From: Desulfomonilia bacterium
GTDB lineage: Bacteria; Desulfobacterota; Desulfomonilia; UBA1062
Length of the DNA stretch: 64,000 bases
Assembly (NCBI GenBank): GCA_036567785.1
Contig: DATCTV010000037.1
Location: 124,001 to 188,000 of the forward strand
Reading direction: 5' to 3'
Numbering within the stretch: the first letter of the stretch is position 1; each line of letters starts with the position of its first letter. The position numbers and the translations under genes are program-made. Below the pieces are notes generated by a model. That model did not search any database and was not told where the DNA came from. It was given only the letters and a program-made list of their open reading frames with translations. Of this stretch, positions 1 through 64,000 are shown piece after piece.

Positions 1-199
1 CATAACAGGCTGCTTCTACAAACAAATATTTTCCCATTTCAGGAAGGGCCTGTACAAAAATTACTAGGCTTGCAAGGTACAAACTTCTGTTGATTTTCCG
101 CCCATGTCAGGCAGATCGATCTCGGATACTCTCAACGGGCCGTTAAGGAACCTGACGAAGGCATCTGCCGTCACTCCATATTTAAAGGCTGTTCCAAGA

Positions 200-2467
200 T
201 CATTTGAAAAGGCTTGCGGCACCCGTTATCTCGATTCTGGCGGATCCGCTGAAATCAACACGCAGGAGCTTGGATTCACTGTCATAGGTGAAGCCTGACC
301 CCTCGGTCAGAATCTCGCCGTTCCGTACGACCGTTTTGCAGCCGTTTACATAAATATCCGCCGTTCCGGGCATCGATGTTTCGCCTATTTCAATCGTTAT
401 GACGCCGTCTTCGTTCGATGAGTTGATTCTGCAAACGCTTTCACCGGTGTAATAATCAAAAGAAGAGATACCTGAGGCGGCAGGGAAGAATTCGATCCTG
501 ATGCGGGGTTCCCAATCCGGCGTCCAGGTGTTATTGGCCTTGAGTATGTCCCCTCTCGGTATTATCGCACCTTCTTTGGCAAAGACGGGGATGACGCCGA
601 TGGGCGCGTCCGCCTTTACGAACGACCTGCCTTCATATATCGATGACCGGTCGTTGTAATCTATCCACCTGCCTTCGGGAAGGTAGACATCCCGGCTCCT
701 GAGACCGCATGCCGCCACAGGGGCGACAAGGAGTTCGCTTCCATATAGGTATTCGTCCCATTTGTCATGAACGCTTTCATTTTCCGGGAAGGCGAGTGCC
801 AGTGCCCTCATAACCGGCATGCCTGTTGTTACTGCCTGATGCATCATCGAGCGCGTATAAGGTATGAGGTCGTGGTGAGTGGCGGCAGAGGCCCGGGTTA
901 TATCGAGAAGTTCGTCGTCGAAATTGTTGAAAACGGTTTTTTCCCACAAATTGCGGTTGGGTCCGATCATGACTTCCATCAGCGGCGAATAGGCGCTGAA
1001 TTCAAGCCATCTGGCGAAGAGCTCTTTTGTGAAAATAAGCCCGCCGATATAACCGCCTGTATCCGACCCCCAGAATGGATAATTTATCATGCCGCTTCTA
1101 AGACCGTTCTTGATGGATGCCCTAAGGCCTGCGAATGTCACATCCGTGTCGCCGTTCCACAGAACCGAGTAAGTCCTGCACCTGTCATAGGCGCTTCTGG
1201 CCAGCATTACTTGATCGCCGCCATTTCTTGCGGCAAGCCCTTCGGCACAGAGTTTGTGGAAATAGTATGTGACCTCGTTCTGTACCGTGAGCGGCATTTC
1301 GCCTTCTTCGCCCCTGTCGATTTTATAGCCCTTCACTCCCATGTTTACTAAGATATCCAGTTTCGATCTGAACCAGTCATAGACCTCTGGCTTTCTTACA
1401 TCCGCGGCCGGCCATGGTTCGCCGTATCCGTCGAACAGCCATCCGAGCGGTTCAGCCTCCTCATTCAGTCCATTCAGGCAGCGGTTGGTTACCCAGAGAA
1501 GGAGGTTGTAGCCGTCTGCGCGAAGGCTCGAAATCATTCCGGAAGGATCAGGGAACGAGGAATCGAAATCCATATTTCCCCAGCCCATTTCGCCGGTGCC
1601 ATAGGGCCTGTCTATCCAGATGGCGGAAGCGTGGATCCTGTTCTCCCTCAGATTCGATGCGGTGCTGAGCACGCTGTCCTGTGCATTTGCAAGGCCTCTG
1701 TCAAAAAGTCCCGGATGGTCGTCGTCCCGCCACCAGAAGGAACCGAAGGCCCACAGCGGAGGCATGACGGAAGGCCCTGCAATTTCATTGTAGGTTCTCA
1801 GCATGTCTGCGTATCCGGGACCGTAGATGATGTGATACTTGAGCTCAGGTGCGTCGAACGAGAACGATGTTCTGCCGAGCTGTGCGAGAGTGAAATGCCC
1901 CTTTGCAAATGTCTCGGCATATACAGCGTATTTTTTTGAGGTCATGTAAAACGGTGCGCGGCCGTTGCTGAAATTGACATTTTGCTTGTCCCTAACGCCC
2001 AGCATGTCCGCGCTGACGCCTCGGTTGTCTAGTCCTCCTCCGAACGCGTATTCCCACAGTCCGTAATAATGCTCGCCCATATCTGCGAATGTCTGCGTGA
2101 TGCGGCTGGCATCATGAGCTTTTATCATTATTTCAATGCGGTCCGGCGTCACGAAATCAAACCTTATAGTGGCGATTTGCGAGCCGTCCGCTGAAAGGCC
2201 GGTTTCCAGGAAATCTATGCCGGTATTCAGATTGACGACGTCGGAAGCGGCGATCGATTTCTGAAACAGGAATGCGCTCTGCGTGTTTCTGAGAATCAGT
2301 TCGCCGCTCGCCTTCTCCGTTATCTCATAGGAGAACGGGCCTGAAAAAACGTCCAGCCTCAATTTGTCGCTCTCGATAGTCCCTGCAAGCTGGCCTTTCC
2401 TGCATCCCTGGATGGAAAAAAGAAGAGCGGAAATAATCAGAATTGCAAATATAAAGTATTTTCTCAT
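200..2467 (-). CDS. GH31 family alpha-glycosidase lipoprotein
   Basis: Glycoside hydrolase family 31 enzyme (alpha-glucosidase/alpha-xylosidase type), predicted to be a surface or periplasmic lipoprotein that hydrolyses alpha-linked oligosaccharides. I chose ATG at 2467 because GGGGAGAAT precedes it; an in-frame ATG five codons upstream lacks a ribosome site. Residues 1-22 form a signal peptide ending in the lipobox IQGC. An N-terminal beta-sandwich is followed by a TIM barrel: WIDRPYGTGEMGW near 285, the nucleophile segment YKIDRGEEGE with Asp384, and the acid/base segment WNGDTD with Asp440, then NYPFWGSDTGGY. About 755 residues, normal for the family. It stands alone, divergent from the flavoprotein operon at 2700. 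Family is confident; substrate is not readable. Confidence 0.92.
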   Translation of the reverse strand: MRKYFIFAILIISALLFSIQGCRKGQLAGTIESDKLRLDVFSGPFSYEITEKASGELILRNTQSAFLFQKSIAASDVVNLNTGIDFLETGLSADGSQIATIRFDFVTPDRIEIMIKAHDASRITQTFADMGEHYYGLWEYAFGGGLDNRGVSADMLGVRDKQNVNFSNGRAPFYMTSKKYAVYAETFAKGHFTLAQLGRTSFSFDAPELKYHIIYGPGYADMLRTYNEIAGPSVMPPLWAFGSFWWRDDDHPGLFDRGLANAQDSVLSTASNLRENRIHASAIWIDRPYGTGEMGWGNMDFDSSFPDPSGMISSLRADGYNLLLWVTNRCLNGLNEEAEPLGWLFDGYGEPWPAADVRKPEVYDWFRSKLDILVNMGVKGYKIDRGEEGEMPLTVQNEVTYYFHKLCAEGLAARNGGDQVMLARSAYDRCRTYSVLWNGDTDVTFAGLRASIKNGLRSGMINYPFWGSDTGGYIGGLIFTKELFARWLEFSAYSPLMEVMIGPNRNLWEKTVFNNFDDELLDITRASAATHHDLIPYTRSMMHQAVTTGMPVMRALALAFPENESVHDKWDEYLYGSELLVAPVAACGLRSRDVYLPEGRWIDYNDRSSIYEGRSFVKADAPIGVIPVFAKEGAIIPRGDILKANNTWTPDWEPRIRIEFFPAASGISSFDYYTGESVCRINSSNEDGVITIEIGETSMPGTADIYVNGCKTVVRNGEILTEGSGFTYDSESKLLRVDFSGSARIEITGAASLFK

Positions 2468-2699
2468 ATTAATTCTCCCCATAATAAATGCAGCAACGGC
2501 ATATTATCCATACAATGGCCCGTGAGTTCAAGGCTTTTATCGGTTGTGGCCCGCTCCCGGAATCAACAAGGGCTTCTGGCTTTTTCATTAAACTTCTGCA
2601 TTTTGCAAATTGACTTGACTTATAAAAATTATAGGGGTTATTTATTGTCATCTGGTAATACCAGTTGCCAGCATGTCATAAATCAAAAAGGAGAGAATC

Positions 2700-4202
2700 A
2701 TGTCGGATTATAATGTCATTGTGATCGGGGCAGGATGCGGTGGTCTTTCCGCAGGGGCTCAGCTTGCAAAAAACGGGCGCAAGGTGCTTGTCCTTGAGCA
2801 GACCGAAAGGATTGGAGGATGCTGCTCCACCTATGAACAGGAAGGATTCAGGTTCGATATCGGCGCATCCATCGTGGAGGCGCCGGATCTGCTCAACAGG
2901 GCATTCGGAAGATTAGGGACAACCCTGGAGAAGGAGGTAGACCTGATCGAATGCGATCCGATCTATACGGTCATTCTTCAGGATGGAAGCAGGATAACAA
3001 TACCTAAATCGATGGCCGGAACCGAAGATGCTATCCGGGCCCACGAACCGGACGACGTTGAAGGCTGGCGTAAATACTCGACACTCATGGACAATTTCAG
3101 AAACACCCTGAACGATTTTTTCACAAGCCCGGTCCTGACGCTTTCCGACATGGGAAAAATCATTAAGGATTCGCCCGCCATGCTGAAATACGGTTCGCTG
3201 TTCATTTCCAGCTACCAGGATGTTTTGAACAAGTACTTCAAGAACGAAAAGGTCAAGGAATCGATGGCATACCAGACCTTCTTCATCGGCCTGCCGCCGG
3301 AACTTGCTCCCGGCATATTTGCTGTCATTCCGTTTCAGGAGCACGACGGTCTTTATTACGTTCGAGGCGGCATGATAGGCATTCCCGAGGCACTCAGGCG
3401 CTGCGGGGAAAAGGAAGGCATGGAAGTAAGGCTCAAAACCAAGGTCAAGAAGGTCATCATACGCAACAAACGAGCTGTGGGCGTCAAACTCGAAGACGGC
3501 ACCGAGATATCCGCGGATGTCGTGGTCTCCGACATAAACGCCAAGACATTGTACCTCGAGATGATCGGCGAAGACCAGCTGCCGTGGCTTGCCCGCATCG
3601 GCATAAAGAGCTACGAGACCGCCATTGCGGTGCCGATGCTCTATCTTGGCGTCAACTATACGCCTCCGCTGAATTCCCATCACACGCTGGTTACGGTCCC
3701 GATGGAAGAAATGAACGATTTCTGGTGGACAGACTACCGCACCGGCGGATTCACCAGGCGCCAGTTCGCCATCGTCAGCTGGACTTCCCAGTCTGACCCG
3801 AAACTTGCACCCAAAGGAAAACATGTGCTCATCCTGACGCTTCCGCCTTCGTTGAGAACATGCGGAAACAGGTCCTGGGACGAGGCCAAACCGGAAATGA
3901 TAGAAAAATACATTGATTATTATTCAAAGCGTGCCATACCCGGGTTGAAAGAACATGTGGACGTGGCTGAGCTGGCAACTCCCCTCGACTTCGAACGCAG
4001 GCTCGGCACCCCTGACGGCGCCATATACGCCCTCAGGCAGGATATGCTGAATGAAACGGTGCTGCGGCCGGCTGCGAAATCGAAATCTCTCGAGGGCCTT
4101 TATCTGGTCGGCGCGTCAACACATCCCGGAGGCGGTGTACCGACGACTATCGCTTCAGGAATAATAGCAACTGATCTGATTGAAAAATACGAGAAAAAAT
4201 AG
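2700..4202 (+). CDS. CrtI/phytoene dehydrogenase-like FAD oxidoreductase (copy 1)
   Basis: Flavin amine-oxidase/CrtI superfamily protein of 500 residues. A Rossmann FAD-binding GxGxxG stands at the N-terminus (VIGAGCGGLSAG, residues 8-19) with the following ERIGG signature, and the C-terminal FAD-binding segment GLYLVGASTHPGGG is near 470. RBS AAAGGAGAG precedes the ATG. It is the first gene of an apparent seven-gene operon and is a close tandem paralogue of the gene at 4413, sharing long stretches such as VDLIECDP and INAKTLYL. No carotenoid genes (crtB, crtE) are nearby, so a true phytoene desaturase role is unlikely. Family knowledge suggests FAD-dependent (de)saturation or isomerisation of a hydrophobic substrate; the substrate is unknown. 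Confidence 0.88.
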   Translation: MSDYNVIVIGAGCGGLSAGAQLAKNGRKVLVLEQTERIGGCCSTYEQEGFRFDIGASIVEAPDLLNRAFGRLGTTLEKEVDLIECDPIYTVILQDGSRITIPKSMAGTEDAIRAHEPDDVEGWRKYSTLMDNFRNTLNDFFTSPVLTLSDMGKIIKDSPAMLKYGSLFISSYQDVLNKYFKNEKVKESMAYQTFFIGLPPELAPGIFAVIPFQEHDGLYYVRGGMIGIPEALRRCGEKEGMEVRLKTKVKKVIIRNKRAVGVKLEDGTEISADVVVSDINAKTLYLEMIGEDQLPWLARIGIKSYETAIAVPMLYLGVNYTPPLNSHHTLVTVPMEEMNDFWWTDYRTGGFTRRQFAIVSWTSQSDPKLAPKGKHVLILTLPPSLRTCGNRSWDEAKPEMIEKYIDYYSKRAIPGLKEHVDVAELATPLDFERRLGTPDGAIYALRQDMLNETVLRPAAKSKSLEGLYLVGASTHPGGGVPTTIASGIIATDLIEKYEKK

Positions 4203-4265
4203 TGTTGAGTGGTCAGAGGTGAGTTAAAATCTAAAAAGCAATCATACTAAAAAAGGAGATAGCGG

Positions 4266-4400
4266 ATGAAAAAGATTATATATCTGGGCATTATCGGTGC
4301 AGGAGTTTACGTATATTCGACCCTCACGGAATCCAAGAAACGATTCATAAAGGATCTCGTCAGACAGGTGCCGTATCTTGTTCCCCGCTATTTCGTATAA
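4266..4400 (+). CDS. 44-residue membrane microprotein between the two flavoproteins
   Basis: Short gene of 44 codons preceded by an excellent ribosome site (AAAAAGGAGATAGCGG then ATG). The product starts MKKIIYLGIIGAGVYVY, a single hydrophobic segment, followed by a basic amphipathic tail (SKKRFIKDLVRQVPYLVPRYFV) ending at TAA 4398-4400. It sits 63 bases after the first flavoprotein and 12 bases before the second, in the same direction, so it is probably translated as part of the operon. I recognise no family. Likely a membrane anchor or partner for the flavoproteins (inference). The strong RBS, tight spacing and membrane-like composition argue against a chance ORF. Confidence 0.68.
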   Translation: MKKIIYLGIIGAGVYVYSTLTESKKRFIKDLVRQVPYLVPRYFV

Positions 4401-4412
4401 GGCGGGTACGCT

Positions 4413-5912
4413 ATGGCAGACTATGATGTAATCGTGATTGGCGCGGGCAACGGCGGCGTATCTTCAGGTGCATTGCTTGCAAAACAGGGCAGGAAGGTTC
4501 TGGTTCTCGAACAGGGCAGGAGTATAGGCGGCTGCTGCTCATCATTTAAAAAGGAAGGCTATACCTTTGACGTGGGTGCCTCGATTGTCGAGGTTATAAA
4601 ACCAATTGAATTGGCCTTTGCGAAGCTCGGCACTACGTTTCAAAGAGAGGTTGACCTTATAGAATGTGATCCTGTCATGACCATCATCGACCGTGACGGC
4701 AGCAGGATTACCTATCCCCGTTCAATCGAGAAGACGGCTGAGACTATATCGGCAATTTCTCCATCGGACGGCAAACGCTGGCGCCAGTTTGTCAGGCTGA
4801 TGAGCGAATTCACCGATGTGGCGCTGAACGCATTCTTTACCGAGCCTGCCGATTCTCTCTCGGACATGGCGAAGATGTTCGCCAAGGACCCGAGATTTTT
4901 CAAGTTCATTCCCCTGTTCATGAAGAGCTATCAGGACATTATGGAGAAATATTTCAAGGATGAGCGGATCCTCAAGACAATGGGATATCAGTCTCTATAT
5001 TTCGGCCACCCGCCTGCCATGATACCTGGCATGTTCGCGCTTATCCCATATACCGAGCATATGGGCGTCTATTATCCAAGGGGCGGCATGATACAGATAC
5101 CGGAGGCCTTCAGGCGCTGCGGCGAAAAGCTGGGCATGAATGTAAGGCTGAATACGCTCGTAAAGAAAGTTCTTGTCAGGAACAGGAAGGTCGAGGGAGT
5201 CATGCTTTCCGACGGGACTGAAATCACTTCAAACCTGGTGGTTTCGAATATCAATGCAAAAACCCTTTACCTCGACCTGATCGGCGAAGAGCACCTGCCG
5301 GGTCTGGTGAGAAAGGGTATTAAAAGCTACAAATACTCAAAGGGGGTACCCATGATATATGTGGGGCTGGATTACAAACCGCCGCTCGATTCCCATCACA
5401 GCCTCATTGCAGTGACACCTCAGGACGTCAACGACTACTGGTTCAACAACGTCGAAAAAGGGATACTGCCTGAAAACAATTTCGGATTAATCTGCTGGCC
5501 CACGCATGCGGACAAATCCCTTGCACCCGAGGGCCATCACGTACTGAACCTTATCCCCGAAGGGTTTTACCGCCTCGACGGTACGAACTGGGATGAGGAA
5601 AAACCGCGCTTTGTCGAACGTACGCTTAAGGCTCTGGACAAATTCGCCATCCCGGGCCTGATGGATCATATAAAGGTTATCGAGTGCACCTCGCCGCTCG
5701 ATTTCGAACGCAAGCTGCTTTTGCCGGAAGGTTCTATCTATGCGCTTCAGCAGGATTTGCCTGCGGCTGCGGCGTTCAGACCCAATGCCCGTTCCAGGGC
5801 GATAAAGGGGCTTTACCTGACAGGCTCGTCTGCGCATCCGGGCGGCGGAGTTCCGACAACAATCGCTTCGGGATATATTGCATCTAATCTTATAGAGAAA
5901 TACGAACAGTAA
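4413..5912 (+). CDS. CrtI/phytoene dehydrogenase-like FAD oxidoreductase (copy 2)
   Basis: Second CrtI-like flavoprotein, 499 residues, colinear with copy 1 from the N-terminal VIGAGNGGVSSG FAD motif to the C-terminal GLYLTGSSAHPGGG segment. By eye about half of the residues are identical, which indicates a tandem duplication followed by divergence. The variable stretches lie in the substrate-side middle region (for example residues 90-130 and 330-350), so the two copies may act on different substrates or form a heterodimer. A GGCGGG-type ribosome site precedes the ATG. The gene is followed after 8 bases by the GntR-family regulator. Function beyond FAD-dependent redox chemistry is not readable. 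Confidence 0.88.
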   Translation: MADYDVIVIGAGNGGVSSGALLAKQGRKVLVLEQGRSIGGCCSSFKKEGYTFDVGASIVEVIKPIELAFAKLGTTFQREVDLIECDPVMTIIDRDGSRITYPRSIEKTAETISAISPSDGKRWRQFVRLMSEFTDVALNAFFTEPADSLSDMAKMFAKDPRFFKFIPLFMKSYQDIMEKYFKDERILKTMGYQSLYFGHPPAMIPGMFALIPYTEHMGVYYPRGGMIQIPEAFRRCGEKLGMNVRLNTLVKKVLVRNRKVEGVMLSDGTEITSNLVVSNINAKTLYLDLIGEEHLPGLVRKGIKSYKYSKGVPMIYVGLDYKPPLDSHHSLIAVTPQDVNDYWFNNVEKGILPENNFGLICWPTHADKSLAPEGHHVLNLIPEGFYRLDGTNWDEEKPRFVERTLKALDKFAIPGLMDHIKVIECTSPLDFERKLLLPEGSIYALQQDLPAAAAFRPNARSRAIKGLYLTGSSAHPGGGVPTTIASGYIASNLIEKYEQ

Positions 5913-5920
5913 GGAAGAAA

Positions 5921-6643
5921 ATGAAAGAACTGCTTAAACCGTTAAAGACCGAAAGCCTCAAGGAGGTGTTCATTTCGCGATTCGAGGGACTCATACTCTC
6001 AGGCAGATTGTCCATGGGGCAAAAGCTCCCGTCAGAAAGGGAGCTTGCACTTCAGCTCGGCGTAAGCCGTCCCGTCGTGCACGAGGGTCTTGTCGATCTT
6101 GCGACAAAAGGCCTGGTATCGATGAAGCCCAGGGCAGGCGCTGTTGTAAACGACTTCAGGCGAGAAGGCTCCATCACGCTTCTCAATTCGCTTCTCAACT
6201 ATCATCAGGGAAGGATAAGCCCCGAGATTCTTGAGGGCATGATGGAAATGCGCAAGCTAATCGAAATGGAAACCGCAAGGCTTGCGGCTGTCTACCGTAC
6301 TGATGAGCAGTTATCAGAGCTGATCGAACATGTAAGGAATGAGTCGCGCATAATGCCTTCAGATATTGATGCATTGACCGAAGCGGACTTCAGATTTCAT
6401 CATCTGATAGCATTGGCCTCATCAAACGTGATATATCCTCTATTCCTCAACTCGCTCAAGGAGGTTTATACAAACCTTTCCGGCGTATTTTTCGGGGGCG
6501 GTAGTGTGGCTGAGGTCGTTTTCGATCTGCACGCCCGTATGCTCAAGGCCATCGGGAAAAAGGATGCAGACGCAGCGGTCAAGGTAATGAAGCGAATTCT
6601 TGACCACGGTGAGGAGCGGCTTAAGGCCGCCCTTAAGATATAA
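5921..6643 (+). CDS. GntR family regulator, FadR/FCD type
   Basis: Transcription factor of 240 residues. The N-terminal winged helix-turn-helix (about 12-80) carries the GntR signature SGRLSMGQKLPSERELALQLGVSR. The C-terminal all-helical FCD domain (about 100-235) shows the pattern EMRKLIEMETARLAA, a DADFRFHHLIALAS-like metal/ligand segment (residues EADFRFHHLIA) and a later His in DLHARML. FCD regulators typically bind small organic acids through a metal. It lies inside the operon, 8 bases after a flavoprotein and 10 bases before the glycyl-radical enzyme, and so probably controls its own operon in response to the substrate or product (inference). Confidence 0.9.
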   Translation: MKELLKPLKTESLKEVFISRFEGLILSGRLSMGQKLPSERELALQLGVSRPVVHEGLVDLATKGLVSMKPRAGAVVNDFRREGSITLLNSLLNYHQGRISPEILEGMMEMRKLIEMETARLAAVYRTDEQLSELIEHVRNESRIMPSDIDALTEADFRFHHLIALASSNVIYPLFLNSLKEVYTNLSGVFFGGGSVAEVVFDLHARMLKAIGKKDADAAVKVMKRILDHGEERLKAALKI

Positions 6644-6653
6644 GGAGGAATTT

Positions 6654-9164
6654 ATGGCAAGTGCAGCGGTTCAGAGCAAATACAGGATCAAAGAGCCTAA
6701 AGGCTTATCACCGAGAATCACATGGCTCAGGGATTATTTCTTCAATGGCGTGAACAGGGCCTGGAACAACGAGTACACTGCATGGACCACGGGCGAACCC
6801 TGGGATATTCAGTATAATGAGCTCACCTATTACATAGTCCCAGAGACGTTTCCGTTCCTTCAGACCTTCAGGGCCTCGTATAATCAGGTAGCAAGGAAGG
6901 TGGCGCTGCCCAATGACTTCTGGAAAATGAGCCTGCCGGAACGCAGGGCCTGGTTCAACAGGGAAGTCGTCGTGAATTATCTGCCTCAGGAGATCCTGCC
7001 CGGCGATCTGCTCGCTGGCTCACGCTTCAACATAATCACATCCATGTGTCTGACTGAGGCGCAGAACAAGGCGCGCGATAAAAAAATATTCGGTAAAAAC
7101 GGCGCACGCGCCCGTATGAAATGGTTCCACGATCACGGCTATGGCAATGCAGGCGCAACATCGGGACACCTTATTCCAGGCTACGAGCGTCTGCTCAAAA
7201 TCGGATGGAAAGGTGTTAATGCGGATTTGAGAACAAAGTACGACGAGCTTTCTGCTTCAGATAAAAAAGGCAGAAAGGGCGCACAGTTAAGGGCCATGAT
7301 TATCGCTTCCACAATGGCTCGCGACCTGGCTGCGAAATATTCAGAACTCTGCACGAAGCTTGCCGCTGCCGAAAAGGACTTCAGGCGAAAGAAAGAGCTC
7401 AACACCATGGCGCAGAACCTCAAAATAGTCCCGTGGGAACCGCCTCAGGATTTCTGGCAGGCCATGATGGCGCTCTGGCTCAATCACATGCTTGTCATGA
7501 GCGACGAGAACTATCCCGGCCCGGGTGTCTCCTTCGGAAATCTTGACAGGATACTGGCCCCCTTCTGGGACAAGTCAATAGCTCATGGCATGGACCGTGA
7601 ATTCGGCAAGGAGATCATGAAATGCATGTGGGTGCATGCCAATACCGCTTATGACGGAATGATACGCACCGGCGGCAACCAGGGTATAACAGCAGGCTTC
7701 GGACAGCTCCTTACACTTTCGGGCATCGGTCCTGACGGCCGGGACATGACCAGCGACATTACCTGGGCCATACTCGAAGTCATAGACGAAATGACGCCCA
7801 TACTCGAACCAAAGCCCAATGTCAGGCTGCATAGAAACACACCTGAAGAGCTTCTGGACAAGGTCATAGACATGATAGAAACAAGCCAGGGTGCGCCGTT
7901 CCTGCTCAATTTCGACGAACGCTCCATGGCCGGAATGATTCTCGAAGGCAAAAAGGCAGGCATTACCCACCTCATCAATGAGACCAACGTAAACGAATAT
8001 GCGCCGGTCGGCTGTCTCGAGAATACCATGGTAGGCAATGACCGTTCCGGTACGGTTGACAACAACCTCAACCTTCTGAAAGCCGTTGAGCTTACCTTTA
8101 CTGGCGGCAAAGACCTGCTTCAGTTTACCGACCCTATCACAATGATACCTCAACCCATTACGCAGGACGGCCCCGAAACACCCGACCCCCGCACGTTCAG
8201 GACATTCGATGAGTTCTGGGATGCCTTTGTCATCCAGATGAAGTATATCATCGCCAAATGCGTAGAAACCTATGAGCTTTCCGAGGAACTGCGCGCGAAG
8301 TACAACCCTACGCCGTATCTTTCCTGTCTGGTAAAAGGCTGCGCGGAAAAAGGCCTCGATGTGACCCAGGGCGGAGCGGAGATCAACTTTACCACGCTGG
8401 AAGCCGTGACCTATGCAACGACGGTCGATTCGCTGCTTGCGGTCAAATATCTGGTTTTTGACAAGAAGGAATGCACTATGGACGAACTCATCAGAGCGCT
8501 CAAGGATAACTGGGCGGGCTATGAGGTGCTTCAGGCAAAGGCGAAATACAAGGCACCCAAATACGGACGCGATGACGACGAGGCCGATGCCATGGCCAGA
8601 AAGGTCATGGACCTCTGGTGCGGCGAGACCTGGAAATACAAGACAGCTTCGACAGGCCGTCAGTTCCGCCCGGGTATGCTCAGCTGGAACTACTGGGTGG
8701 GCGATGGCTATGTCATGGCCGCAAGCGCGGATGGAAGGCCCAAGGGCCAGTTCCTCTCAAACGCGATCTGCCCGTCCAACGGCGCAGATACCAAAGGCCC
8801 TACATCGAACACGAACTCTGTCGGCAAGGCTCTCGGCGGCAAATCAGCCGACGGCGACTGGGAAGACTACCTTAATGCCTTGCCCAACGGTGCAAGTCAT
8901 ACGATCACATTCAACCCCTCCGTGCTCAAGGACCCGGAACACAAGGCAAAATTCAAGGCATTCCTGAGGGCCTACGCCGAAAACGGCGGGACCGCACTGC
9001 AGATAAACATGCTCGACCCCGATATGCTGAAGGACGCACAGAAACACCCGCAGGACTACCGCCACCTGCTCGTACGCGTCACGGGCTACAACGCCTACTT
9101 CACAAGCATTGGCCGCGAATTGCAGAACGAAGTCATCGAACGCCTCAGCCACTGCAAGTTCTAG
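6654..9164 (+). CDS. Glycyl-radical enzyme, CxE type (arylacetate decarboxylase/dehydratase-like)
   Basis: Oxygen-sensitive glycyl-radical enzyme, 836 residues. ATG at 6654 is chosen because TAAGGAGGAATTT precedes it. The active-site segment EYAPVGCLENTM holds the thiyl Cys454 and the paired Glu456, the C-x-E arrangement known from diol dehydratases, choline/isethionate lyases and arylacetate decarboxylases. It is absent from pyruvate formate-lyase, which has Cys-Cys. The C-terminal radical loop is RVTGYNAYF with Gly811. No small subunit like HpdC is next door. The activase follows at 9329. The segment VGCLENTMVGNDRSGTVD looks closest to what I recall of the arylacetate decarboxylase branch, but this is memory, not a search; the substrate is undetermined. 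Confidence 0.9.
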   Translation: MASAAVQSKYRIKEPKGLSPRITWLRDYFFNGVNRAWNNEYTAWTTGEPWDIQYNELTYYIVPETFPFLQTFRASYNQVARKVALPNDFWKMSLPERRAWFNREVVVNYLPQEILPGDLLAGSRFNIITSMCLTEAQNKARDKKIFGKNGARARMKWFHDHGYGNAGATSGHLIPGYERLLKIGWKGVNADLRTKYDELSASDKKGRKGAQLRAMIIASTMARDLAAKYSELCTKLAAAEKDFRRKKELNTMAQNLKIVPWEPPQDFWQAMMALWLNHMLVMSDENYPGPGVSFGNLDRILAPFWDKSIAHGMDREFGKEIMKCMWVHANTAYDGMIRTGGNQGITAGFGQLLTLSGIGPDGRDMTSDITWAILEVIDEMTPILEPKPNVRLHRNTPEELLDKVIDMIETSQGAPFLLNFDERSMAGMILEGKKAGITHLINETNVNEYAPVGCLENTMVGNDRSGTVDNNLNLLKAVELTFTGGKDLLQFTDPITMIPQPITQDGPETPDPRTFRTFDEFWDAFVIQMKYIIAKCVETYELSEELRAKYNPTPYLSCLVKGCAEKGLDVTQGGAEINFTTLEAVTYATTVDSLLAVKYLVFDKKECTMDELIRALKDNWAGYEVLQAKAKYKAPKYGRDDDEADAMARKVMDLWCGETWKYKTASTGRQFRPGMLSWNYWVGDGYVMAASADGRPKGQFLSNAICPSNGADTKGPTSNTNSVGKALGGKSADGDWEDYLNALPNGASHTITFNPSVLKDPEHKAKFKAFLRAYAENGGTALQINMLDPDMLKDAQKHPQDYRHLLVRVTGYNAYFTSIGRELQNEVIERLSHCKF

Positions 9165-9194
9165 GGGCAGACAATGCCGACAAAAACTCCACTT

Positions 9195-9312
9195 CCCCCA
9201 ACCCCCTCCTGTCCAGGAGGGGGCTATGTGTTGATAATAATTCGCACGTCGTGCGAATTATTATCAACGGGCTGCCCTCTTGCCCTTGAGGGCAAGAGGG
9301 GTGGGAGATGGG
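9195..9312. repeat. Triple-hairpin palindromic (MITE/REPIN-like) element
   Basis: Three hairpins lie back to back between the glycyl-radical enzyme and its activase. The first is CCCCCTCCT/AGGAGGGGG (9202-9223). The central one is a perfect 39-base palindrome at 9230-9268 with 19-base arms around one base (core ATAATTCGCACG). The third has 12-base arms CCCTCTTGCCCT/AGGGCAAGAGGG (9275-9300). The outer G/C-rich parts are themselves imperfectly complementary, so the whole unit is a nested inverted repeat. No T-tract follows, so it is not a plain terminator. It may be a small mobile repeat that now tunes mRNA stability or dosage between the two genes. Confidence 0.8.
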
Positions 9313-9328
9313 GTGCAAGGATCGCATC

Positions 9329-10291
9329 ATGACTAAGGGAACGATACTGGAAATTCAGCGCATGTCCACTGAGGACGGGCCCGGAATAAGGACGACGGTA
9401 TTCATGAAGGGGTGTCCATTGTCGTGTATCTGGTGCCACAATCCGGAGAGCATATCCATGAAGCCTCAGGTGCACTGGGTGGGTTCGCGCTGCATAGGCT
9501 GCAATATCTGTATAGATGTCTGTCCCAATGATGCCCTGAAAAAAGGTGTAAAGGGAATTGAAATTGACCGGGGTATCTGTAAAGGATGCGGGACATGCGC
9601 GAATGAATGCCCTTCGACCGCTATGGAACTGCTTGGCCACGAGTGGGAAGCGGACAGGCTGGTGGATGAGCTAATAAAGGACAGGGCATTTTTCGAGACC
9701 TCTGGCGGCGGGGTTACAATATCCGGCGGAGAGCCTACGATGCAGGCTGGGTTTGTTATGGAAGTGCTCAGGATGCTCAAGGAAAAGGGCATTCATACGG
9801 CGCTTGATACCTGCGGGCTGTGTAAAGAAGAAACGATTGCCGGGCTGCTGCCCGGTGCCGATCTGGTGTTGTTTGATCTGAAGGTCATGGATTCGAAGCT
9901 TCACAGGGAATTTACCGGAGCGCCCAATGAAAGGATACTGGAGAGCCTTCTTTATATAAGGGATGTAATGAAGAAAAAAGGCTCGCCGAAAGAGCTCTGG
10001 ATAAGAACCCCTATTATTCCCGGTGCGACCGATAATGAAAAGGTGATTAAAGAGATTGGACGGTATATAGCGGCAAACATAAAGGATGTCGTTACACGCT
10101 GGGATCTGTGCGCTTTCAATAATCTGTGCAGGGATAAATATACGAGGCTCGGGCTTATATGGAAATATCACGATTCAAAGCCGCTTAGAAAGGAAACCAT
10201 GGAAAGGCTTGCCGAAGAGGCAAGACATTCGGGTGTCAGGCCGGACATTGTACAGTGGAGCGGTGCAACGCGGCTCGAGGAAGAAGAATAA
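9329..10291 (+). CDS. Glycyl-radical enzyme activating protein (radical SAM)
   Basis: Radical-SAM activase that installs the glycyl radical in the enzyme encoded just upstream. I chose ATG 9329 (MTKGTILEIQRMSTEDGPGIRT, the usual family N-terminus) with AAGGA 8 bases upstream. An in-frame ATG at 9308 adds seven unrelated residues. The SAM cluster motif is CPLSCIWCHNPE (C-x3-C-x2-C). It is followed by an inserted ferredoxin-like domain with two clusters, CIGCNICIDVCP and CKGCGTCANECP, as in activases of dehydratase and decarboxylase radical enzymes but not of pyruvate formate-lyase. The GGGVTISGGEP segment is the SAM-binding GGE motif. 320 residues, normal length. Confidence 0.95.
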   Translation: MTKGTILEIQRMSTEDGPGIRTTVFMKGCPLSCIWCHNPESISMKPQVHWVGSRCIGCNICIDVCPNDALKKGVKGIEIDRGICKGCGTCANECPSTAMELLGHEWEADRLVDELIKDRAFFETSGGGVTISGGEPTMQAGFVMEVLRMLKEKGIHTALDTCGLCKEETIAGLLPGADLVLFDLKVMDSKLHREFTGAPNERILESLLYIRDVMKKKGSPKELWIRTPIIPGATDNEKVIKEIGRYIAANIKDVVTRWDLCAFNNLCRDKYTRLGLIWKYHDSKPLRKETMERLAEEARHSGVRPDIVQWSGATRLEEEE

Positions 10292-10307
10292 TCATTAGGA
10301 GGGTAAA

Positions 10308-11147
10308 ATGAATAAGGTGACTGCGTTTACTGAAGAAGATATGAAAGCTTTCGAACCCGAAGCCAAGCTCGGCTTCATTGCAACGGTTAATCCCGAGGGC
10401 CTGCCGCATATAACGCTTATCACCGCAATACGCGCCAAAGACGAAACTCATCTGATGTGGGGCCAGTTCACGGAAGGGCAGTCTAAAAAGCATGTGCTTG
10501 ATAACCCCAAGACCGCATTCGCCATACTCAACCTCGAGAAAAACCTTTGGCGAGGCAAGGCGCTCTATACATATAAAGTTACAGAAGGCGAGGATTATGT
10601 CCTGTTCAACAACCAGCCCATGTTCCGCTACAACTCGTACTTCGGTATTCATACCGTCCACTACATGGACCTTGTGGAGACGACAGGAAAAGAGCCGCTC
10701 AAGCTTGCCGCGATAATTGCTTCGTCGATGCTTACGCTTGGCAAGAAGGCTTTTGCCTCGACCGGCATAAAGGAGCCGATAATGAAGCCTTTTGCTGTCA
10801 ATCTTTTCAACGGCATGCAGACGGTCAAGTTCATATCATGGATAGATACCGACGGTTTTCCGAGGCTGACACCTGTATTGCAGGCGCAGGCCCCTGACAG
10901 CAGGAGGCTCGTGATGGTTCCGATTGCTTATGGTGACGAGCTGAAGGAAATTCCCGAAGGCGCAGATGTGGCGGTTTACGGCGCATCGTTCAGTATGGAG
11001 ACATGCCTGGTACGCGGCAAATATCACAGAAAGCCCGGCATAATTCCGGCAGTAGAGATAGACCTGAACTGTGTTTATAACTCAATGCCGCCGAATGCGG
11101 GGCAGATTTATCCGGAGTTACCACTGACACCGGTCACTCAGTTTTAA
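10308..11147 (+). CDS. Pyridoxamine 5'-phosphate oxidase-like FMN split-barrel protein
   Basis: Protein of 279 residues whose first half matches the PNPOx/FMN-binding split-barrel family: EAKLGFIATVNPEGLPHITLI near residue 20, then HLMWGQFTEGQSKKHVLDNPKTAFAI. The second half seems to repeat part of the fold (FNGMQTVKFISWIDTDGFPRLTPVLQAQ). AGGAGGG precedes the ATG, 16 bases after the activase, so it closes the operon. Family members bind FMN, F420 or haem and reduce or detoxify small molecules. An FMN-dependent step linked to the radical enzyme or flavoproteins is plausible but is inference. Confidence 0.82.
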   Translation: MNKVTAFTEEDMKAFEPEAKLGFIATVNPEGLPHITLITAIRAKDETHLMWGQFTEGQSKKHVLDNPKTAFAILNLEKNLWRGKALYTYKVTEGEDYVLFNNQPMFRYNSYFGIHTVHYMDLVETTGKEPLKLAAIIASSMLTLGKKAFASTGIKEPIMKPFAVNLFNGMQTVKFISWIDTDGFPRLTPVLQAQAPDSRRLVMVPIAYGDELKEIPEGADVAVYGASFSMETCLVRGKYHRKPGIIPAVEIDLNCVYNSMPPNAGQIYPELPLTPVTQF

Positions 11148-11703
11148 TTCCGCTTCCCATTCGGGCGCTTCCGAAGTATGTCGGCTTTAATGATTATCAT
11201 CTGGAAGTATACTAAGTGATACCTTCTGACGCGAATCGGTTGATAAGATAGAAAATCAAGAATGAATGAGAGCATCTCATTCCATGAATTGTACAGCGGA
11301 GCATTCGTGAGGCAGCAGTGGGCATCATTCAGGAAATCGATTACCCCTGTCTGTATAACTACTTATTGAGCAGGTCTTCCGGGATATGACATAAGGTGGC
11401 TGCCTGTTCTATACAAAACAGGATTGTATCTGTGAAGGAAGGGAATCGACTCCTGGTTTGCTGGCCTGACTCATGACGACGTTATGCTTTTGGATAATTG
11501 TTTTTAATTTTTATTTCAAATAATTAATTGCTAATCATTATTTTAATTTGATATATTCAAAGGAGTTCTACAGCCCATGGATCCCTTAATCATATTTTGA
11601 TTAAGGGATCTTGGATTACTGCAGGGCGGATCGGGTTGAAGACAGCAACATCAAATTGCATGTAAGGTGTATACCATAAGATTTAATTAAAAGGAGGAAA
11701 TCA
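11148..11703. other. 556-base intergenic region with two hairpins and a possible leader peptide
   Basis: No substantial gene is visible. Two clean inverted repeats stand out: GAATGAGA/TCTCATTC around GCA (11264-11282), and a 12-base-arm hairpin ATCCCTTAATCA/TGATTAAGGGAT (11581-11609, loop TATTT) about 95 bases upstream of the PilZ start. AAAGGAG at 11559-11565 precedes an eight-codon ORF (ATG 11577 to TGA 11600, MDPLIIF) that runs into that hairpin, an arrangement like a leader peptide or attenuator. No T-run follows the hairpin. The remainder shows nothing I can name; a decayed gene or non-coding RNA cannot be excluded. Confidence 0.45.
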
Positions 11704-12003
11704 ATGGAGGAGAAAAGGAAATATCCCAGACGCAAGCTCGGCTGTCCGGCATTGTTCAAGGGATGCACCGAAGCGCCTGAGAATGTCCGCATCCGCGATA
11801 TAAGCAGAGGCGGCCTTTTCATAGAGACATTGAACCCGGCAGACCACGGAGAAACTGTCCACCTGCATATCGACAAATATCATATGGGCATGGACATGGG
11901 AATAATGGGCACCGTGGTCAGGCCCGTACCCGAACACGGTATGGGTATACAGATATTCTCCACGACCAATGACGACTTTCTGAGGGATTGGCTCTCCAGA
12001 TAG
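11704..12003 (+). CDS. PilZ domain protein (c-di-GMP receptor)
   Basis: Single-domain PilZ protein of 99 residues. The c-di-GMP-binding signature is present: arginines in EKRKYPRRKL (residues 3-12), followed by RDISRGGLFIE (D-x-S-x-x-G) near residue 31, and a beta-barrel ending in GIQIF. AAAAGGAGGAAATCA is a strong ribosome site. It is a stand-alone gene convergent with the LuxR-type gene downstream. Stand-alone PilZ proteins act as adaptors that pass the c-di-GMP signal to a partner in motility, polysaccharide export or transcription; the partner is not evident here. Confidence 0.9.
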   Translation: MEEKRKYPRRKLGCPALFKGCTEAPENVRIRDISRGGLFIETLNPADHGETVHLHIDKYHMGMDMGIMGTVVRPVPEHGMGIQIFSTTNDDFLRDWLSR

Positions 12004-12045
12004 AGAACACTCACTTGTGCCGGGCTTGCCCCGGACTGCTGCTAC

Positions 12046-14289
12046 TCAATGCTCATTCAGCGAACGCCTGAAAATTTCTGCCTGCCGCAGAATGCCCACC
12101 CTCCCAGATACGCCCAGCTTCCTGCCTATTTTCTCCAGGTGCTTCTTGACGGTGATCTCACGTATTCCCAGCGATGACGCGATCTGATTGTTAGTATATC
12201 CGAGCGGCAGGAATGAGACTATCTGCACCTCACGTTCAGTGAGGCTGTATTTATTCAAATAGCTGAATGGATCGGTTTGATGCTGTTTGAAGTTCACAAC
12301 GACAGAGCCTTGAACCGGGTAGGCGCTGCATGTGAGGCCGTACATCTCGAAGACAATGTTTTCCGGACAGGACCTTGCTTTATCTTTCTCTTTAACATTG
12401 AGCAGTCCGGTATGAGCGATCCATTCTCTGACTTGAGGAATAATCGTTTCCCTCCAGTTCGGGCCACAACGTGTTTTAAGCAGGCTCACAGCATTTCCGG
12501 TCCATATGACATCGCACAGGTTACTGTCGAAGAGCGCCGCGCTTACATGGCCCTTATCCAAAAGATCCCAGCAGCCGGCCTGTTTCAGAGTGTTTTCCTG
12601 CATACGGGCCAGTGAATACGCCCAGGAGATGAAAACGGGTGACAGCCCCTGAACGAAAGCCACATCATCTTCGGTAAAGGGTTTCTCCGGATCATTCCGG
12701 TAGAATCCTATGTGTATTTTGTGCCCGTCGGTTCTCGCCACAGGCATGTGCATATCATAGTATGCGCCGGTGGCCTCTTCCATGACGGTCTTCATGGCCA
12801 TGTCCTGCTCGTTGGTGGGATCGATGAAGTCATGTGACCTTAAGACCTCACCAAGGACTCCTCTTTCTATTATTGATCTCCATCTGACCTGGGGTCTTGT
12901 GGACAGATGCAGCTTCTCCCAGTCGCATTTGCAACCAGAGCTGAAATACACCCTCTCCATGTCGTTGGTTGTGCTCGCATAAAAGACAGCTGTCCAGTCG
13001 ATCTCGATGTAATCCGCCAGAGTGTATCTGATGAGTTCCGGGGCGTTCTCGAAATCTTCGAGGGTGGACAATCTCCTGTTGAGTGTTTGAACAGCTTTTT
13101 GGAATGCATTATTTTTAAGGAGGAATTCCATGCGGTTGTTTTCCGCCAAGGCTTCAACGGTCGGCTTGCCGTTCAAACAGGGCTGCCATGCTGGTATCTC
13201 ATCGCATAAATTGATGGCCTTGGAAAGTATTTCGGTGCGGCCCAGCGCATGCAGCTTTTCCCCTATCCTTAAGAGATGCTTACGCACGGTGATCATTTTT
13301 ATGCCAAGCCCCTCAGCCACCTGGGAGGTTGTTTTCCCGGCATAAAGACCCTCCAGGATCTCGATCTCTCTTCTGGTGAGTCCTATATTCGAAAGCGGCG
13401 AGAAATCACCCGATTCCCTCATGAGATTGAGTGCCACGAGTAACACCCTGTTTCCCGAGTTATCTTCGAAAGGATATGCGCTGCATGAGACAGTGCCGGT
13501 CCGCGTGTCGAACTCCGTGCTCCTTTCACCTTCCCAGGCCGGACTCTGGTCTGTCAGGCAGCATCCTTCGATCCATGACATCAGGGTAGCCGGGAGGGCC
13601 CTCACATTTTCGCATTCGAAATGTTTGCAGAGGAAGTCCGATGTCTGAACAGGAAGGACAACAACCTTGAGACTGCTGTCCAGCATGATGTAGCGGCAAT
13701 CCGAATTTTCTTTCGACGAGGAAAGCAGCAGGTCGCCCCGGGCGGATATCCATGAAGAGAGGAGAGACTTTCCGCTCAGGGTCAAAGGCGGCGCAAGAAT
13801 CTTAAGTGTTTCTGCATCAACACCGTCAAATGGCTCGTGCTTCCTGAACATGCTCAGGTGAAGCCTGTATCCCATACTTGCGGCAAGGACAAGATGGATG
13901 GAGTGGCGCATCCCGCTGTGATGTTTTATCAACCCGAGCGCATTCTCATCTCCTTCGCATCCTGGGCCTTTCATTTCCTGACTGAGGAAGATGTCGCCGG
14001 CCTCCCCCCTGTAAAGAATGGACGAATGTATATCTTTTGCTTTAATGTTCGGAAATATCCTGTCCCATGGCAGCGGCCAATCTCCACTGCGGAGCAAAGT
14101 AGGCGAAGAGTCGTTGGCGCCCGAGAAGAAAACGCAGAGCTTGTCGAATTCGATGGCCCTGCTGATGACTGTTGCTATCCGTTCGGGATAATCCCCAATC
14201 TCAGATATTGCTGCAAGTTCTCTGTGGAGGTGGAGGATGATGTCGGCTGATACTGAGCTTTTTTCAGTTACAGTCTCGTTATTCTTCAT
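12046..14289 (-). CDS. Two-headed LuxR-type regulator with duplicated sensor-HTH units
   Basis: Protein of 747 residues in which a complete sensor plus LuxR HTH unit occurs twice. The first HTH is at 303-356 (LTRREIEILEGLYAGKTTSQVAEGL) and the second at 682-735 (LTEREVQIVSFLPLGYTNNQIASSL). Each follows a similar PAS-like stretch (TVSCSAYP near 267, LTCSAYP near 652) and a GAF-like domain (about 15-170 and 390-560). The internal similarity shows a duplication and fusion. LuxR HTH domains normally dimerise, so one chain may supply both halves. AAAAGGAGGGG precedes the ATG. It is divergent from the secreted Ntn-hydrolase at 14658 and may control it. Confidence 0.88.
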   Translation of the reverse strand: MKNNETVTEKSSVSADIILHLHRELAAISEIGDYPERIATVISRAIEFDKLCVFFSGANDSSPTLLRSGDWPLPWDRIFPNIKAKDIHSSILYRGEAGDIFLSQEMKGPGCEGDENALGLIKHHSGMRHSIHLVLAASMGYRLHLSMFRKHEPFDGVDAETLKILAPPLTLSGKSLLSSWISARGDLLLSSSKENSDCRYIMLDSSLKVVVLPVQTSDFLCKHFECENVRALPATLMSWIEGCCLTDQSPAWEGERSTEFDTRTGTVSCSAYPFEDNSGNRVLLVALNLMRESGDFSPLSNIGLTRREIEILEGLYAGKTTSQVAEGLGIKMITVRKHLLRIGEKLHALGRTEILSKAINLCDEIPAWQPCLNGKPTVEALAENNRMEFLLKNNAFQKAVQTLNRRLSTLEDFENAPELIRYTLADYIEIDWTAVFYASTTNDMERVYFSSGCKCDWEKLHLSTRPQVRWRSIIERGVLGEVLRSHDFIDPTNEQDMAMKTVMEEATGAYYDMHMPVARTDGHKIHIGFYRNDPEKPFTEDDVAFVQGLSPVFISWAYSLARMQENTLKQAGCWDLLDKGHVSAALFDSNLCDVIWTGNAVSLLKTRCGPNWRETIIPQVREWIAHTGLLNVKEKDKARSCPENIVFEMYGLTCSAYPVQGSVVVNFKQHQTDPFSYLNKYSLTEREVQIVSFLPLGYTNNQIASSLGIREITVKKHLEKIGRKLGVSGRVGILRQAEIFRRSLNEH

Positions 14290-14657
14290 GAACCCCTCCT
14301 TTTCAAAAAAAATGATATGCCATATTCCCAGTATAACTAATAATTATATAGTATATCACTATAATATTAATATAAATAATTATATTACATAGCAGTACAA
14401 TATTAAATGAATCAATCTTGCAATCTGGTAAAAGATAAATGATGAATCCACTGCTAATAATTTCAGTTCATTATATCAAAGAATAAATTATGACACCCGT
14501 TAAAAGGTGACTTTTTATGTGAAACAATTGCCGGGTTCGACAGGTGCTTCAGTTTGAAGCGATAATTTTTATCGCAATAATTGTCAATCGGAGCAAAAAG
14601 TGTTATTTGTTTTAAGACGTTTTGCTTGAAGTTGGTTTTATAAAAGGAGGTTATCTT
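14290..14657. promoter_or_regulatory. AT-rich divergent promoter region with an operator-like hairpin
   Basis: Very AT-rich 368-base region between the two-headed LuxR gene (leftward) and the Ntn-hydrolase gene (rightward). The stretch 14335-14405 is nearly all A/T with several TATAAT-like hexamers. A perfect inverted repeat GCGATAA/TTATCGC with three-base spacer lies at 14559-14575, about 85 bases before the hydrolase start, and is a candidate operator. No coding sequence is apparent. Confidence 0.5.
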
Positions 14658-16901
14658 ATGGGAAAAAGATTTTATGTTTATCTGTCAGTTACGGTCTTTG
14701 CCCTGGTAATGCTTTTCTCAAGCTGCTCTTCAACTGATTCCTCGGACAGCCAGGGAACATTTGAGGATGCCTCGGGTCCGGGGTCGGGGGAGGAAACCAC
14801 CATCAAGGATATCAGTGGTGTCTTCGCTAACCAGGGTATCGAGTTCGTCACCAGCAAAACCGTTCAGGACCCGCAGACAGGAAAGGCGTATACCGGGTAT
14901 CTGGGGAAATACACCGGGAAGACCTCGTGCGGATGTTACCATGGGTATGCAACTCCCAAAGCGGGAAATATTGATGCCAATGGTTACCCGATCGATTATA
15001 CGGACAAAAGCAAGTGGAACTGCCTGAAGAAAGTGCGGGACAGTAAGGGGAACGTCACCATGGTGGACGCCTGGGTCACGGATGCCCCGAAATATTGTCT
15101 GGTCCTGAGCGGGACTCCTTATACCATGGGATATCAGGAAGGTTTCCTGCGCCCCGAGGGGACGCTGGCCATGACATCCACTTTTCTCAAGGAAGCCCTT
15201 TTTTCTCAGTTCGGGCTGCTGGGGATCTCGATTGACACCACTGATCCTATTACGGATGAGATCTTCGCCTGGTTCTGGAAGAATCTCGAGAAAATGGTTC
15301 TGGCGGAGAAGGCCCGTACCGATAGGGCAATTGCAGGAAAACGCAACGATCCGAGCGCCATACCGCCCAGTGTTCTGGAGGAGGTTCAGGGGATTGCGGA
15401 TGGGGCCACCGCCGGTTTGAAGGCTATCGGCCGCACAGAGAAGGTAACTTTTAATGAAGTTTTTGCCATCAGTGAAGGGATTGACGCCCTCTTCGCCTAT
15501 GTGCTCAAATTCATCTTCAACCCGAGCCTGGATGCCGAAACACTGCAGCAGATAGCTGATCTGCTGAAAATACTTCTCAACAACGGCGGTAAACTGCTTG
15601 CTAACGGCAATTTCGGCACTGATGAGATACAGGTCACCCCTGACCTTAAGGTTCTCTTTCCCAAGCGGCAGGCCAATCCTCTGATACGTTTCGGCTGCAA
15701 CGGTTTCATGGTGACCGGCAATCTTACCAATGACGGGAAAACATACCACGGCCGCGATTTCATGTTCACCACCGGAGGGGTCTTCCAGGACGAGTCTGCC
15801 ATGGTGATCTACCTGCCGGCGAGCGGATATCCCTTTGTCACGATAAACTCCCCTGGTTTTGTAGGGCAGATGGTGGGGATGAACAGCCAGGGTGTTTCGG
15901 TTGGTGTGGACATTTCCCTTTCCGGCGCCGTATCCAAAGAACCCGGTGTAGGCTGCCTGATCGTCAACCGTGAACTTCTCAACAGCTGCGCCACGATCGA
16001 TGAGGCTGTGGCGCGTTTCAGGCAATTCAAGCGCGGCGTTCCATGGGATTATATGGTGGCTGATGATACGCCAAGCGCACAATACGGCAACTCCGTGGTG
16101 TTTGAGGCTATCATGAGCGATCCGGCCTGCAATGGCTATGATCAGTTGCCCTGGCTGCTGCGGACAAAGATCCAGCCATATATCAAAAACCTTAAAAACT
16201 CCGAAGACCAGAACAGCGATGACTTTAACGCCGACGGCAGCATTCGCAGCGGAACCATGCTGCGGGGTGCGAAATGGGTCTTCCCTGATGCTTTCAAACA
16301 GACCATCGATGCGGCCAAGACACCGGACCTTTCCGATCAGGAAAGCTATCTGAAATGGTATGGCGAGGGTGGCGGACCGAATGGCAGTGAATATACCTTT
16401 CCGGATCAGTTCGAGTCGGACGATGATATTATTGTTGTTACTAATGAATTTCTGATCCCTCGTATGCGCATATCCCAGTTCGAGTCGATAGTCCAGATGG
16501 GGTATGTTTCGGGCGCTCTGCCTGAAATGGTATGGCGATATCAGTACTGCCTGCAGCTCATTCTGGATCAGAAAAACTCAGGCAACAAGATCGACTTCTT
16601 CGGACCCGGCGATTATCCGGCTATAGGGACTGCCGGCTGGATCATCGACTTTTTAAATCCCAACGATGTCTTCAGCCCCGATAAGCCGCATGCATGCTCA
16701 TTAGCTCCTGACGGCTTCAAATTCAAGCCTTCGGTAAAACAGAATGACTTCTATGTACCCCGTTTCCGCGATGTCGATGGCCTGCATGCCATCATGAACA
16801 ATACGGATAAGGTCATGAAAGGCCTCTACGGCTATCTTCCTGATCCATGGGTGGGGGCTGACCTCAAGCAGTTTATCGCATGGTACTACGGCAAATCATG
16901 A
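14658..16901 (+). CDS. Secreted Ntn-hydrolase lipoprotein (peptidase C45/PLB-like superfamily)
   Basis: Lipoprotein of 747 residues; ATG 14658 is chosen for its AAAAGGAGG ribosome site and the signal peptide with lipobox LFSSC that starts there. After a long pro-region of about 345 residues comes GCNGFMVTGN with Cys347, followed by KTYHGRDFMF and then MVGMNSQGVSVGVDIS. This is the pattern of linear amide C-N hydrolases and acyl-CoA:6-APA acyltransferase-like proteins, where self-cleavage exposes the N-terminal Cys nucleophile. Members hydrolyse amide bonds, including penicillins, bile-acid conjugates and acyl-homoserine lactones. The substrate here is unknown. It is divergent from a two-headed LuxR regulator. 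Confidence 0.75.
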   Translation: MGKRFYVYLSVTVFALVMLFSSCSSTDSSDSQGTFEDASGPGSGEETTIKDISGVFANQGIEFVTSKTVQDPQTGKAYTGYLGKYTGKTSCGCYHGYATPKAGNIDANGYPIDYTDKSKWNCLKKVRDSKGNVTMVDAWVTDAPKYCLVLSGTPYTMGYQEGFLRPEGTLAMTSTFLKEALFSQFGLLGISIDTTDPITDEIFAWFWKNLEKMVLAEKARTDRAIAGKRNDPSAIPPSVLEEVQGIADGATAGLKAIGRTEKVTFNEVFAISEGIDALFAYVLKFIFNPSLDAETLQQIADLLKILLNNGGKLLANGNFGTDEIQVTPDLKVLFPKRQANPLIRFGCNGFMVTGNLTNDGKTYHGRDFMFTTGGVFQDESAMVIYLPASGYPFVTINSPGFVGQMVGMNSQGVSVGVDISLSGAVSKEPGVGCLIVNRELLNSCATIDEAVARFRQFKRGVPWDYMVADDTPSAQYGNSVVFEAIMSDPACNGYDQLPWLLRTKIQPYIKNLKNSEDQNSDDFNADGSIRSGTMLRGAKWVFPDAFKQTIDAAKTPDLSDQESYLKWYGEGGGPNGSEYTFPDQFESDDDIIVVTNEFLIPRMRISQFESIVQMGYVSGALPEMVWRYQYCLQLILDQKNSGNKIDFFGPGDYPAIGTAGWIIDFLNPNDVFSPDKPHACSLAPDGFKFKPSVKQNDFYVPRFRDVDGLHAIMNNTDKVMKGLYGYLPDPWVGADLKQFIAWYYGKS

Positions 16902-17030
16902 AACAAAAAAGATTCAAAACGCGGGTCCCGGGAACTCAGTTTCCGGGCCTGCGGTTAAGTGGTGGAAAAACGGATTTCCTGGGTTCTCAATCTGCCGGGA
17001 CAGTATGCGCTTTACTGATGTTAATCAAAT
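16902..17030. other. Short convergent intergenic region with a weak hairpin
   Basis: Between the convergent Ntn-hydrolase and methyltransferase genes, CCCGGGAAC and GTTTCCGGG (around 16926-16946) can pair with one G-U, forming a GC-rich stem with a three-base loop. No clear T-tract follows on either strand, so terminator function is uncertain. Confidence 0.35.
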
Positions 17031-17840
17031 TTATTTTTTAATCACCATCATATTATCGGCGCCTTTTAAAATCATATATTCAGTAGGACGAAGCTCAAAA
17101 GAAACCCCTGCAAAAAGAGGGTCTTTCATAATCCGTGCTACAAATTCAGATGTCTTGAAACTGAGGTTAATAAGCGGATAGATTCTTATTTCCTTTGATG
17201 TAACACGCAGGATTTCCTTAATGATGCTGACATGAGCATCATAGTCAATATGGTTGTCGTAAATAAAAAGCAGGTGGGAAACTAGCGAGACAGTGAAATT
17301 ATCCCTCACTATGAAAGGCGTATACGGAAATTGTGCATCCAGATAGCGCCAGCGGTTATTCTTGAAATCTTCAAGAAACATTTCGTAGGAGCTTTGTCTT
17401 GCCTGTCTCAAATGCTCGAAATCCGCTATCGGTTTGCCCCAATTGAGCATGTGCGAAGCCTTTTCAAGGTTCTTGATCGAGTATTCGATATCTTCCTCGC
17501 ACTTTCTGGCAAGCTTGTAGTGATCGAATGCGTATATGGGATCCACTGACATAACATCAAATCCTCGCTCACCCGCTTCATATGTAAACGAACTTACACC
17601 GCCCCCTACATCAAGAATTTTTTCGGCAGAAGGTTCGAACTCATCCAGAAGGAAAATGCTGTTGTATTCGAAAAATCTTCTCCCTACTGTTACAATGTGG
17701 TCTAACCTCAGATAATCAAAAGGCTGAGGCTCAAGGTTGAGACCTTCGAAAATATCGGGGGCTTCATTCGTGTCCTTTATGGTCTCAGTCTCAATTTTGG
17801 AGCCAAACGGCCAGATTTTATGCGGTAATTTCATTTTCAT
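17031..17840 (-). CDS. SAM-dependent methyltransferase-like protein
   Basis: Protein of 269 residues with a class I methyltransferase core. Motif I is KILDVGGGVSSFTYEAGERG near residue 71, followed by the acidic strand end MSVDPIYAFD. The middle part is helical and rich in aromatic residues; a strand-like ILRVTSKEIRIYPLINL occurs near 215. It lacks a recognisable substrate domain. It stands alone between a convergent Ntn-hydrolase gene and the histidine kinase transcribed the other way. Methyl acceptor unknown. Confidence 0.7.
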   Translation of the reverse strand: MKMKLPHKIWPFGSKIETETIKDTNEAPDIFEGLNLEPQPFDYLRLDHIVTVGRRFFEYNSIFLLDEFEPSAEKILDVGGGVSSFTYEAGERGFDVMSVDPIYAFDHYKLARKCEEDIEYSIKNLEKASHMLNWGKPIADFEHLRQARQSSYEMFLEDFKNNRWRYLDAQFPYTPFIVRDNFTVSLVSHLLFIYDNHIDYDAHVSIIKEILRVTSKEIRIYPLINLSFKTSEFVARIMKDPLFAGVSFELRPTEYMILKGADNMMVIKK

Positions 17841-18068
17841 CGATCAGCCTCTGCCCGAATATTGAACACATTTTATCCGATGTAGTAAAGGAAATTAACA
17901 GAGTCACTGGAAACCTCATAAACCCTTGCAGAGATGAATCAGATTTTTTAGCGTCACAGGATATAAAGGATATATCTTTTTCTTAACCGGCAGTTGCAAA
18001 TATTTTCTCAACATGTGGATTGAACTGAAAAGAATTATTTATGACACGCTCTGATTTTTCCGATAATA

Positions 18069-20411
18069 ATGGCGATGTTAGTCGATATTAAAACACTATT
18101 TATTGTTCAGACGGCGTTTTTTATTTTTCTTGGCTGTTTCATGTATCTGTTCTGGCTGGGGCAGAAAACCTATAAGGGTTTTGTCGAATGGATGATTACT
18201 GTCATTCTTGCTGCTGTTTTCTGCTTGCTGTATACCCTCAAAGGGGTTGTGCCGGATTTTGCGAGCATTATCGTAGCGAATGCAGGGATTTCCGGCGTCC
18301 TTATATTCAGGCTTAAAGGGACGAAAAGATTTTTCAGCCGCCCTGATATCAACCCTGCTTTCTGGTTTATTCCCATTTTGGTACTGTTTGCAGAGCTGTA
18401 CTTTTATCTCTTTGATGACAGTCCGGTCATACGTTCGCTGTTTGTGACTATTGCCGTTGTTTTCATTATGGCCGCGATCGCAAGGGAATTTTATATCAAC
18501 CTGAGTCAGGACAGCAAATATCTCAACATCGCGCTTGTAATTCTTTTTGTCATTTATGGCGGCCTCTTTTTGTGGCGCGGGATAAGCGTTCTGCCAATGA
18601 AGGGTTACACCCTTTTTTCCAATACGATTCTGCAGTCAGTGTTCTTTCTTGCAGTCCCTCTGTTTGAAACGGGCGTAAATGTCATTTTCATGATGCTCAA
18701 CAGCCAGCGCACCCAGAATAATCTCAACAAGGTTCAGGAAAACTTGAGCCATACAATCAATAACCTGAATAAAAAGCAGGAAAGCCTGGGTTACACAATC
18801 AGCGATCTTCAGAGATTTCTCGACGAAAAAGAAAAATCTGAAATGGCTTTGAAGGAGAGCGAAGAGCGCTATCGAAGTCTTATCGACCTTTCTCCTGACG
18901 GGATTGTCGTTCAGAGGGACGGAAAGATACTGTTCATAAACCCTGCAGCATTGAGGCTTTTCGGGGCAGGTAATGCGGACGATCATATCGGCAGGGACAT
19001 TCTTGATTATATCCACACAGATGATCATGCTGCGGTCACTAAGCGTTTAAAGGAATTCAATCATGGGGATATATTGCCTCCTCTTGAGGTCAAATGTGTT
19101 GATGTCAAAGGAAATGCCGTTAATGTGGATATCTCTATGGGAAAGCTGACCTTCCACGGAAAACCGGCAATAGTCAATATCCTTCATGACATCTCGGATA
19201 GAAAAACTGCGGAGAGGGAAAGGCGCAAGATAGATGAACAGCTTCAGCAGGTTCAGAAGCTTGAGAGCCTCGGAGTTCTTGCCGGAGGCATTGCCCATGA
19301 TTTCAACAATCTCTTGATGGCGATTGTCGGCAATATAGATATCGCACTAATGAAAATACCCGAGGATTCTGATTCGGTGAAAAATCTTCACTCTGCCCAG
19401 AAAGCCTGCATGACGGCAAGCGATCTCTGTTCTCAGATGCTGGCCTATGCGGGAAAAGGCAGAATTGCCGTCAGACATGTCAATATCAACGGCCTTATTA
19501 ACGATATGAAAAACATGATTTCGGTATCCATCTCAAAACGTGCAACCATACAATATTCGCTGATGCCGGATCTCCCGGATATCGAGGCCGATGCGCCGCA
19601 GATGAATCAGGTGATAATGAATCTTCTTATAAACGCTTCTGAGGCCATAGGTGACAGCAACGGTTCAATATGGTTACGGACCGGTTTTATTAACGGAAGG
19701 GATATAACCAAATCGGACCTGATAATGAGCGAAAACATAACCGAAACGGATTATGTGTTTCTTGAAATTACAGACTCCGGCTCAGGAATGGACGCCAGGA
19801 CAAAAGAAAAAATATTTGAGCCATTTTTCACAACCAAATTCATGGGCAGGGGACTGGGCCTTTCCGCCATACTCGGCATAGTCAAACGTCAGAACGGGGT
19901 TATCAGGCTGCAAAGCAGTCCTGGCGAGGGAACTTCTTTCTGCCTTTACTTCCCGGCATTAGAACAGTTTGAACTTGAGACCGTAACCGAACAGATAGAA
20001 ACCAGTATAAAATGGCGCGGTCAGGGGACAGTCCTTCTGGTCGATGACGAAGAAAACATCATAGATGTAGGCATGAAGTTCCTTGAATCAATCGGATTTA
20101 ATGTCATGACAGCTTTGAACGGTTATGATGCTTTAAATATCTACAAGGAAAATTCTGAACTGATCAGGCTGGTAATCCTTGACCTTACTATGCCTGTAAT
20201 GAATGGAATCGAGACCGCCACGGAGATGATTAAGATTAAAAGTGATGTGAAGATAATCATATCCAGCGGCTACAGTGAAGATGTGGTGATGAAATCCTTT
20301 GAGAAAGGTACTATCGCAGGGTTTATTCAGAAGCCTTACAAGCTGCAGAAGCTTGTCAATGTAATAAGTACGATAATGCAGGAACCGGAACAGGAACAGG
20401 CCATTCCCTGA
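18069..20411 (+). CDS. Membrane hybrid histidine kinase (7TM-like, PAS, HisKA, HATPase, REC)
   Basis: Hybrid sensor kinase of 780 residues. Residues 8-210 hold about seven hydrophobic segments forming a membrane sensor. A coiled-coil linker follows (211-262), with the repeated phrase LSHTINNLNKKQESLGYTI, then a PAS domain (263-380). The phospho-acceptor is His410 in LAGGIAHDFNNLL, and the ATPase domain (about 505-630) has N-box NLLINASEAI and G-boxes DSGSGM and GRGLGLS. The C-terminal receiver (655-770) has the acidic pair LLVDDEE, Asp705 and Lys in QKPY. No dedicated output regulator is adjacent, so it probably feeds a phosphorelay encoded elsewhere. Confidence 0.92.
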   Translation: MAMLVDIKTLFIVQTAFFIFLGCFMYLFWLGQKTYKGFVEWMITVILAAVFCLLYTLKGVVPDFASIIVANAGISGVLIFRLKGTKRFFSRPDINPAFWFIPILVLFAELYFYLFDDSPVIRSLFVTIAVVFIMAAIAREFYINLSQDSKYLNIALVILFVIYGGLFLWRGISVLPMKGYTLFSNTILQSVFFLAVPLFETGVNVIFMMLNSQRTQNNLNKVQENLSHTINNLNKKQESLGYTISDLQRFLDEKEKSEMALKESEERYRSLIDLSPDGIVVQRDGKILFINPAALRLFGAGNADDHIGRDILDYIHTDDHAAVTKRLKEFNHGDILPPLEVKCVDVKGNAVNVDISMGKLTFHGKPAIVNILHDISDRKTAERERRKIDEQLQQVQKLESLGVLAGGIAHDFNNLLMAIVGNIDIALMKIPEDSDSVKNLHSAQKACMTASDLCSQMLAYAGKGRIAVRHVNINGLINDMKNMISVSISKRATIQYSLMPDLPDIEADAPQMNQVIMNLLINASEAIGDSNGSIWLRTGFINGRDITKSDLIMSENITETDYVFLEITDSGSGMDARTKEKIFEPFFTTKFMGRGLGLSAILGIVKRQNGVIRLQSSPGEGTSFCLYFPALEQFELETVTEQIETSIKWRGQGTVLLVDDEENIIDVGMKFLESIGFNVMTALNGYDALNIYKENSELIRLVILDLTMPVMNGIETATEMIKIKSDVKIIISSGYSEDVVMKSFEKGTIAGFIQKPYKLQKLVNVISTIMQEPEQEQAIP

Positions 20412-20578
20412 TTCATGGCGGCAGGCTGGCATCAGGCCTTAGTGAACGCATGATCGTCTCCGGGGAAATAAATCCCTGCTTTCCAATAAAATATCGCATC
20501 GGATTTAAGAATAAATTATACTTGATGCCAGGGTTTTGCATGCAGGTATTCCTTCATGAATAGAAAGGGGAATTATGT

Positions 20579-23101
20579 ATGAAACAGAATGAGCCGCCTT
20601 TCTGGAGCCTTTCAGATGTTGAGTTATTGCAGCAGCTTGAAACAACAAAGGAAGGATTAACCGGAGATGAGGCGGCGAAACGACTCGCATTTCATGGTTC
20701 AAACCTCCTGAAACCGCCGAAGCCTACGGACTGGCTTACCCTTCTCATTTCCCAGTTCAGGAGTCCCATCATTTTGATGCTATTTTTTGCAACAGGGCTG
20801 TCGTTTTTTTTGCATGATCCTGTTGACGCCTTTATCATTCTTATCATTATTCTTGTAAGCGGATTGCTCGGATTCTGGCAGGAACGTGATGCGGCAAATG
20901 CAGTTAAAAGGCTGCTTGCCATAGTTAAAATTAAGGCTTCGGTCCTTCGCGATGGAAACGTTAGAGAAATTCCTGTTGAAGAGATTGTTCCCGGCGATGT
21001 CGTTATCCTTCATGCAGGTGATATTATCCCGGGTGACTGTCTGATTCTTGATTCAAAAGATCTTTTTATTGATGAGGCAATGCTGACAGGTGAAACTTTT
21101 CCTGTGGAAAAAAACGCAGGGGTGTTACCGGCGCTAATGCCGCTGGGACAAAGGACAAATGCGCTCTGGATGGGAACGCACACAGTTAGCGGAAACGCTT
21201 CCGCTGTTGTTGTAAGCACGGGCAGGGAAACCGAATTCGGCAAGGTGTCTGAACGGTTAAAACTCAGGCCGCTTGAAACTGAATTTGAGCACGGTATAAG
21301 GCGCTTCGGTTTTTTTCTTATGGAGGTCACATTGGTGCTGGTGGTGGTCATATTCGCCATCAATGTGTACCTGGCGAGACCTGTCCTGGATTCATTCCTG
21401 TTTTCCCTGGCCCTTGCCGTAGGTCTTACTCCTCAACTGCTGCCTGCTATCATCAGCATCAATCTGGCCCATGGTGCAAAACGCATGGCTCAAAAAAAGG
21501 TGATCGTCAAACGTCTTGCTGCAATTGAAAATTTCGGCAGTATGAACATAATCTGTTCCGATAAGACAGGTACGCTGACCGAAGGCGTTGTGCATCTGCA
21601 ATCCACCCTTGATGTCGATGGCGCTCACAGTGAAAAAGTCCTGCTGTATGCTTATCTGAATGCCTTTTATGAAACAGGCTTTCCCAATCCTATCGATGAC
21701 GCAATACGAAGCCATAAACAATTTGACCTGACCGGTTACAGAAAGCTTGACGAAATTCCGTATGATTTTTTCCGTAAACGTTTAAGCATTCTTGTTTCCA
21801 ACGGTGATAAGCATGAGATGGTGACAAAAGGTTCGCTATCGGAAATACTTGCTGTCTGTTCGAAATCTGAAACCGGGGGTGGAAAAATTGTTGAAATCGC
21901 CCAGGTGCAGGAAAAAATCAGGCAGAAACTGGAAGAATTCAGCAACAAGGGTATGCGTACCCTGGGTGTGGCCTGTAAAGACATCGGAACCGGGTCATCA
22001 ATAACCAAGGCCCATGAAAAGGACATGACTTTTCTGGGCTTTCTGGTGCTTTATGATCCTCCCAAAACCGGTATTATTAAAACTGTTGCAGACCTGAAAA
22101 ACCTGGGAGTTTCGCTGAAAATCATAACAGGTGACAACCGCCTGGTAGCTGCCAGTGTAGGAAACCAGATGGGATTATCGGATACAAGGATAATTTCCGG
22201 CCCTGAGCTCGGCCAATTGAGTGATGCCGCGCTCCTTAAGCGCGTGGCTGATACGGATGTCTTTGCCGAAATCGAACCCAATCAGAAAGAGCGTATTATC
22301 CATGCATTCAGAAAAGCAGGGAATGTGGTGGGTTATATGGGAGACGGCATCAATGACGCTTCCGCACTCCATGTCGCAGATGTCGGCATCTCGGTCGAAA
22401 GCGCCGTCGACGTTGCCAAAGATGCGGCTGATATCGTTTTGCTCGAAAAAGACCTGGGAGTTCTTGTTCAGGGGGTACGTGAAGGAAGGACCACGTTTGC
22501 CAACACGCTGAAATATGTGTTCATGGCGACCAGCGCCAACTTCGGAAACATGTTCAGCATGGCCGGTGCTTCTCTTTTTCTGCCGTTTCTGCCTTTGCTC
22601 CCCAAGCAGATTCTGCTCACGAACCTCATGACTGATTTTCCCGAGATGACCATCGCCTCCGACAGGGTGGACGATGAAATGGTGGACCAGCCCAGGCGAT
22701 GGGATATCAAGTCCATCCGCAGGTTCATGTTTACCTTCGGAATAGTGAGTTCGGTGTTTGACTATATTACATTCGGTGTTTTGATGTTCATTCTTCATGC
22801 GAATCCCAAAGAATTCAGGGCTGGCTGGTTTGTCGAGTCTGTTGTTTCGGCGGCGCTGATCGTGTTGGTTGTGCGCACTAGAAGGCCTTTTTTTAAAAGC
22901 AGGCCCGGAAAATATCTCTTCATGGCAACGCTTTCAATTGTTGCAATGACACTGATATTGCCCTTTACAGTTCTTGGAGATATTTTCGGGTTCAGCCGCC
23001 TGCCTGTTTCGTTCCTTCTGACAGTGGGTTTAATTACCATATGCTACATCATAACAGCGGAACTAACGAAAAAGATATTCTACAGGAATGTAACATTTTA
23101 A
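20579..23101 (+). CDS. mgtA: P-type Mg2+-importing ATPase (MgtA/MgtB type)
   Basis: P-type ATPase of 840 residues, P3B magnesium-transport subgroup. The actuator motif MLTGET is near residue 168, the phosphorylated Asp328 lies in DKTGTLTEG, and the hinge motif GYMGDGINDASAL is near 590. Four to six C-terminal membrane helices follow, with LLTNLMTDFPEM, a segment characteristic of MgtA-like pumps. GAAAGGGGAATT precedes the ATG. The 167-base leader shows no obvious Mg2+ riboswitch that I can identify. Function is import of Mg2+ at the inner membrane under limitation. Stand-alone gene. Confidence 0.92.
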   Translation: MKQNEPPFWSLSDVELLQQLETTKEGLTGDEAAKRLAFHGSNLLKPPKPTDWLTLLISQFRSPIILMLFFATGLSFFLHDPVDAFIILIIILVSGLLGFWQERDAANAVKRLLAIVKIKASVLRDGNVREIPVEEIVPGDVVILHAGDIIPGDCLILDSKDLFIDEAMLTGETFPVEKNAGVLPALMPLGQRTNALWMGTHTVSGNASAVVVSTGRETEFGKVSERLKLRPLETEFEHGIRRFGFFLMEVTLVLVVVIFAINVYLARPVLDSFLFSLALAVGLTPQLLPAIISINLAHGAKRMAQKKVIVKRLAAIENFGSMNIICSDKTGTLTEGVVHLQSTLDVDGAHSEKVLLYAYLNAFYETGFPNPIDDAIRSHKQFDLTGYRKLDEIPYDFFRKRLSILVSNGDKHEMVTKGSLSEILAVCSKSETGGGKIVEIAQVQEKIRQKLEEFSNKGMRTLGVACKDIGTGSSITKAHEKDMTFLGFLVLYDPPKTGIIKTVADLKNLGVSLKIITGDNRLVAASVGNQMGLSDTRIISGPELGQLSDAALLKRVADTDVFAEIEPNQKERIIHAFRKAGNVVGYMGDGINDASALHVADVGISVESAVDVAKDAADIVLLEKDLGVLVQGVREGRTTFANTLKYVFMATSANFGNMFSMAGASLFLPFLPLLPKQILLTNLMTDFPEMTIASDRVDDEMVDQPRRWDIKSIRRFMFTFGIVSSVFDYITFGVLMFILHANPKEFRAGWFVESVVSAALIVLVVRTRRPFFKSRPGKYLFMATLSIVAMTLILPFTVLGDIFGFSRLPVSFLLTVGLITICYIITAELTKKIFYRNVTF

Positions 23102-23153
23102 ATATGAACAACATCAGCTGCCAGGACTATATTATTGAAAGATTGAATACATC

Positions 23154-23402
23154 TTACCGGTTTGACTGAACCTGCTGTTTCACAGGTTCTTTGCCGCCTG
23201 CATATTCGTGGCAGCGCAGGCAGTCCTTGTACTTGGGGTGGGATGTTGCCGGAGTCCCTTTTACGCCGCCCTGATGGCATACGAGGCAGCTCGAATCCGA
23301 TTTATCGGCGATCGGATGTGTTACCTTGGGGGCTTCTTTGCATGAGCTGCACATCAGTAGCATGACTATCATTAATATTGCTGCAATCACATGCGGTCTC
23401 AT
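23154..23402 (-). CDS. Small dihaem c-type cytochrome lipoprotein
   Basis: Protein of 82 residues with a signal sequence and lipobox-like MCSSC (Cys18/Cys21). Two CxxCH haem sites are present: CLVCH (39-43) and CLRCH (61-65). Two further histidines precede these (VTHP near 29, SHP near 55), suitable for bis-His ligation as in low-potential multihaem cytochromes. AAAGGAGGATG provides a strong ribosome site. No redox enzyme is adjacent; it lies between mgtA and an ABC exporter. A role in periplasmic electron transfer is likely, partner unknown. Confidence 0.88.
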   Translation of the reverse strand: MRPHVIAAILMIVMLLMCSSCKEAPKVTHPIADKSDSSCLVCHQGGVKGTPATSHPKYKDCLRCHEYAGGKEPVKQQVQSNR

Positions 23403-23715
23403 TAATAAACATCCTCCTTTCAGATGTTAATTTTCTTCCCTGATACTTATCTTATAATCAATATCATACTATTGGGGGTTATTTTTAAACCCTGAAAATT
23501 TATAACATAGATTGTAATCAGCTGTCATGTTTGCACGGCAGAGTTTCGAAATAAAATGATAATGACCGGAAACTGCCGGGGGGCTGAGACTTATATGCGA
23601 TTTGTATTTCATATTGATAATATGATGGTTGTGGTTCAAAATCTGACCTGAACTTATCATTGCAACTGCAATGCCGTTGCAATTTCAAGGTAAAAAAATC
23701 TTGTTCGGGGATAAA
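23403..23715. promoter_or_regulatory. Divergent promoter region with palindrome
   Basis: 313-base gap between the leftward cytochrome gene and the rightward ABC exporter. The only structure seen is ATTGCAA/TTGCAAT (23659-23683, 11-base spacer), about 35 bases before the ABC start, a possible operator. No gene visible. Confidence 0.35.
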
Positions 23716-24564
23716 ATGGATCAGTTTTCAATTGAAATAAAAGACTTAAATAAAACGTTCGGCAGGGTCGAGGCCTTGAAAAATGTATCCATAGATATAC
23801 CAGGTGGGAGGATAACCGGCCTTCTCGGACCCAACGGGGCGGGAAAGACCACGCTTATCAAGGCTATGGCAGGCGCGGTCAGACCCTCTTCGGGCAGAAT
23901 CTCAGTCTTTTCTCAAGACCCTGTCAAAATGAGAAAAGAGCTTCGTAAAAAAATCGGTTATATGCCGCAGAATCCGTCCATATACGAAGACCTGAGCGCA
24001 AGAGAAAATATAACATTCTTTGCCGGGCTTCATGGTCTGGATAATCCGGAAACAAGAGCGGAAAACATTCTTGAATTCACCGGGCTTGCTGACAGGGCCG
24101 ATGATGCAGTTCATACATTTTCAGGCGGCATGAAGAAGAGGGTTTCCCTTGCCTGTGCTCTGGTGCATGATCCCGAACTCATCTTCCTGGATGAACCCAC
24201 TGCTGCAATAGACCCTGTGCTCAGAAAAAAATTCTGGGAGATGTTCAGACATCTGGCGGATGCCGGCAAGACCGTAATCATCAGTACTCACCTGATGGAC
24301 GAGGCTCTTCATTGCGACATGCTGGCGCTGTTATCAGAGGGGCAGGTACTGTTATACGCTTCGCCGGAGGTGATTCTGGAGAAGGGCCGGACTGAAATCG
24401 GTATCGGCATGAGGCAAAAGTCCTTAAACAGAATTATCGACAGCAATCCCGAAAGCATGGCTGAAGCGCTTCACGAATACGGACTTTCGCGAGAGGTCAA
24501 ATCAATTGAGATAAAAAAACCGGACATCGAGAAAGTTTTTCTCGAACTGATGGAAGGCAGATGA
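23716..24564 (+). CDS. ABC transporter ATP-binding protein (exporter)
   Basis: ATPase of 282 residues. ATG 23716 is preferred because GGGG precedes it and the domain begins straight after. Walker A is GPNGAGKTT near 43, the signature is FSGGMKKR near 140, Walker B is LIFLDEPTAAIDP near 160, and the switch His is in IISTHLMDEA. The C-terminal extension with HEYGLSREVKSIEIKKPDIEKVFLELM is typical of ABC-2 drug/lipid exporter ATPases. Its stop overlaps the permease start (ATGA, 24561-24564), so the two form one transporter. Confidence 0.93.
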   Translation: MDQFSIEIKDLNKTFGRVEALKNVSIDIPGGRITGLLGPNGAGKTTLIKAMAGAVRPSSGRISVFSQDPVKMRKELRKKIGYMPQNPSIYEDLSARENITFFAGLHGLDNPETRAENILEFTGLADRADDAVHTFSGGMKKRVSLACALVHDPELIFLDEPTAAIDPVLRKKFWEMFRHLADAGKTVIISTHLMDEALHCDMLALLSEGQVLLYASPEVILEKGRTEIGIGMRQKSLNRIIDSNPESMAEALHEYGLSREVKSIEIKKPDIEKVFLELMEGR

Positions 24565-25304
24565 AAAAAGTATTCATAATTGCAGGCCGCATAATGCGTC
24601 AGCTCAGGCACGACAAGAGGCTGCTGCTTCTCTCAATACTTGGCCCGCTTATCATCATATATTTTTTGAAGGTGTTCTTTGATGCTATACCCCTGCCTTT
24701 CTATATTCCAAAATCAAGATATGTGGTGCCGGTGACGGCCTTTATTGTCCATTTCATCAGTTTTGTTACTTGTACAATCCTTCTCGTTCAGGAGCGAAGG
24801 GCTGGAACGCTCGAACGACTCATAATTTCAGGTGTGACGCGCATCGAGATAATTGCCGGCTTTCTGCTCGGCTACTTTGCACTTGTGACATTTCAGACCG
24901 CCATCATCCAGGCGGAAGCCTTCTGGCTTTTCAAACTTAAATTCTCACCGGAAACTATACTTATCCTTTTTGCGGTCACATGGCTGCTGGCTGTTGTCTC
25001 CGTTCTTCTGGGCATATTCATTTCCACATTCGCCAGGAACGAAGGTCAGATATTTCCGTTTATACCGCTGATAATTGTTCCCTCAGCCTTTCTCTCGGGT
25101 ATGATTGTCGATGTTGCACAGCTGCCGAAATGGGCGCAGGTCTTAAGCCGTATATTCCCGCTTTATTACGCCAACAATGTCCTTCAGCAGCTCATCGGGG
25201 ACGAGCGTGCCTTCTTCATAATACTCATCAATTTTTATGCCCTCGCAGGATACGTTGTCGTGCTTCTCCTGCTTGCGGCGAGTACGTTTAAGGACACAGA
25301 ATAA
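24561..25304 (+). CDS. ABC-2 type permease
   Basis: Membrane protein of 247 residues with six hydrophobic segments (about 20-40, 55-77, 95-125, 132-155, 168-190, 220-242). The cytosolic loop LLVQERRAGTLERLIISGVTRIEII is the hallmark of ABC-2 permeases. It is translationally coupled to the ATPase upstream. A single permease gene implies a homodimer. Substrate not readable; candidates are hydrophobic drugs or lipids. Confidence 0.92.
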   Translation: MKKVFIIAGRIMRQLRHDKRLLLLSILGPLIIIYFLKVFFDAIPLPFYIPKSRYVVPVTAFIVHFISFVTCTILLVQERRAGTLERLIISGVTRIEIIAGFLLGYFALVTFQTAIIQAEAFWLFKLKFSPETILILFAVTWLLAVVSVLLGIFISTFARNEGQIFPFIPLIIVPSAFLSGMIVDVAQLPKWAQVLSRIFPLYYANNVLQQLIGDERAFFIILINFYALAGYVVVLLLLAASTFKDTE

Positions 25305-25346
25305 ATGGTGCCCAGGCGTTTTTCCGGGGCGTCAGGGTTTGGGGTT

Positions 25347-25389
25347 CAGGCGCCGCGCTTTTTAAGCATTGCGGCGCCTGAGCTTTTTA
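25347..25389 (+). terminator. Rho-independent terminator after the ABC exporter
   Basis: Ten-base GC-rich stem CAGGCGCCGC/GCGGCGCCTG with a 14-base loop, followed by AGCTTTTTATT. It lies 43 bases after the permease stop and ends within the 3' end of the convergent lipoprotein gene. A shorter A-run on the left side could let it also act for the opposite strand. Confidence 0.85.
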
Positions 25390-26781
25390 TTGATTCTTCT
25401 GAGTGGATATGTCCAGAGCCCGCGGATAATTCCCTATGTCAATAAGCTTTTCGCTCGTGAGCGGCCAGCCAAGGACTGGGTTCCTCTTGTATACGCCTAC
25501 CTGATTCCTCCAGAAATACGACAGTATCAAAGTATTGTTGGCAGGATTCACGCCGATATTGCTGGGATACCAGTCGATAATCTTGCCGCCCACCCAGACA
25601 TTGCCCACCAAGGGCAGCGTCTTGAATATGGCCAGTATGTACTTGCCTCCCTGCAACCCCGTAAGGTCAAGTGCCGTTGATGCAACCGAGGCGATGACCA
25701 TGTAGCATGTATCCCCTTCAATAGCGGAATCGGCTATGCCGTAGAGCTGTGCAGGATCGATGATATTTTCGATATCCTGGCTAAGCAGGCCTACAATCCA
25801 CTTGATGAGGTCATCGTGGACGAAATCCACCAGGCTGAAGACGTAAGGATTCGGATCATTGGCAAGGATCTTTGCCTTGTCAAGGCAGTAGGCGCTGCCT
25901 CCCAGATTGAAAAGCAAAGGCAGATAAAAGCCTGCGGAGTTGACATATACTCTGCCCCAGTTCTTTGAGAACAATATTTTGGTCTTGCCGTAGAACGTGT
26001 CGCCTGATTTACCCTCGATGGGGTTCAGGGCTTCCAGCCCGGTATCGGTGATCTTGAAGGGGAAGATCTTTTTGCTCACGGCTAGCAGGAGATCGCCCTG
26101 TGGGGCGACTGCGATGTCGTAGTTGCCGTAGGTGATAATCTCGTCGGACTCGATCTCCTTGCCGCTGTCGAAGATGCTGCCGTTAGAGAGATTGAACCCC
26201 CGGACCTGAGGATTGGTACCGATTATACCCGTGGTTGTAATGACGTAAACTACATCGTGTTTCGGGTCCAGTACGAGTTTGTTTCCGAACTTGTAGGGGT
26301 CTGTAAGGCCTGAAAAAAGCTTGAACGATATTGTAAGCCCAAGCGTAGAGGTGTCATAGACCTCGATGTGGCCTCCGTTGATAACAGACCATGTCCCGAC
26401 CACCAGCTTTGTTCCATCAGCACTCAGCGCCATGTCCCAGATGCTGCGACCATCGTCGGGGAAGGGATAGGCTTTGATCGTAACTTCGGTACGAGCCTGA
26501 GTGATCAAGTCTATGATGAGAATCTTGTCGCTACCTTTATTCGGATAAGGGGCCTGGCAGACATATGCCTTGCTGCCATCAGGGCTTACGATAACCTGAG
26601 GAGAAAGGCCGTTAAGACCCTCAAAAGTGACAGGCGGCTGGGTAAGGTCATCAGTGTTGAGGAGCACGACCTGTCCATTTGTACCCGTCAGGTCTGACGT
26701 GGTTATAACTGCAGTATTCTTTCCGCAGGCGACCAACCCGAGACACAAGACAATGACCAATACGAGATAAATTCTTTTCAT
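25387..26781 (-). CDS. Beta-propeller-like lipoprotein of unknown function
   Basis: Lipoprotein of 464 residues: signal peptide with lipobox GLVAC (Cys near 19), then repeated strands of the YncE/LVIVD-like propeller kind, such as VIVSPDGSKAYVCQAP, MALSADGTKLVVGTW and VLDPKHDVVYVITTTG. A hydrophobic stretch near 270-370 interrupts the repeats. AAAGGAGGAAAC precedes the ATG. It is convergent with the ABC exporter and upstream of nothing in its own direction. Probably an extracytoplasmic scaffold or binding protein. No catalytic residues are evident. Confidence 0.75.
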   Translation of the reverse strand: MKRIYLVLVIVLCLGLVACGKNTAVITTSDLTGTNGQVVLLNTDDLTQPPVTFEGLNGLSPQVIVSPDGSKAYVCQAPYPNKGSDKILIIDLITQARTEVTIKAYPFPDDGRSIWDMALSADGTKLVVGTWSVINGGHIEVYDTSTLGLTISFKLFSGLTDPYKFGNKLVLDPKHDVVYVITTTGIIGTNPQVRGFNLSNGSIFDSGKEIESDEIITYGNYDIAVAPQGDLLLAVSKKIFPFKITDTGLEALNPIEGKSGDTFYGKTKILFSKNWGRVYVNSAGFYLPLLFNLGGSAYCLDKAKILANDPNPYVFSLVDFVHDDLIKWIVGLLSQDIENIIDPAQLYGIADSAIEGDTCYMVIASVASTALDLTGLQGGKYILAIFKTLPLVGNVWVGGKIIDWYPSNIGVNPANNTLILSYFWRNQVGVYKRNPVLGWPLTSEKLIDIGNYPRALDISTQKNQ

Positions 26782-27136
26782 AAAAGTTTCCTCCTTTCAG
26801 TCCATAGAAAACAGGACAGTATGGTATACTACCAGGTATGTTAATATATTATATGCGGCCTTACACAATGCAAGACCCCTTATTGTTCTAATCCATTTAA
26901 GGGCTCAGGTGATATGCCAATGGTTATTTCTACACTTATAAATTAGCAGGTCTTCCAGGCTGTGGCAACAGAAAAGTCCGTTGATGTCAGTCAGAAATCA
27001 AACAGGAAACATCATTGCCGTAGCATATTGACGACCATCTAAGTGCGATGGGCATGGCAGGCCTGGCCAAGCCCTAGATGCCTTACTTCTGCAATACAAG
27101 CATGTCCCGGGCGGATAAATGTCCGGGACACACAAT
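26782..27136. other. 355-base intergenic region with one hairpin
   Basis: Contains the promoter of the leftward lipoprotein gene (a TATACT-like box near 26822-26832 on the minus strand) and, near the end of the leftward MFS gene, the inverted repeat TGTCCCGG/CCGGGACA (27103-27130). The hairpin lies just past the MFS stop codon and may be a transcript end, although no T-tract is seen. No gene recognised. Confidence 0.4.
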
Positions 27137-28552
27137 TTATAAAGACCTTTCTTTTTCGAGGGGTTGCCTCCCTAACGATATCATAAGAAAAACCAGGGCT
27201 GACAGAATGATAATAAAACCGGCTGTGTATACATTCCTGAATGCGTCAAACAGCATGCCTTCTGGGATTTTGACGACAAGCTCTTTCAGCGCTGATAAAC
27301 CCTCATCGTGTCCCAAGAGTGACATTGAAAAAACCATTTCAAAAAAGGATACTCCCAGCGACATGCCGATGACCCATATTGTAAGGAAAATCCCGACCGA
27401 CATGCTCTGCCTGTTTGCTGGCACGGCCGTTATACAGAATTTGTTGTTCGCCGGATAGAAGAACGAGAACCCGATAGAGATAATTATCATATAGGCAACT
27501 ATCAGTGCCGGGCCTTTGATCCCCATGATCAAAGGGAACAGCAGCGAGGCGAACATGAGGACAATAATGGATAAAAGGCTTATCCTCTGCGGGGAAAACC
27601 GGTCAGTAAACAAACCGGACACCGGCGCTATCAGGATATAGAAAATCGAATATGTGGCTATCAGAAGTCCCGACTCCGAAGGGCTCATCTTCTTGATGAT
27701 ACCGAGGAAAAAAGGCATCATGAAAAGGTTTCCGTACTGCAGCATTCCTACAAAAAGCCGGGCGCACATTGCGAACCCGTAATCTCTGGATTTGAAGAGA
27801 GATATGTCGACAACAGGATTGCTGTTTCTTTTTTCAACGTAAAGGAATATTGCCGAAACAATAAAAAAACCGAAGAGGCTCAGAGTGACCTTGATGTTCT
27901 TAAGCCCGCTGTATTCGACATATTGCAGGAAATAGGTAAAGAGCGAAAATGCAATGAAAAACAGCATGACACCTCTGATGTCGAAACCGGCATTCCTGTC
28001 GGCAGGCTCGTCATCCGGAAGGGATCTTAAAATATAGGTAAAAGGTATCAATGTAAGGCCTGTTACAAAAATGAAAATATAGCGCCATCCTAAATGATCG
28101 GTAATGTATCCTCCCAGTGGGTAACCGGCTGCAATTCCCACTGCCAGCGATGAAGAGACGAAACCGAGGCCGAGTCCCATCTTGTTTTTATCGATGTACC
28201 TGGGTATCAGCGTGAAGGCGCCGTTCAAAAGTACGCTTCCCCCCAGTCCCTGAAAGATCCTGAGGATGATCATTATTCTCAGATCGGGTGCGAATGAGCA
28301 TAAGATGGTGCTCAAGAAAAACAGCAGATAGCCTGCGGTCAGGACCTTCTTTATACCGAAACGGGTAAAAAACATTGAAACGAGAAGCAGTGTCGATGAA
28401 ACTGTTATCATGTATGCCGTTGGAATGAATGCGATATCGCTGACTGTCGCGTTATAGCTGTCAGCAATCGACGGCAATGCAATATTTACGATGCTGCCGT
28501 CCAGGCTGAACAGGAACGAACCTGTGATTGCAGTTAAAACTATTTTCCAGAA
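27137..28552 (-). CDS. MFS transporter, DHA2 (EmrB/QacA) type, copy 1
   Basis: Major facilitator of the drug:H+ antiporter-2 family with 14 predicted helices. I favour ATG 28552 (MFWKIVLTAITGSFLFSLDGSIVNIALPSI), which puts the DHA2 motif LDGSIVNIALPSI at the normal place. An in-frame ATG at 28648 adds 32 atypical residues and neither has a strong ribosome site. Motif A-like GIKKVL and motif C region GLGFVSSSLAVGIAAGYPLGGYITDHLGWRYIF are present. It follows a second DHA2 gene after about 165 bases in the same direction. Expected role: proton-driven efflux of amphiphilic compounds. Confidence 0.85.
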   Translation of the reverse strand, partial: FWKIVLTAITGSFLFSLDGSIVNIALPSIADSYNATVSDIAFIPTAYMITVSSTLLLVSMFFTRFGIKKVLTAGYLLFFLSTILCSFAPDLRIMIILRIFQGLGGSVLLNGAFTLIPRYIDKNKMGLGLGFVSSSLAVGIAAGYPLGGYITDHLGWRYIFIFVTGLTLIPFTYILRSLPDDEPADRNAGFDIRGVMLFFIAFSLFTYFLQYVEYSGLKNIKVTLSLFGFFIVSAIFLYVEKRNSNPVVDISLFKSRDYGFAMCARLFVGMLQYGNLFMMPFFLGIIKKMSPSESGLLIATYSIFYILIAPVSGLFTDRFSPQRISLLSIIVLMFASLLFPLIMGIKGPALIVAYMIIISIGFSFFYPANNKFCITAVPANRQSMSVGIFLTIWVIGMSLGVSFFEMVFSMSLLGHDEGLSALKELVVKIPEGMLFDAFRNVYTAGFIIILSALVFLMISLGRQPLEKERSL

Positions 28553-28717
28553 CATATATTTTTTATCGGCAATAAGAATTATTGTCTTAATTATATATAC
28601 ATATCCGTTTCCGCTGCTTTTATAAGCAAACGGAAAATCCAAAGCCATTCTTCATGAATTGCAGCCGGATACACCCGGGCCTGAAATCACTGCATAATGA
28701 GAACCTGATGAGATGCC

Positions 28718-30196
28718 TCAGTGGTGCAGATTGAGGAAATGTTTTTTCATCTGCACCCCCTCATGACGATGCGGATATCTGATGTTGAGAGCTGAAAAGA
28801 TTGCCGCGACAATAGCAAGCATCATACCGGCTATGAAGGCGAGTTTGCAGCCGTACGCAGTGGCCGCAGGGGTTTTAGAGATAATGGCTGATACGGTTCC
28901 GTTACGGGAAGCGCCGAATGAAAACACGGTTTCGAAAACGGCAACACCCATTGCAGTGCCGAAAGCGCCTGTCGCATTATAGCAGCCCGAGGCCATCCCC
29001 TTTTTGTCATCGGATGGAATGGACATGACAAAGCTGTTGTTCGGCGAGAAAAATACGGCGAAGGAAACGCTCAGCCAGATAAGATAAATGATTGGAAATG
29101 CGAGCCCCTCGATCGAAAGCGTCTGAGAGAAGAAGAAGGCCGCGAATACCAGAGACGTCATTCCCGCCGCACTGAGCAGCGAGGGCTGAATCCTGTCGGC
29201 AAGCCTTCCGGCGATTGGTGCGACAACAACATATCCGATTGAAAACGACATCAGAATAATCCCGGTTGTCATGGAATCAAGCTTCTTGCCTAGTTCGAGG
29301 TAGAAGGGCATTATGAATGAGCTTCCCCCAAGCACCGCGAGCCCGAAGAATCCGGAGAGAGTTGCATATACAAAGCGCTTATCCTTGAATATCGTGAAAT
29401 CCAGGATGGGCGAGACGCTCTTCATCTCCCATATGCAGAAAATAGCGATCAGAATAACCGAAAACATTATGGGCAGCAGCACCCGGGCTGAAGTCCATCC
29501 TGCGCTGTGGCCCGTGTTAATTGCATAAAGAAGCAGCGACAAGCCTGAGAGGCTTAGCAGTGTTCCCGGGATGTCGAACTCACTGATGCTTATTTTCATC
29601 TTCTGGGTCTTCTCCGGCGGAATCATTTTCCACGACATGATTATTGCAACTATTCCTACAGGCACATTTATAAGGAATACCCAGTGCCAGGTCATGAACC
29701 TGTTTATGAAGCCGCCCACAGGTGCGCCGACCGCAATGCCGAGCGCCGCCCCGAGCGAGAGTATGCCAAACGCCCAGCCGTTGATTTCCCCGGGAAGGTG
29801 CCTGGGAATTATCGCGTATGCTGCTGATATCAGCATGGCAGCGCCCAGGCCTTGAAAGAGTCTGGATATAACGAGAATATTCATGGAGGGCGATATCCCG
29901 CACATGAGCGAGCCGACAGTAAAGACTGCATAGCCTGCAATGAATACCCTTTTCTGCCCGAACCTGTCGCCAAGTTTTCCGAAGAAGAGCAGCGTGCTGG
30001 TGCCGACGATCAAATACGCCAGGACGGTTCTGGCGACGACCGACGGGGTAGTGTTGAAATAAAGCGCGATGGACGGCAGCGAAATGTTCACAATGTAAAC
30101 ATCGAGCTTCGACATGAAGGCTGCGAACAGGACGCTTACGACAATCCAGACATGCTTCTTCCTGAGGTCATCAATTGAATTGGGGTCACTGTTCAC
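28718..30196 (-). CDS. MFS transporter, DHA2 (EmrB/QacA) type, copy 2
   Basis: Second DHA2 transporter, 492 residues, starting at GTG 30196 in the only open stretch available. Motifs: LDVYIVNISLPSIALYF in helix 1, FGKLGDRFGQKRVFIAGY (motif A) and GALGIAVGAPVGGFINRFMTWHWVFLINVPVG-like segment (motif C and following helix). It and the downstream copy are paralogues of the same family but clearly diverged, so this is an old tandem pair. No EmrA-type membrane-fusion protein or TetR-type regulator is adjacent. Two beta-propeller-like lipoproteins flank the pair. Confidence 0.86.
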   Translation of the reverse strand: MNSDPNSIDDLRKKHVWIVVSVLFAAFMSKLDVYIVNISLPSIALYFNTTPSVVARTVLAYLIVGTSTLLFFGKLGDRFGQKRVFIAGYAVFTVGSLMCGISPSMNILVISRLFQGLGAAMLISAAYAIIPRHLPGEINGWAFGILSLGAALGIAVGAPVGGFINRFMTWHWVFLINVPVGIVAIIMSWKMIPPEKTQKMKISISEFDIPGTLLSLSGLSLLLYAINTGHSAGWTSARVLLPIMFSVILIAIFCIWEMKSVSPILDFTIFKDKRFVYATLSGFFGLAVLGGSSFIMPFYLELGKKLDSMTTGIILMSFSIGYVVVAPIAGRLADRIQPSLLSAAGMTSLVFAAFFFSQTLSIEGLAFPIIYLIWLSVSFAVFFSPNNSFVMSIPSDDKKGMASGCYNATGAFGTAMGVAVFETVFSFGASRNGTVSAIISKTPAATAYGCKLAFIAGMMLAIVAAIFSALNIRYPHRHEGVQMKKHFLNLHH

Positions 30197-30307
30197 GGAT
30201 ATTTATATTAAAACCCCTTCCTTAACCTATTATATTTGTGGCAATTTCCTGTAAAATCGGATTAAAACCCTGCACTTTCAATTCATTTAAACCCGCTGTC
30301 ATGTATT

Positions 30308-31483
30308 CTACTGTGAAGTGATGCTTTCGATTATAAAGCCTGTCGCCAGATCAGGATCATCAAGCGCCACAGGGTCGCCTTTCATGCTGTCAGGAATAAA
30401 GATTGAATCCATTCCGGCTGAGGCCTTCTTTCCTGAGGTTGGAAGATCTATGCGGGTTCCGTCAATCCACATGCAGGCCCTTCTTTTCTCGTCGGTTCCG
30501 TCGGCATAGCCGGTCCCTCCTGATACATAGGCCTTTCCTCCATAGACTTCCACATGCCATGCAACCCCTCCCAAGGTCTCATCGAGACGGGACAGTAACG
30601 TTTTAGTCCCGTCATTCCACAACACGGGTCTGAATATCGATTCGTTTTCCTCTGTGATGAAGCCGGCGGCATAAACTTTTGCACCATATACATCCAGCGA
30701 AAATACCATACCGATGGTTCCGTCATCAGGGTCTGAAAGATAATTCATATTGTTATCAAGCCAGTAAACCGGTTTGATGGAACCTTTTTCAACCCATCCG
30801 GCCGTGTAAATCTTTCCGTTCGAAATTGTTATCGAGCGGAGGCCGCCCTCACTCGCGTCTCCCAAACCGAGCATGTTCAGGTTCCCGTTCTTCCAGTATG
30901 CAGGTCTGTGCCCGTCAGTGGCGTTAAGCCATACCGAGCCCCCGATATACAAATCCATATCCGATTTTATTATGGAATATGCGGTTCCTCCCTCTGCCCC
31001 GTCGCTTAGGGGAAGTCTGACAGGAACGGAATCCGTCCACAGAACGGGTGACAGCCCGTCCATGCCTGCCACATACACTTTTCCCTGTGATACTATAATC
31101 GAGCAGCCGTATCCTGAAGTCGATTGAACGGGAAGTTCGTGAATCTTATCATTTTTCCAGAAGGCAGGCTGGGCGCAGTCATACTGGGGGTCATCCGGGC
31201 AGGGGACATAGTATATCCCTGCAGAATAATAAACGCCCTCGTAAACGCTTATATCGTAAATCTCTCCCCCACTGGCATTTTCCGGTATGTCAAGAAAACT
31301 GAGCGTCCCGTTTACCCATAAACCCGGCATGACAGCAGGTGTATCCGAACCGGAGACGGCTGAACCGGCAGGAATGATTCTTAAAGACTGGCTGATACTG
31401 TCGGAAGATTTTTTCGAACAGGAAATGAAACAGAAAACAGGTATGAGAACATATAATAAAATCAGCACATTCCTTTTCATCAT
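30308..31483 (-). CDS. Repeat-containing lipoprotein (propeller-like W repeats)
   Basis: Lipoprotein of 391 residues: signal peptide with lipobox CFISC, then at least six copies of a roughly 45-residue unit. Each unit shows a phrase like GKVYVAG, then a phrase like PVLWTD, PAYWKN or PVYWLD. This regular Tyr/Val-Ala-Gly plus Trp pattern suggests a six- to seven-bladed beta-propeller. No enzyme motif seen. It differs in repeat type from the lipoprotein at 25387. Function unknown, extracytoplasmic. Confidence 0.75.
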   Translation of the reverse strand: MMKRNVLILLYVLIPVFCFISCSKKSSDSISQSLRIIPAGSAVSGSDTPAVMPGLWVNGTLSFLDIPENASGGEIYDISVYEGVYYSAGIYYVPCPDDPQYDCAQPAFWKNDKIHELPVQSTSGYGCSIIVSQGKVYVAGMDGLSPVLWTDSVPVRLPLSDGAEGGTAYSIIKSDMDLYIGGSVWLNATDGHRPAYWKNGNLNMLGLGDASEGGLRSITISNGKIYTAGWVEKGSIKPVYWLDNNMNYLSDPDDGTIGMVFSLDVYGAKVYAAGFITEENESIFRPVLWNDGTKTLLSRLDETLGGVAWHVEVYGGKAYVSGGTGYADGTDEKRRACMWIDGTRIDLPTSGKKASAGMDSIFIPDSMKGDPVALDDPDLATGFIIESITSQ

Positions 31484-31568
31484 CTACATTTTCCCAGTTA
31501 GACAAAATTTCTATCTATCATTTGGAACAACAAAGAAATAATATCCTGATTATATTAAGGAGGCAAGT

Positions 31569-31970
31569 ATGAGAGTAAGGACTTCTATAATCACGGGCGT
31601 AATAATTGCCTTTATCTTTCCTGCGGCGATTGCAAATGCGGACGGGTCTTTCCTGCTTGATGACATCAAACCTGTAATCCAACAGTCGCCGGATGTAGAG
31701 AAATACCTTTTTGCCACACTTGATCTTGAGAAAAGCGGTCAGGCAAACCGTATCGGAAACAATATCAACCCGAGGCTGGGCGGTACGCGGCTCGGCCCGT
31801 ACTGCATCTATGCGAAACCCAAAGGAGATGCAGGAAAAAATACATTGGAAGTCTGCATAAATACGGAATATCATTTCAAGGACAAGACAGGCAGGCCGTG
31901 CAGGCTTGAGCAGGCCTACAGCGTAACTGAGAGCTTTGTTTCAATAGAGATCAAGCCCATAAAGGAGTGA
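31569..31970 (+). CDS. Hypothetical exported protein
   Basis: Protein of 133 residues with a signal peptide (first 24 residues, cleavage after IANA). The mature part has two cysteines (Tyr-Cys-Ile near 78 and VCINTEY near 98) plus a third in RPCRLEQ, and no family I recognise. AAGGAGGCAAGT precedes the ATG. It begins a run of four same-strand genes (methyltransferase, NusG-like, HflX), with the next start only 5 bases after its stop, so co-transcription is likely. Confidence 0.72.
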   Translation: MRVRTSIITGVIIAFIFPAAIANADGSFLLDDIKPVIQQSPDVEKYLFATLDLEKSGQANRIGNNINPRLGGTRLGPYCIYAKPKGDAGKNTLEVCINTEYHFKDKTGRPCRLEQAYSVTESFVSIEIKPIKE

Positions 31971-31975
31971 GAATA

Positions 31976-32554
31976 ATGGGAAGGTTGAGAAATCTTATCA
32001 TAAAAGATGAAGTATGTCCCTGGTGGCTTATTCGGACCTTTGATAATCCGCTAAGGAGACTCCTTCAAAAGCCTGATGAGATACTGAAAGGCCTTGTGAA
32101 AGAAGGTGATACGGCCGTGGATATCGGTTGCGGAATAGGCTATTTCACTATCCCGCTTGCCAGGATGGTCGGCAAATCAGGAAAGGTGATTGCAGTTGAT
32201 CTGCAGGAAAAGATGCTTAAAGGTATGGAAAAACGCGCCATTAAAAACAGTCTGAAAGACAGAATAATTTCACATAAATGCACACCAGATTCCCTTGATG
32301 TAAAAGAGCCTGCGGATTTTATCCTGGCCTTTTACATGGTTCATGAAGTTCCCGACCAGGAGCGCCTCTTCGGTGAGATAAAGCAAATGCTCAAACCGGC
32401 AGGACATATACTTGTAGTCGAACCGGGCATGCATGTGAAGGCTGACGCCTTTGAAAAGACTGTAAAAACCGCCCAGTCATGCGGGTTGAACCTTGTAGCG
32501 CTGCCCCGCTTCAGCTTCAGCCGGGCCGCTGTTTTTGCAAATCAGGGCAATTGA
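31976..32554 (+). CDS. Class I SAM-dependent methyltransferase
   Basis: Methyltransferase of 192 residues. I chose ATG 31976 since AAGGAG lies 9 bases upstream; a GTG three codons earlier is the alternative. Motif I is AVDIGCGIGYFTIPLARMVGK-like (DIGCGIGYF near 48), motif II VIAVDLQEKML, then FILAFYMVHEVPDQERL and the post-motif HILVVEPGMHV. This is the UbiE/Methyltransf_11 pattern common among small-molecule methyltransferases of anaerobes. Substrate unknown. Second gene in the run leading to hflX. Confidence 0.85.
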   Translation: MGRLRNLIIKDEVCPWWLIRTFDNPLRRLLQKPDEILKGLVKEGDTAVDIGCGIGYFTIPLARMVGKSGKVIAVDLQEKMLKGMEKRAIKNSLKDRIISHKCTPDSLDVKEPADFILAFYMVHEVPDQERLFGEIKQMLKPAGHILVVEPGMHVKADAFEKTVKTAQSCGLNLVALPRFSFSRAAVFANQGN

Positions 32555-32588
32555 CTAAACGACTCTCGCTGTTCTATAAGCCATTCCC

Positions 32589-33089
32589 ATGAAAGAATGG
32601 TATGTTGTAAACACGAATCCGCGTGAAGAAGTTGTGGCCATTGCCAAACTCAGGCAGGGCGGTTTTGAGGTTTACCAGCCTCTCATGCAGAAGTATGTTT
32701 TCCATGCCAGAAAGAAAACGCTTAAAAAAGTGCCCCTTTTCCCGAACTATATTTTTGTCAATTCAGAAGACACCGATTCCGAGCTCTTCAAGGTTAAATG
32801 GTGCCGCGGGGTCAGGCGGATGCTTATCGACAACAACAATCCCGTGCCGATCTCATCAGGTTTTGTCGATATGCTCAAGGACATCGAGACGAAGGGCGAA
32901 GGCGTCATCAAGAAGCCTGTCGAGTATGAAAAGGGCGAACTTGTCAGGGTAATGTCGGGACCGATGAAGGACGTTATCGGAATTTTCGACTCATGGGATT
33001 CCGACGAGGGCAGGGTGAGGATTCTCGTTGAGATAGTAAACCAGCGGGCCAAGGTGGTTCTTCATTCTTCCATGCTGGAAAAGGCATAG
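32589..33089 (+). CDS. NusG-family antitermination factor (RfaH-like paralogue)
   Basis: Protein of 166 residues with the NGN fold (MKEWYVVNTNPREEVVAIAKLRQGGFEVYQPLMQ, then PLFPNYIFV) and a C-terminal KOW domain (EKGELVRVMSGPMKDVIGIF). The phrase PLFPNYIFV matches the specialised RfaH/LoaP/UpxY-type paralogues, whose N-terminal domain binds RNA polymerase. Housekeeping NusG normally sits beside secE and rplK, which are not here. Such paralogues promote transcription of long operons, often polysaccharide or secondary-metabolite clusters. Which operon it serves is not evident from this window. Confidence 0.88.
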   Translation: MKEWYVVNTNPREEVVAIAKLRQGGFEVYQPLMQKYVFHARKKTLKKVPLFPNYIFVNSEDTDSELFKVKWCRGVRRMLIDNNNPVPISSGFVDMLKDIETKGEGVIKKPVEYEKGELVRVMSGPMKDVIGIFDSWDSDEGRVRILVEIVNQRAKVVLHSSMLEKA

Positions 33090-33106
33090 ATACCGGGAGG
33101 TTTCGG

Positions 33107-34720
33107 ATTCATACCGTTTTCGGCGATACCAGGGGTTTGAAGGCGCCCGACTTGAGGGCACTCGAAAGGCTCTATCGCAGAAAACTTCCGGCCGAGGCCG
33201 TATTCACTCACGAGCTTGCAACCGAGATCTGCCGCATATCATGGGCCTCCGGCATACAGACAGGTGTCATCCTCGACCGATTCGGCGAAGTCCAGTATGT
33301 TATAGCAGGAACTGCAACAGGCCTTACGATACCTCCTCTCGACCGCAGGCGGACTCACCACGGCAGGCTGCAGGGGCTGAGGCTGATACATACCCATCTG
33401 GGCGACGGGAACCTTTCCGCCGAGGACCTGACCGATCTCTCGCGCCTAAGGCTCGATATGATATGGGCCGTCGATGTCCTTGACGGCGGCAGGCCCGGTT
33501 TTGCATACGGCGCACACCTCTTTCCGGATGAAGGCATGCGGCTTGAATGGAAGCTTCTGGATCCCGTAAGAACCGATAGGTTAAACTTGGAGTTCGATAC
33601 TTTCATATCCGAGCTCGAGGCTGAAATAGGCAGGATGCGACCGGCCAGAAATGTCGAAAGCGGAGACAGGGCAATACTTGTTGCAGTCGGGAACGATCCT
33701 GAAGAAATCGAGATTTGCACTGAAGAATTAAAAGACCTGGCCGTTTCCGCAGGAATCGCCGTGCTGGATACGGTCATCCAGCGCAGGCCCAAACCTGACC
33801 CTAAATATATCGTCGGCAAGGGCAAGCTGAACGATATATACATAAAGGCCCTGGCTGTTGACGCAAATCTAATCATATTCGACCATGAGTTGAGCCCTTC
33901 ACAATCCCGATCCATAACGGAAGAGATCGACATGCGTGTGCTTGACCGTACCCAGGTAATCCTTGATATTTTCGCAAAGCGCGCCCGGACCATGGAAGGA
34001 AAAATCCAGGTGGAGCTAGCCCAGCTCAAATACAACATGCCCAGACTCGTGGGCAAAAACCCAGCGCTTTCCCGTCTGCTGGGCGGCATCGGAATCAGGG
34101 GACCCGGGGAATCCAAGCTCGAAATCGACCGCAGGCGTGCCAAAGAGCGCATGAGGAGGCTCGAAAAGGATGCGGAGCGCATAAGCGAAAAGAGGGCAGT
34201 GACACGCAGACAGCGCCGTGAAAAGCGCCTGCCCGTCATATCCATTATAGGCTATACCAATACGGGCAAATCAACTCTTCTCAACACGCTTACCAGGAGC
34301 AATGTCCTGGCCGCTGACATGCCATTTGCAACGCTGGACCCGTCGAGCAAACGTCTGAGATTTCCAAAGGATATCGAGGTCATAATAACTGATACGGTGG
34401 GCTTCATACGCGACCTGCCGCCTGATTTGAAAGCTGCATTCATGGCAACGCTCGAGGAATTGAACGATGCGGACCTCCTTGTCGAGGTGATAGACATATC
34501 CGACCCGTTCATCGATTACAGGATGCAGGCTGTCAACGTGATATTGAGCGGCCTCGGGCTTGAAACCAAACCCCGGCTCAGGGTCTTTAACAAGATCGAC
34601 AAGGCTGAAAAGGAATATGTCGAGACAATGACCCGGCGCTATGACGGTGTCGCCATCTCGGCCCTTGACCGCAAGACATTAAAGCCGCTTATTGAAAGGC
34701 TTGAAAGATATTTCATGTAG
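33107..34720 (+). CDS. hflX: GTPase HflX (probable AUU start)
   Basis: Ribosome-associated GTPase that splits stalled ribosomes. It has an N-terminal HflX domain (VQRRPKPDPKYIVGKGKLNDI, then IFDHELSPSQSRSI and VLDRTQVILDIFAKRARTMEGKIQVELAQLKY), a GGIGIRGPGESKLE linker, and a G domain with GYTNTGKST near residue 380, DTVGFIRDLP and NKID. The first ATG/GTG/TTG in frame is TTG 33137. However, translation upstream of it reads VFGDTRGLKAPDLRALERLYRRK, which matches the GN-x-x-GLK opening I recall for long HflX proteins. GGGAGG at 33095-33100 then points to ATT 33107 as start. Last gene of the run from 31569. Confidence 0.9.
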   Translation: MHTVFGDTRGLKAPDLRALERLYRRKLPAEAVFTHELATEICRISWASGIQTGVILDRFGEVQYVIAGTATGLTIPPLDRRRTHHGRLQGLRLIHTHLGDGNLSAEDLTDLSRLRLDMIWAVDVLDGGRPGFAYGAHLFPDEGMRLEWKLLDPVRTDRLNLEFDTFISELEAEIGRMRPARNVESGDRAILVAVGNDPEEIEICTEELKDLAVSAGIAVLDTVIQRRPKPDPKYIVGKGKLNDIYIKALAVDANLIIFDHELSPSQSRSITEEIDMRVLDRTQVILDIFAKRARTMEGKIQVELAQLKYNMPRLVGKNPALSRLLGGIGIRGPGESKLEIDRRRAKERMRRLEKDAERISEKRAVTRRQRREKRLPVISIIGYTNTGKSTLLNTLTRSNVLAADMPFATLDPSSKRLRFPKDIEVIITDTVGFIRDLPPDLKAAFMATLEELNDADLLVEVIDISDPFIDYRMQAVNVILSGLGLETKPRLRVFNKIDKAEKEYVETMTRRYDGVAISALDRKTLKPLIERLERYFM

Positions 34721-34819
34721 TAGCGTCAGGCTGTTGGAATCATATCCGGTTAAAAAAAAGGAATCTTGAAAATTTAAGAGGGCGCCTATCAAGTTTCATA
34801 AGTAGAAAAGAGCTGAATG

Positions 34820-36625
34820 CTACTTCGAAGAAGTAAATATCAGAGAGGGCAATTTGAATATAAAGTCTCTGATTTTATAATATTGCTGCAGCATTCTATA
34901 ACCTCGCGAAGAATGAATTAGACTGAGAGTCCTGATCTGTTGTTGTATCAGGCAGCCTTGCTGATTAAGAAGTGCTTCTAACTCATGTATCCTCAGGAGT
35001 GATTCACGGGGGCTGCATGCCCCGGCAAATGATTCGGCAAGCTTGTCACCGGGAAGCGTGTATTCGTAAAGCCCGGGCTTCTGCTCATTCCATACAAACG
35101 GTTCATCATGATGATAGAAGAGTTCATCGACACTGAATGGATGATCCAAGGATAAGCCGTCTGCCGCTGAAGCTGACACCAGCACTATGGCATTGTGTTT
35201 GGAGCTGAGAAGGTTGGCTGTAATGCGGAATGCTTGAGTAGCAAATGGATAAACTTCCCAGCCTTTTTCATGAAACCTGTCGACCCAATACTGAGTCGGT
35301 TTGAGGTTGGGTGCTTCCGTTTGTGCCTGTCCCGGCTGCATGGAAGAAAACACAATAACTCGGGATGCATAATCTAATATTGTTTGCAGTGCACGGTCCT
35401 CATCCTGAGGTGATATCCATTGCATGACATCAAGACACATAACGAGATCAAATGTGCGGCCTGAGCCTGTTTTCTGATGAAGGTCGGGTATTGAAATCGC
35501 CTCAGCATCATGAACACCCAACTGCACTAAATGATCAATGCTCGAACGTACCCCATCTCCAATTACCAGAACGGATGCAGGCCTAAAGCGTTCATTTATA
35601 TAACGGAGCGGGGGAATATCGCGGAAACCATCCACGAACGGACCGGCTTCAACACCTTTTGCTTCTGCTTCTGCAAGATGCATCCTGGCCAGAGTATCAA
35701 GCGGCATCACGTGCTTCGCAAAATGCCGGGCTATTTTTTCTGCCTGTCTTGTTATCTTTAGAAGGAGCGGCGTTGTTGCCGGAGGGTAACTTATCGATAC
35801 GTCTTCTGATAGTTGAATCGGGTCGTCAATCAGGTTACATGAGGGATTGCAACCCGAATAGCTCAGTCCGATCTGCCGGAGTTCCTCCGCTGTCGGGGCA
35901 GGATTGTCGAGAAAGCGATGGAACATTTCTTCCTGATGAAAGCTGTTTCCCTGTATATGGCTGGAATCACACATATGTGCAAGCCACCCGACGAAGGCCT
36001 TTCCTACTATCTGTTCGGCCGAGCGTATGGGATAGTGAGCCAGCTTCAACGTGTCCAGACAGGTTACGGGATACCTGCGGCCGTTTACACTTGAATGAAC
36101 GGAATGATTGCCTGTGTCGACTATCAGTGACTTGTCCGAGAGGATCGAAGATGGAATGGCTACTTTATACCAGAAAGGATCTTCAACCTCTCTTCGGTGA
36201 CGTATCCGTATCAGGGGATTGATAATATTCTGATCGTCGGAGGGCGTTGGTACATAACTCTTCCATGGTATGCTGACCACATGATCAACAGGCACAGAAC
36301 CAAGGATTTCCTTAAGCGAATGATTCTCTTCCGGTACGAGAAATTCATCCGCATCGAGCGGAATTATCCAATCAGGATGAAAGGTTCTGAATACGCTCTG
36401 GAGGAGATGTGTGGTTTTTTCGGATTGCTTGCGCTCCACTTCCGGGTCATCAATGACGACAATAGGCAGATTCTCTTCAATGAGACGGGTAAGAATCTCC
36501 CTGGTCTTATCGCAGCTCGAATTGTCTGCAATCACGAGTGCATCCATATGACAGAGGTTATAGCGGACAAAAACCTCAATGATATCCTCTTCATTTTTTA
36601 CAAGCGAAATGCCGATAATACGCAT
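34820..36625 (-). CDS. GT2-like glycosyltransferase fused to a methyltransferase-like domain
   Basis: Protein of 601 residues. Residues 1-250 match the glyco_tranf_2_4 group: VKNEEDIIEVFVRYN, ADNSSCDKTREIL and the metal-binding DADEF (91-95). Residues about 335-470 resemble a class I methyltransferase: RPASVLVIGDGVRSSIDHLVQLG, then FDLVMCLDVMQWISP. The C-terminal 60 residues form a helical segment ending RGYRMLQQYYKIRDFIFKLP, a tail common in GT-linked methyltransferases of glycan clusters. AAGGGG precedes the ATG. No other glycan genes are adjacent. Probably modifies a surface sugar polymer, acceptor unknown. Confidence 0.78.
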   Translation of the reverse strand: MRIIGISLVKNEEDIIEVFVRYNLCHMDALVIADNSSCDKTREILTRLIEENLPIVVIDDPEVERKQSEKTTHLLQSVFRTFHPDWIIPLDADEFLVPEENHSLKEILGSVPVDHVVSIPWKSYVPTPSDDQNIINPLIRIRHRREVEDPFWYKVAIPSSILSDKSLIVDTGNHSVHSSVNGRRYPVTCLDTLKLAHYPIRSAEQIVGKAFVGWLAHMCDSSHIQGNSFHQEEMFHRFLDNPAPTAEELRQIGLSYSGCNPSCNLIDDPIQLSEDVSISYPPATTPLLLKITRQAEKIARHFAKHVMPLDTLARMHLAEAEAKGVEAGPFVDGFRDIPPLRYINERFRPASVLVIGDGVRSSIDHLVQLGVHDAEAISIPDLHQKTGSGRTFDLVMCLDVMQWISPQDEDRALQTILDYASRVIVFSSMQPGQAQTEAPNLKPTQYWVDRFHEKGWEVYPFATQAFRITANLLSSKHNAIVLVSASAADGLSLDHPFSVDELFYHHDEPFVWNEQKPGLYEYTLPGDKLAESFAGACSPRESLLRIHELEALLNQQGCLIQQQIRTLSLIHSSRGYRMLQQYYKIRDFIFKLPSLIFTSSK

Positions 36626-36734
36626 GGCAATTTACCCCTTCTTCTGGCAGCTTTGTAAGAAAAAAATGATTTAATATGTATATTATGTATATGTCAAAGA
36701 TATATACACAAGTCGCAGACTGATGCAGGCCTTT

Positions 36735-38639
36735 TCAGGACTGGTTCAACATCATTGCGAGGTCTTCTAATTCTTCCCAGCGGGCATAAAGGGCGTCGAG
36801 TTCGGCATCCACGGCCTCGAGCCTTGCAATTGCATCATTGATGGTCTTTGCAGCGCTGTTCATCTGAAATGATGCATCATTGAGCTTTTCCGTGAGGCCT
36901 CGTTTTTCCTCTTCGAGCGATTCAATTCTGACCGGGAGTTCAGCAAGTTCGCGCGATTCCTTGAATGAGAGCTTGGTCTTTTCCTTGGGCCTTGCCTCTT
37001 TCTTCGGCATCTCCTTCTTTTTCTGTACCGGTTCAGGCATGACAGGGGAGCGCTGTCTGATATAGTCGTCATAGCCGCCGACATATTCCTGCAAACGTCC
37101 ATTCCCTTCAAGTGCGATGGTCGATGTCACAACATTGTTCAGAAAGGCCCTGTCATGGCTTACGAGCAGTACGGTGCCGCCGTATTCGACCAGCCTGTCC
37201 TCAAGCATTTCCAGTGTATCAGCGTCGAGGTCGTTTGTGGGCTCGTCCATGACAAGGACATTCGAAGGCGTGCTGAAGAGCTTTGCCAGCAGCAGACGGT
37301 TGCGCTCCCCGCCCGAAAGTTTTTTTGCAGGCGAAACTATCTGATCCTTTGTGAAAAGAAAACTCTGTAGATAGCCCATGACGTGCCTGGGGGAGCCGTC
37401 TAAAAATACCATGTCGTTCTTGTCCGCGATATTTTCCATGAGAGTCTTATCATCATCTATCTGTGCCCTCAGCTGGTCGAAGTAGGCGATCTTTATTCGC
37501 GTTCCAATGCGTATGTCGCCCGTCTGAGGCACGAGTCCGCCAAGGAGGATTTTTAAAAGGGTGGTCTTTCCCGAGCCGTTCGGCCCGATTATGCCAACCT
37601 TGTCGCCGCGAATGATGGTGGTGGAAAAATCCTTGATGATCGGGGTATCCGAATAGCCGAAGGTTATGTCTTTTGCATCCACAATGAGCCTGCCGCTCGC
37701 CTCGGCCTGCTGGATATTGATCTTTGCGCTGCCGGTTGAATCCCTCCGCTGAGCCCTTAGCTCTCGCATCTGCATGAGCGCCCTGACCCGGCCTTCATTC
37801 CTTGTGCGCCTGGCTTCAACGCCGCGTCTTATCCATACCTCTTCTCTGGCGAGCTTCTTGTCGAACTCCTGTCTGTGCCTTTCTTCTTCTGCCAGCATTG
37901 CTTCCCTGCGTTCCGCATAAGCATCGTAGCCGCAGGTTAATGAGATGAGTCTGCCCCGGTCGATCTCGACTATACGGTTTGAAAGCCTTCTCAGAAACTC
38001 CCTGTCATGGGAGACGAACATGACGGTCTTTCCGTAATCCCTGAGGAATGCTTCAAGCCATTCGATGGATGAGATATCCAGATGGTTTGTGGGCTCGTCA
38101 AGGAGGAGTATATCGGGTTCCTTCACCAGAGCCCTTGCAAGAAAGACCCTTCTTTTCATACCTGCGGAAAGGGTTTTAAACTCGGCATTTTCATCAAGAC
38201 CGGTATTTGTGATTACGGTTTCCACGTTCAGGTGATGATGCCAGGCCCCTGTGGTTTCAAGCAGATGCTGGACGCGTTCAAGCTTTCTGATATCGGATTC
38301 ACTGCTGTTTGAAGCGATTCTGGCGGTGAGATCATGGTATTCCCTTAACAGTTCGATATGTTCCATACCGCCTGATGCAACTACGTCATAGACGCTTCCG
38401 CTCAGATTATCAGGAACCTCCTGCGGGAGCAAAGATGTCCTTATATCGCCGTTTTTTATGATACCGCCTTCATCCGGCATGATTTCGCCGGCGATAAGTT
38501 TCATGAGAGTTGATTTGCCCGAGCCGTTGCGGCCGACAAGGCCTATACGCTCGCCGGTCTCGATGTTGAGGTCTGCGCAGTCAAGGATCAGGGGGCCGCC
38601 GAACCTTATTGAGACGTTATTTACTGTTAAGAGACGCAA
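36735..38639 (-). CDS. uup: ABC-F family ATPase, Uup type
   Basis: Soluble protein of 634 residues with two ABC ATPase modules and no membrane span. First module: GLVGRNGSGKST near 34, signature LSAGMKRR, Walker B ILLLDEPTNHLD. Second module: GIIGPNGSGKTT near 350, LSGGERNR, LVMDEPTNDLD. The C-terminal coiled coil (about 560-630, Lys/Glu-rich) is the DNA/ribosome-binding tail typical of Uup. The start is TTG 38639, with no better alternative in frame. ABC-F proteins relieve ribosome stalling. The gene follows rnhA after 18 bases in the same direction, so both probably share a transcript. Confidence 0.88.
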   Translation of the reverse strand: MRLLTVNNVSIRFGGPLILDCADLNIETGERIGLVGRNGSGKSTLMKLIAGEIMPDEGGIIKNGDIRTSLLPQEVPDNLSGSVYDVVASGGMEHIELLREYHDLTARIASNSSESDIRKLERVQHLLETTGAWHHHLNVETVITNTGLDENAEFKTLSAGMKRRVFLARALVKEPDILLLDEPTNHLDISSIEWLEAFLRDYGKTVMFVSHDREFLRRLSNRIVEIDRGRLISLTCGYDAYAERREAMLAEEERHRQEFDKKLAREEVWIRRGVEARRTRNEGRVRALMQMRELRAQRRDSTGSAKINIQQAEASGRLIVDAKDITFGYSDTPIIKDFSTTIIRGDKVGIIGPNGSGKTTLLKILLGGLVPQTGDIRIGTRIKIAYFDQLRAQIDDDKTLMENIADKNDMVFLDGSPRHVMGYLQSFLFTKDQIVSPAKKLSGGERNRLLLAKLFSTPSNVLVMDEPTNDLDADTLEMLEDRLVEYGGTVLLVSHDRAFLNNVVTSTIALEGNGRLQEYVGGYDDYIRQRSPVMPEPVQKKKEMPKKEARPKEKTKLSFKESRELAELPVRIESLEEEKRGLTEKLNDASFQMNSAAKTINDAIARLEAVDAELDALYARWEELEDLAMMLNQS

Positions 38640-38657
38640 AGGAAACTGCCCTATGGT

Positions 38658-39386
38658 TCAGATGAGTCCATGCTGAACGGTTGTCCGTTTTTCTTCATAG
38701 TTTATATCCGGAGGCAGGTCTTTTTTCTCTGATGCAGACCTTGCAAGTTCATCGCAACGCTCGTTTTCATCATGCCCCGCATGCCCCTTCAACCATTCGA
38801 AAACGACATCATGCTTTTCGGTAAGCTCAAGCAGCGTCTTCCACAGATCATAATTTTCGGCAGGTTTGTTTCTGGTGCGCATCCAGCCGTTTTTGCGCCA
38901 TTTCTTAGCCCAGCCTTCCATGATGCCCTTGACCACATACTGTGAATCCGTACGAAGAAGTATTCTAGAGGGTTTTTCAAAGAGCTTCAGACCCGCAATG
39001 GCTCCAGTCAGCTCCATGCGGTTGTTTGTCGTCATCCTGAAACCGCCTGAAAGCTCCCGGCGTTTTCCGCCATCGATAATGACGACGCCATAGCCGCCCG
39101 GACCCGGATTGTTTATGCTGCCGCCGTCTGAATAAATGATTATGCGGTTATCGGTATCAGACAGTGGCGATCCGGCAGACGGATCTTTTGCAGGGGCTGA
39201 AGATTTGAACACCCCGGGGTTTTTGAGCCAAGCCTCAGCTTCATGAAGCTTTACGAAACCCTTGAACCTTGCGCCTTCTACACCCCGGACCTGGATTTCA
39301 GCTCCATCAGGCCCGAACCAGGTCGTGTATATGCCCGGCTTTTTGCCTGTGGCCACTGCATAGAAGTTGTTTTTAGGTTTGGTCAT
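38658..39386 (-). CDS. rnhA: Ribonuclease HI with N-terminal viroplasmin domain
   Basis: Protein of 242 residues. Residues 6-55 form a Cauli_VI/viroplasmin-like RNA-DNA hybrid-binding domain (NFYAVATGKKPGIYTTW, then KGFVKLHEAEAWL), as in eukaryotic RNase H1. Residues 83-230 are the RNase H catalytic domain with the acidic residues in YSDGGS, NNRMELTG, RTDSQYV and GHAGHDENERCDELA. It removes the RNA strand from RNA-DNA hybrids. The domain order is seen in some bacteria besides eukaryotes. Followed by uup. Confidence 0.93.
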   Translation of the reverse strand: MTKPKNNFYAVATGKKPGIYTTWFGPDGAEIQVRGVEGARFKGFVKLHEAEAWLKNPGVFKSSAPAKDPSAGSPLSDTDNRIIIYSDGGSINNPGPGGYGVVIIDGGKRRELSGGFRMTTNNRMELTGAIAGLKLFEKPSRILLRTDSQYVVKGIMEGWAKKWRKNGWMRTRNKPAENYDLWKTLLELTEKHDVVFEWLKGHAGHDENERCDELARSASEKKDLPPDINYEEKRTTVQHGLI

Positions 39387-39418
39387 GTTGCTGTTCTTGT
39401 CTGGATGCGCTTCGTTAA

Positions 39419-40156
39419 CTAAAAACCGTCATCGTCCGATTTCACCCCTACGGTGTAGGTGAGCATAAGCTGGAAACCGTTGATATTGGTCGTTCCCGAT
39501 ACATTGCTGAAATTCAGTTTCGACCCGAAGGCGCGCGCGCCAATTCCCATCCAGGAACTGTTCTTGAGCCTGAATTCGATTCCGGCCCGGCCGTAAATCC
39601 CGGGGCCGAATGCCGAAGATGTATTGGTTTGATAGTCGGTTTGAGAAGTGGATACATAATAATTCGACTGGTTGTTGTTCTGACCGAACATCAATATAGG
39701 TCCCAAACCTCCGTATAGGCGTATCCTTTTTCCCATCTCCGCACTCACATACGGGCCGATGGAAAGATCAAGCAGATAAAGCTGGTTGTCGACATGCACA
39801 GTGACCTGACCAGGCACGGTGCCTGCGGCTCTGACGGAATCTGTCATCCAGCTGAAAAGGGCTCCGCCCTCAATGCCTAATGAAACCGGTTTCTTTAATA
39901 TTGGAATACCGCCTTCTACGCCTATGAGGGGCATCCAGGTAAATGTGGATGTTGCTTCAACAGTGGGGTATTCTGTGCTCTGGTAGTTGAGGTTAAGGTT
40001 CGCATAGCGGGCCGCGCCCAGCATTACCTGAACAAGCGAGTACGAATCGTCATTTGCATTCTGACTGGTATCATCATCCGCGAATAAAGGCGTTCCGGCA
40101 ATGAATATTACAAGAAGCAACCATAAGATAATCTGTTTTTTACATAATGATTTCAT
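39419..40156 (-). CDS. Outer-membrane beta-barrel protein
   Basis: Protein of 245 residues with a signal peptide (first 26 residues, ending PLFA). The rest alternates polar and hydrophobic residues in strand-like units (YANLNLNYQS, RIRLYGGLGPILMFG, GIYGRAGIEFRL, WMGIGARAFGSKL) and ends NGFQLMLTYTVGVKSDDDGF. This fits an eight-stranded OmpA/OmpW-like barrel. GGAGGAGAACGGG precedes the ATG. No ligand or partner can be read. Confidence 0.72.
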   Translation of the reverse strand: MKSLCKKQIILWLLLVIFIAGTPLFADDDTSQNANDDSYSLVQVMLGAARYANLNLNYQSTEYPTVEATSTFTWMPLIGVEGGIPILKKPVSLGIEGGALFSWMTDSVRAAGTVPGQVTVHVDNQLYLLDLSIGPYVSAEMGKRIRLYGGLGPILMFGQNNNQSNYYVSTSQTDYQTNTSSAFGPGIYGRAGIEFRLKNSSWMGIGARAFGSKLNFSNVSGTTNINGFQLMLTYTVGVKSDDDGF

Positions 40157-40447
40157 AAACCCGTTCTCCTCCTGTGCATAATTATTATGTGCCCTGCGAT
40201 AATACGGTCATCGGCCGTCCCTGCTGCGGATATCATGCTCCGTATTTATAAACTATGGCTTTTATTTAAAAATTGTCAAGAAACAAGGTTTAGAACAGAG
40301 GGGAATATTTGTGAATTTCATATCATGACTGGTTGAATATCGGCTTTTACCGGACAGGTTTCTTAAAGTATTTTAAATTGACTTGAGCTGTTTTAGTCCG
40401 TAACCTGAAGTTTCAGACTCAATCTTAAACCTGAAAAGGAGGAAGCC

Positions 40448-41626
40448 ATGCCGCTAAAGAGACTTCTGGCAAAACGGACTGAAAACATGGGCGCAAGCGC
40501 GATCAGGGAAATCCTGAAAGTCGTATCCCAGCCCGGCATGGTCTCTCTTGCAGGCGGTATTCCGGCTCCTGAAAGTTTTCCGCTTGAAATAATGACCGAA
40601 CTCACTGCCCGTGTAATCGAAAAGTACGGCAGCCAGGCCTTCCAGTACGACCTGACGGAAGGGTTTACGCCCCTGAGGGAGGTTCTTGCGGATTATCTGA
40701 TAGAAAGGGGCGTAAGGGCGAAACCCGATGAGGTAATAATCGGCACGGGCTCGCAGGGATTTCTCGACGCAATGGGCAAGGCGCTTATAACGCCCGGAGA
40801 CAAGGTGGCGGTAGAGGCGCCGACATATCTCGGCGCAATTCAGGCGCTGAATCCTTACGAGCCTGATTATGTAAGCATCGCAACGGACGACAGCGGCGTC
40901 ATTCCTGAATCGCTTGAAGAGGTGCTTAAAAACAACGAGGTAAAGCTCATATACCTTGTGCCTACATTCCAGAACCCGACCGGAAGGACGATCTCTCTTG
41001 AACGCAGGGAAAAAATCGCATCATTGATCATCAAATACAAGTCACTGCTAATAGAGGACGATCCGTACAGCATGCTCAGGTACCGCGGCGTTCCGCTACC
41101 TCCCATCAAGACAATGGCGCCCGACAACACTGTTTACATAAGCACCCTTTCAAAGGTTTTTGCACCCGGTTTGAGGCTCGGATTCTGCGTGGCCCCGCCC
41201 GTTATCCTCAGATGGCTCGTGCTTGTAAAGCAGGGCGTCGACCTGCATACTAGCACTTTCAATCAGGCCCTTGCAGCAGAATACATGGCCGGAGGCTATC
41301 TCGAGCGGCACCTTCCCAAGATACTGGGCATCTATAAACCGAAGCAGGAGGCGATGCTTAATGCCCTTGGTAAATATTTCCCGTCTGATTTTTATTTTTC
41401 AAGGCCCGAAGGGGGCATGTTCATCTGGGTGGAAGGGAATCTTGATATGGATAAAGTATATGAAAAAGCGATAGAGAAAAACGTTGCATTCGTGCCCGGT
41501 AAATACTTTTTCACTAAAAAAGGCGAAGGCAGAGGCACCATGAGGCTTAATTACACCATGAGCGATGAAGCGACCATCGACAGGGCGATAAAGACGCTTT
41601 CCGAAGTCATAGGAGAGTTTAAATGA
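40448..41626 (+). CDS. PLP-dependent aminotransferase, class I/II (2-aminoadipate/aromatic type)
   Basis: Aminotransferase of 392 residues. Landmarks: MVSLAGGIPAPESFP near 30, YDLTEGFTPLREVLADYL near 77, PTFQNPTGRTIS near 176 and IEDDPYSMLRYRG near 205. The PLP lysine lies in YISTLSKVFAPGLRLGF near 237, followed by substrate-binding Arg residues (GTMRLNYT near 365). This is the LysN/ARO8-like branch related to MocR C-terminal domains. AAAAGGAGGAAGCC is a strong ribosome site. The geranylgeranyl-reductase-like gene starts 21 bases downstream, but a biochemical link is not obvious. Confidence 0.9.
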   Translation: MPLKRLLAKRTENMGASAIREILKVVSQPGMVSLAGGIPAPESFPLEIMTELTARVIEKYGSQAFQYDLTEGFTPLREVLADYLIERGVRAKPDEVIIGTGSQGFLDAMGKALITPGDKVAVEAPTYLGAIQALNPYEPDYVSIATDDSGVIPESLEEVLKNNEVKLIYLVPTFQNPTGRTISLERREKIASLIIKYKSLLIEDDPYSMLRYRGVPLPPIKTMAPDNTVYISTLSKVFAPGLRLGFCVAPPVILRWLVLVKQGVDLHTSTFNQALAAEYMAGGYLERHLPKILGIYKPKQEAMLNALGKYFPSDFYFSRPEGGMFIWVEGNLDMDKVYEKAIEKNVAFVPGKYFFTKKGEGRGTMRLNYTMSDEATIDRAIKTLSEVIGEFK

Positions 41627-41647
41627 ACCTGTTCAGGGGGATCGATA

Positions 41648-43027
41648 ATGGTCCATTATGATTATGACGTTATAGTGGCAGGCGCAGGCCCTGGCGGATG
41701 CGTTGCAGCAATTAAGCTTGCTCAGGCCGGCCACAGGGTGGCCCTGTTCGATTCATCGGATGAAACCACGCTCGGCAAGCCCATAATCATTGAAGCCGAG
41801 AGGTCCATATTCCCTATAGTAGGCGTTGATATGCCCGCAGGCGACATGGTGCCCTACCATGCCGGATGCCTCCGCTACATATCACCCCGGGGGAAAGAGG
41901 TTTTCAGCATCGGAAATAAGGAAAACGCTACACCAATAGGCATGTACCTTGACCGTTATGTAAGGACCCTGCTTGAAGCAGCCAGACGCTCAGGCGCCTC
42001 ATTTTTTGGCGGCCACAGGGTTATTGCGCCGTTAATTTCATCAGGAAGGGCAGCAGGCATCGAATTTGAATCTTCAAAAGGTAAAGGTGCGGCAACGGCA
42101 AGAATCACGATCGACTCAACCGGATTTAATGCCACTCTTGTGAGGGTTCTGCCTCAGGATACTGGCTTTGAGTTTCCTGATGATGACAGGCATGTCGTAA
42201 GCGCGGCCAACAGTTTCAATGAGACGATACCATCTGCGGCTGAAGAGGCGGTGAGATCGGGCAGGCATGGCGACGAAGAGGTGAGGACCAGACTGGGTGA
42301 TTACGGCCCGTACTCAACGGTATATTCCTTCCTCTCCACAAGGAAAAACAGGGCCTATATCCTTATAGGGCTGAAAAAAGCTTTGGAAAAGAGTATCACC
42401 GCCGGACAGGCTGTCGATAATTTTATAAACGATGCAGGGTGGTTCGGCAGAAAAATCCACGGGGGAAAAGGCTATATCCGCATCAGACATTCACTCGACA
42501 AACTTGTTGCCGACGGGTTCATGGCGGTCGGCGAGGCCGCATGCATGGTCTTTCCCATGCACGGAAGCGGCGTCGCATCATCCATGTATGCAGGCCTTCT
42601 TGCTGCAAAGACTGCATCAAGGGCGTTGTTCTCAGACGATACGACCGTACGGGCCCTTTGGCCTTACTCGGCCGAATACCAGACGACAAGGGGCAGGCTG
42701 CTGGCGGCCTATGACGTTACAAGGCTTACCATCGACATGTTCAAGGAAAATGATGTAGCCGACATGATGGAATCCGGGCTCCTTAATAAAGAGGATATTG
42801 TGAACGGACTGCTTATTTCAGACCCTCTAATATCACCTGCCACGCTTCCTGAAAGGATAATGGGCATGGCAAGACATCCGCGCTTTATACCGGTGCTTGC
42901 CGGAATGGGAATGACGCTCAATTCCGTCCTGTCGCACTACAAAAAATACCCGAATGAATATGACCCTGCCGCATTTAATTCATGGCGGCGCAGGAAAAAG
43001 ACACTGTTTAGCCGCCTGCAGGGATAA
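41648..43027 (+). CDS. Geranylgeranyl-reductase-like FAD oxidoreductase
   Basis: Flavoprotein of 459 residues of the geranylgeranyl reductase/FixC-like family. The N-terminal FAD motif is VIVAGAGPGGCVAAIKLAQ. The segment FMAVGEAACMVFPMHGSGVASSMYAGLLAA near 290 is the second FAD-binding motif (G-D-A-A-like, here GEAA) of this family. These enzymes saturate isoprenoid double bonds in archaeal-type lipids, quinones or chlorophyll side chains. The bacterial substrate is uncertain. It lies between an aminotransferase and a CrtC/AttH lipocalin lipoprotein on the same strand, suggesting isoprenoid or lipid chemistry (inference). Confidence 0.85.
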   Translation: MVHYDYDVIVAGAGPGGCVAAIKLAQAGHRVALFDSSDETTLGKPIIIEAERSIFPIVGVDMPAGDMVPYHAGCLRYISPRGKEVFSIGNKENATPIGMYLDRYVRTLLEAARRSGASFFGGHRVIAPLISSGRAAGIEFESSKGKGAATARITIDSTGFNATLVRVLPQDTGFEFPDDDRHVVSAANSFNETIPSAAEEAVRSGRHGDEEVRTRLGDYGPYSTVYSFLSTRKNRAYILIGLKKALEKSITAGQAVDNFINDAGWFGRKIHGGKGYIRIRHSLDKLVADGFMAVGEAACMVFPMHGSGVASSMYAGLLAAKTASRALFSDDTTVRALWPYSAEYQTTRGRLLAAYDVTRLTIDMFKENDVADMMESGLLNKEDIVNGLLISDPLISPATLPERIMGMARHPRFIPVLAGMGMTLNSVLSHYKKYPNEYDPAAFNSWRRRKKTLFSRLQG

Positions 43028-43084
43028 GGAAGCTGAAAAGTTTAATGGCTCAATAGCTCGACAGCTATACACAGGGAGAAGATA

Positions 43085-44176
43085 ATGATGAAAAAACTTG
43101 CAGTTCTCGTAATGATGGCAATGTTTATGGCGGCCTGCGCACCGCGATATACGATAAACCATGATTATCCGAAAGAGCCTTTGAGTTTTCCTAAAGACCA
43201 GGCAGCCCATTACGACGCGCAGACCGAGTGGTGGTACTACACCGGTCATTTCTTTGATGAAGACAGGAACGAATATGGTTTCGAACTCACTTTTTTCAAG
43301 AGGGTGATGAGCGACGACAAGTCTGTTATTTTTAAATTTCCCGCCTACTGGATCAAGGATATAGGAATGGTCGGCCATTTTGCCATAACCGACGTTAACG
43401 GTAAAAAATTCAAATTTGCGCAGAAGACGAATCTTTGCTCTGGATGGAAGGCAGAAAAGGATCGTTACGAGGTTTCCATAGGAGACTGGTCAGTCAGGGA
43501 AGAAGACGGGATACACAAGCTCAAGGCAAACATGAGAGGTTATGAGATCGATCTGGAATTGAAGCCTCTGAAAGACCCCGTTCCGAACGGACCCGGCGGG
43601 ATTGTCGCAAAGGGCAGCGGCTACGGCAATTATTACTATTCGATAACCAGGATCGAAGTAAGCGGTACGCTTAAGGCAGGCGGCAAGACCCTTAAAGTAC
43701 ACGGTGTTTCCTGGATGGACCATGAATACGGTATCATGAAGGTTGCCCCCGGTGTCAAAGGCTGGGACTGGTTCAGTCTTCAGCTCAATGACGGGACCGA
43801 CATAATGATTTACATGATAAAGGATAAAAACGAGATTGTGAAGGAATCGAGCTGTACAATAGTAAACGCCTCAGGAGAATACAATTGGTTGACTCTCTCC
43901 GATATCGAAGTCAAAGACATATCGACATGGAAGAGTCCCAATACCGGTGGTGAGTATCCTTCCCGGTGGGAAATCCGTATAAAGCCGCTCGATCTTACTC
44001 TTAACGTGGTTCCGGTAATGAATGACCAGGAGATGAGGCTGCCGCCCATCGATTACTGGGAAGGGGCAGTTAATTTAAAGGGCACAAGGGAAGGTTCCCC
44101 GGTTCTTGGAAAGGGATATGTCGAGCTTGTCGGTTATTCCAGGAATAAAAGGCCCGGCACACAGAATCTTGAATGA
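43085..44176 (+). CDS. CrtC/AttH-like lipocalin lipoprotein
   Basis: Protein of 363 residues with a signal peptide and lipobox MAACA. It shows the hallmark phrases of the AttH/CrtC (hydroxyneurosporene synthase-like) lipocalin family: QTEWWYYTGHFF near 42, FELTFFKR, a central GGKTLKVHGVSWMDHEYG near 213, and GWDWFSLQLNDGTDIMIYM. Family members hydrate carotenoids or bind hydrophobic ligands. With no carotenoid pathway in view, ligand transport or hydration of another isoprenoid is possible. It follows the flavoprotein after 57 bases. Confidence 0.85.
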   Translation: MMKKLAVLVMMAMFMAACAPRYTINHDYPKEPLSFPKDQAAHYDAQTEWWYYTGHFFDEDRNEYGFELTFFKRVMSDDKSVIFKFPAYWIKDIGMVGHFAITDVNGKKFKFAQKTNLCSGWKAEKDRYEVSIGDWSVREEDGIHKLKANMRGYEIDLELKPLKDPVPNGPGGIVAKGSGYGNYYYSITRIEVSGTLKAGGKTLKVHGVSWMDHEYGIMKVAPGVKGWDWFSLQLNDGTDIMIYMIKDKNEIVKESSCTIVNASGEYNWLTLSDIEVKDISTWKSPNTGGEYPSRWEIRIKPLDLTLNVVPVMNDQEMRLPPIDYWEGAVNLKGTREGSPVLGKGYVELVGYSRNKRPGTQNLE

Positions 44177-44180
44177 ACAC

Positions 44181-44618
44181 TTATAGTGATTCTTCGACCG
44201 ATTTGATAAGCCCGAATTTTCTCAGCTCTTCCAGTATTTTTTTCTGTTCCACCGGTTTATACAGATACAGGTTTGCACCGCCTCTGTAACATGCCTCAAA
44301 TATGTATGCCGGGTTTACGACAGCGGTAATGACGATAATCTTTACGGAATCCGCCACGAGCACGCCCATTTCGCGTTCTATTTTGCGCATCATTTTGATG
44401 GCGTCGATTCCGCCAATCCTCGGCAGCATCAGGTCTATGCAGACAAGGTCGTAAGGCTTGCCCAGTTCGAGTGCAAGGGTGAAGGCCTTAACACAGTCCA
44501 TGCCGTCTTCCGCGGAATCGCAGTAGCCATAATTTTCAAGAATTCGCTCGAGGGCGAGCCTTGATGTCATGCTGACATCGGCCAGGAGGATCTTCAGTTT
44601 ACCATTGCTGTCCGGCAT
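44181..44618 (-). CDS. Single-domain response regulator
   Basis: Receiver-only protein of 145 residues. The phospho-acceptor Asp62 is in YDLVCIDLMLP, the conserved Thr/Ser is in IIVITAV, and the Lys is in YLYKPV. At the acidic pocket the usual Asp-Asp pair is reduced to Ala-Asp (LLADVSM, Asp14), which may weaken Mg2+ binding. No output domain, so it is CheY/Spo0F-like. No kinase is adjacent; the hybrid kinase at 18069 is a distant candidate partner (speculative). Confidence 0.87.
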   Translation of the reverse strand: MPDSNGKLKILLADVSMTSRLALERILENYGYCDSAEDGMDCVKAFTLALELGKPYDLVCIDLMLPRIGGIDAIKMMRKIEREMGVLVADSVKIIVITAVVNPAYIFEACYRGGANLYLYKPVEQKKILEELRKFGLIKSVEESL

Positions 44619-44719
44619 GAATATAATATAGGGCCGATATCCTCAGTTGAAAGGGGTTAAGTATTATTTTTATTTTTTCCGATAACGAGCAAAGAAAGAA
44701 AACACAAAAGGATAATTTT

Positions 44720-45244
44720 ATGGTGAGCTTTTCGCAGATAATAACCGGCTGGCAGCCTTTTTATTCCACGATTGCCGAAGCGGCGGCAACGCTCCTTGGG
44801 CTTCTTTTCGTAGCCGTTTCCCTAAACAGGGCGCACCTTGACCTTGAGGAAAATGCACACCTGATGTCGCTGGCCAGGCAGACGTTTGCCACATATCTCT
44901 TTATCCTTACATTTTCCATAACGGTGCTCATTCCCAAGCAGAGCGGAAAGGGTCTGGGAATTCCGCTGACCTGTATAGGTGTTTACGGGCTTTATCTTGT
45001 CCTTAGGGAGATGGCGTTGCATGTAAGAAAAATCAATGTTTCAGTATCATTAAAGCGCTACGGATGGTCACTGCTTGCATTCATCCTTATGATTTCCTCT
45101 TCGATCCATGTCATTGCCCATGAAGATTCCGGCAGCCTCTATCATATGGTATCGTCCATGTTCATGCTTCTTGTATCTGCAACAAAAAGCTCGTGGATAC
45201 TTCTTGTCGAAATCAGATCGACAAAGACGGCATCCCATAATTAA
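44720..45244 (+). CDS. Small integral membrane protein, unknown
   Basis: Protein of 174 residues with about five hydrophobic segments (15-38, 55-72, 75-97, 112-132, 140-165). It begins MVSFSQIITGWQPFYSTIAEAAATLLGLLFVAVSLN, a pattern I associate with uncharacterised four- to five-helix membrane proteins. AAAAGGATAATTTT precedes the ATG. It stands between the response regulator and the convergent exonuclease VII genes. No catalytic motif seen. Confidence 0.72.
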   Translation: MVSFSQIITGWQPFYSTIAEAAATLLGLLFVAVSLNRAHLDLEENAHLMSLARQTFATYLFILTFSITVLIPKQSGKGLGIPLTCIGVYGLYLVLREMALHVRKINVSVSLKRYGWSLLAFILMISSSIHVIAHEDSGSLYHMVSSMFMLLVSATKSSWILLVEIRSTKTASHN

Positions 45245-45254
45245 ACGAAATACG

Positions 45255-45467
45255 CTATTCGGAAAAGGGTGAGCCGTCATCGATTGATTTGAGGATTTCT
45301 GCGATTTCGACTTCTGTCGATTTGAGGCTCTTCTTGAGGGTTTTTATCATTTCGGATGCGCTCTTTACTGTTTCAGCCAGCCTGTCAACCGGAATGTCGC
45401 CCGAATTCATCTTTTCAACCAGAGCCTCAAGCTCCCTGAGTATTTCCGAATAGGTTTTTTTCTTCAT
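45255..45467 (-). CDS. xseB: Exodeoxyribonuclease VII small subunit
   Basis: 70-residue protein with the XseB pattern: KTYSEILRELEALVEKMNSGDIPVDRLAETVKSASEMIKTLKKSL, two helices forming a hairpin. Its start overlaps the xseA stop by four bases (45464-45467), so the subunits are translationally coupled. It forms the small subunits of the ATP-independent single-strand exonuclease VII. Confidence 0.93.
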   Translation of the reverse strand: MKKKTYSEILRELEALVEKMNSGDIPVDRLAETVKSASEMIKTLKKSLKSTEVEIAEILKSIDDGSPFSE

Positions 45468-46780
45468 GATTTCTCCTTTGTCTCGACAATGCTTGTCAGG
45501 CTGCCCTTTGAAAGGACAGTCTTCAACCTGTCGCCGTTTTGAATTCCGGCGCTGTCCGTTAATGCCTTGCCTTCAGGGGTCATGGTGATGCTGAACCCCC
45601 TTTTGAGTATGGATGCCGGGTCCATGATGGCAAGCAGATTATCATACTCAATAAGTCTCGATTCCGCTGTGCTCATTATTGCACGGACTGCAGGCTTCAC
45701 GGAGCGCTCGATAATGGCGAGTCTGTTTCCGGCAAGCGCCGATGCACGCGCCGCCGCCATGCCCAATCTTCCTGCTGCCGCATGGATGGAGGAATCAAGA
45801 GCTTTCGTCATTTTCGATACGGATACCGACATCCTGTATGCAATCATCTTAAGCCTGTCGTTTTCCTTTTCAGTGTATGACCGGGCTGAATCATCAAGCG
45901 CTGAGAGTGCGTCGATAATCCTCTGACGGAAATCATCAAGTCTGGCAGTAAGAAATCTGGCGGTATCAGTGGGCGTTACAAAATGCATGTACGATACCAT
46001 ATCAGACACGCTGAGGTCGATTTCATGACCTATGCCGGTGAGAACCGGCAGACGGCATCCGGCTATCGCTTCACAAATCCTTATGTCGTCGAAATAAAAA
46101 AGGTCGGTCTTTGCCCCTCCGCCCCTTACTATTGCAATGGCGTGCAGGTCTTTCTGCTGAAGCGCCTTTATCCCGTTTGAAACGTCACGGGGTGTGTGTT
46201 CGCCCTGCATGTACGCATCGAATATATACAATTTGAATGCATATCCGCTGGAATTGAGGACACTCAAAAAATCATTGAAGGCGGCTGAACCGAGAGATGT
46301 TATCAGGCCTATTTTCAAAGGGCAGTCGCTCATTTCAAGCCGTCTGTTGTTTTCAAAGAGCCCTGCCTTTTTCAGTTCATCGATGGTCTGCTGGCGTTTT
46401 CTGGCCATTGCCCCGAGGCTGTAGCCTGCATCAACTTCACTTACGATAAGCTGGTACCGCCCTTCTTTTACGTAAAGATCGACGCCCGCCCTCAATTTTA
46501 CTTCCAGCCCGTCGGCAAGCTGAAATGAAGAAAATCCATCACGCCTTAATTTTGTGCGCCAGGAGAGAAGGGAATTCTTAAAAAAGGCGCATCCGATCTT
46601 TGCGATATATCTGGCAGGGTCGTCGGGGTCCTTTTCCACAAGGTCAAAATATGCGTGGCCGGAGCGGTCATGCATCTTATAGCCGTGTATCTCTCCCGTT
46701 ACCCAGGTGTCGTTGCCGAAGGTTTCACTGAGAAGTGACCTTGCAATCTGGCCCAGCTGACTTACGGTAAAGCAGTTCAT
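45464..46780 (-). CDS. xseA: Exodeoxyribonuclease VII large subunit
   Basis: Protein of 438 residues with an N-terminal OB fold (FTVSQLGQIARSLLSETFGNDTWVTGEIHGYKMHDRSGHAYFDLVE) and the catalytic domain with IGLITSLGSAAFNDF, AIVRGGGAKTDLFYFDD and PVLTGIGHEIDLSVSDMVSYMHFVTPTDTA. A long helical region follows, ending with ILKRGFSITM. All segments expected for XseA are present. It degrades single-stranded DNA in repair and recombination, together with xseB. Confidence 0.95.
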   Translation of the reverse strand: MNCFTVSQLGQIARSLLSETFGNDTWVTGEIHGYKMHDRSGHAYFDLVEKDPDDPARYIAKIGCAFFKNSLLSWRTKLRRDGFSSFQLADGLEVKLRAGVDLYVKEGRYQLIVSEVDAGYSLGAMARKRQQTIDELKKAGLFENNRRLEMSDCPLKIGLITSLGSAAFNDFLSVLNSSGYAFKLYIFDAYMQGEHTPRDVSNGIKALQQKDLHAIAIVRGGGAKTDLFYFDDIRICEAIAGCRLPVLTGIGHEIDLSVSDMVSYMHFVTPTDTARFLTARLDDFRQRIIDALSALDDSARSYTEKENDRLKMIAYRMSVSVSKMTKALDSSIHAAAGRLGMAAARASALAGNRLAIIERSVKPAVRAIMSTAESRLIEYDNLLAIMDPASILKRGFSITMTPEGKALTDSAGIQNGDRLKTVLSKGSLTSIVETKEKS

Positions 46781-46889
46781 ATTAAGTCAAGTATCAGATA
46801 AGGAACCCTGTAATCAAGCAGTCCTTGATTGACCGCACCCGGAAAATGTGGGATATGCGGCACAGAAAATATCTGCAAAAGAGGGACTT

Positions 46890-47663
46890 ATGGAATATTC
46901 TCTGATCAGGATAGAGGTGGAAAATCAGATCGCCATTGTGGAAATGAACCGTAAGAAAGAGCTTAATGCCCTTTCCATGGCTATGATGAGAGAGCTCAAC
47001 ACGGCCTTTGCTTCATTCATGAAAGAGGACAGCAATATCAATCTTGTAGTGCTCACCGGCGGGGATGAATGCTTTTCCGCAGGTCTTGACCTCAAGGAAG
47101 TCCCTGATCTCAACGGAAACGACTCGGCACGTTATTTAAGGCTTTACCTCGATCTTTACACACGCCTGATAGACTATGAAAAGATACTGATAACGGCAGT
47201 CAGCGGCATAGCCTTCGGAGGCGGACTGAACCTTGCCCTTATGGGTGATATAATCATTGCATCCGAAAGCGCCATTTTCGGCCATCCTGAAATTAAATAC
47301 GGATTCAACCCGCTGGTTACGCCGCTTGTGTCGCGTATAGGCATGGCCAGGAGCAAGGAGCTTACATTAAGGGGAGATCCGATAGGCGCAATCGAGGCTC
47401 ATAATATCGGCCTCATCAACCGTGTGGTTCCGCCTGAAAGATTCAGGGATGAAGTCATGCTCTGGGCAAGACAGCTTGAAAAGAGGCCGAGAGAGGCTAT
47501 CCAGGCCCTTAAAAGGGCATTCGATGTCGTCAGCAGGCTTGATGCGAAGGCTGCTATCGAATACGAACTCGAGATATCGGGCATGCTGCTTAATGTCAGG
47601 ACAGATGCCAGAAAGGAGATGAAAAATTTCATCCAGGGCAAGAAAGCTTCCCGCATATCGTAA
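46890..47663 (+). CDS. Enoyl-CoA hydratase/isomerase family protein
   Basis: Crotonase-fold protein of 257 residues. ATG 46890 (MEYSLIRIEVENQIAIVEMNR) is chosen over an upstream ATG since GAGGGA precedes it and it gives the usual N-terminus. Oxyanion-hole segments are FSAGLDLKEV near 67 and AVSGIAFGGGLNLALMGDIIIAS near 104. At the usual catalytic Glu region the protein reads FGHPEIKYGF with Glu present. Expected role in beta-oxidation or aromatic-acid CoA metabolism. It is divergent from xseA and overlaps the start of the EndoIII-like gene downstream. Confidence 0.88.
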   Translation: MEYSLIRIEVENQIAIVEMNRKKELNALSMAMMRELNTAFASFMKEDSNINLVVLTGGDECFSAGLDLKEVPDLNGNDSARYLRLYLDLYTRLIDYEKILITAVSGIAFGGGLNLALMGDIIIASESAIFGHPEIKYGFNPLVTPLVSRIGMARSKELTLRGDPIGAIEAHNIGLINRVVPPERFRDEVMLWARQLEKRPREAIQALKRAFDVVSRLDAKAAIEYELEISGMLLNVRTDARKEMKNFIQGKKASRIS

Positions 47664-48306
47664 GTTCGACCCCTATAAGCTTTTTGCAGAGCTGTCTTCT
47701 TTCTACGGCCCTTCGGGCTGGTGGCCAGGCGAAACGGATTTTGAGGTCATCGTAGGTGCGGTACTTACGCAGAACACGGCATGGACCAATGTTGAGCGTG
47801 CAATATCAAATCTTAAATTGCAGGGCATGCTCGATTTTGATGCCATGTATTCCTTGAAAGACGATAAACTTGCAAACCTTATCAGGCCTGCAGGATACTT
47901 CAATATCAAGACCAGACGGCTCAAAAACCTGCTTGATAGAATTGCGCTGACCGGCGGAATGGATGAGTTCTTTTGCAGACAGACTGATGCACTCAGGGCC
48001 GGTCTGCTCGAAGTGAGCGGTATAGGTCCCGAGACTGCCGACAGTATATGCTGCTATGCAGCGGACAGGCCGGTCTTCGTTGTGGATGCCTATACTAAGC
48101 GCATGTTTGTCCGTCATGGATTTGCAGATGATAAAACTCAATACCATGAGATACAGGAAATGTTCATGAGCAGGCTCGATCCGGATGTCCAGCTGTTCAA
48201 AGACCTGCATGCATATATCGTCTTTATCGGGAAGGATTTCTGCAGGAAAAAGAATCCGGACTGCGAAAGATGTCCGGTATCTTCGCTCTGGGGCTCCGGA
48301 TTCTAA
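47626..48306 (+). CDS. Endonuclease III-like DNA glycosylase (COG2231 type), probable AUU start
   Basis: HhH-GPD glycosylase of the Nth/MagIII-related group. Homology starts well before any ATG/GTG/TTG. In frame before TTG 47818 the sequence reads YGPSGWWPGETDFEVIVGAVLTQNTAWTNVERAISNL, the canonical N-terminal part. The frame opens after TGA 47620-47622, and ATT 47626 lies 7 bases after AAAGGAG (47612-47618), inside the hydratase gene. The HhH is VSGIGPETADSI with Glu at the EndoIII catalytic-Lys position, and the Asp is in FVVDAYTKR. The iron-sulfur loop has three ligands (FC-x6-C-x2-C) but the fourth Cys is Trp (PVSSLW). Confidence 0.82.
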   Translation: MSSRARKLPAYRKFDPYKLFAELSSFYGPSGWWPGETDFEVIVGAVLTQNTAWTNVERAISNLKLQGMLDFDAMYSLKDDKLANLIRPAGYFNIKTRRLKNLLDRIALTGGMDEFFCRQTDALRAGLLEVSGIGPETADSICCYAADRPVFVVDAYTKRMFVRHGFADDKTQYHEIQEMFMSRLDPDVQLFKDLHAYIVFIGKDFCRKKNPDCERCPVSSLWGSGF

Positions 48307-48755
48307 AAGAGCTTTCTGCTGTCCAGCAATATGGTCACAGGCCCGTCATTTATCAGAGACACCTCCATCATGGCCTGAAATACGCCGGTTTTCACCTTTC
48401 CCGGCAGCAGCGCGGACATTCGGGCTGCGAATGCATCGAACATGGCCCTGGCGGCATCGGGTGATTCAGCCGAAGACCATGAAGGTCTTCTACCCTTCCG
48501 GACATCGCCCAGCAGGGTGAACTGCGATATCAGAAGGACCTCTCCGCCCGTTTCAGCGACGCTCAAGTTCATAAAGCCCTTTTCATCGTCAAATATTCTG
48601 AGCCCTGTGATCTTGTTCGAGATATATTCGATGTCAGCCTGAGAATCATTTCTTTCAATTCCGGCCAAACAAAGGAGCCCGGTGCCTATTGATGATACGA
48701 CACCGCCATTTATGGCAACCGACGCATTTTTTACCCGTTGCAGAACCGCCCGCAT
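48303..48755 (-). CDS. dtd: D-aminoacyl-tRNA deacylase
   Basis: Protein of 150 residues. ATG 48755 gives the family N-terminus MRAVLQRVKNASVAING; upstream in-frame ATGs add an unrelated extension inside the preceding gene. Catalytic motifs are SQFTLLGD near 78 and the Gly-cisPro-containing NDGPVTILLDS near 136. It frees tRNA from wrongly attached D-amino acids. Its 3' end overlaps the EndoIII-like gene by four bases. It follows the DUF2939-like and HtrA genes on the same strand with close spacing. Confidence 0.94.
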   Translation of the reverse strand: MRAVLQRVKNASVAINGGVVSSIGTGLLCLAGIERNDSQADIEYISNKITGLRIFDDEKGFMNLSVAETGGEVLLISQFTLLGDVRKGRRPSWSSAESPDAARAMFDAFAARMSALLPGKVKTGVFQAMMEVSLINDGPVTILLDSRKLF

Positions 48756-48762
48756 GCCAGGC

Positions 48763-49347
48763 CTAGCCTTTCGATTTTTCATAGAGCTCAATGAGATTGT
48801 CAATCCGCGTTATGCGCCATGAGCCCTGTTCCCTGATCAGTTCTATTTCAAGTACACCGGTTTTTCCCGAGGAGACTTTTGCGTGAGCGATATCATCTTT
48901 CCATGAGATGCCCTTCAATTTGAATTTTGTCGAAGAAGGGCCTTTTACCATTGAATTCAGGATGCTTGCCGCCGGAGGTGTGCCGTTTCTTATCCAGGCC
49001 TCGATATCGCCGGGCAGGCTCTTTCTGACCATGGTCCCGTATCTGACTGCCAGATTTCTGCTGATATGCGAAGGGATGCCCTTATCATCCATTTTCTTAT
49101 ATGCAATAAACGTAATCTCTTTGGCGAGTTCCATTGAAAGCCTTTCCATGTCAACATACCTGCTGAAAGTGTTCCAGTCATGGGTTTTGACGGCATTAGA
49201 TACCTTCAAGAGCGAATATATGGGCGTGGTCGGATACCAGTAATAGAGTAATACAACTGAAACCGCTATCATCGCCGCACATGCCGCCATTACGGCGGCA
49301 GTGATTATCCTTTTTCTTCTTTTTATTTCAATACCGTCACTAACCAC
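48763..49347 (-). CDS. DUF2939-like membrane-anchored protein
   Basis: Protein of 194 residues. A basic start (EIKRRKRI) precedes one transmembrane helix (about 14-36). The extracytoplasmic part matches the DUF2939 pattern: YYWYPTTPIYSLLKVSNAVKTHDWNTFSRYVDMERL, then a C-terminal KLKGISWKDDIAHAKVS. The domain is of unknown function and resembles small NTF2-like stress or assembly factors. It lies 13 bases after the HtrA gene and 7 bases before dtd, in the same direction, so an envelope-stress link through HtrA is possible. Confidence 0.78.
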   Translation of the reverse strand: MVSDGIEIKRRKRIITAAVMAACAAMIAVSVVLLYYWYPTTPIYSLLKVSNAVKTHDWNTFSRYVDMERLSMELAKEITFIAYKKMDDKGIPSHISRNLAVRYGTMVRKSLPGDIEAWIRNGTPPAASILNSMVKGPSSTKFKLKGISWKDDIAHAKVSSGKTGVLEIELIREQGSWRITRIDNLIELYEKSKG

Positions 49348-49360
49348 TCTCAGCTGTCCT

Positions 49361-50743
49361 TTATTTGAATATTGTCGTGGTCATGACTACGCCCCCTCTC
49401 AGGATACTCATGCTGAGCTTCCTTCCTGTAAGAGAATCGGTTGCCTTTTTGAAATCCTCGAGCGTTTTTATATCATTTCTGCCAAGCTTGAGTATGATGT
49501 CTCCCGGTTTGAGTCCTGTCCCGTCGGCATTTGAACCCCGTTTAATTTCGGTTATTATAACACCCGATTCATTGGCGCTGAGATTCATGCTGTCCCTTAC
49601 GGCATCGTCAATCTCTCTTGCAGTAAGTCCCCCAAGGAAGCGGTTGTTGCTGATGGTGAGAGAACTCCCTGAAGCCGCTGCCCTCGAAAGGTCGCCTGCC
49701 TGTACAGGTATTACGAATTCCCTGTCTTTTCTTATAATTGACACCTTAGCCTGGGTTCCAGGCAGGATCTCGGATACCATGAATCTCATTGAAATGGAGT
49801 TCTGAACAACTTTTCCGTTTATTGCAGTTATAATGTCACCGCGTCTTATGCCTGCATTTGCTGCAGGAGAACCCTTGGAAACATCGACAACGATAACGCC
49901 TCTGGGCGTCGCCATCTTCAAAGAGCGTGCAATGCCGGCATCGATATCCTGGGTCGTTACTCCCAGCCATCCCCTTATTACCTTTCCATAGCGCACCAGA
50001 CTGTTCTTTATGGATATTGCAAAATCCGCCGGTATCGCAAACCCGATTCCGATATTGCCGCCCGACCTGGACAGGATAGAGGTATTTATCCCGACGAGTT
50101 CCCCCCTCATGTTCACAAGGGCACCACCTGAATTGCCCGGGTTAATCGCCGCGTCGGTCTGAATGAAGTTTTCATAATCGGTTATGCCGAGGCCTGAACG
50201 GCCGAGAGCACTGACTATACCCAGCGTAACCGTCTGGCCGAGTCCGAACGGATTGCCTACCGCGAGGACGAAGGTCCCTATCCTTAATTTGGATGAATCA
50301 CCGACAGGCAGCCAGGGAAGTCCTCTTGAATCTATTTTTATTACCGCCACATCACTCTTGGGGTCTGTCCCGATAATGTGTGCCGTAAACACCCTGCTGT
50401 CTGAAAGTTTGACCTCAACCTTATCCGCACCGCCTACGACATGGTTGTTTGTGAGTATATAGCCGTCAGGGGATATGATGACACCTGAACCAAGTGAACG
50501 CTGAACCCGTTCCTCTTGCGGGGCGTTACCGAAAAAATCCCTGAAGAACGGATCGGAATAAAACGGCGAGCGGTCAACCACGGTCTTGGTCGATGCGATG
50601 TTGACAACCGACGGGATAACCTTCTGCGCAACATCCGCCACCCATTCTCCCTGAAACATATCGGCGGTCGCGGCCAGGGATATCCCTGCAGTCAGGAGTA
50701 ATGCCAACACTGAAAGCGTGCATAGCCTGTGAATCTTTTTCAT
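49361..50743 (-). CDS. htrA: Periplasmic serine protease Do (DegP/HtrA)
   Basis: Protein of 460 residues with a signal peptide (about 1-25), a trypsin-like domain with His101 (TNNHVVG), Asp131 (SDVAVIK) and Ser205 (GNSGGALV), and two PDZ domains (about 245-340 and 370-455). The second PDZ carries SDGTGLKPGDIILKLG-like text (NADGTGLKPGDIIL). It degrades or refolds damaged periplasmic proteins. AAGGAGG precedes the ATG. It is the first gene of a leftward set with the DUF2939-like gene and dtd. Confidence 0.95.
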   Translation of the reverse strand: MKKIHRLCTLSVLALLLTAGISLAATADMFQGEWVADVAQKVIPSVVNIASTKTVVDRSPFYSDPFFRDFFGNAPQEERVQRSLGSGVIISPDGYILTNNHVVGGADKVEVKLSDSRVFTAHIIGTDPKSDVAVIKIDSRGLPWLPVGDSSKLRIGTFVLAVGNPFGLGQTVTLGIVSALGRSGLGITDYENFIQTDAAINPGNSGGALVNMRGELVGINTSILSRSGGNIGIGFAIPADFAISIKNSLVRYGKVIRGWLGVTTQDIDAGIARSLKMATPRGVIVVDVSKGSPAANAGIRRGDIITAINGKVVQNSISMRFMVSEILPGTQAKVSIIRKDREFVIPVQAGDLSRAAASGSSLTISNNRFLGGLTAREIDDAVRDSMNLSANESGVIITEIKRGSNADGTGLKPGDIILKLGRNDIKTLEDFKKATDSLTGRKLSMSILRGGVVMTTTIFK

Positions 50744-50863
50744 ATTAATCCTCCTTGTGCTGCGCTTGTCCTAGCACAGACGGAAGAGCGTTTCAACCAT
50801 GCCCCGGCAACCTCTTATCAGGCCCCTATGTACATTATCGGGACAATCGGATATGGATATGTT

Positions 50864-51772
50864 ATGATGGAGCATAATTCCACCAGAGACTATCATTTAA
50901 AAAGCGAAATCGACCTCATGAGGGAATACACGATCAATGAGTCGCTGTCCTCTCTTGATTCGCATTATATGGCCTGCATTGAAAAGCCTAGGCCGTTCGG
51001 GCAGATAGTCGCCGAAAAGCTTGATGGTCATGGACTGCTCAGGCAGGGTTCAACAATCATGGAAGCCGGCGGCGGATACGGGAGCTTCATGGAGGCTTTT
51101 CTGAACCGGAACCGGGCTTTAGTCAAAAATGTTCTTATGGTGGACCTTTCGCCCTGCCTTCTCAGAAAACAGAGGAAGAGGCTTGAGGCTTTCAGGGAGA
51201 TAGTATCCTTTATAAATGCTGATATACAAGAGATACTTCCTGCAGTCAGCGGAATTGATCTAATCATAATGAACGAGGTTATTGGCGACCTTGATACGAC
51301 AACCGGCCTTGAGCCGGGGCAACTACCTGATGGAATTTCAGCAATCATTGAAAAATATGGACTGGATATGCCTGAGACAGGGGTATTTTCATTGAATACC
51401 GGTGCGATAAAGGCTGTTGAGGCGATATGCGAAAAGGGGATTCCGGCTTATATTTCCGAACACTCATGTGATCCGGTCATCCCTGAAAGCATGCCATGGC
51501 TTGCTAGTGGGCTCGACCTTGACAGCTGGCCCCGAGAGATCAGGCTTTATTCACATTCGGAATATACGATCAGGTTCGGCCACCTCATCAAAGTGGCTCA
51601 GCATTTCGGCAGAAAAATCCTGACCGGTTCATATGCCGAGCTGGTGGGTGTCAGAAACAGGCCGTTCTACAGATTTATGTTCGAATCGGGGGCGTGTACT
51701 ACCCCAGAGCAGGAAATCGTCCTGGAATTTTTCGACCATATTAGGGAATACCGCTGGCTGATAATTCTTTAG
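50864..51772 (+). CDS. SAM-dependent methyltransferase-like protein
   Basis: Methyltransferase-fold protein of about 302 residues; start uncertain. I favour ATG 50864 (MMEHNSTRDYHLKSEIDLM); the frame is open back to 50729 but that stretch covers the htrA promoter region. Motif I is STIMEAGGGYGSFMEAFL, followed by VLMVDLSPCLLRKQRKRL and the acidic-aliphatic IDLIIMNEVIGDL. A C-terminal part (about 190-300) is less typical and may bind the substrate. Its TAG stop falls exactly at the start of a 185-base inverted-repeat element. Acceptor unknown. Confidence 0.75.
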   Translation: MMEHNSTRDYHLKSEIDLMREYTINESLSSLDSHYMACIEKPRPFGQIVAEKLDGHGLLRQGSTIMEAGGGYGSFMEAFLNRNRALVKNVLMVDLSPCLLRKQRKRLEAFREIVSFINADIQEILPAVSGIDLIIMNEVIGDLDTTTGLEPGQLPDGISAIIEKYGLDMPETGVFSLNTGAIKAVEAICEKGIPAYISEHSCDPVIPESMPWLASGLDLDSWPREIRLYSHSEYTIRFGHLIKVAQHFGRKILTGSYAELVGVRNRPFYRFMFESGACTTPEQEIVLEFFDHIREYRWLIIL

Positions 51773-51956
51773 TTCCGTTTCGTATTCAAGCCCTGCCGTT
51801 GTCGGCTGCGTCGGAATGCTCCTCAAAAATGGGATCATGAGCATCCGGTATCGCTCCTCAAGCCGAGCATAGCGAAGGCGTAGAGACATACGTCAAAGTA
51901 TGCTTGCGTCGCTTCCTTCTTGCCTCCTCCGCATCATCTTGAATACAAAACGGAAC
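51772..51956. mobile_element. 185-base MITE-like element with 19-base terminal inverted repeats
   Basis: The ends GTTCCGTTTCGTATTCAAG (51772-51790) and CTTGAATACAAAACGGAAC (51938-51956) are inverted copies with a single mismatch. The interior has no ORF but a small central palindrome CATAC/GTATG (51887-51902). The left end starts at the last base of the upstream TAG stop. No target-site duplication is evident. This looks like a non-autonomous transposable or palindromic repeat; its core resembles the element at 56654-56777. Confidence 0.75.
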
Positions 51957-52015
51957 ACCTTTAGTAAATTAATGGTCGTTTCAGAGAATACCGTAAAATG
52001 ATATAATGATAATCG

Positions 52016-52744
52016 ATGAAGAAGATACTGACCTTTCTTTCGGATTTCGGTGTTAAAGACAGCTATGCAGCACAGGTCAAGGGTAGAATTCTGAATTCTG
52101 CGCCGGATGTGAACATAATCGATATCACGCATGAGTGCGGAAGGTTCGACATCATTTCCGGATCGTGGCTTCTGCATACATCTTGGAAATATTTTCCCAA
52201 AAACAGTGTTCATCTTGCGGTTGTCGATCCCGGTGTGGGCACTAAGAGGGCAATCCTTGTTCTCGAAAAGGACGGCCATTTTTTCATCGGACCGGATAAC
52301 GGGATATTTTCATTCATTTATCCGGCGGAAAAGATATTTGAGGTAACATGGAGGCCAAAGGCGGAGGTATCACCCACATTTCATGCCAGGGATATAATGG
52401 CCCCGGTTGCAGCAATGCTCTTAAACGGCATACAGCCTGCAACACTGGGCATCCCGAAGAAGAATGCCATATCCTTTGATGCATCCTCTCCGATGATCGT
52501 ACATATAGACGGTTTCGGCAACGTTATTACAAACATAGGTTTTGAATCCCTCAACGGCTGCGGTGTTACTGTGAACAATACGTTCATTGGCAGGACCGCC
52601 TCAACCTATTGGGATATAGCCGAAGGTGAAATTGCGCTTATAAAGGGAAGCGCAGGAACGGTGGAATTTTCCGCCAATATGAAAAGCGCTGCCGATATAT
52701 TAAAGGCTAGCACCGGCATGCCGGTTATTATAATGAAGGGATGA
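52016..52744 (+). CDS. SAM hydroxide adenosyltransferase (DUF62/duf-62 family)
   Basis: Protein of 242 residues of the S-adenosylmethionine hydrolase family (fluorinase/chlorinase fold). Signature segments: LSDFGVKDSYAAQVKG near 9, VVDPGVGTKRAILVL near 70 with FIGPDNGIFSFI near 90, and the C-terminal IDGFGNVITNIGF near 165. The absence of the halide-binding insertion of fluorinase and the D-R/H catalytic pattern suggest water as nucleophile, giving adenosine and methionine. Immediately upstream (3 bases) of the AOR gene, an association without an obvious biochemical reason. Confidence 0.92.
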   Translation: MKKILTFLSDFGVKDSYAAQVKGRILNSAPDVNIIDITHECGRFDIISGSWLLHTSWKYFPKNSVHLAVVDPGVGTKRAILVLEKDGHFFIGPDNGIFSFIYPAEKIFEVTWRPKAEVSPTFHARDIMAPVAAMLLNGIQPATLGIPKKNAISFDASSPMIVHIDGFGNVITNIGFESLNGCGVTVNNTFIGRTASTYWDIAEGEIALIKGSAGTVEFSANMKSAADILKASTGMPVIIMKG

Positions 52745-52747
52745 AAA

Positions 52748-54619
52748 ATGGATACCAGACTAAAAGTTCTTATGGTCGATGCGGCAAGCGGATATTACCG
52801 TCATGAGCGTTACAGACTGGGTGACTTTTTCGGGCCGGTTGATCTGGGCCTCTTTCTTGCCGGAAGATATAATTCCCTGAACATCGGTGTAGGTCTTCTT
52901 GCAGGGTCTATATTCCCGGGTTCGAACCGCATGATATTTACCGGCTTCTCTCCTTGCTGGGGAGGCTTTTTTATCTCATCAATGGGGGGAGCTGGTCTGG
53001 TCTTCGATAACCTCGGCATCAACATGCTCTCGATCACCGGCAAGGCGCATGTCCCGTCAATCATTTATCTCAACCGTGTTCACGGCGAGGAAATCGAGGT
53101 TGAGATTGTGCCTGTAAAGGCTGAAGAGGTCTGGAAAAGCGGCAGACGTGGCGTTTATGCCATGACGGATCATGTGCTTGATGTTTTCGGTTCCAGATAC
53201 ATTTCCGATCCCAGGGTGCTCGTTACCGGTCCTGCCTCGCTCTCTACGGATTTCGGTGCGATATGCTCAATGCCGGTCGTTTCTGGGAAGCCCACCCATA
53301 TAGACACCTGGGCGGGAAGGGGCGGTTTCGGTTCAAAGCTCTTTTTACAGCACGGCATTGCAGCCGTGGTCTATGGCGGCACATACCTGGATGATGATTT
53401 CAGGGACAGGAAGGTTGCCGACCAGTGGTTCATAGACAAGTATACAAAAAAGCTTGCAGCAAAGGACCTTGAAGCAACGACGAAATACAGGTTTGAACCC
53501 GACTTCAATACCGGCGGAACCCTGGGGGTAAACCTTGCCACAATAGGCGGAGGTATCATTGCGTTCAATTACCGCTCTATCTTTATGGATGAATCGGCCC
53601 GTCTCGATATGCACAAAAACCTTATCGCCGGTCACTACCTTAAGCAGTTCAACGAAGAGACCATATACCCCAAACAGCAGCATACATGCGGCGAACCGTG
53701 CGCCGCGCTGTGCAAGAAGATGAACGGAGAATTCAAGAAGGACTATGAACCCTATCAGACCATGGGGCCTTTATCCGGCATATTCGACCAGCGCGCGGCC
53801 GAGAAGCTGAACCATCATGCCGACATGTACGGTTTTGACGCAATTTCCGCAGGCGGGATCGTGTCATGGCTTATGGAATGCCTGGCCGAAGGACACTTAA
53901 GCCCTCAAGAACTGGGAGTAAGCAGGATGCCCGTCTTCAAGCCTGATGGATTCAGCATCGAGACCGATTCCATGAACAATGCCGAGCTTGGCATTGAGCT
54001 TCTTGACGGTATGATCCGGAAGCGGCCCATGCTTGATATGACTGAAGGCGCTCGCAGGCTTGCCAGAAACATAAGCAGGACAAAAGGCAGGGAAATTCTT
54101 GATTGCTTCCTGTACTCCGCATACGCGCGCAACGGCTGGATGGTTCCCAATCAGTACTGGACGCCCGGCGTGCTGTCGCCGATGCCCATAATGGGCAAAT
54201 ACTACATGGATTACGGCAAGGAATTTCTACCGCCCAGGGAACTTGGCAGAAGGAATGCGAAGCGCATGAAAATGGAACTGGTGATGGACAATATAGGCAT
54301 GTGCCGTTTTCACCGCATGTGGGCCGAGGATATGATACCCGAGATAATCGGCGAACTCTATGGGAAGAAGGATGAATATCTGAGCAGCATCTCAATAACG
54401 GCAAGCCGCATAAATTCCAGAAATGCATCATGCTTCTGGGAGTCTTCACGCGCCCTGGAGTTTATACACTCATTTCTGAAACGAAGAAAAGAACTCGGCG
54501 ATGCCAGTGAAGAAATTGCCGGATGGCTGGATATGTTTGAAAAAGATGCAGGAGAGGCCGGGCTTGCCTTCTGGTATGATATACACAAAGGTGTGCAGGA
54601 ATCTTTGAGGGAATTTTAA
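52748..54619 (+). CDS. Tungsten-dependent aldehyde:ferredoxin oxidoreductase
   Basis: AOR-family protein of 623 residues that interconverts aldehydes and carboxylic acids with ferredoxin, using a tungsto-bispterin and one 4Fe-4S cluster. Pterin-binding text: GRGGFGSKLFLQHGIAAVVYGG near 183. Cluster ligands: Cys314, Cys318 and Cys322 in HTCGEPCAALCKK, spaced C-x3-C-x3-C instead of the usual C-x2-C-x3-C, with a further Cys in ILDCFLYSAYARNG near 457. AIGFDAISAGGIVSW-like text (MYGFDAISAGGIVSW) is near 358. Coupled to the SAM hydrolase. The divergent spacing suggests a sub-branch with unknown substrate. Confidence 0.92.
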   Translation: MDTRLKVLMVDAASGYYRHERYRLGDFFGPVDLGLFLAGRYNSLNIGVGLLAGSIFPGSNRMIFTGFSPCWGGFFISSMGGAGLVFDNLGINMLSITGKAHVPSIIYLNRVHGEEIEVEIVPVKAEEVWKSGRRGVYAMTDHVLDVFGSRYISDPRVLVTGPASLSTDFGAICSMPVVSGKPTHIDTWAGRGGFGSKLFLQHGIAAVVYGGTYLDDDFRDRKVADQWFIDKYTKKLAAKDLEATTKYRFEPDFNTGGTLGVNLATIGGGIIAFNYRSIFMDESARLDMHKNLIAGHYLKQFNEETIYPKQQHTCGEPCAALCKKMNGEFKKDYEPYQTMGPLSGIFDQRAAEKLNHHADMYGFDAISAGGIVSWLMECLAEGHLSPQELGVSRMPVFKPDGFSIETDSMNNAELGIELLDGMIRKRPMLDMTEGARRLARNISRTKGREILDCFLYSAYARNGWMVPNQYWTPGVLSPMPIMGKYYMDYGKEFLPPRELGRRNAKRMKMELVMDNIGMCRFHRMWAEDMIPEIIGELYGKKDEYLSSISITASRINSRNASCFWESSRALEFIHSFLKRRKELGDASEEIAGWLDMFEKDAGEAGLAFWYDIHKGVQESLREF

Positions 54620-54666
54620 AAAAGAGTTATACCCTTGTCCGGCATAAGGGTAGTTCTCCGGGATAG

Positions 54667-55764
54667 TTACCCGATTTTACTCCATTTTTTAACTTGCTTC
54701 AGCAGGTCGAGCGCATCATCTTCGGTGTCGCAATTGGTCTGCATGTAAAGCCCTTTGGGAGAAACATATTTGAGGATCTCTTCGATCTCCTTCGGGTTCA
54801 CCCCCAGCATCACGATTCCCTTTTTCCTGGCCTGTATCTTTTTATAGAGCGGTATCCACTTTTCGTAGACATAGCTTGCGTCCGGCCCGTCGTATTCGGT
54901 CGGCCTCCACTGTATGGCATGGATTCCTTCTATGTCGAGAATGCTGTCGATATGCTTCACCATGTCCGGCCCGTCGAGATGGAACAGCGCCCTGTCGAGG
55001 AATGCGGCCTCTCTCTCAAGTGTCGGTTTTACGAACTCATCGAACATCTTCGGGGAAAGCAGCGCCCCGAAATCACATTGCAGGGGATACCACCTGTCCC
55101 TGCTCCATAGTGGCATCCAGCATGTCATGCCGTCGCATTTTTCTGAAATCATTTTATGTAAAATGCCGTAGGCCTCGAACCATGCATCGTCTATCGCATC
55201 GATCATGTTCCTGACTTCGTCGGGTCTTTCTATCATGTCAAAGATGAGTTCCTGTGCTCCACATAGAGACACGGCTATGTCGAAACCTCCCCCGAGATCT
55301 GTCATGCCGACCAGATATTTGTCAGGAGCACGTTCGGCAAAATAGCCGGTCATGTCAACCGCCGCTTTCCACATGCCGTGATCCTTGTCGAATTTTATAT
55401 CCGGAATTGAATCGGACCGGTTCGCAGACTGTTTCGGGCCGAACCAAATCGTCGTATCGTCGAGGCGGTAATCCGATCCCAGGGGCGCCGCAAGCATGCC
55501 GGGTCCAAGGTTTATGAACTGGTAGGGGAAAGACTCACCGAGGAATGAAGCTATGCTGAAGACGAACTCGTTCCCGTGATAGAAGTTTTCTGCGGTCGTC
55601 CACTTTTCCCAAAGGCCCGCAGGCTCTTTAATGTCTGGGAAGGTATAATCGAGGGGCTTGCTGCGAGGCGCGGTAACGGCTACGCAGCACCTGTCTGTCA
55701 TGTCGCATGCCCAGAACGCCTCGAATCTTTTTTTCGTTTCTTCCCAGTCGTCCTTGTAAATCAT
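54667..55764 (-). CDS. URO-D superfamily protein (uroporphyrinogen decarboxylase/methyltransferase-like)
   Basis: TIM-barrel protein of 365 residues. ATG 55764 is chosen because AAGGAG lies 7 bases upstream and the conserved-looking DWEETKKRFEAFWACD follows; an in-frame ATG at 55839 adds 25 doubtful residues. It shows the URO-D/MtaA-like pattern with DLGGGFDIAVSLCGAQELIFDMIERPDEV near 178, LFHLDGPDMVKHIDSIL near 270 and IVMLGVNPKEIEEILKYVSPKGLYMQTNC near 324. True HemE N-terminal arginines are not seen. Members often demethylate methoxy or methylamine compounds with corrinoid proteins, none of which is adjacent. Confidence 0.82.
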   Translation of the reverse strand: MIYKDDWEETKKRFEAFWACDMTDRCCVAVTAPRSKPLDYTFPDIKEPAGLWEKWTTAENFYHGNEFVFSIASFLGESFPYQFINLGPGMLAAPLGSDYRLDDTTIWFGPKQSANRSDSIPDIKFDKDHGMWKAAVDMTGYFAERAPDKYLVGMTDLGGGFDIAVSLCGAQELIFDMIERPDEVRNMIDAIDDAWFEAYGILHKMISEKCDGMTCWMPLWSRDRWYPLQCDFGALLSPKMFDEFVKPTLEREAAFLDRALFHLDGPDMVKHIDSILDIEGIHAIQWRPTEYDGPDASYVYEKWIPLYKKIQARKKGIVMLGVNPKEIEEILKYVSPKGLYMQTNCDTEDDALDLLKQVKKWSKIG

Positions 55765-55881
55765 ATATGTCTCCTTGCTAGGGATCATTGCAGTTTCTAT
55801 ATCATGACAGGGCATACATTTCTTGTATTCATTGATCATTCTTTGGTAAAATTATGACTCAATCTGAAGGGAGGTAATGAT

Positions 55882-56652
55882 ATGAGCAGATTCATCGACT
55901 TGTCTGTAACTATAGAAAGCGGGCTTCCAAGCGACCCTCCGATGATGATACCAAAGATAATGTACATAGACCATGCATTGGGGGCGGAGAGCATGAAGTC
56001 CTTTTATCCCGGACTTACTGCCGGGGATCTCCCGGGCGGGCTGGGCTGGGCTGTCGAAGTTATGGAAGTGTCCACTCACGCTGGCACGCACATGGATGCG
56101 CCGTGGCATTTTCATCCCACTCAGGACAAAGGCAAACCGGCCATGACGATTGATCAGTTCCCTCTTGAATGGGGCGTGGGAAGCGGCGTCAAGCTGGACT
56201 TCTCGGATTTCCCCGACGGCTACAACATCACGGTCGAGGATGTTAAGGCAAAGCTCGATGACATTAAATACACGCTCAAACCGGGCGATATATTCCTTGC
56301 GAAAAGCGGGGCGGCGCCATACTGGGGTACGCCGGAATATCTGGTCAAGGGCTGCGGGTTCAGCCGCGACGCGACGCTCTGGATACTGGGCCACGGTGTG
56401 CATGTGGTGGGCACCGACGGCTGGAGCTGGGACAGGCCGCTTCCTTTCCAGGCTAAGGAGTTCGTCGAAACAAAAGATGCATCAATAATCTGGGAAGGCC
56501 ATTTTGCCGGTATAGAAAAGGGCTATTTCCAGATAGAAAAGCTCGCAAATCTGGATATGCTTCCGTCAACGGGTTTCAAATTCTACTGCTTCCCGGTAAA
56601 GATCAAAGGGGCGAGCGCGGGGTGGATAAGGGCGGTGGCCGAGGTTCAGTAG
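55882..56652 (+). CDS. Cyclase family protein (kynurenine formamidase-like metal hydrolase)
   Basis: Protein of 256 residues of the putative cyclase/arylformamidase family. The metal-binding signature H-x-G-T-H-x-D-x-P-x-H is exact in STHAGTHMDAPWHFHP (near 72). Other family parts are DLSVTIESGLPS at the N-terminus and LGHGVHVVGTDGWSWDRPLPF near 172. GAAGGGAGGTAATGAT precedes the ATG. Members hydrolyse amide or lactone bonds of aromatic or other small molecules with divalent metal. Divergent from the URO-D-like gene, 117 bases apart; they may share control. Confidence 0.9.
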   Translation: MSRFIDLSVTIESGLPSDPPMMIPKIMYIDHALGAESMKSFYPGLTAGDLPGGLGWAVEVMEVSTHAGTHMDAPWHFHPTQDKGKPAMTIDQFPLEWGVGSGVKLDFSDFPDGYNITVEDVKAKLDDIKYTLKPGDIFLAKSGAAPYWGTPEYLVKGCGFSRDATLWILGHGVHVVGTDGWSWDRPLPFQAKEFVETKDASIIWEGHFAGIEKGYFQIEKLANLDMLPSTGFKFYCFPVKIKGASAGWIRAVAEVQ

Positions 56653-56653
56653 A

Positions 56654-56777
56654 GGCAGGGCGTGATAACTTCGCATCTCTGCGTCACTCCTTGTCTCAAG
56701 GTTGCGGCATACGTCTTTAGTATGCCTCACCTTTCGACGTCGTTGCTCCTTGACCTGCTTTGTTCTGACGCCCTGCC
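56654..56777. repeat. Palindromic repeat element upstream of the reverse transcriptase
   Basis: 124-base unit bounded by GGCAGGGCGT (56654-56663) and ACGCCCTGCC (56768-56777); the pairing extends to 16 bases with two mismatches. The centre is GGCATAC/GTATGCC around a seven-base loop (56706-56726). It begins 2 bases after the cyclase stop codon. The centre CATACGTC...GTATGC resembles the core of the element at 51772-51956, so both may belong to one dispersed repeat family. Confidence 0.7.
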
Positions 56778-56956
56778 GCCTAAGGTGTATTATGCATTGC
56801 ATAGAATTAATTAGCTTTGGTGTTTGTGTCAGTGCGGTATAATTATTGAATATGAAATAAATAGAGTGAATAAGGGGCAAAATGTGAGAGGTTTCGAAAT
56901 TCAAAAGTATGATTTGAAACAAGTCTTTGCTTTTTACTACATAAGGAGATGATCTC
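56778..56956 (+). promoter_or_regulatory. AT-rich leader of the reverse transcriptase with promoter and hairpin
   Basis: Contains a consensus -10 box TATAAT (56838-56843) with a weak TTGGTG/TTTGGT about 16 bases upstream, which would start transcription near 56850. A hairpin formed by GTTTCGAAAT and ATTTGAAAC (56891-56920, one bulged G) follows in the untranslated leader. AAGGAG (56943-56948) is the ribosome site for the TTG start. The leader of about 100 bases could hold a small structured RNA. Confidence 0.45.
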
Positions 56957-58540
56957 TTGAATGTGAACGATGCGGTATCACTAGCGGTAGACAGTATTCT
57001 GCGAGATGGGTGTAGTGATATAACCTCAGAATCTCTCGAATTGAAGCTGATCGCCGCGTTTAGGACAGATTTTGAGAAAGATATAAAATCCAAACTGAAT
57101 CGAGGCTCTGTGTCTGAAATGGAGTTTCGACCACTTCAATATATTCTTACTCCAAAAAATCGATATGTTTTCGATTACAGAAAAGCGGCAATCATGAGCC
57201 CCGCTTGCCTTGCCAAGTTTCTTGCGATAGTATTTCAATATGCCGAGATCGTTGAAGCGTCGCGTGTACCACTGAAGGACAATGTTGTTTTTTCTTACAG
57301 GTTCAATCCTAACAATGAAGGTGTTTTCGATCGCACCATTGGTTACTCTCAATGGAAGGAACAGACGAAAATCAAGGCGGCAGACAGTAAGTGTAAATTT
57401 ATAGTTTCTTGCGATATCGCGGCATTTTACGATAGGGTCAATATTCATCGCATAGAATCTACTTTACTAAGTATTGATGTACCAAAACATTTGGTTAAGC
57501 ATACGAATGATCTATTACTGTTTTGGTCAAAGAAAGACAGTTACGGCATTCCAGTCGGAAATGTTGCGAGTAGAATTCTGGCTGAAGTAGCATTGATTGA
57601 TATTGATCAATATTTGTTGTCTGAAGGTATAGTATTTACACGATATGTAGATGACTACAGACTATTTGCACCGAGTCTTCTCACTGCACAGGAATGGATG
57701 AACAAGTTAACAACAAGATTATTTCGTGATGGATTAATGCTTAATACAGGAAAGACTCAAATTCGTGAAGCAATACCTGGTACGAAGGAAGTAGATTCAG
57801 AAACAGAAATACTGGAAGATTCTGCAGAGACTGTTCTAAAGGCAATAACAAAGCTAACAGGTGGATACAACCGAATAGTAAGACGTTTCACAATGCCAGC
57901 GGAAGAAAAGCATAAAAATTTTAAATCTATCAGGCTCGACGAAGAGATTGCTTCACTTAGCAAACAATCGATCGTTGAGTTTGAGGGTATCCAAAAAGTT
58001 GTTATTGCATCACTTATACAACAACGCTTCGATGCACTGATAAATATTGCGAGAGTGTGTAGTAGCTACCTTTATGGTCTGGACTATTTTATTGATATGC
58101 TTGTTAAAAACTCAGAGTTCATCCCGGAAGTCCAGCGAAACGAAATAGCGGATTTATATGAAGCATTAATCAATGGTGGTGACCTCTATTCGTTTGAATG
58201 GCATTGCGCTTCTGTAGCAAAGTTGCTCAGTCATCCTCATTACTTTAGGAAAAATGCCTTAATTCAGCTTTATAAGACACCTGCTAAAGATGTTTCTACA
58301 TATGGATCAATGATTGCCCTAGAAGGATTGCAAGGTATGATCAATCGATCTGAGTTTAAAACTATACGTGAATATTTCGATAGGTCGGACGAATGGGAAA
58401 GAAGGAGGTTAATAAGTCTTTCTGATGTGTTGCCACTAGAAGAACGAAAAGCCTGGGTAAAGGTGGTGAAAGCCTCACTCTCAGATGATTTTTTAGGTAA
58501 ACAATTTTGCGAAACCATAATTCGCGAACAATCAATCTGA
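56957..58540 (+). CDS. Solitary reverse transcriptase with C-terminal helical domain (defence-RT-like)
   Basis: RNA-directed DNA polymerase of 527 residues; TTG start with AAGGAG 8 bases upstream. Palm motifs: A, VSCDIAAFYDRVN (Asp153); B, GIPVGNVASRILAEVALIDID (197-217); C, FTRYVDDYRLFA (Asp232, Asp233); D, GLMLNTGKTQI (259-269). Residues about 330-527 are helical and HEAT-like (SYLYGLDYFIDML, HYFRKNALIQLYK), not a maturase, HNH or retron-type tail. No group II intron, msr/msd or cas1 is seen. This architecture resembles the UG/Abi (DRT) antiphage RTs; the exact class is undetermined. Base composition is clearly more AT-rich than the neighbours, suggesting acquisition by transfer. Confidence 0.85.
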   Translation: MNVNDAVSLAVDSILRDGCSDITSESLELKLIAAFRTDFEKDIKSKLNRGSVSEMEFRPLQYILTPKNRYVFDYRKAAIMSPACLAKFLAIVFQYAEIVEASRVPLKDNVVFSYRFNPNNEGVFDRTIGYSQWKEQTKIKAADSKCKFIVSCDIAAFYDRVNIHRIESTLLSIDVPKHLVKHTNDLLLFWSKKDSYGIPVGNVASRILAEVALIDIDQYLLSEGIVFTRYVDDYRLFAPSLLTAQEWMNKLTTRLFRDGLMLNTGKTQIREAIPGTKEVDSETEILEDSAETVLKAITKLTGGYNRIVRRFTMPAEEKHKNFKSIRLDEEIASLSKQSIVEFEGIQKVVIASLIQQRFDALINIARVCSSYLYGLDYFIDMLVKNSEFIPEVQRNEIADLYEALINGGDLYSFEWHCASVAKLLSHPHYFRKNALIQLYKTPAKDVSTYGSMIALEGLQGMINRSEFKTIREYFDRSDEWERRRLISLSDVLPLEERKAWVKVVKASLSDDFLGKQFCETIIREQSI

Positions 58541-58618
58541 TGAACACATGTTCTCGGCAGCAAAAAACCGCTTATTCATTGCCCTGTTAATACTGCTGTT
58601 GATGTGCTGTGTTAAAAT

Positions 58619-59053
58619 ATGTCTAACATCCGCCAAATGACGATTGGGGATTATGAAGAGGTGATCGGGCTTTTGCGCGAGGCACCTGGGGTAGTTGTAC
58701 GTGATGCGGATTCTAAAGAGGCGATTACGAGATACCTTGAGCGCAATCCGGGCCTCAGTTTTGTGGCGATAGAGTCAGGCCGGATCGTGGGCTGTATCAT
58801 GTCAGGTCATGACGGCAGGCGCGGCTATCTTCAGCACCTGGCTGTTGCCGATGGATTCAGGAAACAGGGGATAGGAAAGGCCCTTGTGGAAAAGTGTCTC
58901 GAAGGACTTCAAAAAGAAGGCATACTGAAATCACACATCGATGTTCTTGTTGACAATAAAGCTGCAGCCCTGTTCTGGGAAAAAATCGGATGGAAAAGAA
59001 GGGACGATATATGCCGCTATTCCTTCATCAGGAATAGCGGTCATAATGCCTGA
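58619..59053 (+). CDS. GNAT family N-acetyltransferase
   Basis: Acetyltransferase of 144 residues. The acetyl-CoA site is LQHLAVADGFRKQGIGKALVEKCLE near 68 (Q/R-x-x-G-x-G/A motif), followed by DVLVDNKAAALFWEKIGWKRR typical of RimI/YpeA-like members. N-terminal RQMTIGDYEEVIGLLREA is the usual first strand and helix. Base composition returns to the local norm. The stop abuts the end of a convergent microprotein gene. Substrate unknown. Confidence 0.88.
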   Translation: MSNIRQMTIGDYEEVIGLLREAPGVVVRDADSKEAITRYLERNPGLSFVAIESGRIVGCIMSGHDGRRGYLQHLAVADGFRKQGIGKALVEKCLEGLQKEGILKSHIDVLVDNKAAALFWEKIGWKRRDDICRYSFIRNSGHNA

Positions 59054-59176
59054 TCAGTTTACTTTCTCGTCGAGACTGTATCGCTCGCTGGCCTGGCGGC
59101 TTGCCGCCCTTGAAATGAACCTGAACGATATTGCTGCCAGCGAAACTGCGCCTATTACTATAAAGATGATGCTCAT
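59054..59176 (-). CDS. 40-residue membrane microprotein (third gene of trio)
   Basis: Gene of 40 codons starting at ATG 59176, one base after the TGA of the AtpZ-like gene, with AAAGGGG upstream inside that gene. The product begins MSIIFIVIGAVSLAAISFRF, one membrane helix, and ends in a charged tail (SRQASERYSLDEKVN). Its N-terminus resembles that of the 58-residue protein upstream (IVIG...FRF versus IVIG...IRF). Too short for family assignment. Coupled position and ribosome site support it. Confidence 0.62.
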   Translation of the reverse strand: MSIIFIVIGAVSLAAISFRFISRAASRQASERYSLDEKVN

Positions 59177-59177
59177 T

Positions 59178-59408
59178 TCATACCCCTTTCTTTCTGCTTA
59201 ATTTTATCGAACCCCAGCTTCCTGCAATTATTCCCATCATGATGAATAAGAGCGTAAAGCCCGGGTCGAAACCTGTTACTTTATCGGCATAAAGACCAGT
59301 GAACAACCCCAGAAAGATTCCTGCCAGAATCACCAGACCCTTAAGAGCGGTCGCTGCGATTGAAGAGGAAGGTTTTTGGGGGTGTCTGCTGTCTTGCGCC
59401 ACAGCCAA
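59178..59408 (-). CDS. AtpZ/AtpI-like small membrane protein
   Basis: 76-residue protein with two membrane helices (about 20-42 and 49-68) joined by a loop YADKVTGFDPGF, the pattern of AtpZ/AtpI-type F0F1 ATPase accessory proteins (normally G-x-x-x-D plus a second helix GxxxG). ATP synthase genes are not adjacent; instead it is sandwiched between two microprotein genes (gaps of 4 and 1 bases). It may assist assembly or ion transport of a rotary ATPase encoded elsewhere, or serve a different complex. Confidence 0.72.
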   Translation of the reverse strand: MAVAQDSRHPQKPSSSIAATALKGLVILAGIFLGLFTGLYADKVTGFDPGFTLLFIMMGIIAGSWGSIKLSRKKGV

Positions 59409-59412
59409 TCCT

Positions 59413-59589
59413 TTAGAATAAAGCCGCGATCAGCTGGCGTGCCGGTGCAGTGTTCACACCAACAAGCATCACTATCAGTATATAGACTGCAGCTGCTTCG
59501 ACCGGGGTCAGTCCGAGGACTTTATACGTAAACCTGATTCCGATTCCCGTCAGGAACAAGCAACCTATTACTATCCAAAGCATCAACAT
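59413..59589 (-). CDS. 58-residue membrane microprotein (first gene of trio)
   Basis: Gene of 58 codons starting at ATG 59589 with a perfect AACGGAGGTAAACGCC ribosome site. Two hydrophobic helices: MLMLWIVIGCLFLTGIGIRF and VEAAAVYILIVMLVGV, joined by YKVLGLTP, ending in ARQLIAALF. It lies 4 bases before the AtpZ-like gene, so it heads a three-gene microprotein operon. No family recognised. Its strong ribosome site and membrane-like composition make it convincing despite its size. Confidence 0.72.
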   Translation of the reverse strand: MLMLWIVIGCLFLTGIGIRFTYKVLGLTPVEAAAVYILIVMLVGVNTAPARQLIAALF

Positions 59590-59866
59590 GGCGTTTACCT
59601 CCGTTTTGTTTTATTCTGAACATAATCTAGCAAATGGCATGCCAGGCATCAAACAAATTATAACTATATAATATTTAAAGTAATATTCCATCGATAATTA
59701 CTCATGTTGCCACGGTGTCATTATGTTCTGCCTGATCAACTGCTCCTGCCGGAACATTTTGTCAAAATTGAAAAATACCTGTCCTGAATATTGTGACATT
59801 TTGTCAAAAACCTGTAATGTTCAATAATCACTTGATTTTATGCAGCTTAAAAAATATCTTTAGGCC
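59590..59866. promoter_or_regulatory. Intergenic region with paired direct repeats upstream of coaX
   Basis: ACATTTTGTCAAAA occurs twice, at 59754-59767 and 59796-59809, exactly 42 bases apart (four helical turns). The second copy includes the dyad TGACA-TTT-TGTCA. They lie 57-113 bases before the coaX start and look like paired operator sites. The left part carries the promoter of the leftward microprotein operon. Confidence 0.5.
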
Positions 59867-60625
59867 ATGCTGGCTATCGATGTGGGCAATACTTATATAA
59901 AGGCGGCTGTCATTGATGAAGGCGGCGTCTCCGAAATATCATATCTTTCCACCGAAGAGTGCATCAGAAAAAACAGGTATTTTTCCCTGATGCCCCTGGC
60001 GGAATCAGGTGGAAAAGGGATCGTTGTTGCAAGCGTCAGAAAGCAGGCGCTTGAAATAATAAAAGAGGAGGCCATGGCCCTTTTCGGCAAAACCCCTTTC
60101 ATAGTTGATATCAATACCGAAACCGGGATCAGGAATCTCTACCTAAGTCCTGATACTCTGGGCATAGACAGACTGGTGACGGCTGCGGCGGCATGGCATC
60201 TGTACAGGAAAAAAGGCAGGCCGGTCATAACTGTTGATCTGGGAACGGCTACAACTGTAGACTTGATAAGTGCAAGCGGTGAATTTGCGGGCGGCATCAT
60301 TGCACCAGGCCTTCAGAGTGCGCTTTTTGGACTGCTTGAAAATGCACCGGAACTTCCTAAGGTCGCTGTTGAAAAGGCTGAAAGGTTGATCGGCAGGACA
60401 ACCTCGGAATGCATGTCTTCCGGTGCTGTTGCATCGCAGGCGGCAATGATCAGGGGATTGACTGAAATGATTGATACTCAGGCAGTTGTCGTTGTGACCG
60501 GAGGAATGGTTCCGATGATTTCAAACTGGCTTAAAGAAAGCTATATAATTGATGATAACCTTATGTTTAAAGGACTCAAAATTATCTATGACAGAAACTC
60601 AAATTGTCCAAAAAATACCATATGA
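59867..60625 (+). CDS. coaX: Type III pantothenate kinase
   Basis: Enzyme of 252 residues catalysing the first step of coenzyme A synthesis. ASKHA-fold landmarks: MLAIDVGNTYIKAAV at the N-terminus (phosphate 1), LGIDRLVTAAAAWHLY near 98, VITVDLGTATTVDLI near 122 with the catalytic Asp nearby, and GGIIAPGLQSALFGL near 144. VVTGGM near 205 is the adenosine region. All type III signatures are present. The amidase gene follows after 40 bases. Confidence 0.94.
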   Translation: MLAIDVGNTYIKAAVIDEGGVSEISYLSTEECIRKNRYFSLMPLAESGGKGIVVASVRKQALEIIKEEAMALFGKTPFIVDINTETGIRNLYLSPDTLGIDRLVTAAAAWHLYRKKGRPVITVDLGTATTVDLISASGEFAGGIIAPGLQSALFGLLENAPELPKVAVEKAERLIGRTTSECMSSGAVASQAAMIRGLTEMIDTQAVVVVTGGMVPMISNWLKESYIIDDNLMFKGLKIIYDRNSNCPKNTI

Positions 60626-60665
60626 AGCCCTTGTTGCATTCAATGTTTTGCGTTAGGATAAAGCC

Positions 60666-62504
60666 ATGAAATCAGGACCGGCAAGGAATCCACTGAGCGT
60701 CATATTTTTACTTCTTATATTATACATCGCGGTCCCGGCAGTTTCCGCGGAAACGGCGGCAACCCTTTATCAGGCGGCAAACAAGAGCTATGTCGAACTT
60801 TCCAGAGACGCAGCCCTCAGAAAAACAAAATCCGGCTGGATGAATGTAATAAAACAGTTTGACGCTGTTGCTCAAAATTATCCCAAATCGGCACAGGCCC
60901 CGAAATGCCTCCTGATGGAAGGTAAGCTTTATGAGCAGCTCTATGGCTATTTCTGGAAAAAGAGTGACCTTGATTCGGCGCTGGCTGCATATGTAAAGGT
61001 CGTTGAAAAATATCCGGACAGTCAGGTTGCCGATGATGCACTGTTCAGCCAGGCCAAACTGTATGAGACTAAGCTTAAGGATAACAAAAAGGCGGTGGAG
61101 CTTTACAGGCAGACGGTGACCCGGTTTCCCAAAAGCGATATGGCCCAGCAGGCGCGTGAAGAGTTGAATGCCATAAACATTAAGGATGAAGCCGCTTCCC
61201 AGAAGACTGAAGTCAAAAAGATTATTAAAACGGATAAAAAGAGCAATGGCGATGCTGTAAAAGAATCGAAACCGTTTCCTCCAAAAGAGGAAAAAGAAGG
61301 GCAGGCATCTGCCGGTCCTGTTAATGTAAAGAATATCCGCCAGTGGTCTGATAAAGACTATACCAGGTTTGTAATAGAGCTTGACGGTGATGCGGCTTTC
61401 AAGACCTTTTCGCTTCCTCCCGACGAGGAAGCTGCAAGGCCCCAGAGGATTGTCATGGATGTGATGGGCGCAAGGTTGTCCAAAGGCATACCTCTTAAGG
61501 CTGACTTGAACGATGCCCTTCTTAAGACAATGCATGTAAGCCAGAATACGGCGGACAAGGTGAGAATTGTGCTGGATCTCAGTTCAAAGGCTGATTACAA
61601 GGCATTCCCGATGGAAAATCCTTCAAGGATTGTACTTGATATAAAGTCAGGTCCTGACACCCCGGCCACGGTTATGTGTGATCCGAAAGATGTAACGAAG
61701 CTTTCACCTCAATCGGAAACCGAATTCCGTAAGGTCAAGAAATTCTCATCATCACAGGTGCCGGAAGACTCCCCTTCGATCCCGAAGCAGCTTTCGCTCA
61801 AAGTTTCCAAGATAGTCGTTGATGCCGGTCATGGTGGAAAAGACCCGGGCGGGATTGGTCCCAATGGCGAAAAGGAAAAGGACATCAATCTCGCTGTAGC
61901 AAAGCAGCTGGCAAAGAAGCTGAAAGACCAGGGTTATGAAGTGCTTCTTACCAGGGATACCGATGTGTTCATACCGCTGGAGGAAAGGACGGCGTTTGCA
62001 AACAGGAAGAAGGCCGACCTTTTTGTATCGATTCATGTCAATGCCCACGACAACTCGGACATCAAGGGCGTCGAAACATATTTTCTGAACCTTACAACCG
62101 ACGCCTCTGCCATTCGCGTTGCGGCGCGTGAAAACGCGACCACGACCAAGTCGATAAGCGACCTTCAGTTCATAATAAACGATCTGATGCTGACATCCAA
62201 GATAAATGAATCCTCAAGGTTTGCATCGTCAACGCAAAAATCCATAATCGGCTCCCTTGATAAATATGACATCGTGACAAAAGACCATGGTGTCAAGCAG
62301 GCGCCTTTCTATGTCCTGATAGGGGCGAAAATGCCGGCCATTCTTGTCGAGATAGGCTTTATTACCAATCCGAACGAATGCGAACTGCTGCATACGGATG
62401 AATATCAGCAGAGCGTTGTTGACGGGATAGCAGCGGGAATAAATGCATACGTTACAAACACCTGCTATGCGTTCAAGGACAAAGACAGGGAGAAAACACA
62501 ATGA
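60666..62504 (+). CDS. amiC: N-acetylmuramoyl-L-alanine amidase with TPR and AMIN domains
   Basis: Periplasmic amidase of 612 residues: signal peptide (about 1-28), TPR-like repeats of the YbgF type (about 70-175, for example AYVKVVEKYPDSQVADDALFSQAKLYE), a charged linker, an AMIN domain (about 225-335) and a C-terminal Amidase_3 catalytic domain (about 378-600). Zinc ligands are in VVDAGHGGKDPG, EKDINLAVA (Glu) and SIHVNAH, with the catalytic Glu in LVEIGFITN. AMIN targets peptidoglycan or the septum; the enzyme cleaves peptides from glycan during division. The SPOR gene overlaps its stop by four bases. Confidence 0.92.
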   Translation: MKSGPARNPLSVIFLLLILYIAVPAVSAETAATLYQAANKSYVELSRDAALRKTKSGWMNVIKQFDAVAQNYPKSAQAPKCLLMEGKLYEQLYGYFWKKSDLDSALAAYVKVVEKYPDSQVADDALFSQAKLYETKLKDNKKAVELYRQTVTRFPKSDMAQQAREELNAINIKDEAASQKTEVKKIIKTDKKSNGDAVKESKPFPPKEEKEGQASAGPVNVKNIRQWSDKDYTRFVIELDGDAAFKTFSLPPDEEAARPQRIVMDVMGARLSKGIPLKADLNDALLKTMHVSQNTADKVRIVLDLSSKADYKAFPMENPSRIVLDIKSGPDTPATVMCDPKDVTKLSPQSETEFRKVKKFSSSQVPEDSPSIPKQLSLKVSKIVVDAGHGGKDPGGIGPNGEKEKDINLAVAKQLAKKLKDQGYEVLLTRDTDVFIPLEERTAFANRKKADLFVSIHVNAHDNSDIKGVETYFLNLTTDASAIRVAARENATTTKSISDLQFIINDLMLTSKINESSRFASSTQKSIIGSLDKYDIVTKDHGVKQAPFYVLIGAKMPAILVEIGFITNPNECELLHTDEYQQSVVDGIAAGINAYVTNTCYAFKDKDREKTQ

Positions 62505-63148
62505 GAAAGGCAAATCCTCTCTTACTGGCCATTATGTTAATTTTTATAATCGGTGCTGGTTATGGAAAGAGCAACATTATGGAAAAACAGATCAGCCCTC
62601 CTTCGCCGGATTTGTCGGTCACGGCCAGGGAAGTTAAACCTGGAAAGGCTTCCCCCGGCTTAAAAGAAGAGATTCCATGCAGAAGCCAGCCGTTTCACCC
62701 GTTCACCATCCACCTTGAAATGAATCAATATAAGGAAACAGCACTTGAGGCCGCCGACGTATATGCAAATTCAATAGGTCAGACTTTCATTACCAAAACG
62801 CCTGTTTCAAACACCGCATGGTACTCTGTTGACCACGGGGCGTTCGAGAGTGCTAAAGATGCAGTAACAAGGATGCAGGAGCTTAAAGCCGCGAAGCTGA
62901 TTCCGAAGGATGCCTATGTCGGCGCTCCCATGCCTTATGGCGTGGAACTTGCGACGGCTGCTACAAGGGAAAATGCAATAAAAGAGGTCCGCAGGGTGAG
63001 AAAATCGGGCGTCTCGGCGTATGTGATTCAGCAGAATGATAAATGTTTTCGTGTAATGTATGGTGCTTACCCTAATGAGGATGTTGCGGGTTTTTATGAA
63101 AAGGAAATCAGGAGTCTTGGCCTTTCTGCCAGGGTCGCCCCGCGATGA
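62501..63148 (+). CDS. SPOR domain periplasmic protein
   Basis: Protein of 215 residues with a signal peptide (1-22). The C-terminal 150 residues carry two SPOR-like halves: HPFTIHLEMNQYKETALEAADVYANSIGQTFITKTPVSNTAWYSVDHGAFESAKDAVTRM and ATRENAIKEVRRVRKSGVSAYVIQQNDKCFRVMYGAY. SPOR domains bind glycan strands denuded by septal amidases. Its coupling to the amidase gene (ATGA overlap) fits a division role. Its stop overlaps the xerD start in the same way. Confidence 0.85.
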   Translation: MRKANPLLLAIMLIFIIGAGYGKSNIMEKQISPPSPDLSVTAREVKPGKASPGLKEEIPCRSQPFHPFTIHLEMNQYKETALEAADVYANSIGQTFITKTPVSNTAWYSVDHGAFESAKDAVTRMQELKAAKLIPKDAYVGAPMPYGVELATAATRENAIKEVRRVRKSGVSAYVIQQNDKCFRVMYGAYPNEDVAGFYEKEIRSLGLSARVAPR

Positions 63149-64000
63149 ACGATGCGCTGATCGATTCCTTTATCGAATATCTGGTTACGGAAAGATCTTC
63201 TGCAGAAAACACCATGTCTTCATATTCAACCGACCTGAAGTCCTACGGGTTGTGGCTGGATGAAAAAGGTCTGAACTTTGAAAAGGCGGATTATCACACC
63301 CTGGCGGTATATACCGCCGTCATGAGGGAGACAGGTCTTAAGACAACCAGCATCAACAGAAGGCTTTCGACAATCAGACAGTTTTACAAATTCCTTCTCG
63401 ATGAAGGGGTTATTGAGAAGGACCCGTCGAGGGATATAGTCATGCCAAAAAGGGCGCAGTATCTGCCCGATGTGCTTAATGTGAACGAGGTGGAAGGACT
63501 GCTGAATGCGCCCGATACTTCAAAACCTCTAGGCAAGAGGGACAAGGCCATGCTGGAGCTTCTTTATGCGACCGGCCTCAGAGTCAGCGAGCTTGTAAAG
63601 CTGAAGCTGAACAACATCAATCTAGGTGCGGGATTTCTGCTCACAAAGGGCAAGGGAGGAAAGGAAAGGCTTGTCCCTATGGGAGAAAAGGCGGTTCACT
63701 GGACAAGGGAATATGTCGAAACAGTAAGACCGTCCATGATCGTTAAAAAAAGCGAGATACTCTTTTTTTCAAACAGGGGAACGGAAATGTCCAGGCAGAA
63801 CTTCTGGTATATCATCAAACGTTATGCGCTTGCCGCAGGCATTTTCAGGGACATTTCCCCGCATACGTTGAGGCATTCGTTTGCCACGCACCTCCTTACG
63901 GGAGGGGCGGATCTGCGCTCTGTCCAGATGATGCTTGGCCATTCCGATATATCCACAACGCAGATATACACCCACATAACCTCACAAAGACTTAAAGAAG
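63145..64000 (+). CDS. xerD: Tyrosine recombinase XerD (3' end beyond window)
   Basis: Partial gene, 285 residues visible, reading open to the window end. It starts at ATG 63145, overlapping the SPOR gene stop (ATGA). The N-terminal SAM-like domain (MNDALIDSFIEYLVTERSSAENT) and the phrase RRLSTIRQFYKFLLDEGVIEKDPSRDI match XerD. Catalytic residues: Arg in TGLRVSELVKL, Lys in KGKGGKERLVP, His-Leu-Arg-His in HTLRHSFATHLL, His in LGHSDIS, and the nucleophile Tyr in TTQIYTH. Probably 10-15 residues are missing. With XerC it resolves chromosome dimers at dif. Confidence 0.94.
   Translation, partial: MNDALIDSFIEYLVTERSSAENTMSSYSTDLKSYGLWLDEKGLNFEKADYHTLAVYTAVMRETGLKTTSINRRLSTIRQFYKFLLDEGVIEKDPSRDIVMPKRAQYLPDVLNVNEVEGLLNAPDTSKPLGKRDKAMLELLYATGLRVSELVKLKLNNINLGAGFLLTKGKGGKERLVPMGEKAVHWTREYVETVRPSMIVKKSEILFFSNRGTEMSRQNFWYIIKRYALAAGIFRDISPHTLRHSFATHLLTGGADLRSVQMMLGHSDISTTQIYTHITSQRLKE

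Follow-up and report, generated by a model that had tools for sequence, protein, structure and literature searches.

The window, by which we mean the whole 64,000-nucleotide stretch of Desulfomonilia bacterium DNA that was analyzed, carries an intact reverse transcriptase (RT) gene with its catalytic residues present, and the encoded protein belongs to the known Drt8 family of RT proteins rather than to a new class. Within that family it is of the single-gene kind, outside the two-gene DRT8 system in which the RT is accompanied by an RTasPDDEXK gene; DRT8 is a type that we take to be the same as UG7, an equation on which none of our conclusions depends. Considering all of the evidence together, we find it fairly likely that the gene is a horizontally acquired, single-gene UG/Abi defense RT of class-1-like type, one that would act as an oligomer through untemplated DNA synthesis and abortive infection.

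The features of the gene are collected in Table 1. Its TTG start lines up with the ATG starts of the homologs L001 and L012. The original prediction described an intact RT palm, with Asp153 and YVDD at residues 230 to 233, and no intron, Cas1, or maturase domain. Both motifs are present, and D153, D232, and D233 are invariant across all homologs that cover these positions. RVT_1 (E=3.8e-13) is the sole Pfam domain above the cutoff, with no maturase, Cas1, or other domain found in the scan, and an Rfam search over positions 56000 to 59500 returned no match. Between the RT gene and the adjoining GNAT acetyltransferase gene, a short open reading frame (ORF) at 58548 to 58640 encodes a 30-aa hydrophobic peptide (MFSAAKNRLFIALLILLLMCCVKICLTSAK), which may be a chance ORF or a remnant.

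Table 1. Positions of the RT gene, its domains and motifs, and its upstream elements in the window
Feature	Position	Strand	Basis
RT gene for 527 aa, from TTG start through stop codon	56957..58540	+	ORF, PADLOC Drt8 E=8.5e-115, homologs
Shine-Dalgarno-like AAGGAG, 8 nt upstream of start codon	56943..56948	+	sequence
RT-like domain (fingers and palm), residues 1-271	56957..57769	+	RVT_1, structure model
Catalytic Asp153 codon (motif A)	57413..57415	+	sequence, homolog alignment
YVDD active-site motif, residues 230-233	57644..57655	+	sequence, homolog alignment
Palm-to-solenoid linker, residues 299-319, including Tyr304	57851..57913	+	alignment, model
Predicted all-helical HEAT/alphaRep-like C-terminal domain, residues 290-522	57824..58522	+	predicted structure
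AT-rich leader, 32% GC, 178 nt	56779..56956	+	sequence; no conserved RNA detected

Of 76 PADLOC models compared with the window RT, Drt8 (PDLC03783) is the best, with a match of 383 bits (E=8.5e-115) that extends over residues 4 to 520 of the protein and positions 4 to 488 of the 493-position profile. The runner-up, RT_UG21, scores 134 bits (1.7e-39), and Drt4 (about 84 bits) and Drt6 (about 60 bits) are far under Drt8. The NCBIfam hits include no Drt8 model; a Drt4 hit is far under its cutoff, as are the group II model (47.9 bits versus a cutoff of 300) and retron_St85 (32.2 bits versus 235). Drt8 is also the best model for the homologs scanned in genomes, plasmids, and viral contigs, except L035, for which it is UG20. 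Our palm-domain tree took in group II, RT-Cas1, DGR-like, retron, and other UG RTs. In this tree, the window RT falls within a Drt8 clade of 24 RTs (97/96) that is nested in a UG clade (99/97) and is separate from the group II, RT-Cas1, DGR-like, and retron RTs, with the UG20 RT of L035 outside it. The original prediction, which had proposed such a phylogeny as a check, held that the class could not be named from sequence alone and might be new; the full-length profile match and the 24-member clade overturn that view.

The gene that distinguishes the two-gene system was found at eight loci (L031, L032, L033, L050, L051, L052, L054, and L059), where a protein of ~245 aa is encoded directly after the RT. 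Six of these eight partner proteins were scanned, and those six match RTasPDDEXK. A profile built from the partners detects the gene in all eight loci and nowhere else among the loci examined, and RTasPDDEXK (PDLC03797) has zero matches in the whole window genome and in 11 other genomes or records. The partner is thus absent from most of the sampled Drt8-model RTs (present beside 8 of 24), with the limit that the contigs of L018 and L019 end soon after the RT and could hide one. In a full-length tree, the eight partner-bearing RTs constitute one side of a 100/100 branch, and the partner trait is explained by one change; the window RT, outside this clade, groups with L001, L014, and L012 (100/99), with L019 and L049 further out (100/100). 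Because the partner clade excludes the window lineage and the host genome lacks the partner, we file the window RT as a single-gene member of the family. At one partner-bearing locus (L051, 4746 to 12801), the RT and its PD-(D/E)XK partner lie between integrase-like and primase-like genes; by eye, the latter resembles the P4 satellite primase, and the genes upstream look phage-tail-like. DUF2779 genes, each the sole copy in its genome or record, occur near the RTs of L001 (3990 to 5855) and L049 (10333 to 11907), and such a protein is possibly an alternative partner near lineage RTs; as the partner of the window lineage RTs it was considered and set aside, only two of the six lineage members having it.

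The same data bear on the reading that the window RT is what is left of a decayed two-gene DRT8 system, its PD-(D/E)XK nuclease having been lost and the RT no longer defending the cell. Such a history would account for a host genome with no partner in a family in which eight members have one directly downstream, but the partner-bearing RTs form a separate clade, the window ORF is intact, and the lineage is strongly conserved, including its catalytic residues. Moreover, three close relatives are likewise partnerless and have intact RT genes. We regard decay as quite unlikely, and the preferred reading remains that of a single-gene defense RT.

In 23 further genomes from the host family, no full-length homolog of the window RT was found. 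Drt8 model matches occur in 7 of 395 genomes of the phylum, the window's own included, and the homologs inside the phylum are distant, at about 20 to 32% identity; no homologs were found in phage records. The closest relatives are instead L014, on an IMG/VR contig (69% identity), L001, in a KSB1 metagenome-assembled genome (65%), and L012/L013, on Caballeronia megaplasmids (54.5%). Given this absence from host-family genomes and these close relatives in KSB1, Caballeronia megaplasmids, and a viral contig, horizontal transfer is the simplest reading; the gene was probably acquired horizontally and is probably mobile. The distribution is sporadic and not that of a vertically inherited core gene, and the RT lies outside the intron and retron clades; the original prediction had named either as grounds for giving it up. 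In L014 (1 to 8892), a contig from a viral collection, the RT homolog is at one end and an integrase and a protein with a Zot domain are also encoded, which suggests that this RT is carried by or beside an inovirus-like element. The KSB1 genome of L001 has a second Drt8-model RT, truncated, at a contig end (L036, 6439 to 6918).

Composition sets the gene apart from the rest of the window. Among 38 window ORFs of at least 200 aa, it has both the lowest GC (38.8%; mean 49.1%, SD 3.3 points) and the lowest GC3 (33.1%; mean 55.4%, SD 6.6 points), as expected from the earlier description of an RT more AT-rich than its neighbors. That description also had the RT standing alone between metabolic genes, and it is indeed flanked by a cyclase-family gene and the GNAT gene, with zero PADLOC defense matches on its ten nearest neighbors. 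An empty-site comparison with relatives gave no result, because the GNAT gene is not conserved in the host family. The palindromic element noted before the RT exists (56654 to 56777); however, it does not serve as evidence of mobility, being an imperfect repeat of ~120 bp with 27 matches (69 to 100% identity, own copy included) in the 4-Mb assembly. Because these copies are dispersed through the assembly, the element is uninformative about the RT gene specifically, and we rejected it as part of an RT element.

The original prediction also called for a survey of the neighbors of homologs, and the outcome is divided: the window locus has no defense neighbors, whereas distant homologs adjoin several defense systems. 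Distant family members lie near Gabija (L016 and L029), Lamassu LmuB (L033), and type I restriction-modification genes (L034 and L056), and two further loci are near a DrmD-like helicase (L055) and AbiEi/AbiEii (L059); these loci are a list of examples, not an enrichment figure. On an Aminobacter plasmid, a second RT gene lies directly 3' of the Drt8-family RT (L030, 7833 to 9677), and the palm tree places this second RT with the retrons.

We modeled the window RT with AlphaFold2 from a 13-sequence alignment (pLDDT 82, pTM 0.81). Residues 290 to 522 are predicted to be all-helical, and the best Foldseek matches of the model are DRT4, UG15, AbiK, Abi-P2, and DRT6. With VIA-align 2, DRT6 aligns to the model over both domains (Z 20.0, rmsd 5.5, 422 residues), as do AbiA (Z 18.4, 392 residues), AbiK (Z 17.5, 431 residues), and DRT4 (Z 17.4, 404 residues). 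The C-terminal 240 residues, folded separately (pLDDT 83), resemble HEAT, armadillo (ARM), and designed alphaRep solenoids at Z 10 to 13, and Foldseek gave no match at E <0.001 for this domain alone; the Z values indicate a common helical-repeat arrangement only and no specific relative. In its predicted fold, then, the window RT has the UG/Abi class 1 (AbiK-like) architecture, in which a helical, HEAT-like (alphaRep) domain comes after the RT-like domain. The likeness to AbiA and AbiK that had been proposed on the basis of HEAT-type helices in the last ~200 residues is supported for the overall architecture, because both domains, including the helical-repeat C-terminal domain, align in the model. 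The core of the original prediction stands: the window RT is solitary, is of the UG/Abi type, has a HEAT-like C-terminal domain in its predicted fold, and is probably encoded by a mobile antiphage gene.

On the RT domain alone (~250 residues), the top VIA-align 2 ranking goes to DGR and group II RTs. This would suit a non-defense retroelement or host-function RT related to group II introns, retrons, DGRs, or RT-Cas1, which we nevertheless consider highly improbable: maturase and Cas1 domains are missing, the group II and retron models score far under their cutoffs, the palm tree places the RT outside those clades, the distribution is sporadic, and the family co-occurs with defense genes.

Class 1 UG/Abi RTs are defined by the alphaRep domain and make untemplated DNA, and those of class 2 copy a noncoding RNA (ncRNA) (PMC13174585). 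The window RT would belong with the latter type functionally if an unrecognized ncRNA near it templated a defined cDNA. The AT-rich leader before the gene is a place where such an RNA could lie, DRT2, DRT3, and DRT9 use adjoining ncRNAs (PMC13213688), and few close relatives are available for comparison of flanks. Against this, the 500-nt upstream flanks of three relatives have no similarity above shuffles, nor do the downstream flanks of four relatives except for one weak pair, so that neither these sequences nor Rfam yielded a conserved upstream or downstream RNA; the predicted architecture is also class-1-like. An RNA-templated system is unlikely in our judgment, and we return to untemplated synthesis as the preferred reading.

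Protein priming offers a further comparison. In AbiK and Abi-P2, the priming tyrosine (Tyr44 and Tyr61, respectively) sits in the loop that joins fingers helices 2 and 3 (PMC9508834), and neither residue has an evident counterpart in that loop of the window RT, in which the first tyrosine is at residue 62. Within the window lineage, Tyr70 and Tyr304 are largely conserved, and we list Tyr62, Tyr70, and the linker Tyr304 as candidates only for priming residues. The linker has low pLDDT yet is conserved in the close lineage (LTGGYNRI...); a role for it in priming is speculation.

We infer untemplated DNA synthesis with abortive infection, our best guess, from the architecture and from the lack of a detectable conserved flanking RNA. 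AbiK makes protein-primed random single-stranded DNA (ssDNA) and forms hexamers (PMC9508834), and DRT4 has been described as a one-gene polymerase that needs no template and primes from a tyrosine, with its ssDNA stabilized by a phage protein (PMC13314766). By analogy, the window RT may oligomerize like AbiK and DRT6, both hexamers, and polymerize DNA without an RNA template, probably primed by its own tyrosine. A phage factor would trigger this synthesis or stabilize its product, and toxic or sequestering ssDNA would then halt phage production by abortive infection. In this way, the window RT probably protects the cell by DNA synthesis upon phage attack. We give a low but appreciable chance to the window lineage (the window RT, L001, L012, and L014, with L019 and L049) being a functionally separate single-gene type, with no nuclease partner or ncRNA, an unrecognized priming site, for example in the palm-to-solenoid linker, and a DNA product unlike those of known DRTs.

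DRT8 is listed among the DRT types that reportedly confer resistance to phages, and its mechanism is unestablished (PMC13213688, PMC13314766); this, together with a lineage that lacks the nuclease partner, makes the window RT moderately noteworthy. With the partner confined to one clade and missing from most of the Drt8-model RTs sampled, a comparison of the window RT with partner-bearing members would bear directly on defense by the RT alone and on the contribution of the nuclease.

Among known proteins, the window RT is most similar to L001, L012/L013, and L014, with which it shares 54 to 69% identity, one clade, and the lack of a DRT8-type PD-(D/E)XK partner; their neighbors differ, being DUF2779, tyrosine recombinases, and integrase and Zot, respectively. 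To the DRT8 RT family as a whole it is linked by the full-length profile match, the clade, a similar length, and the RT and helical C-terminal domains, but identity outside its close clade is mostly 20 to 31%, and its separate lineage lacks the RTasPDDEXK gene that is found after the RT at eight of 24 loci. DRT4 (UG15) and DRT6 are likewise single RT proteins with a helical C-terminal domain and a full-length structural match, although identity in the structural alignments is 13%. AbiK, AbiA, and Abi-P2, at 14 to 16% identity, have in common with the window RT model an RT-like domain and a helical solenoid, with 382 to 431 residues aligned.
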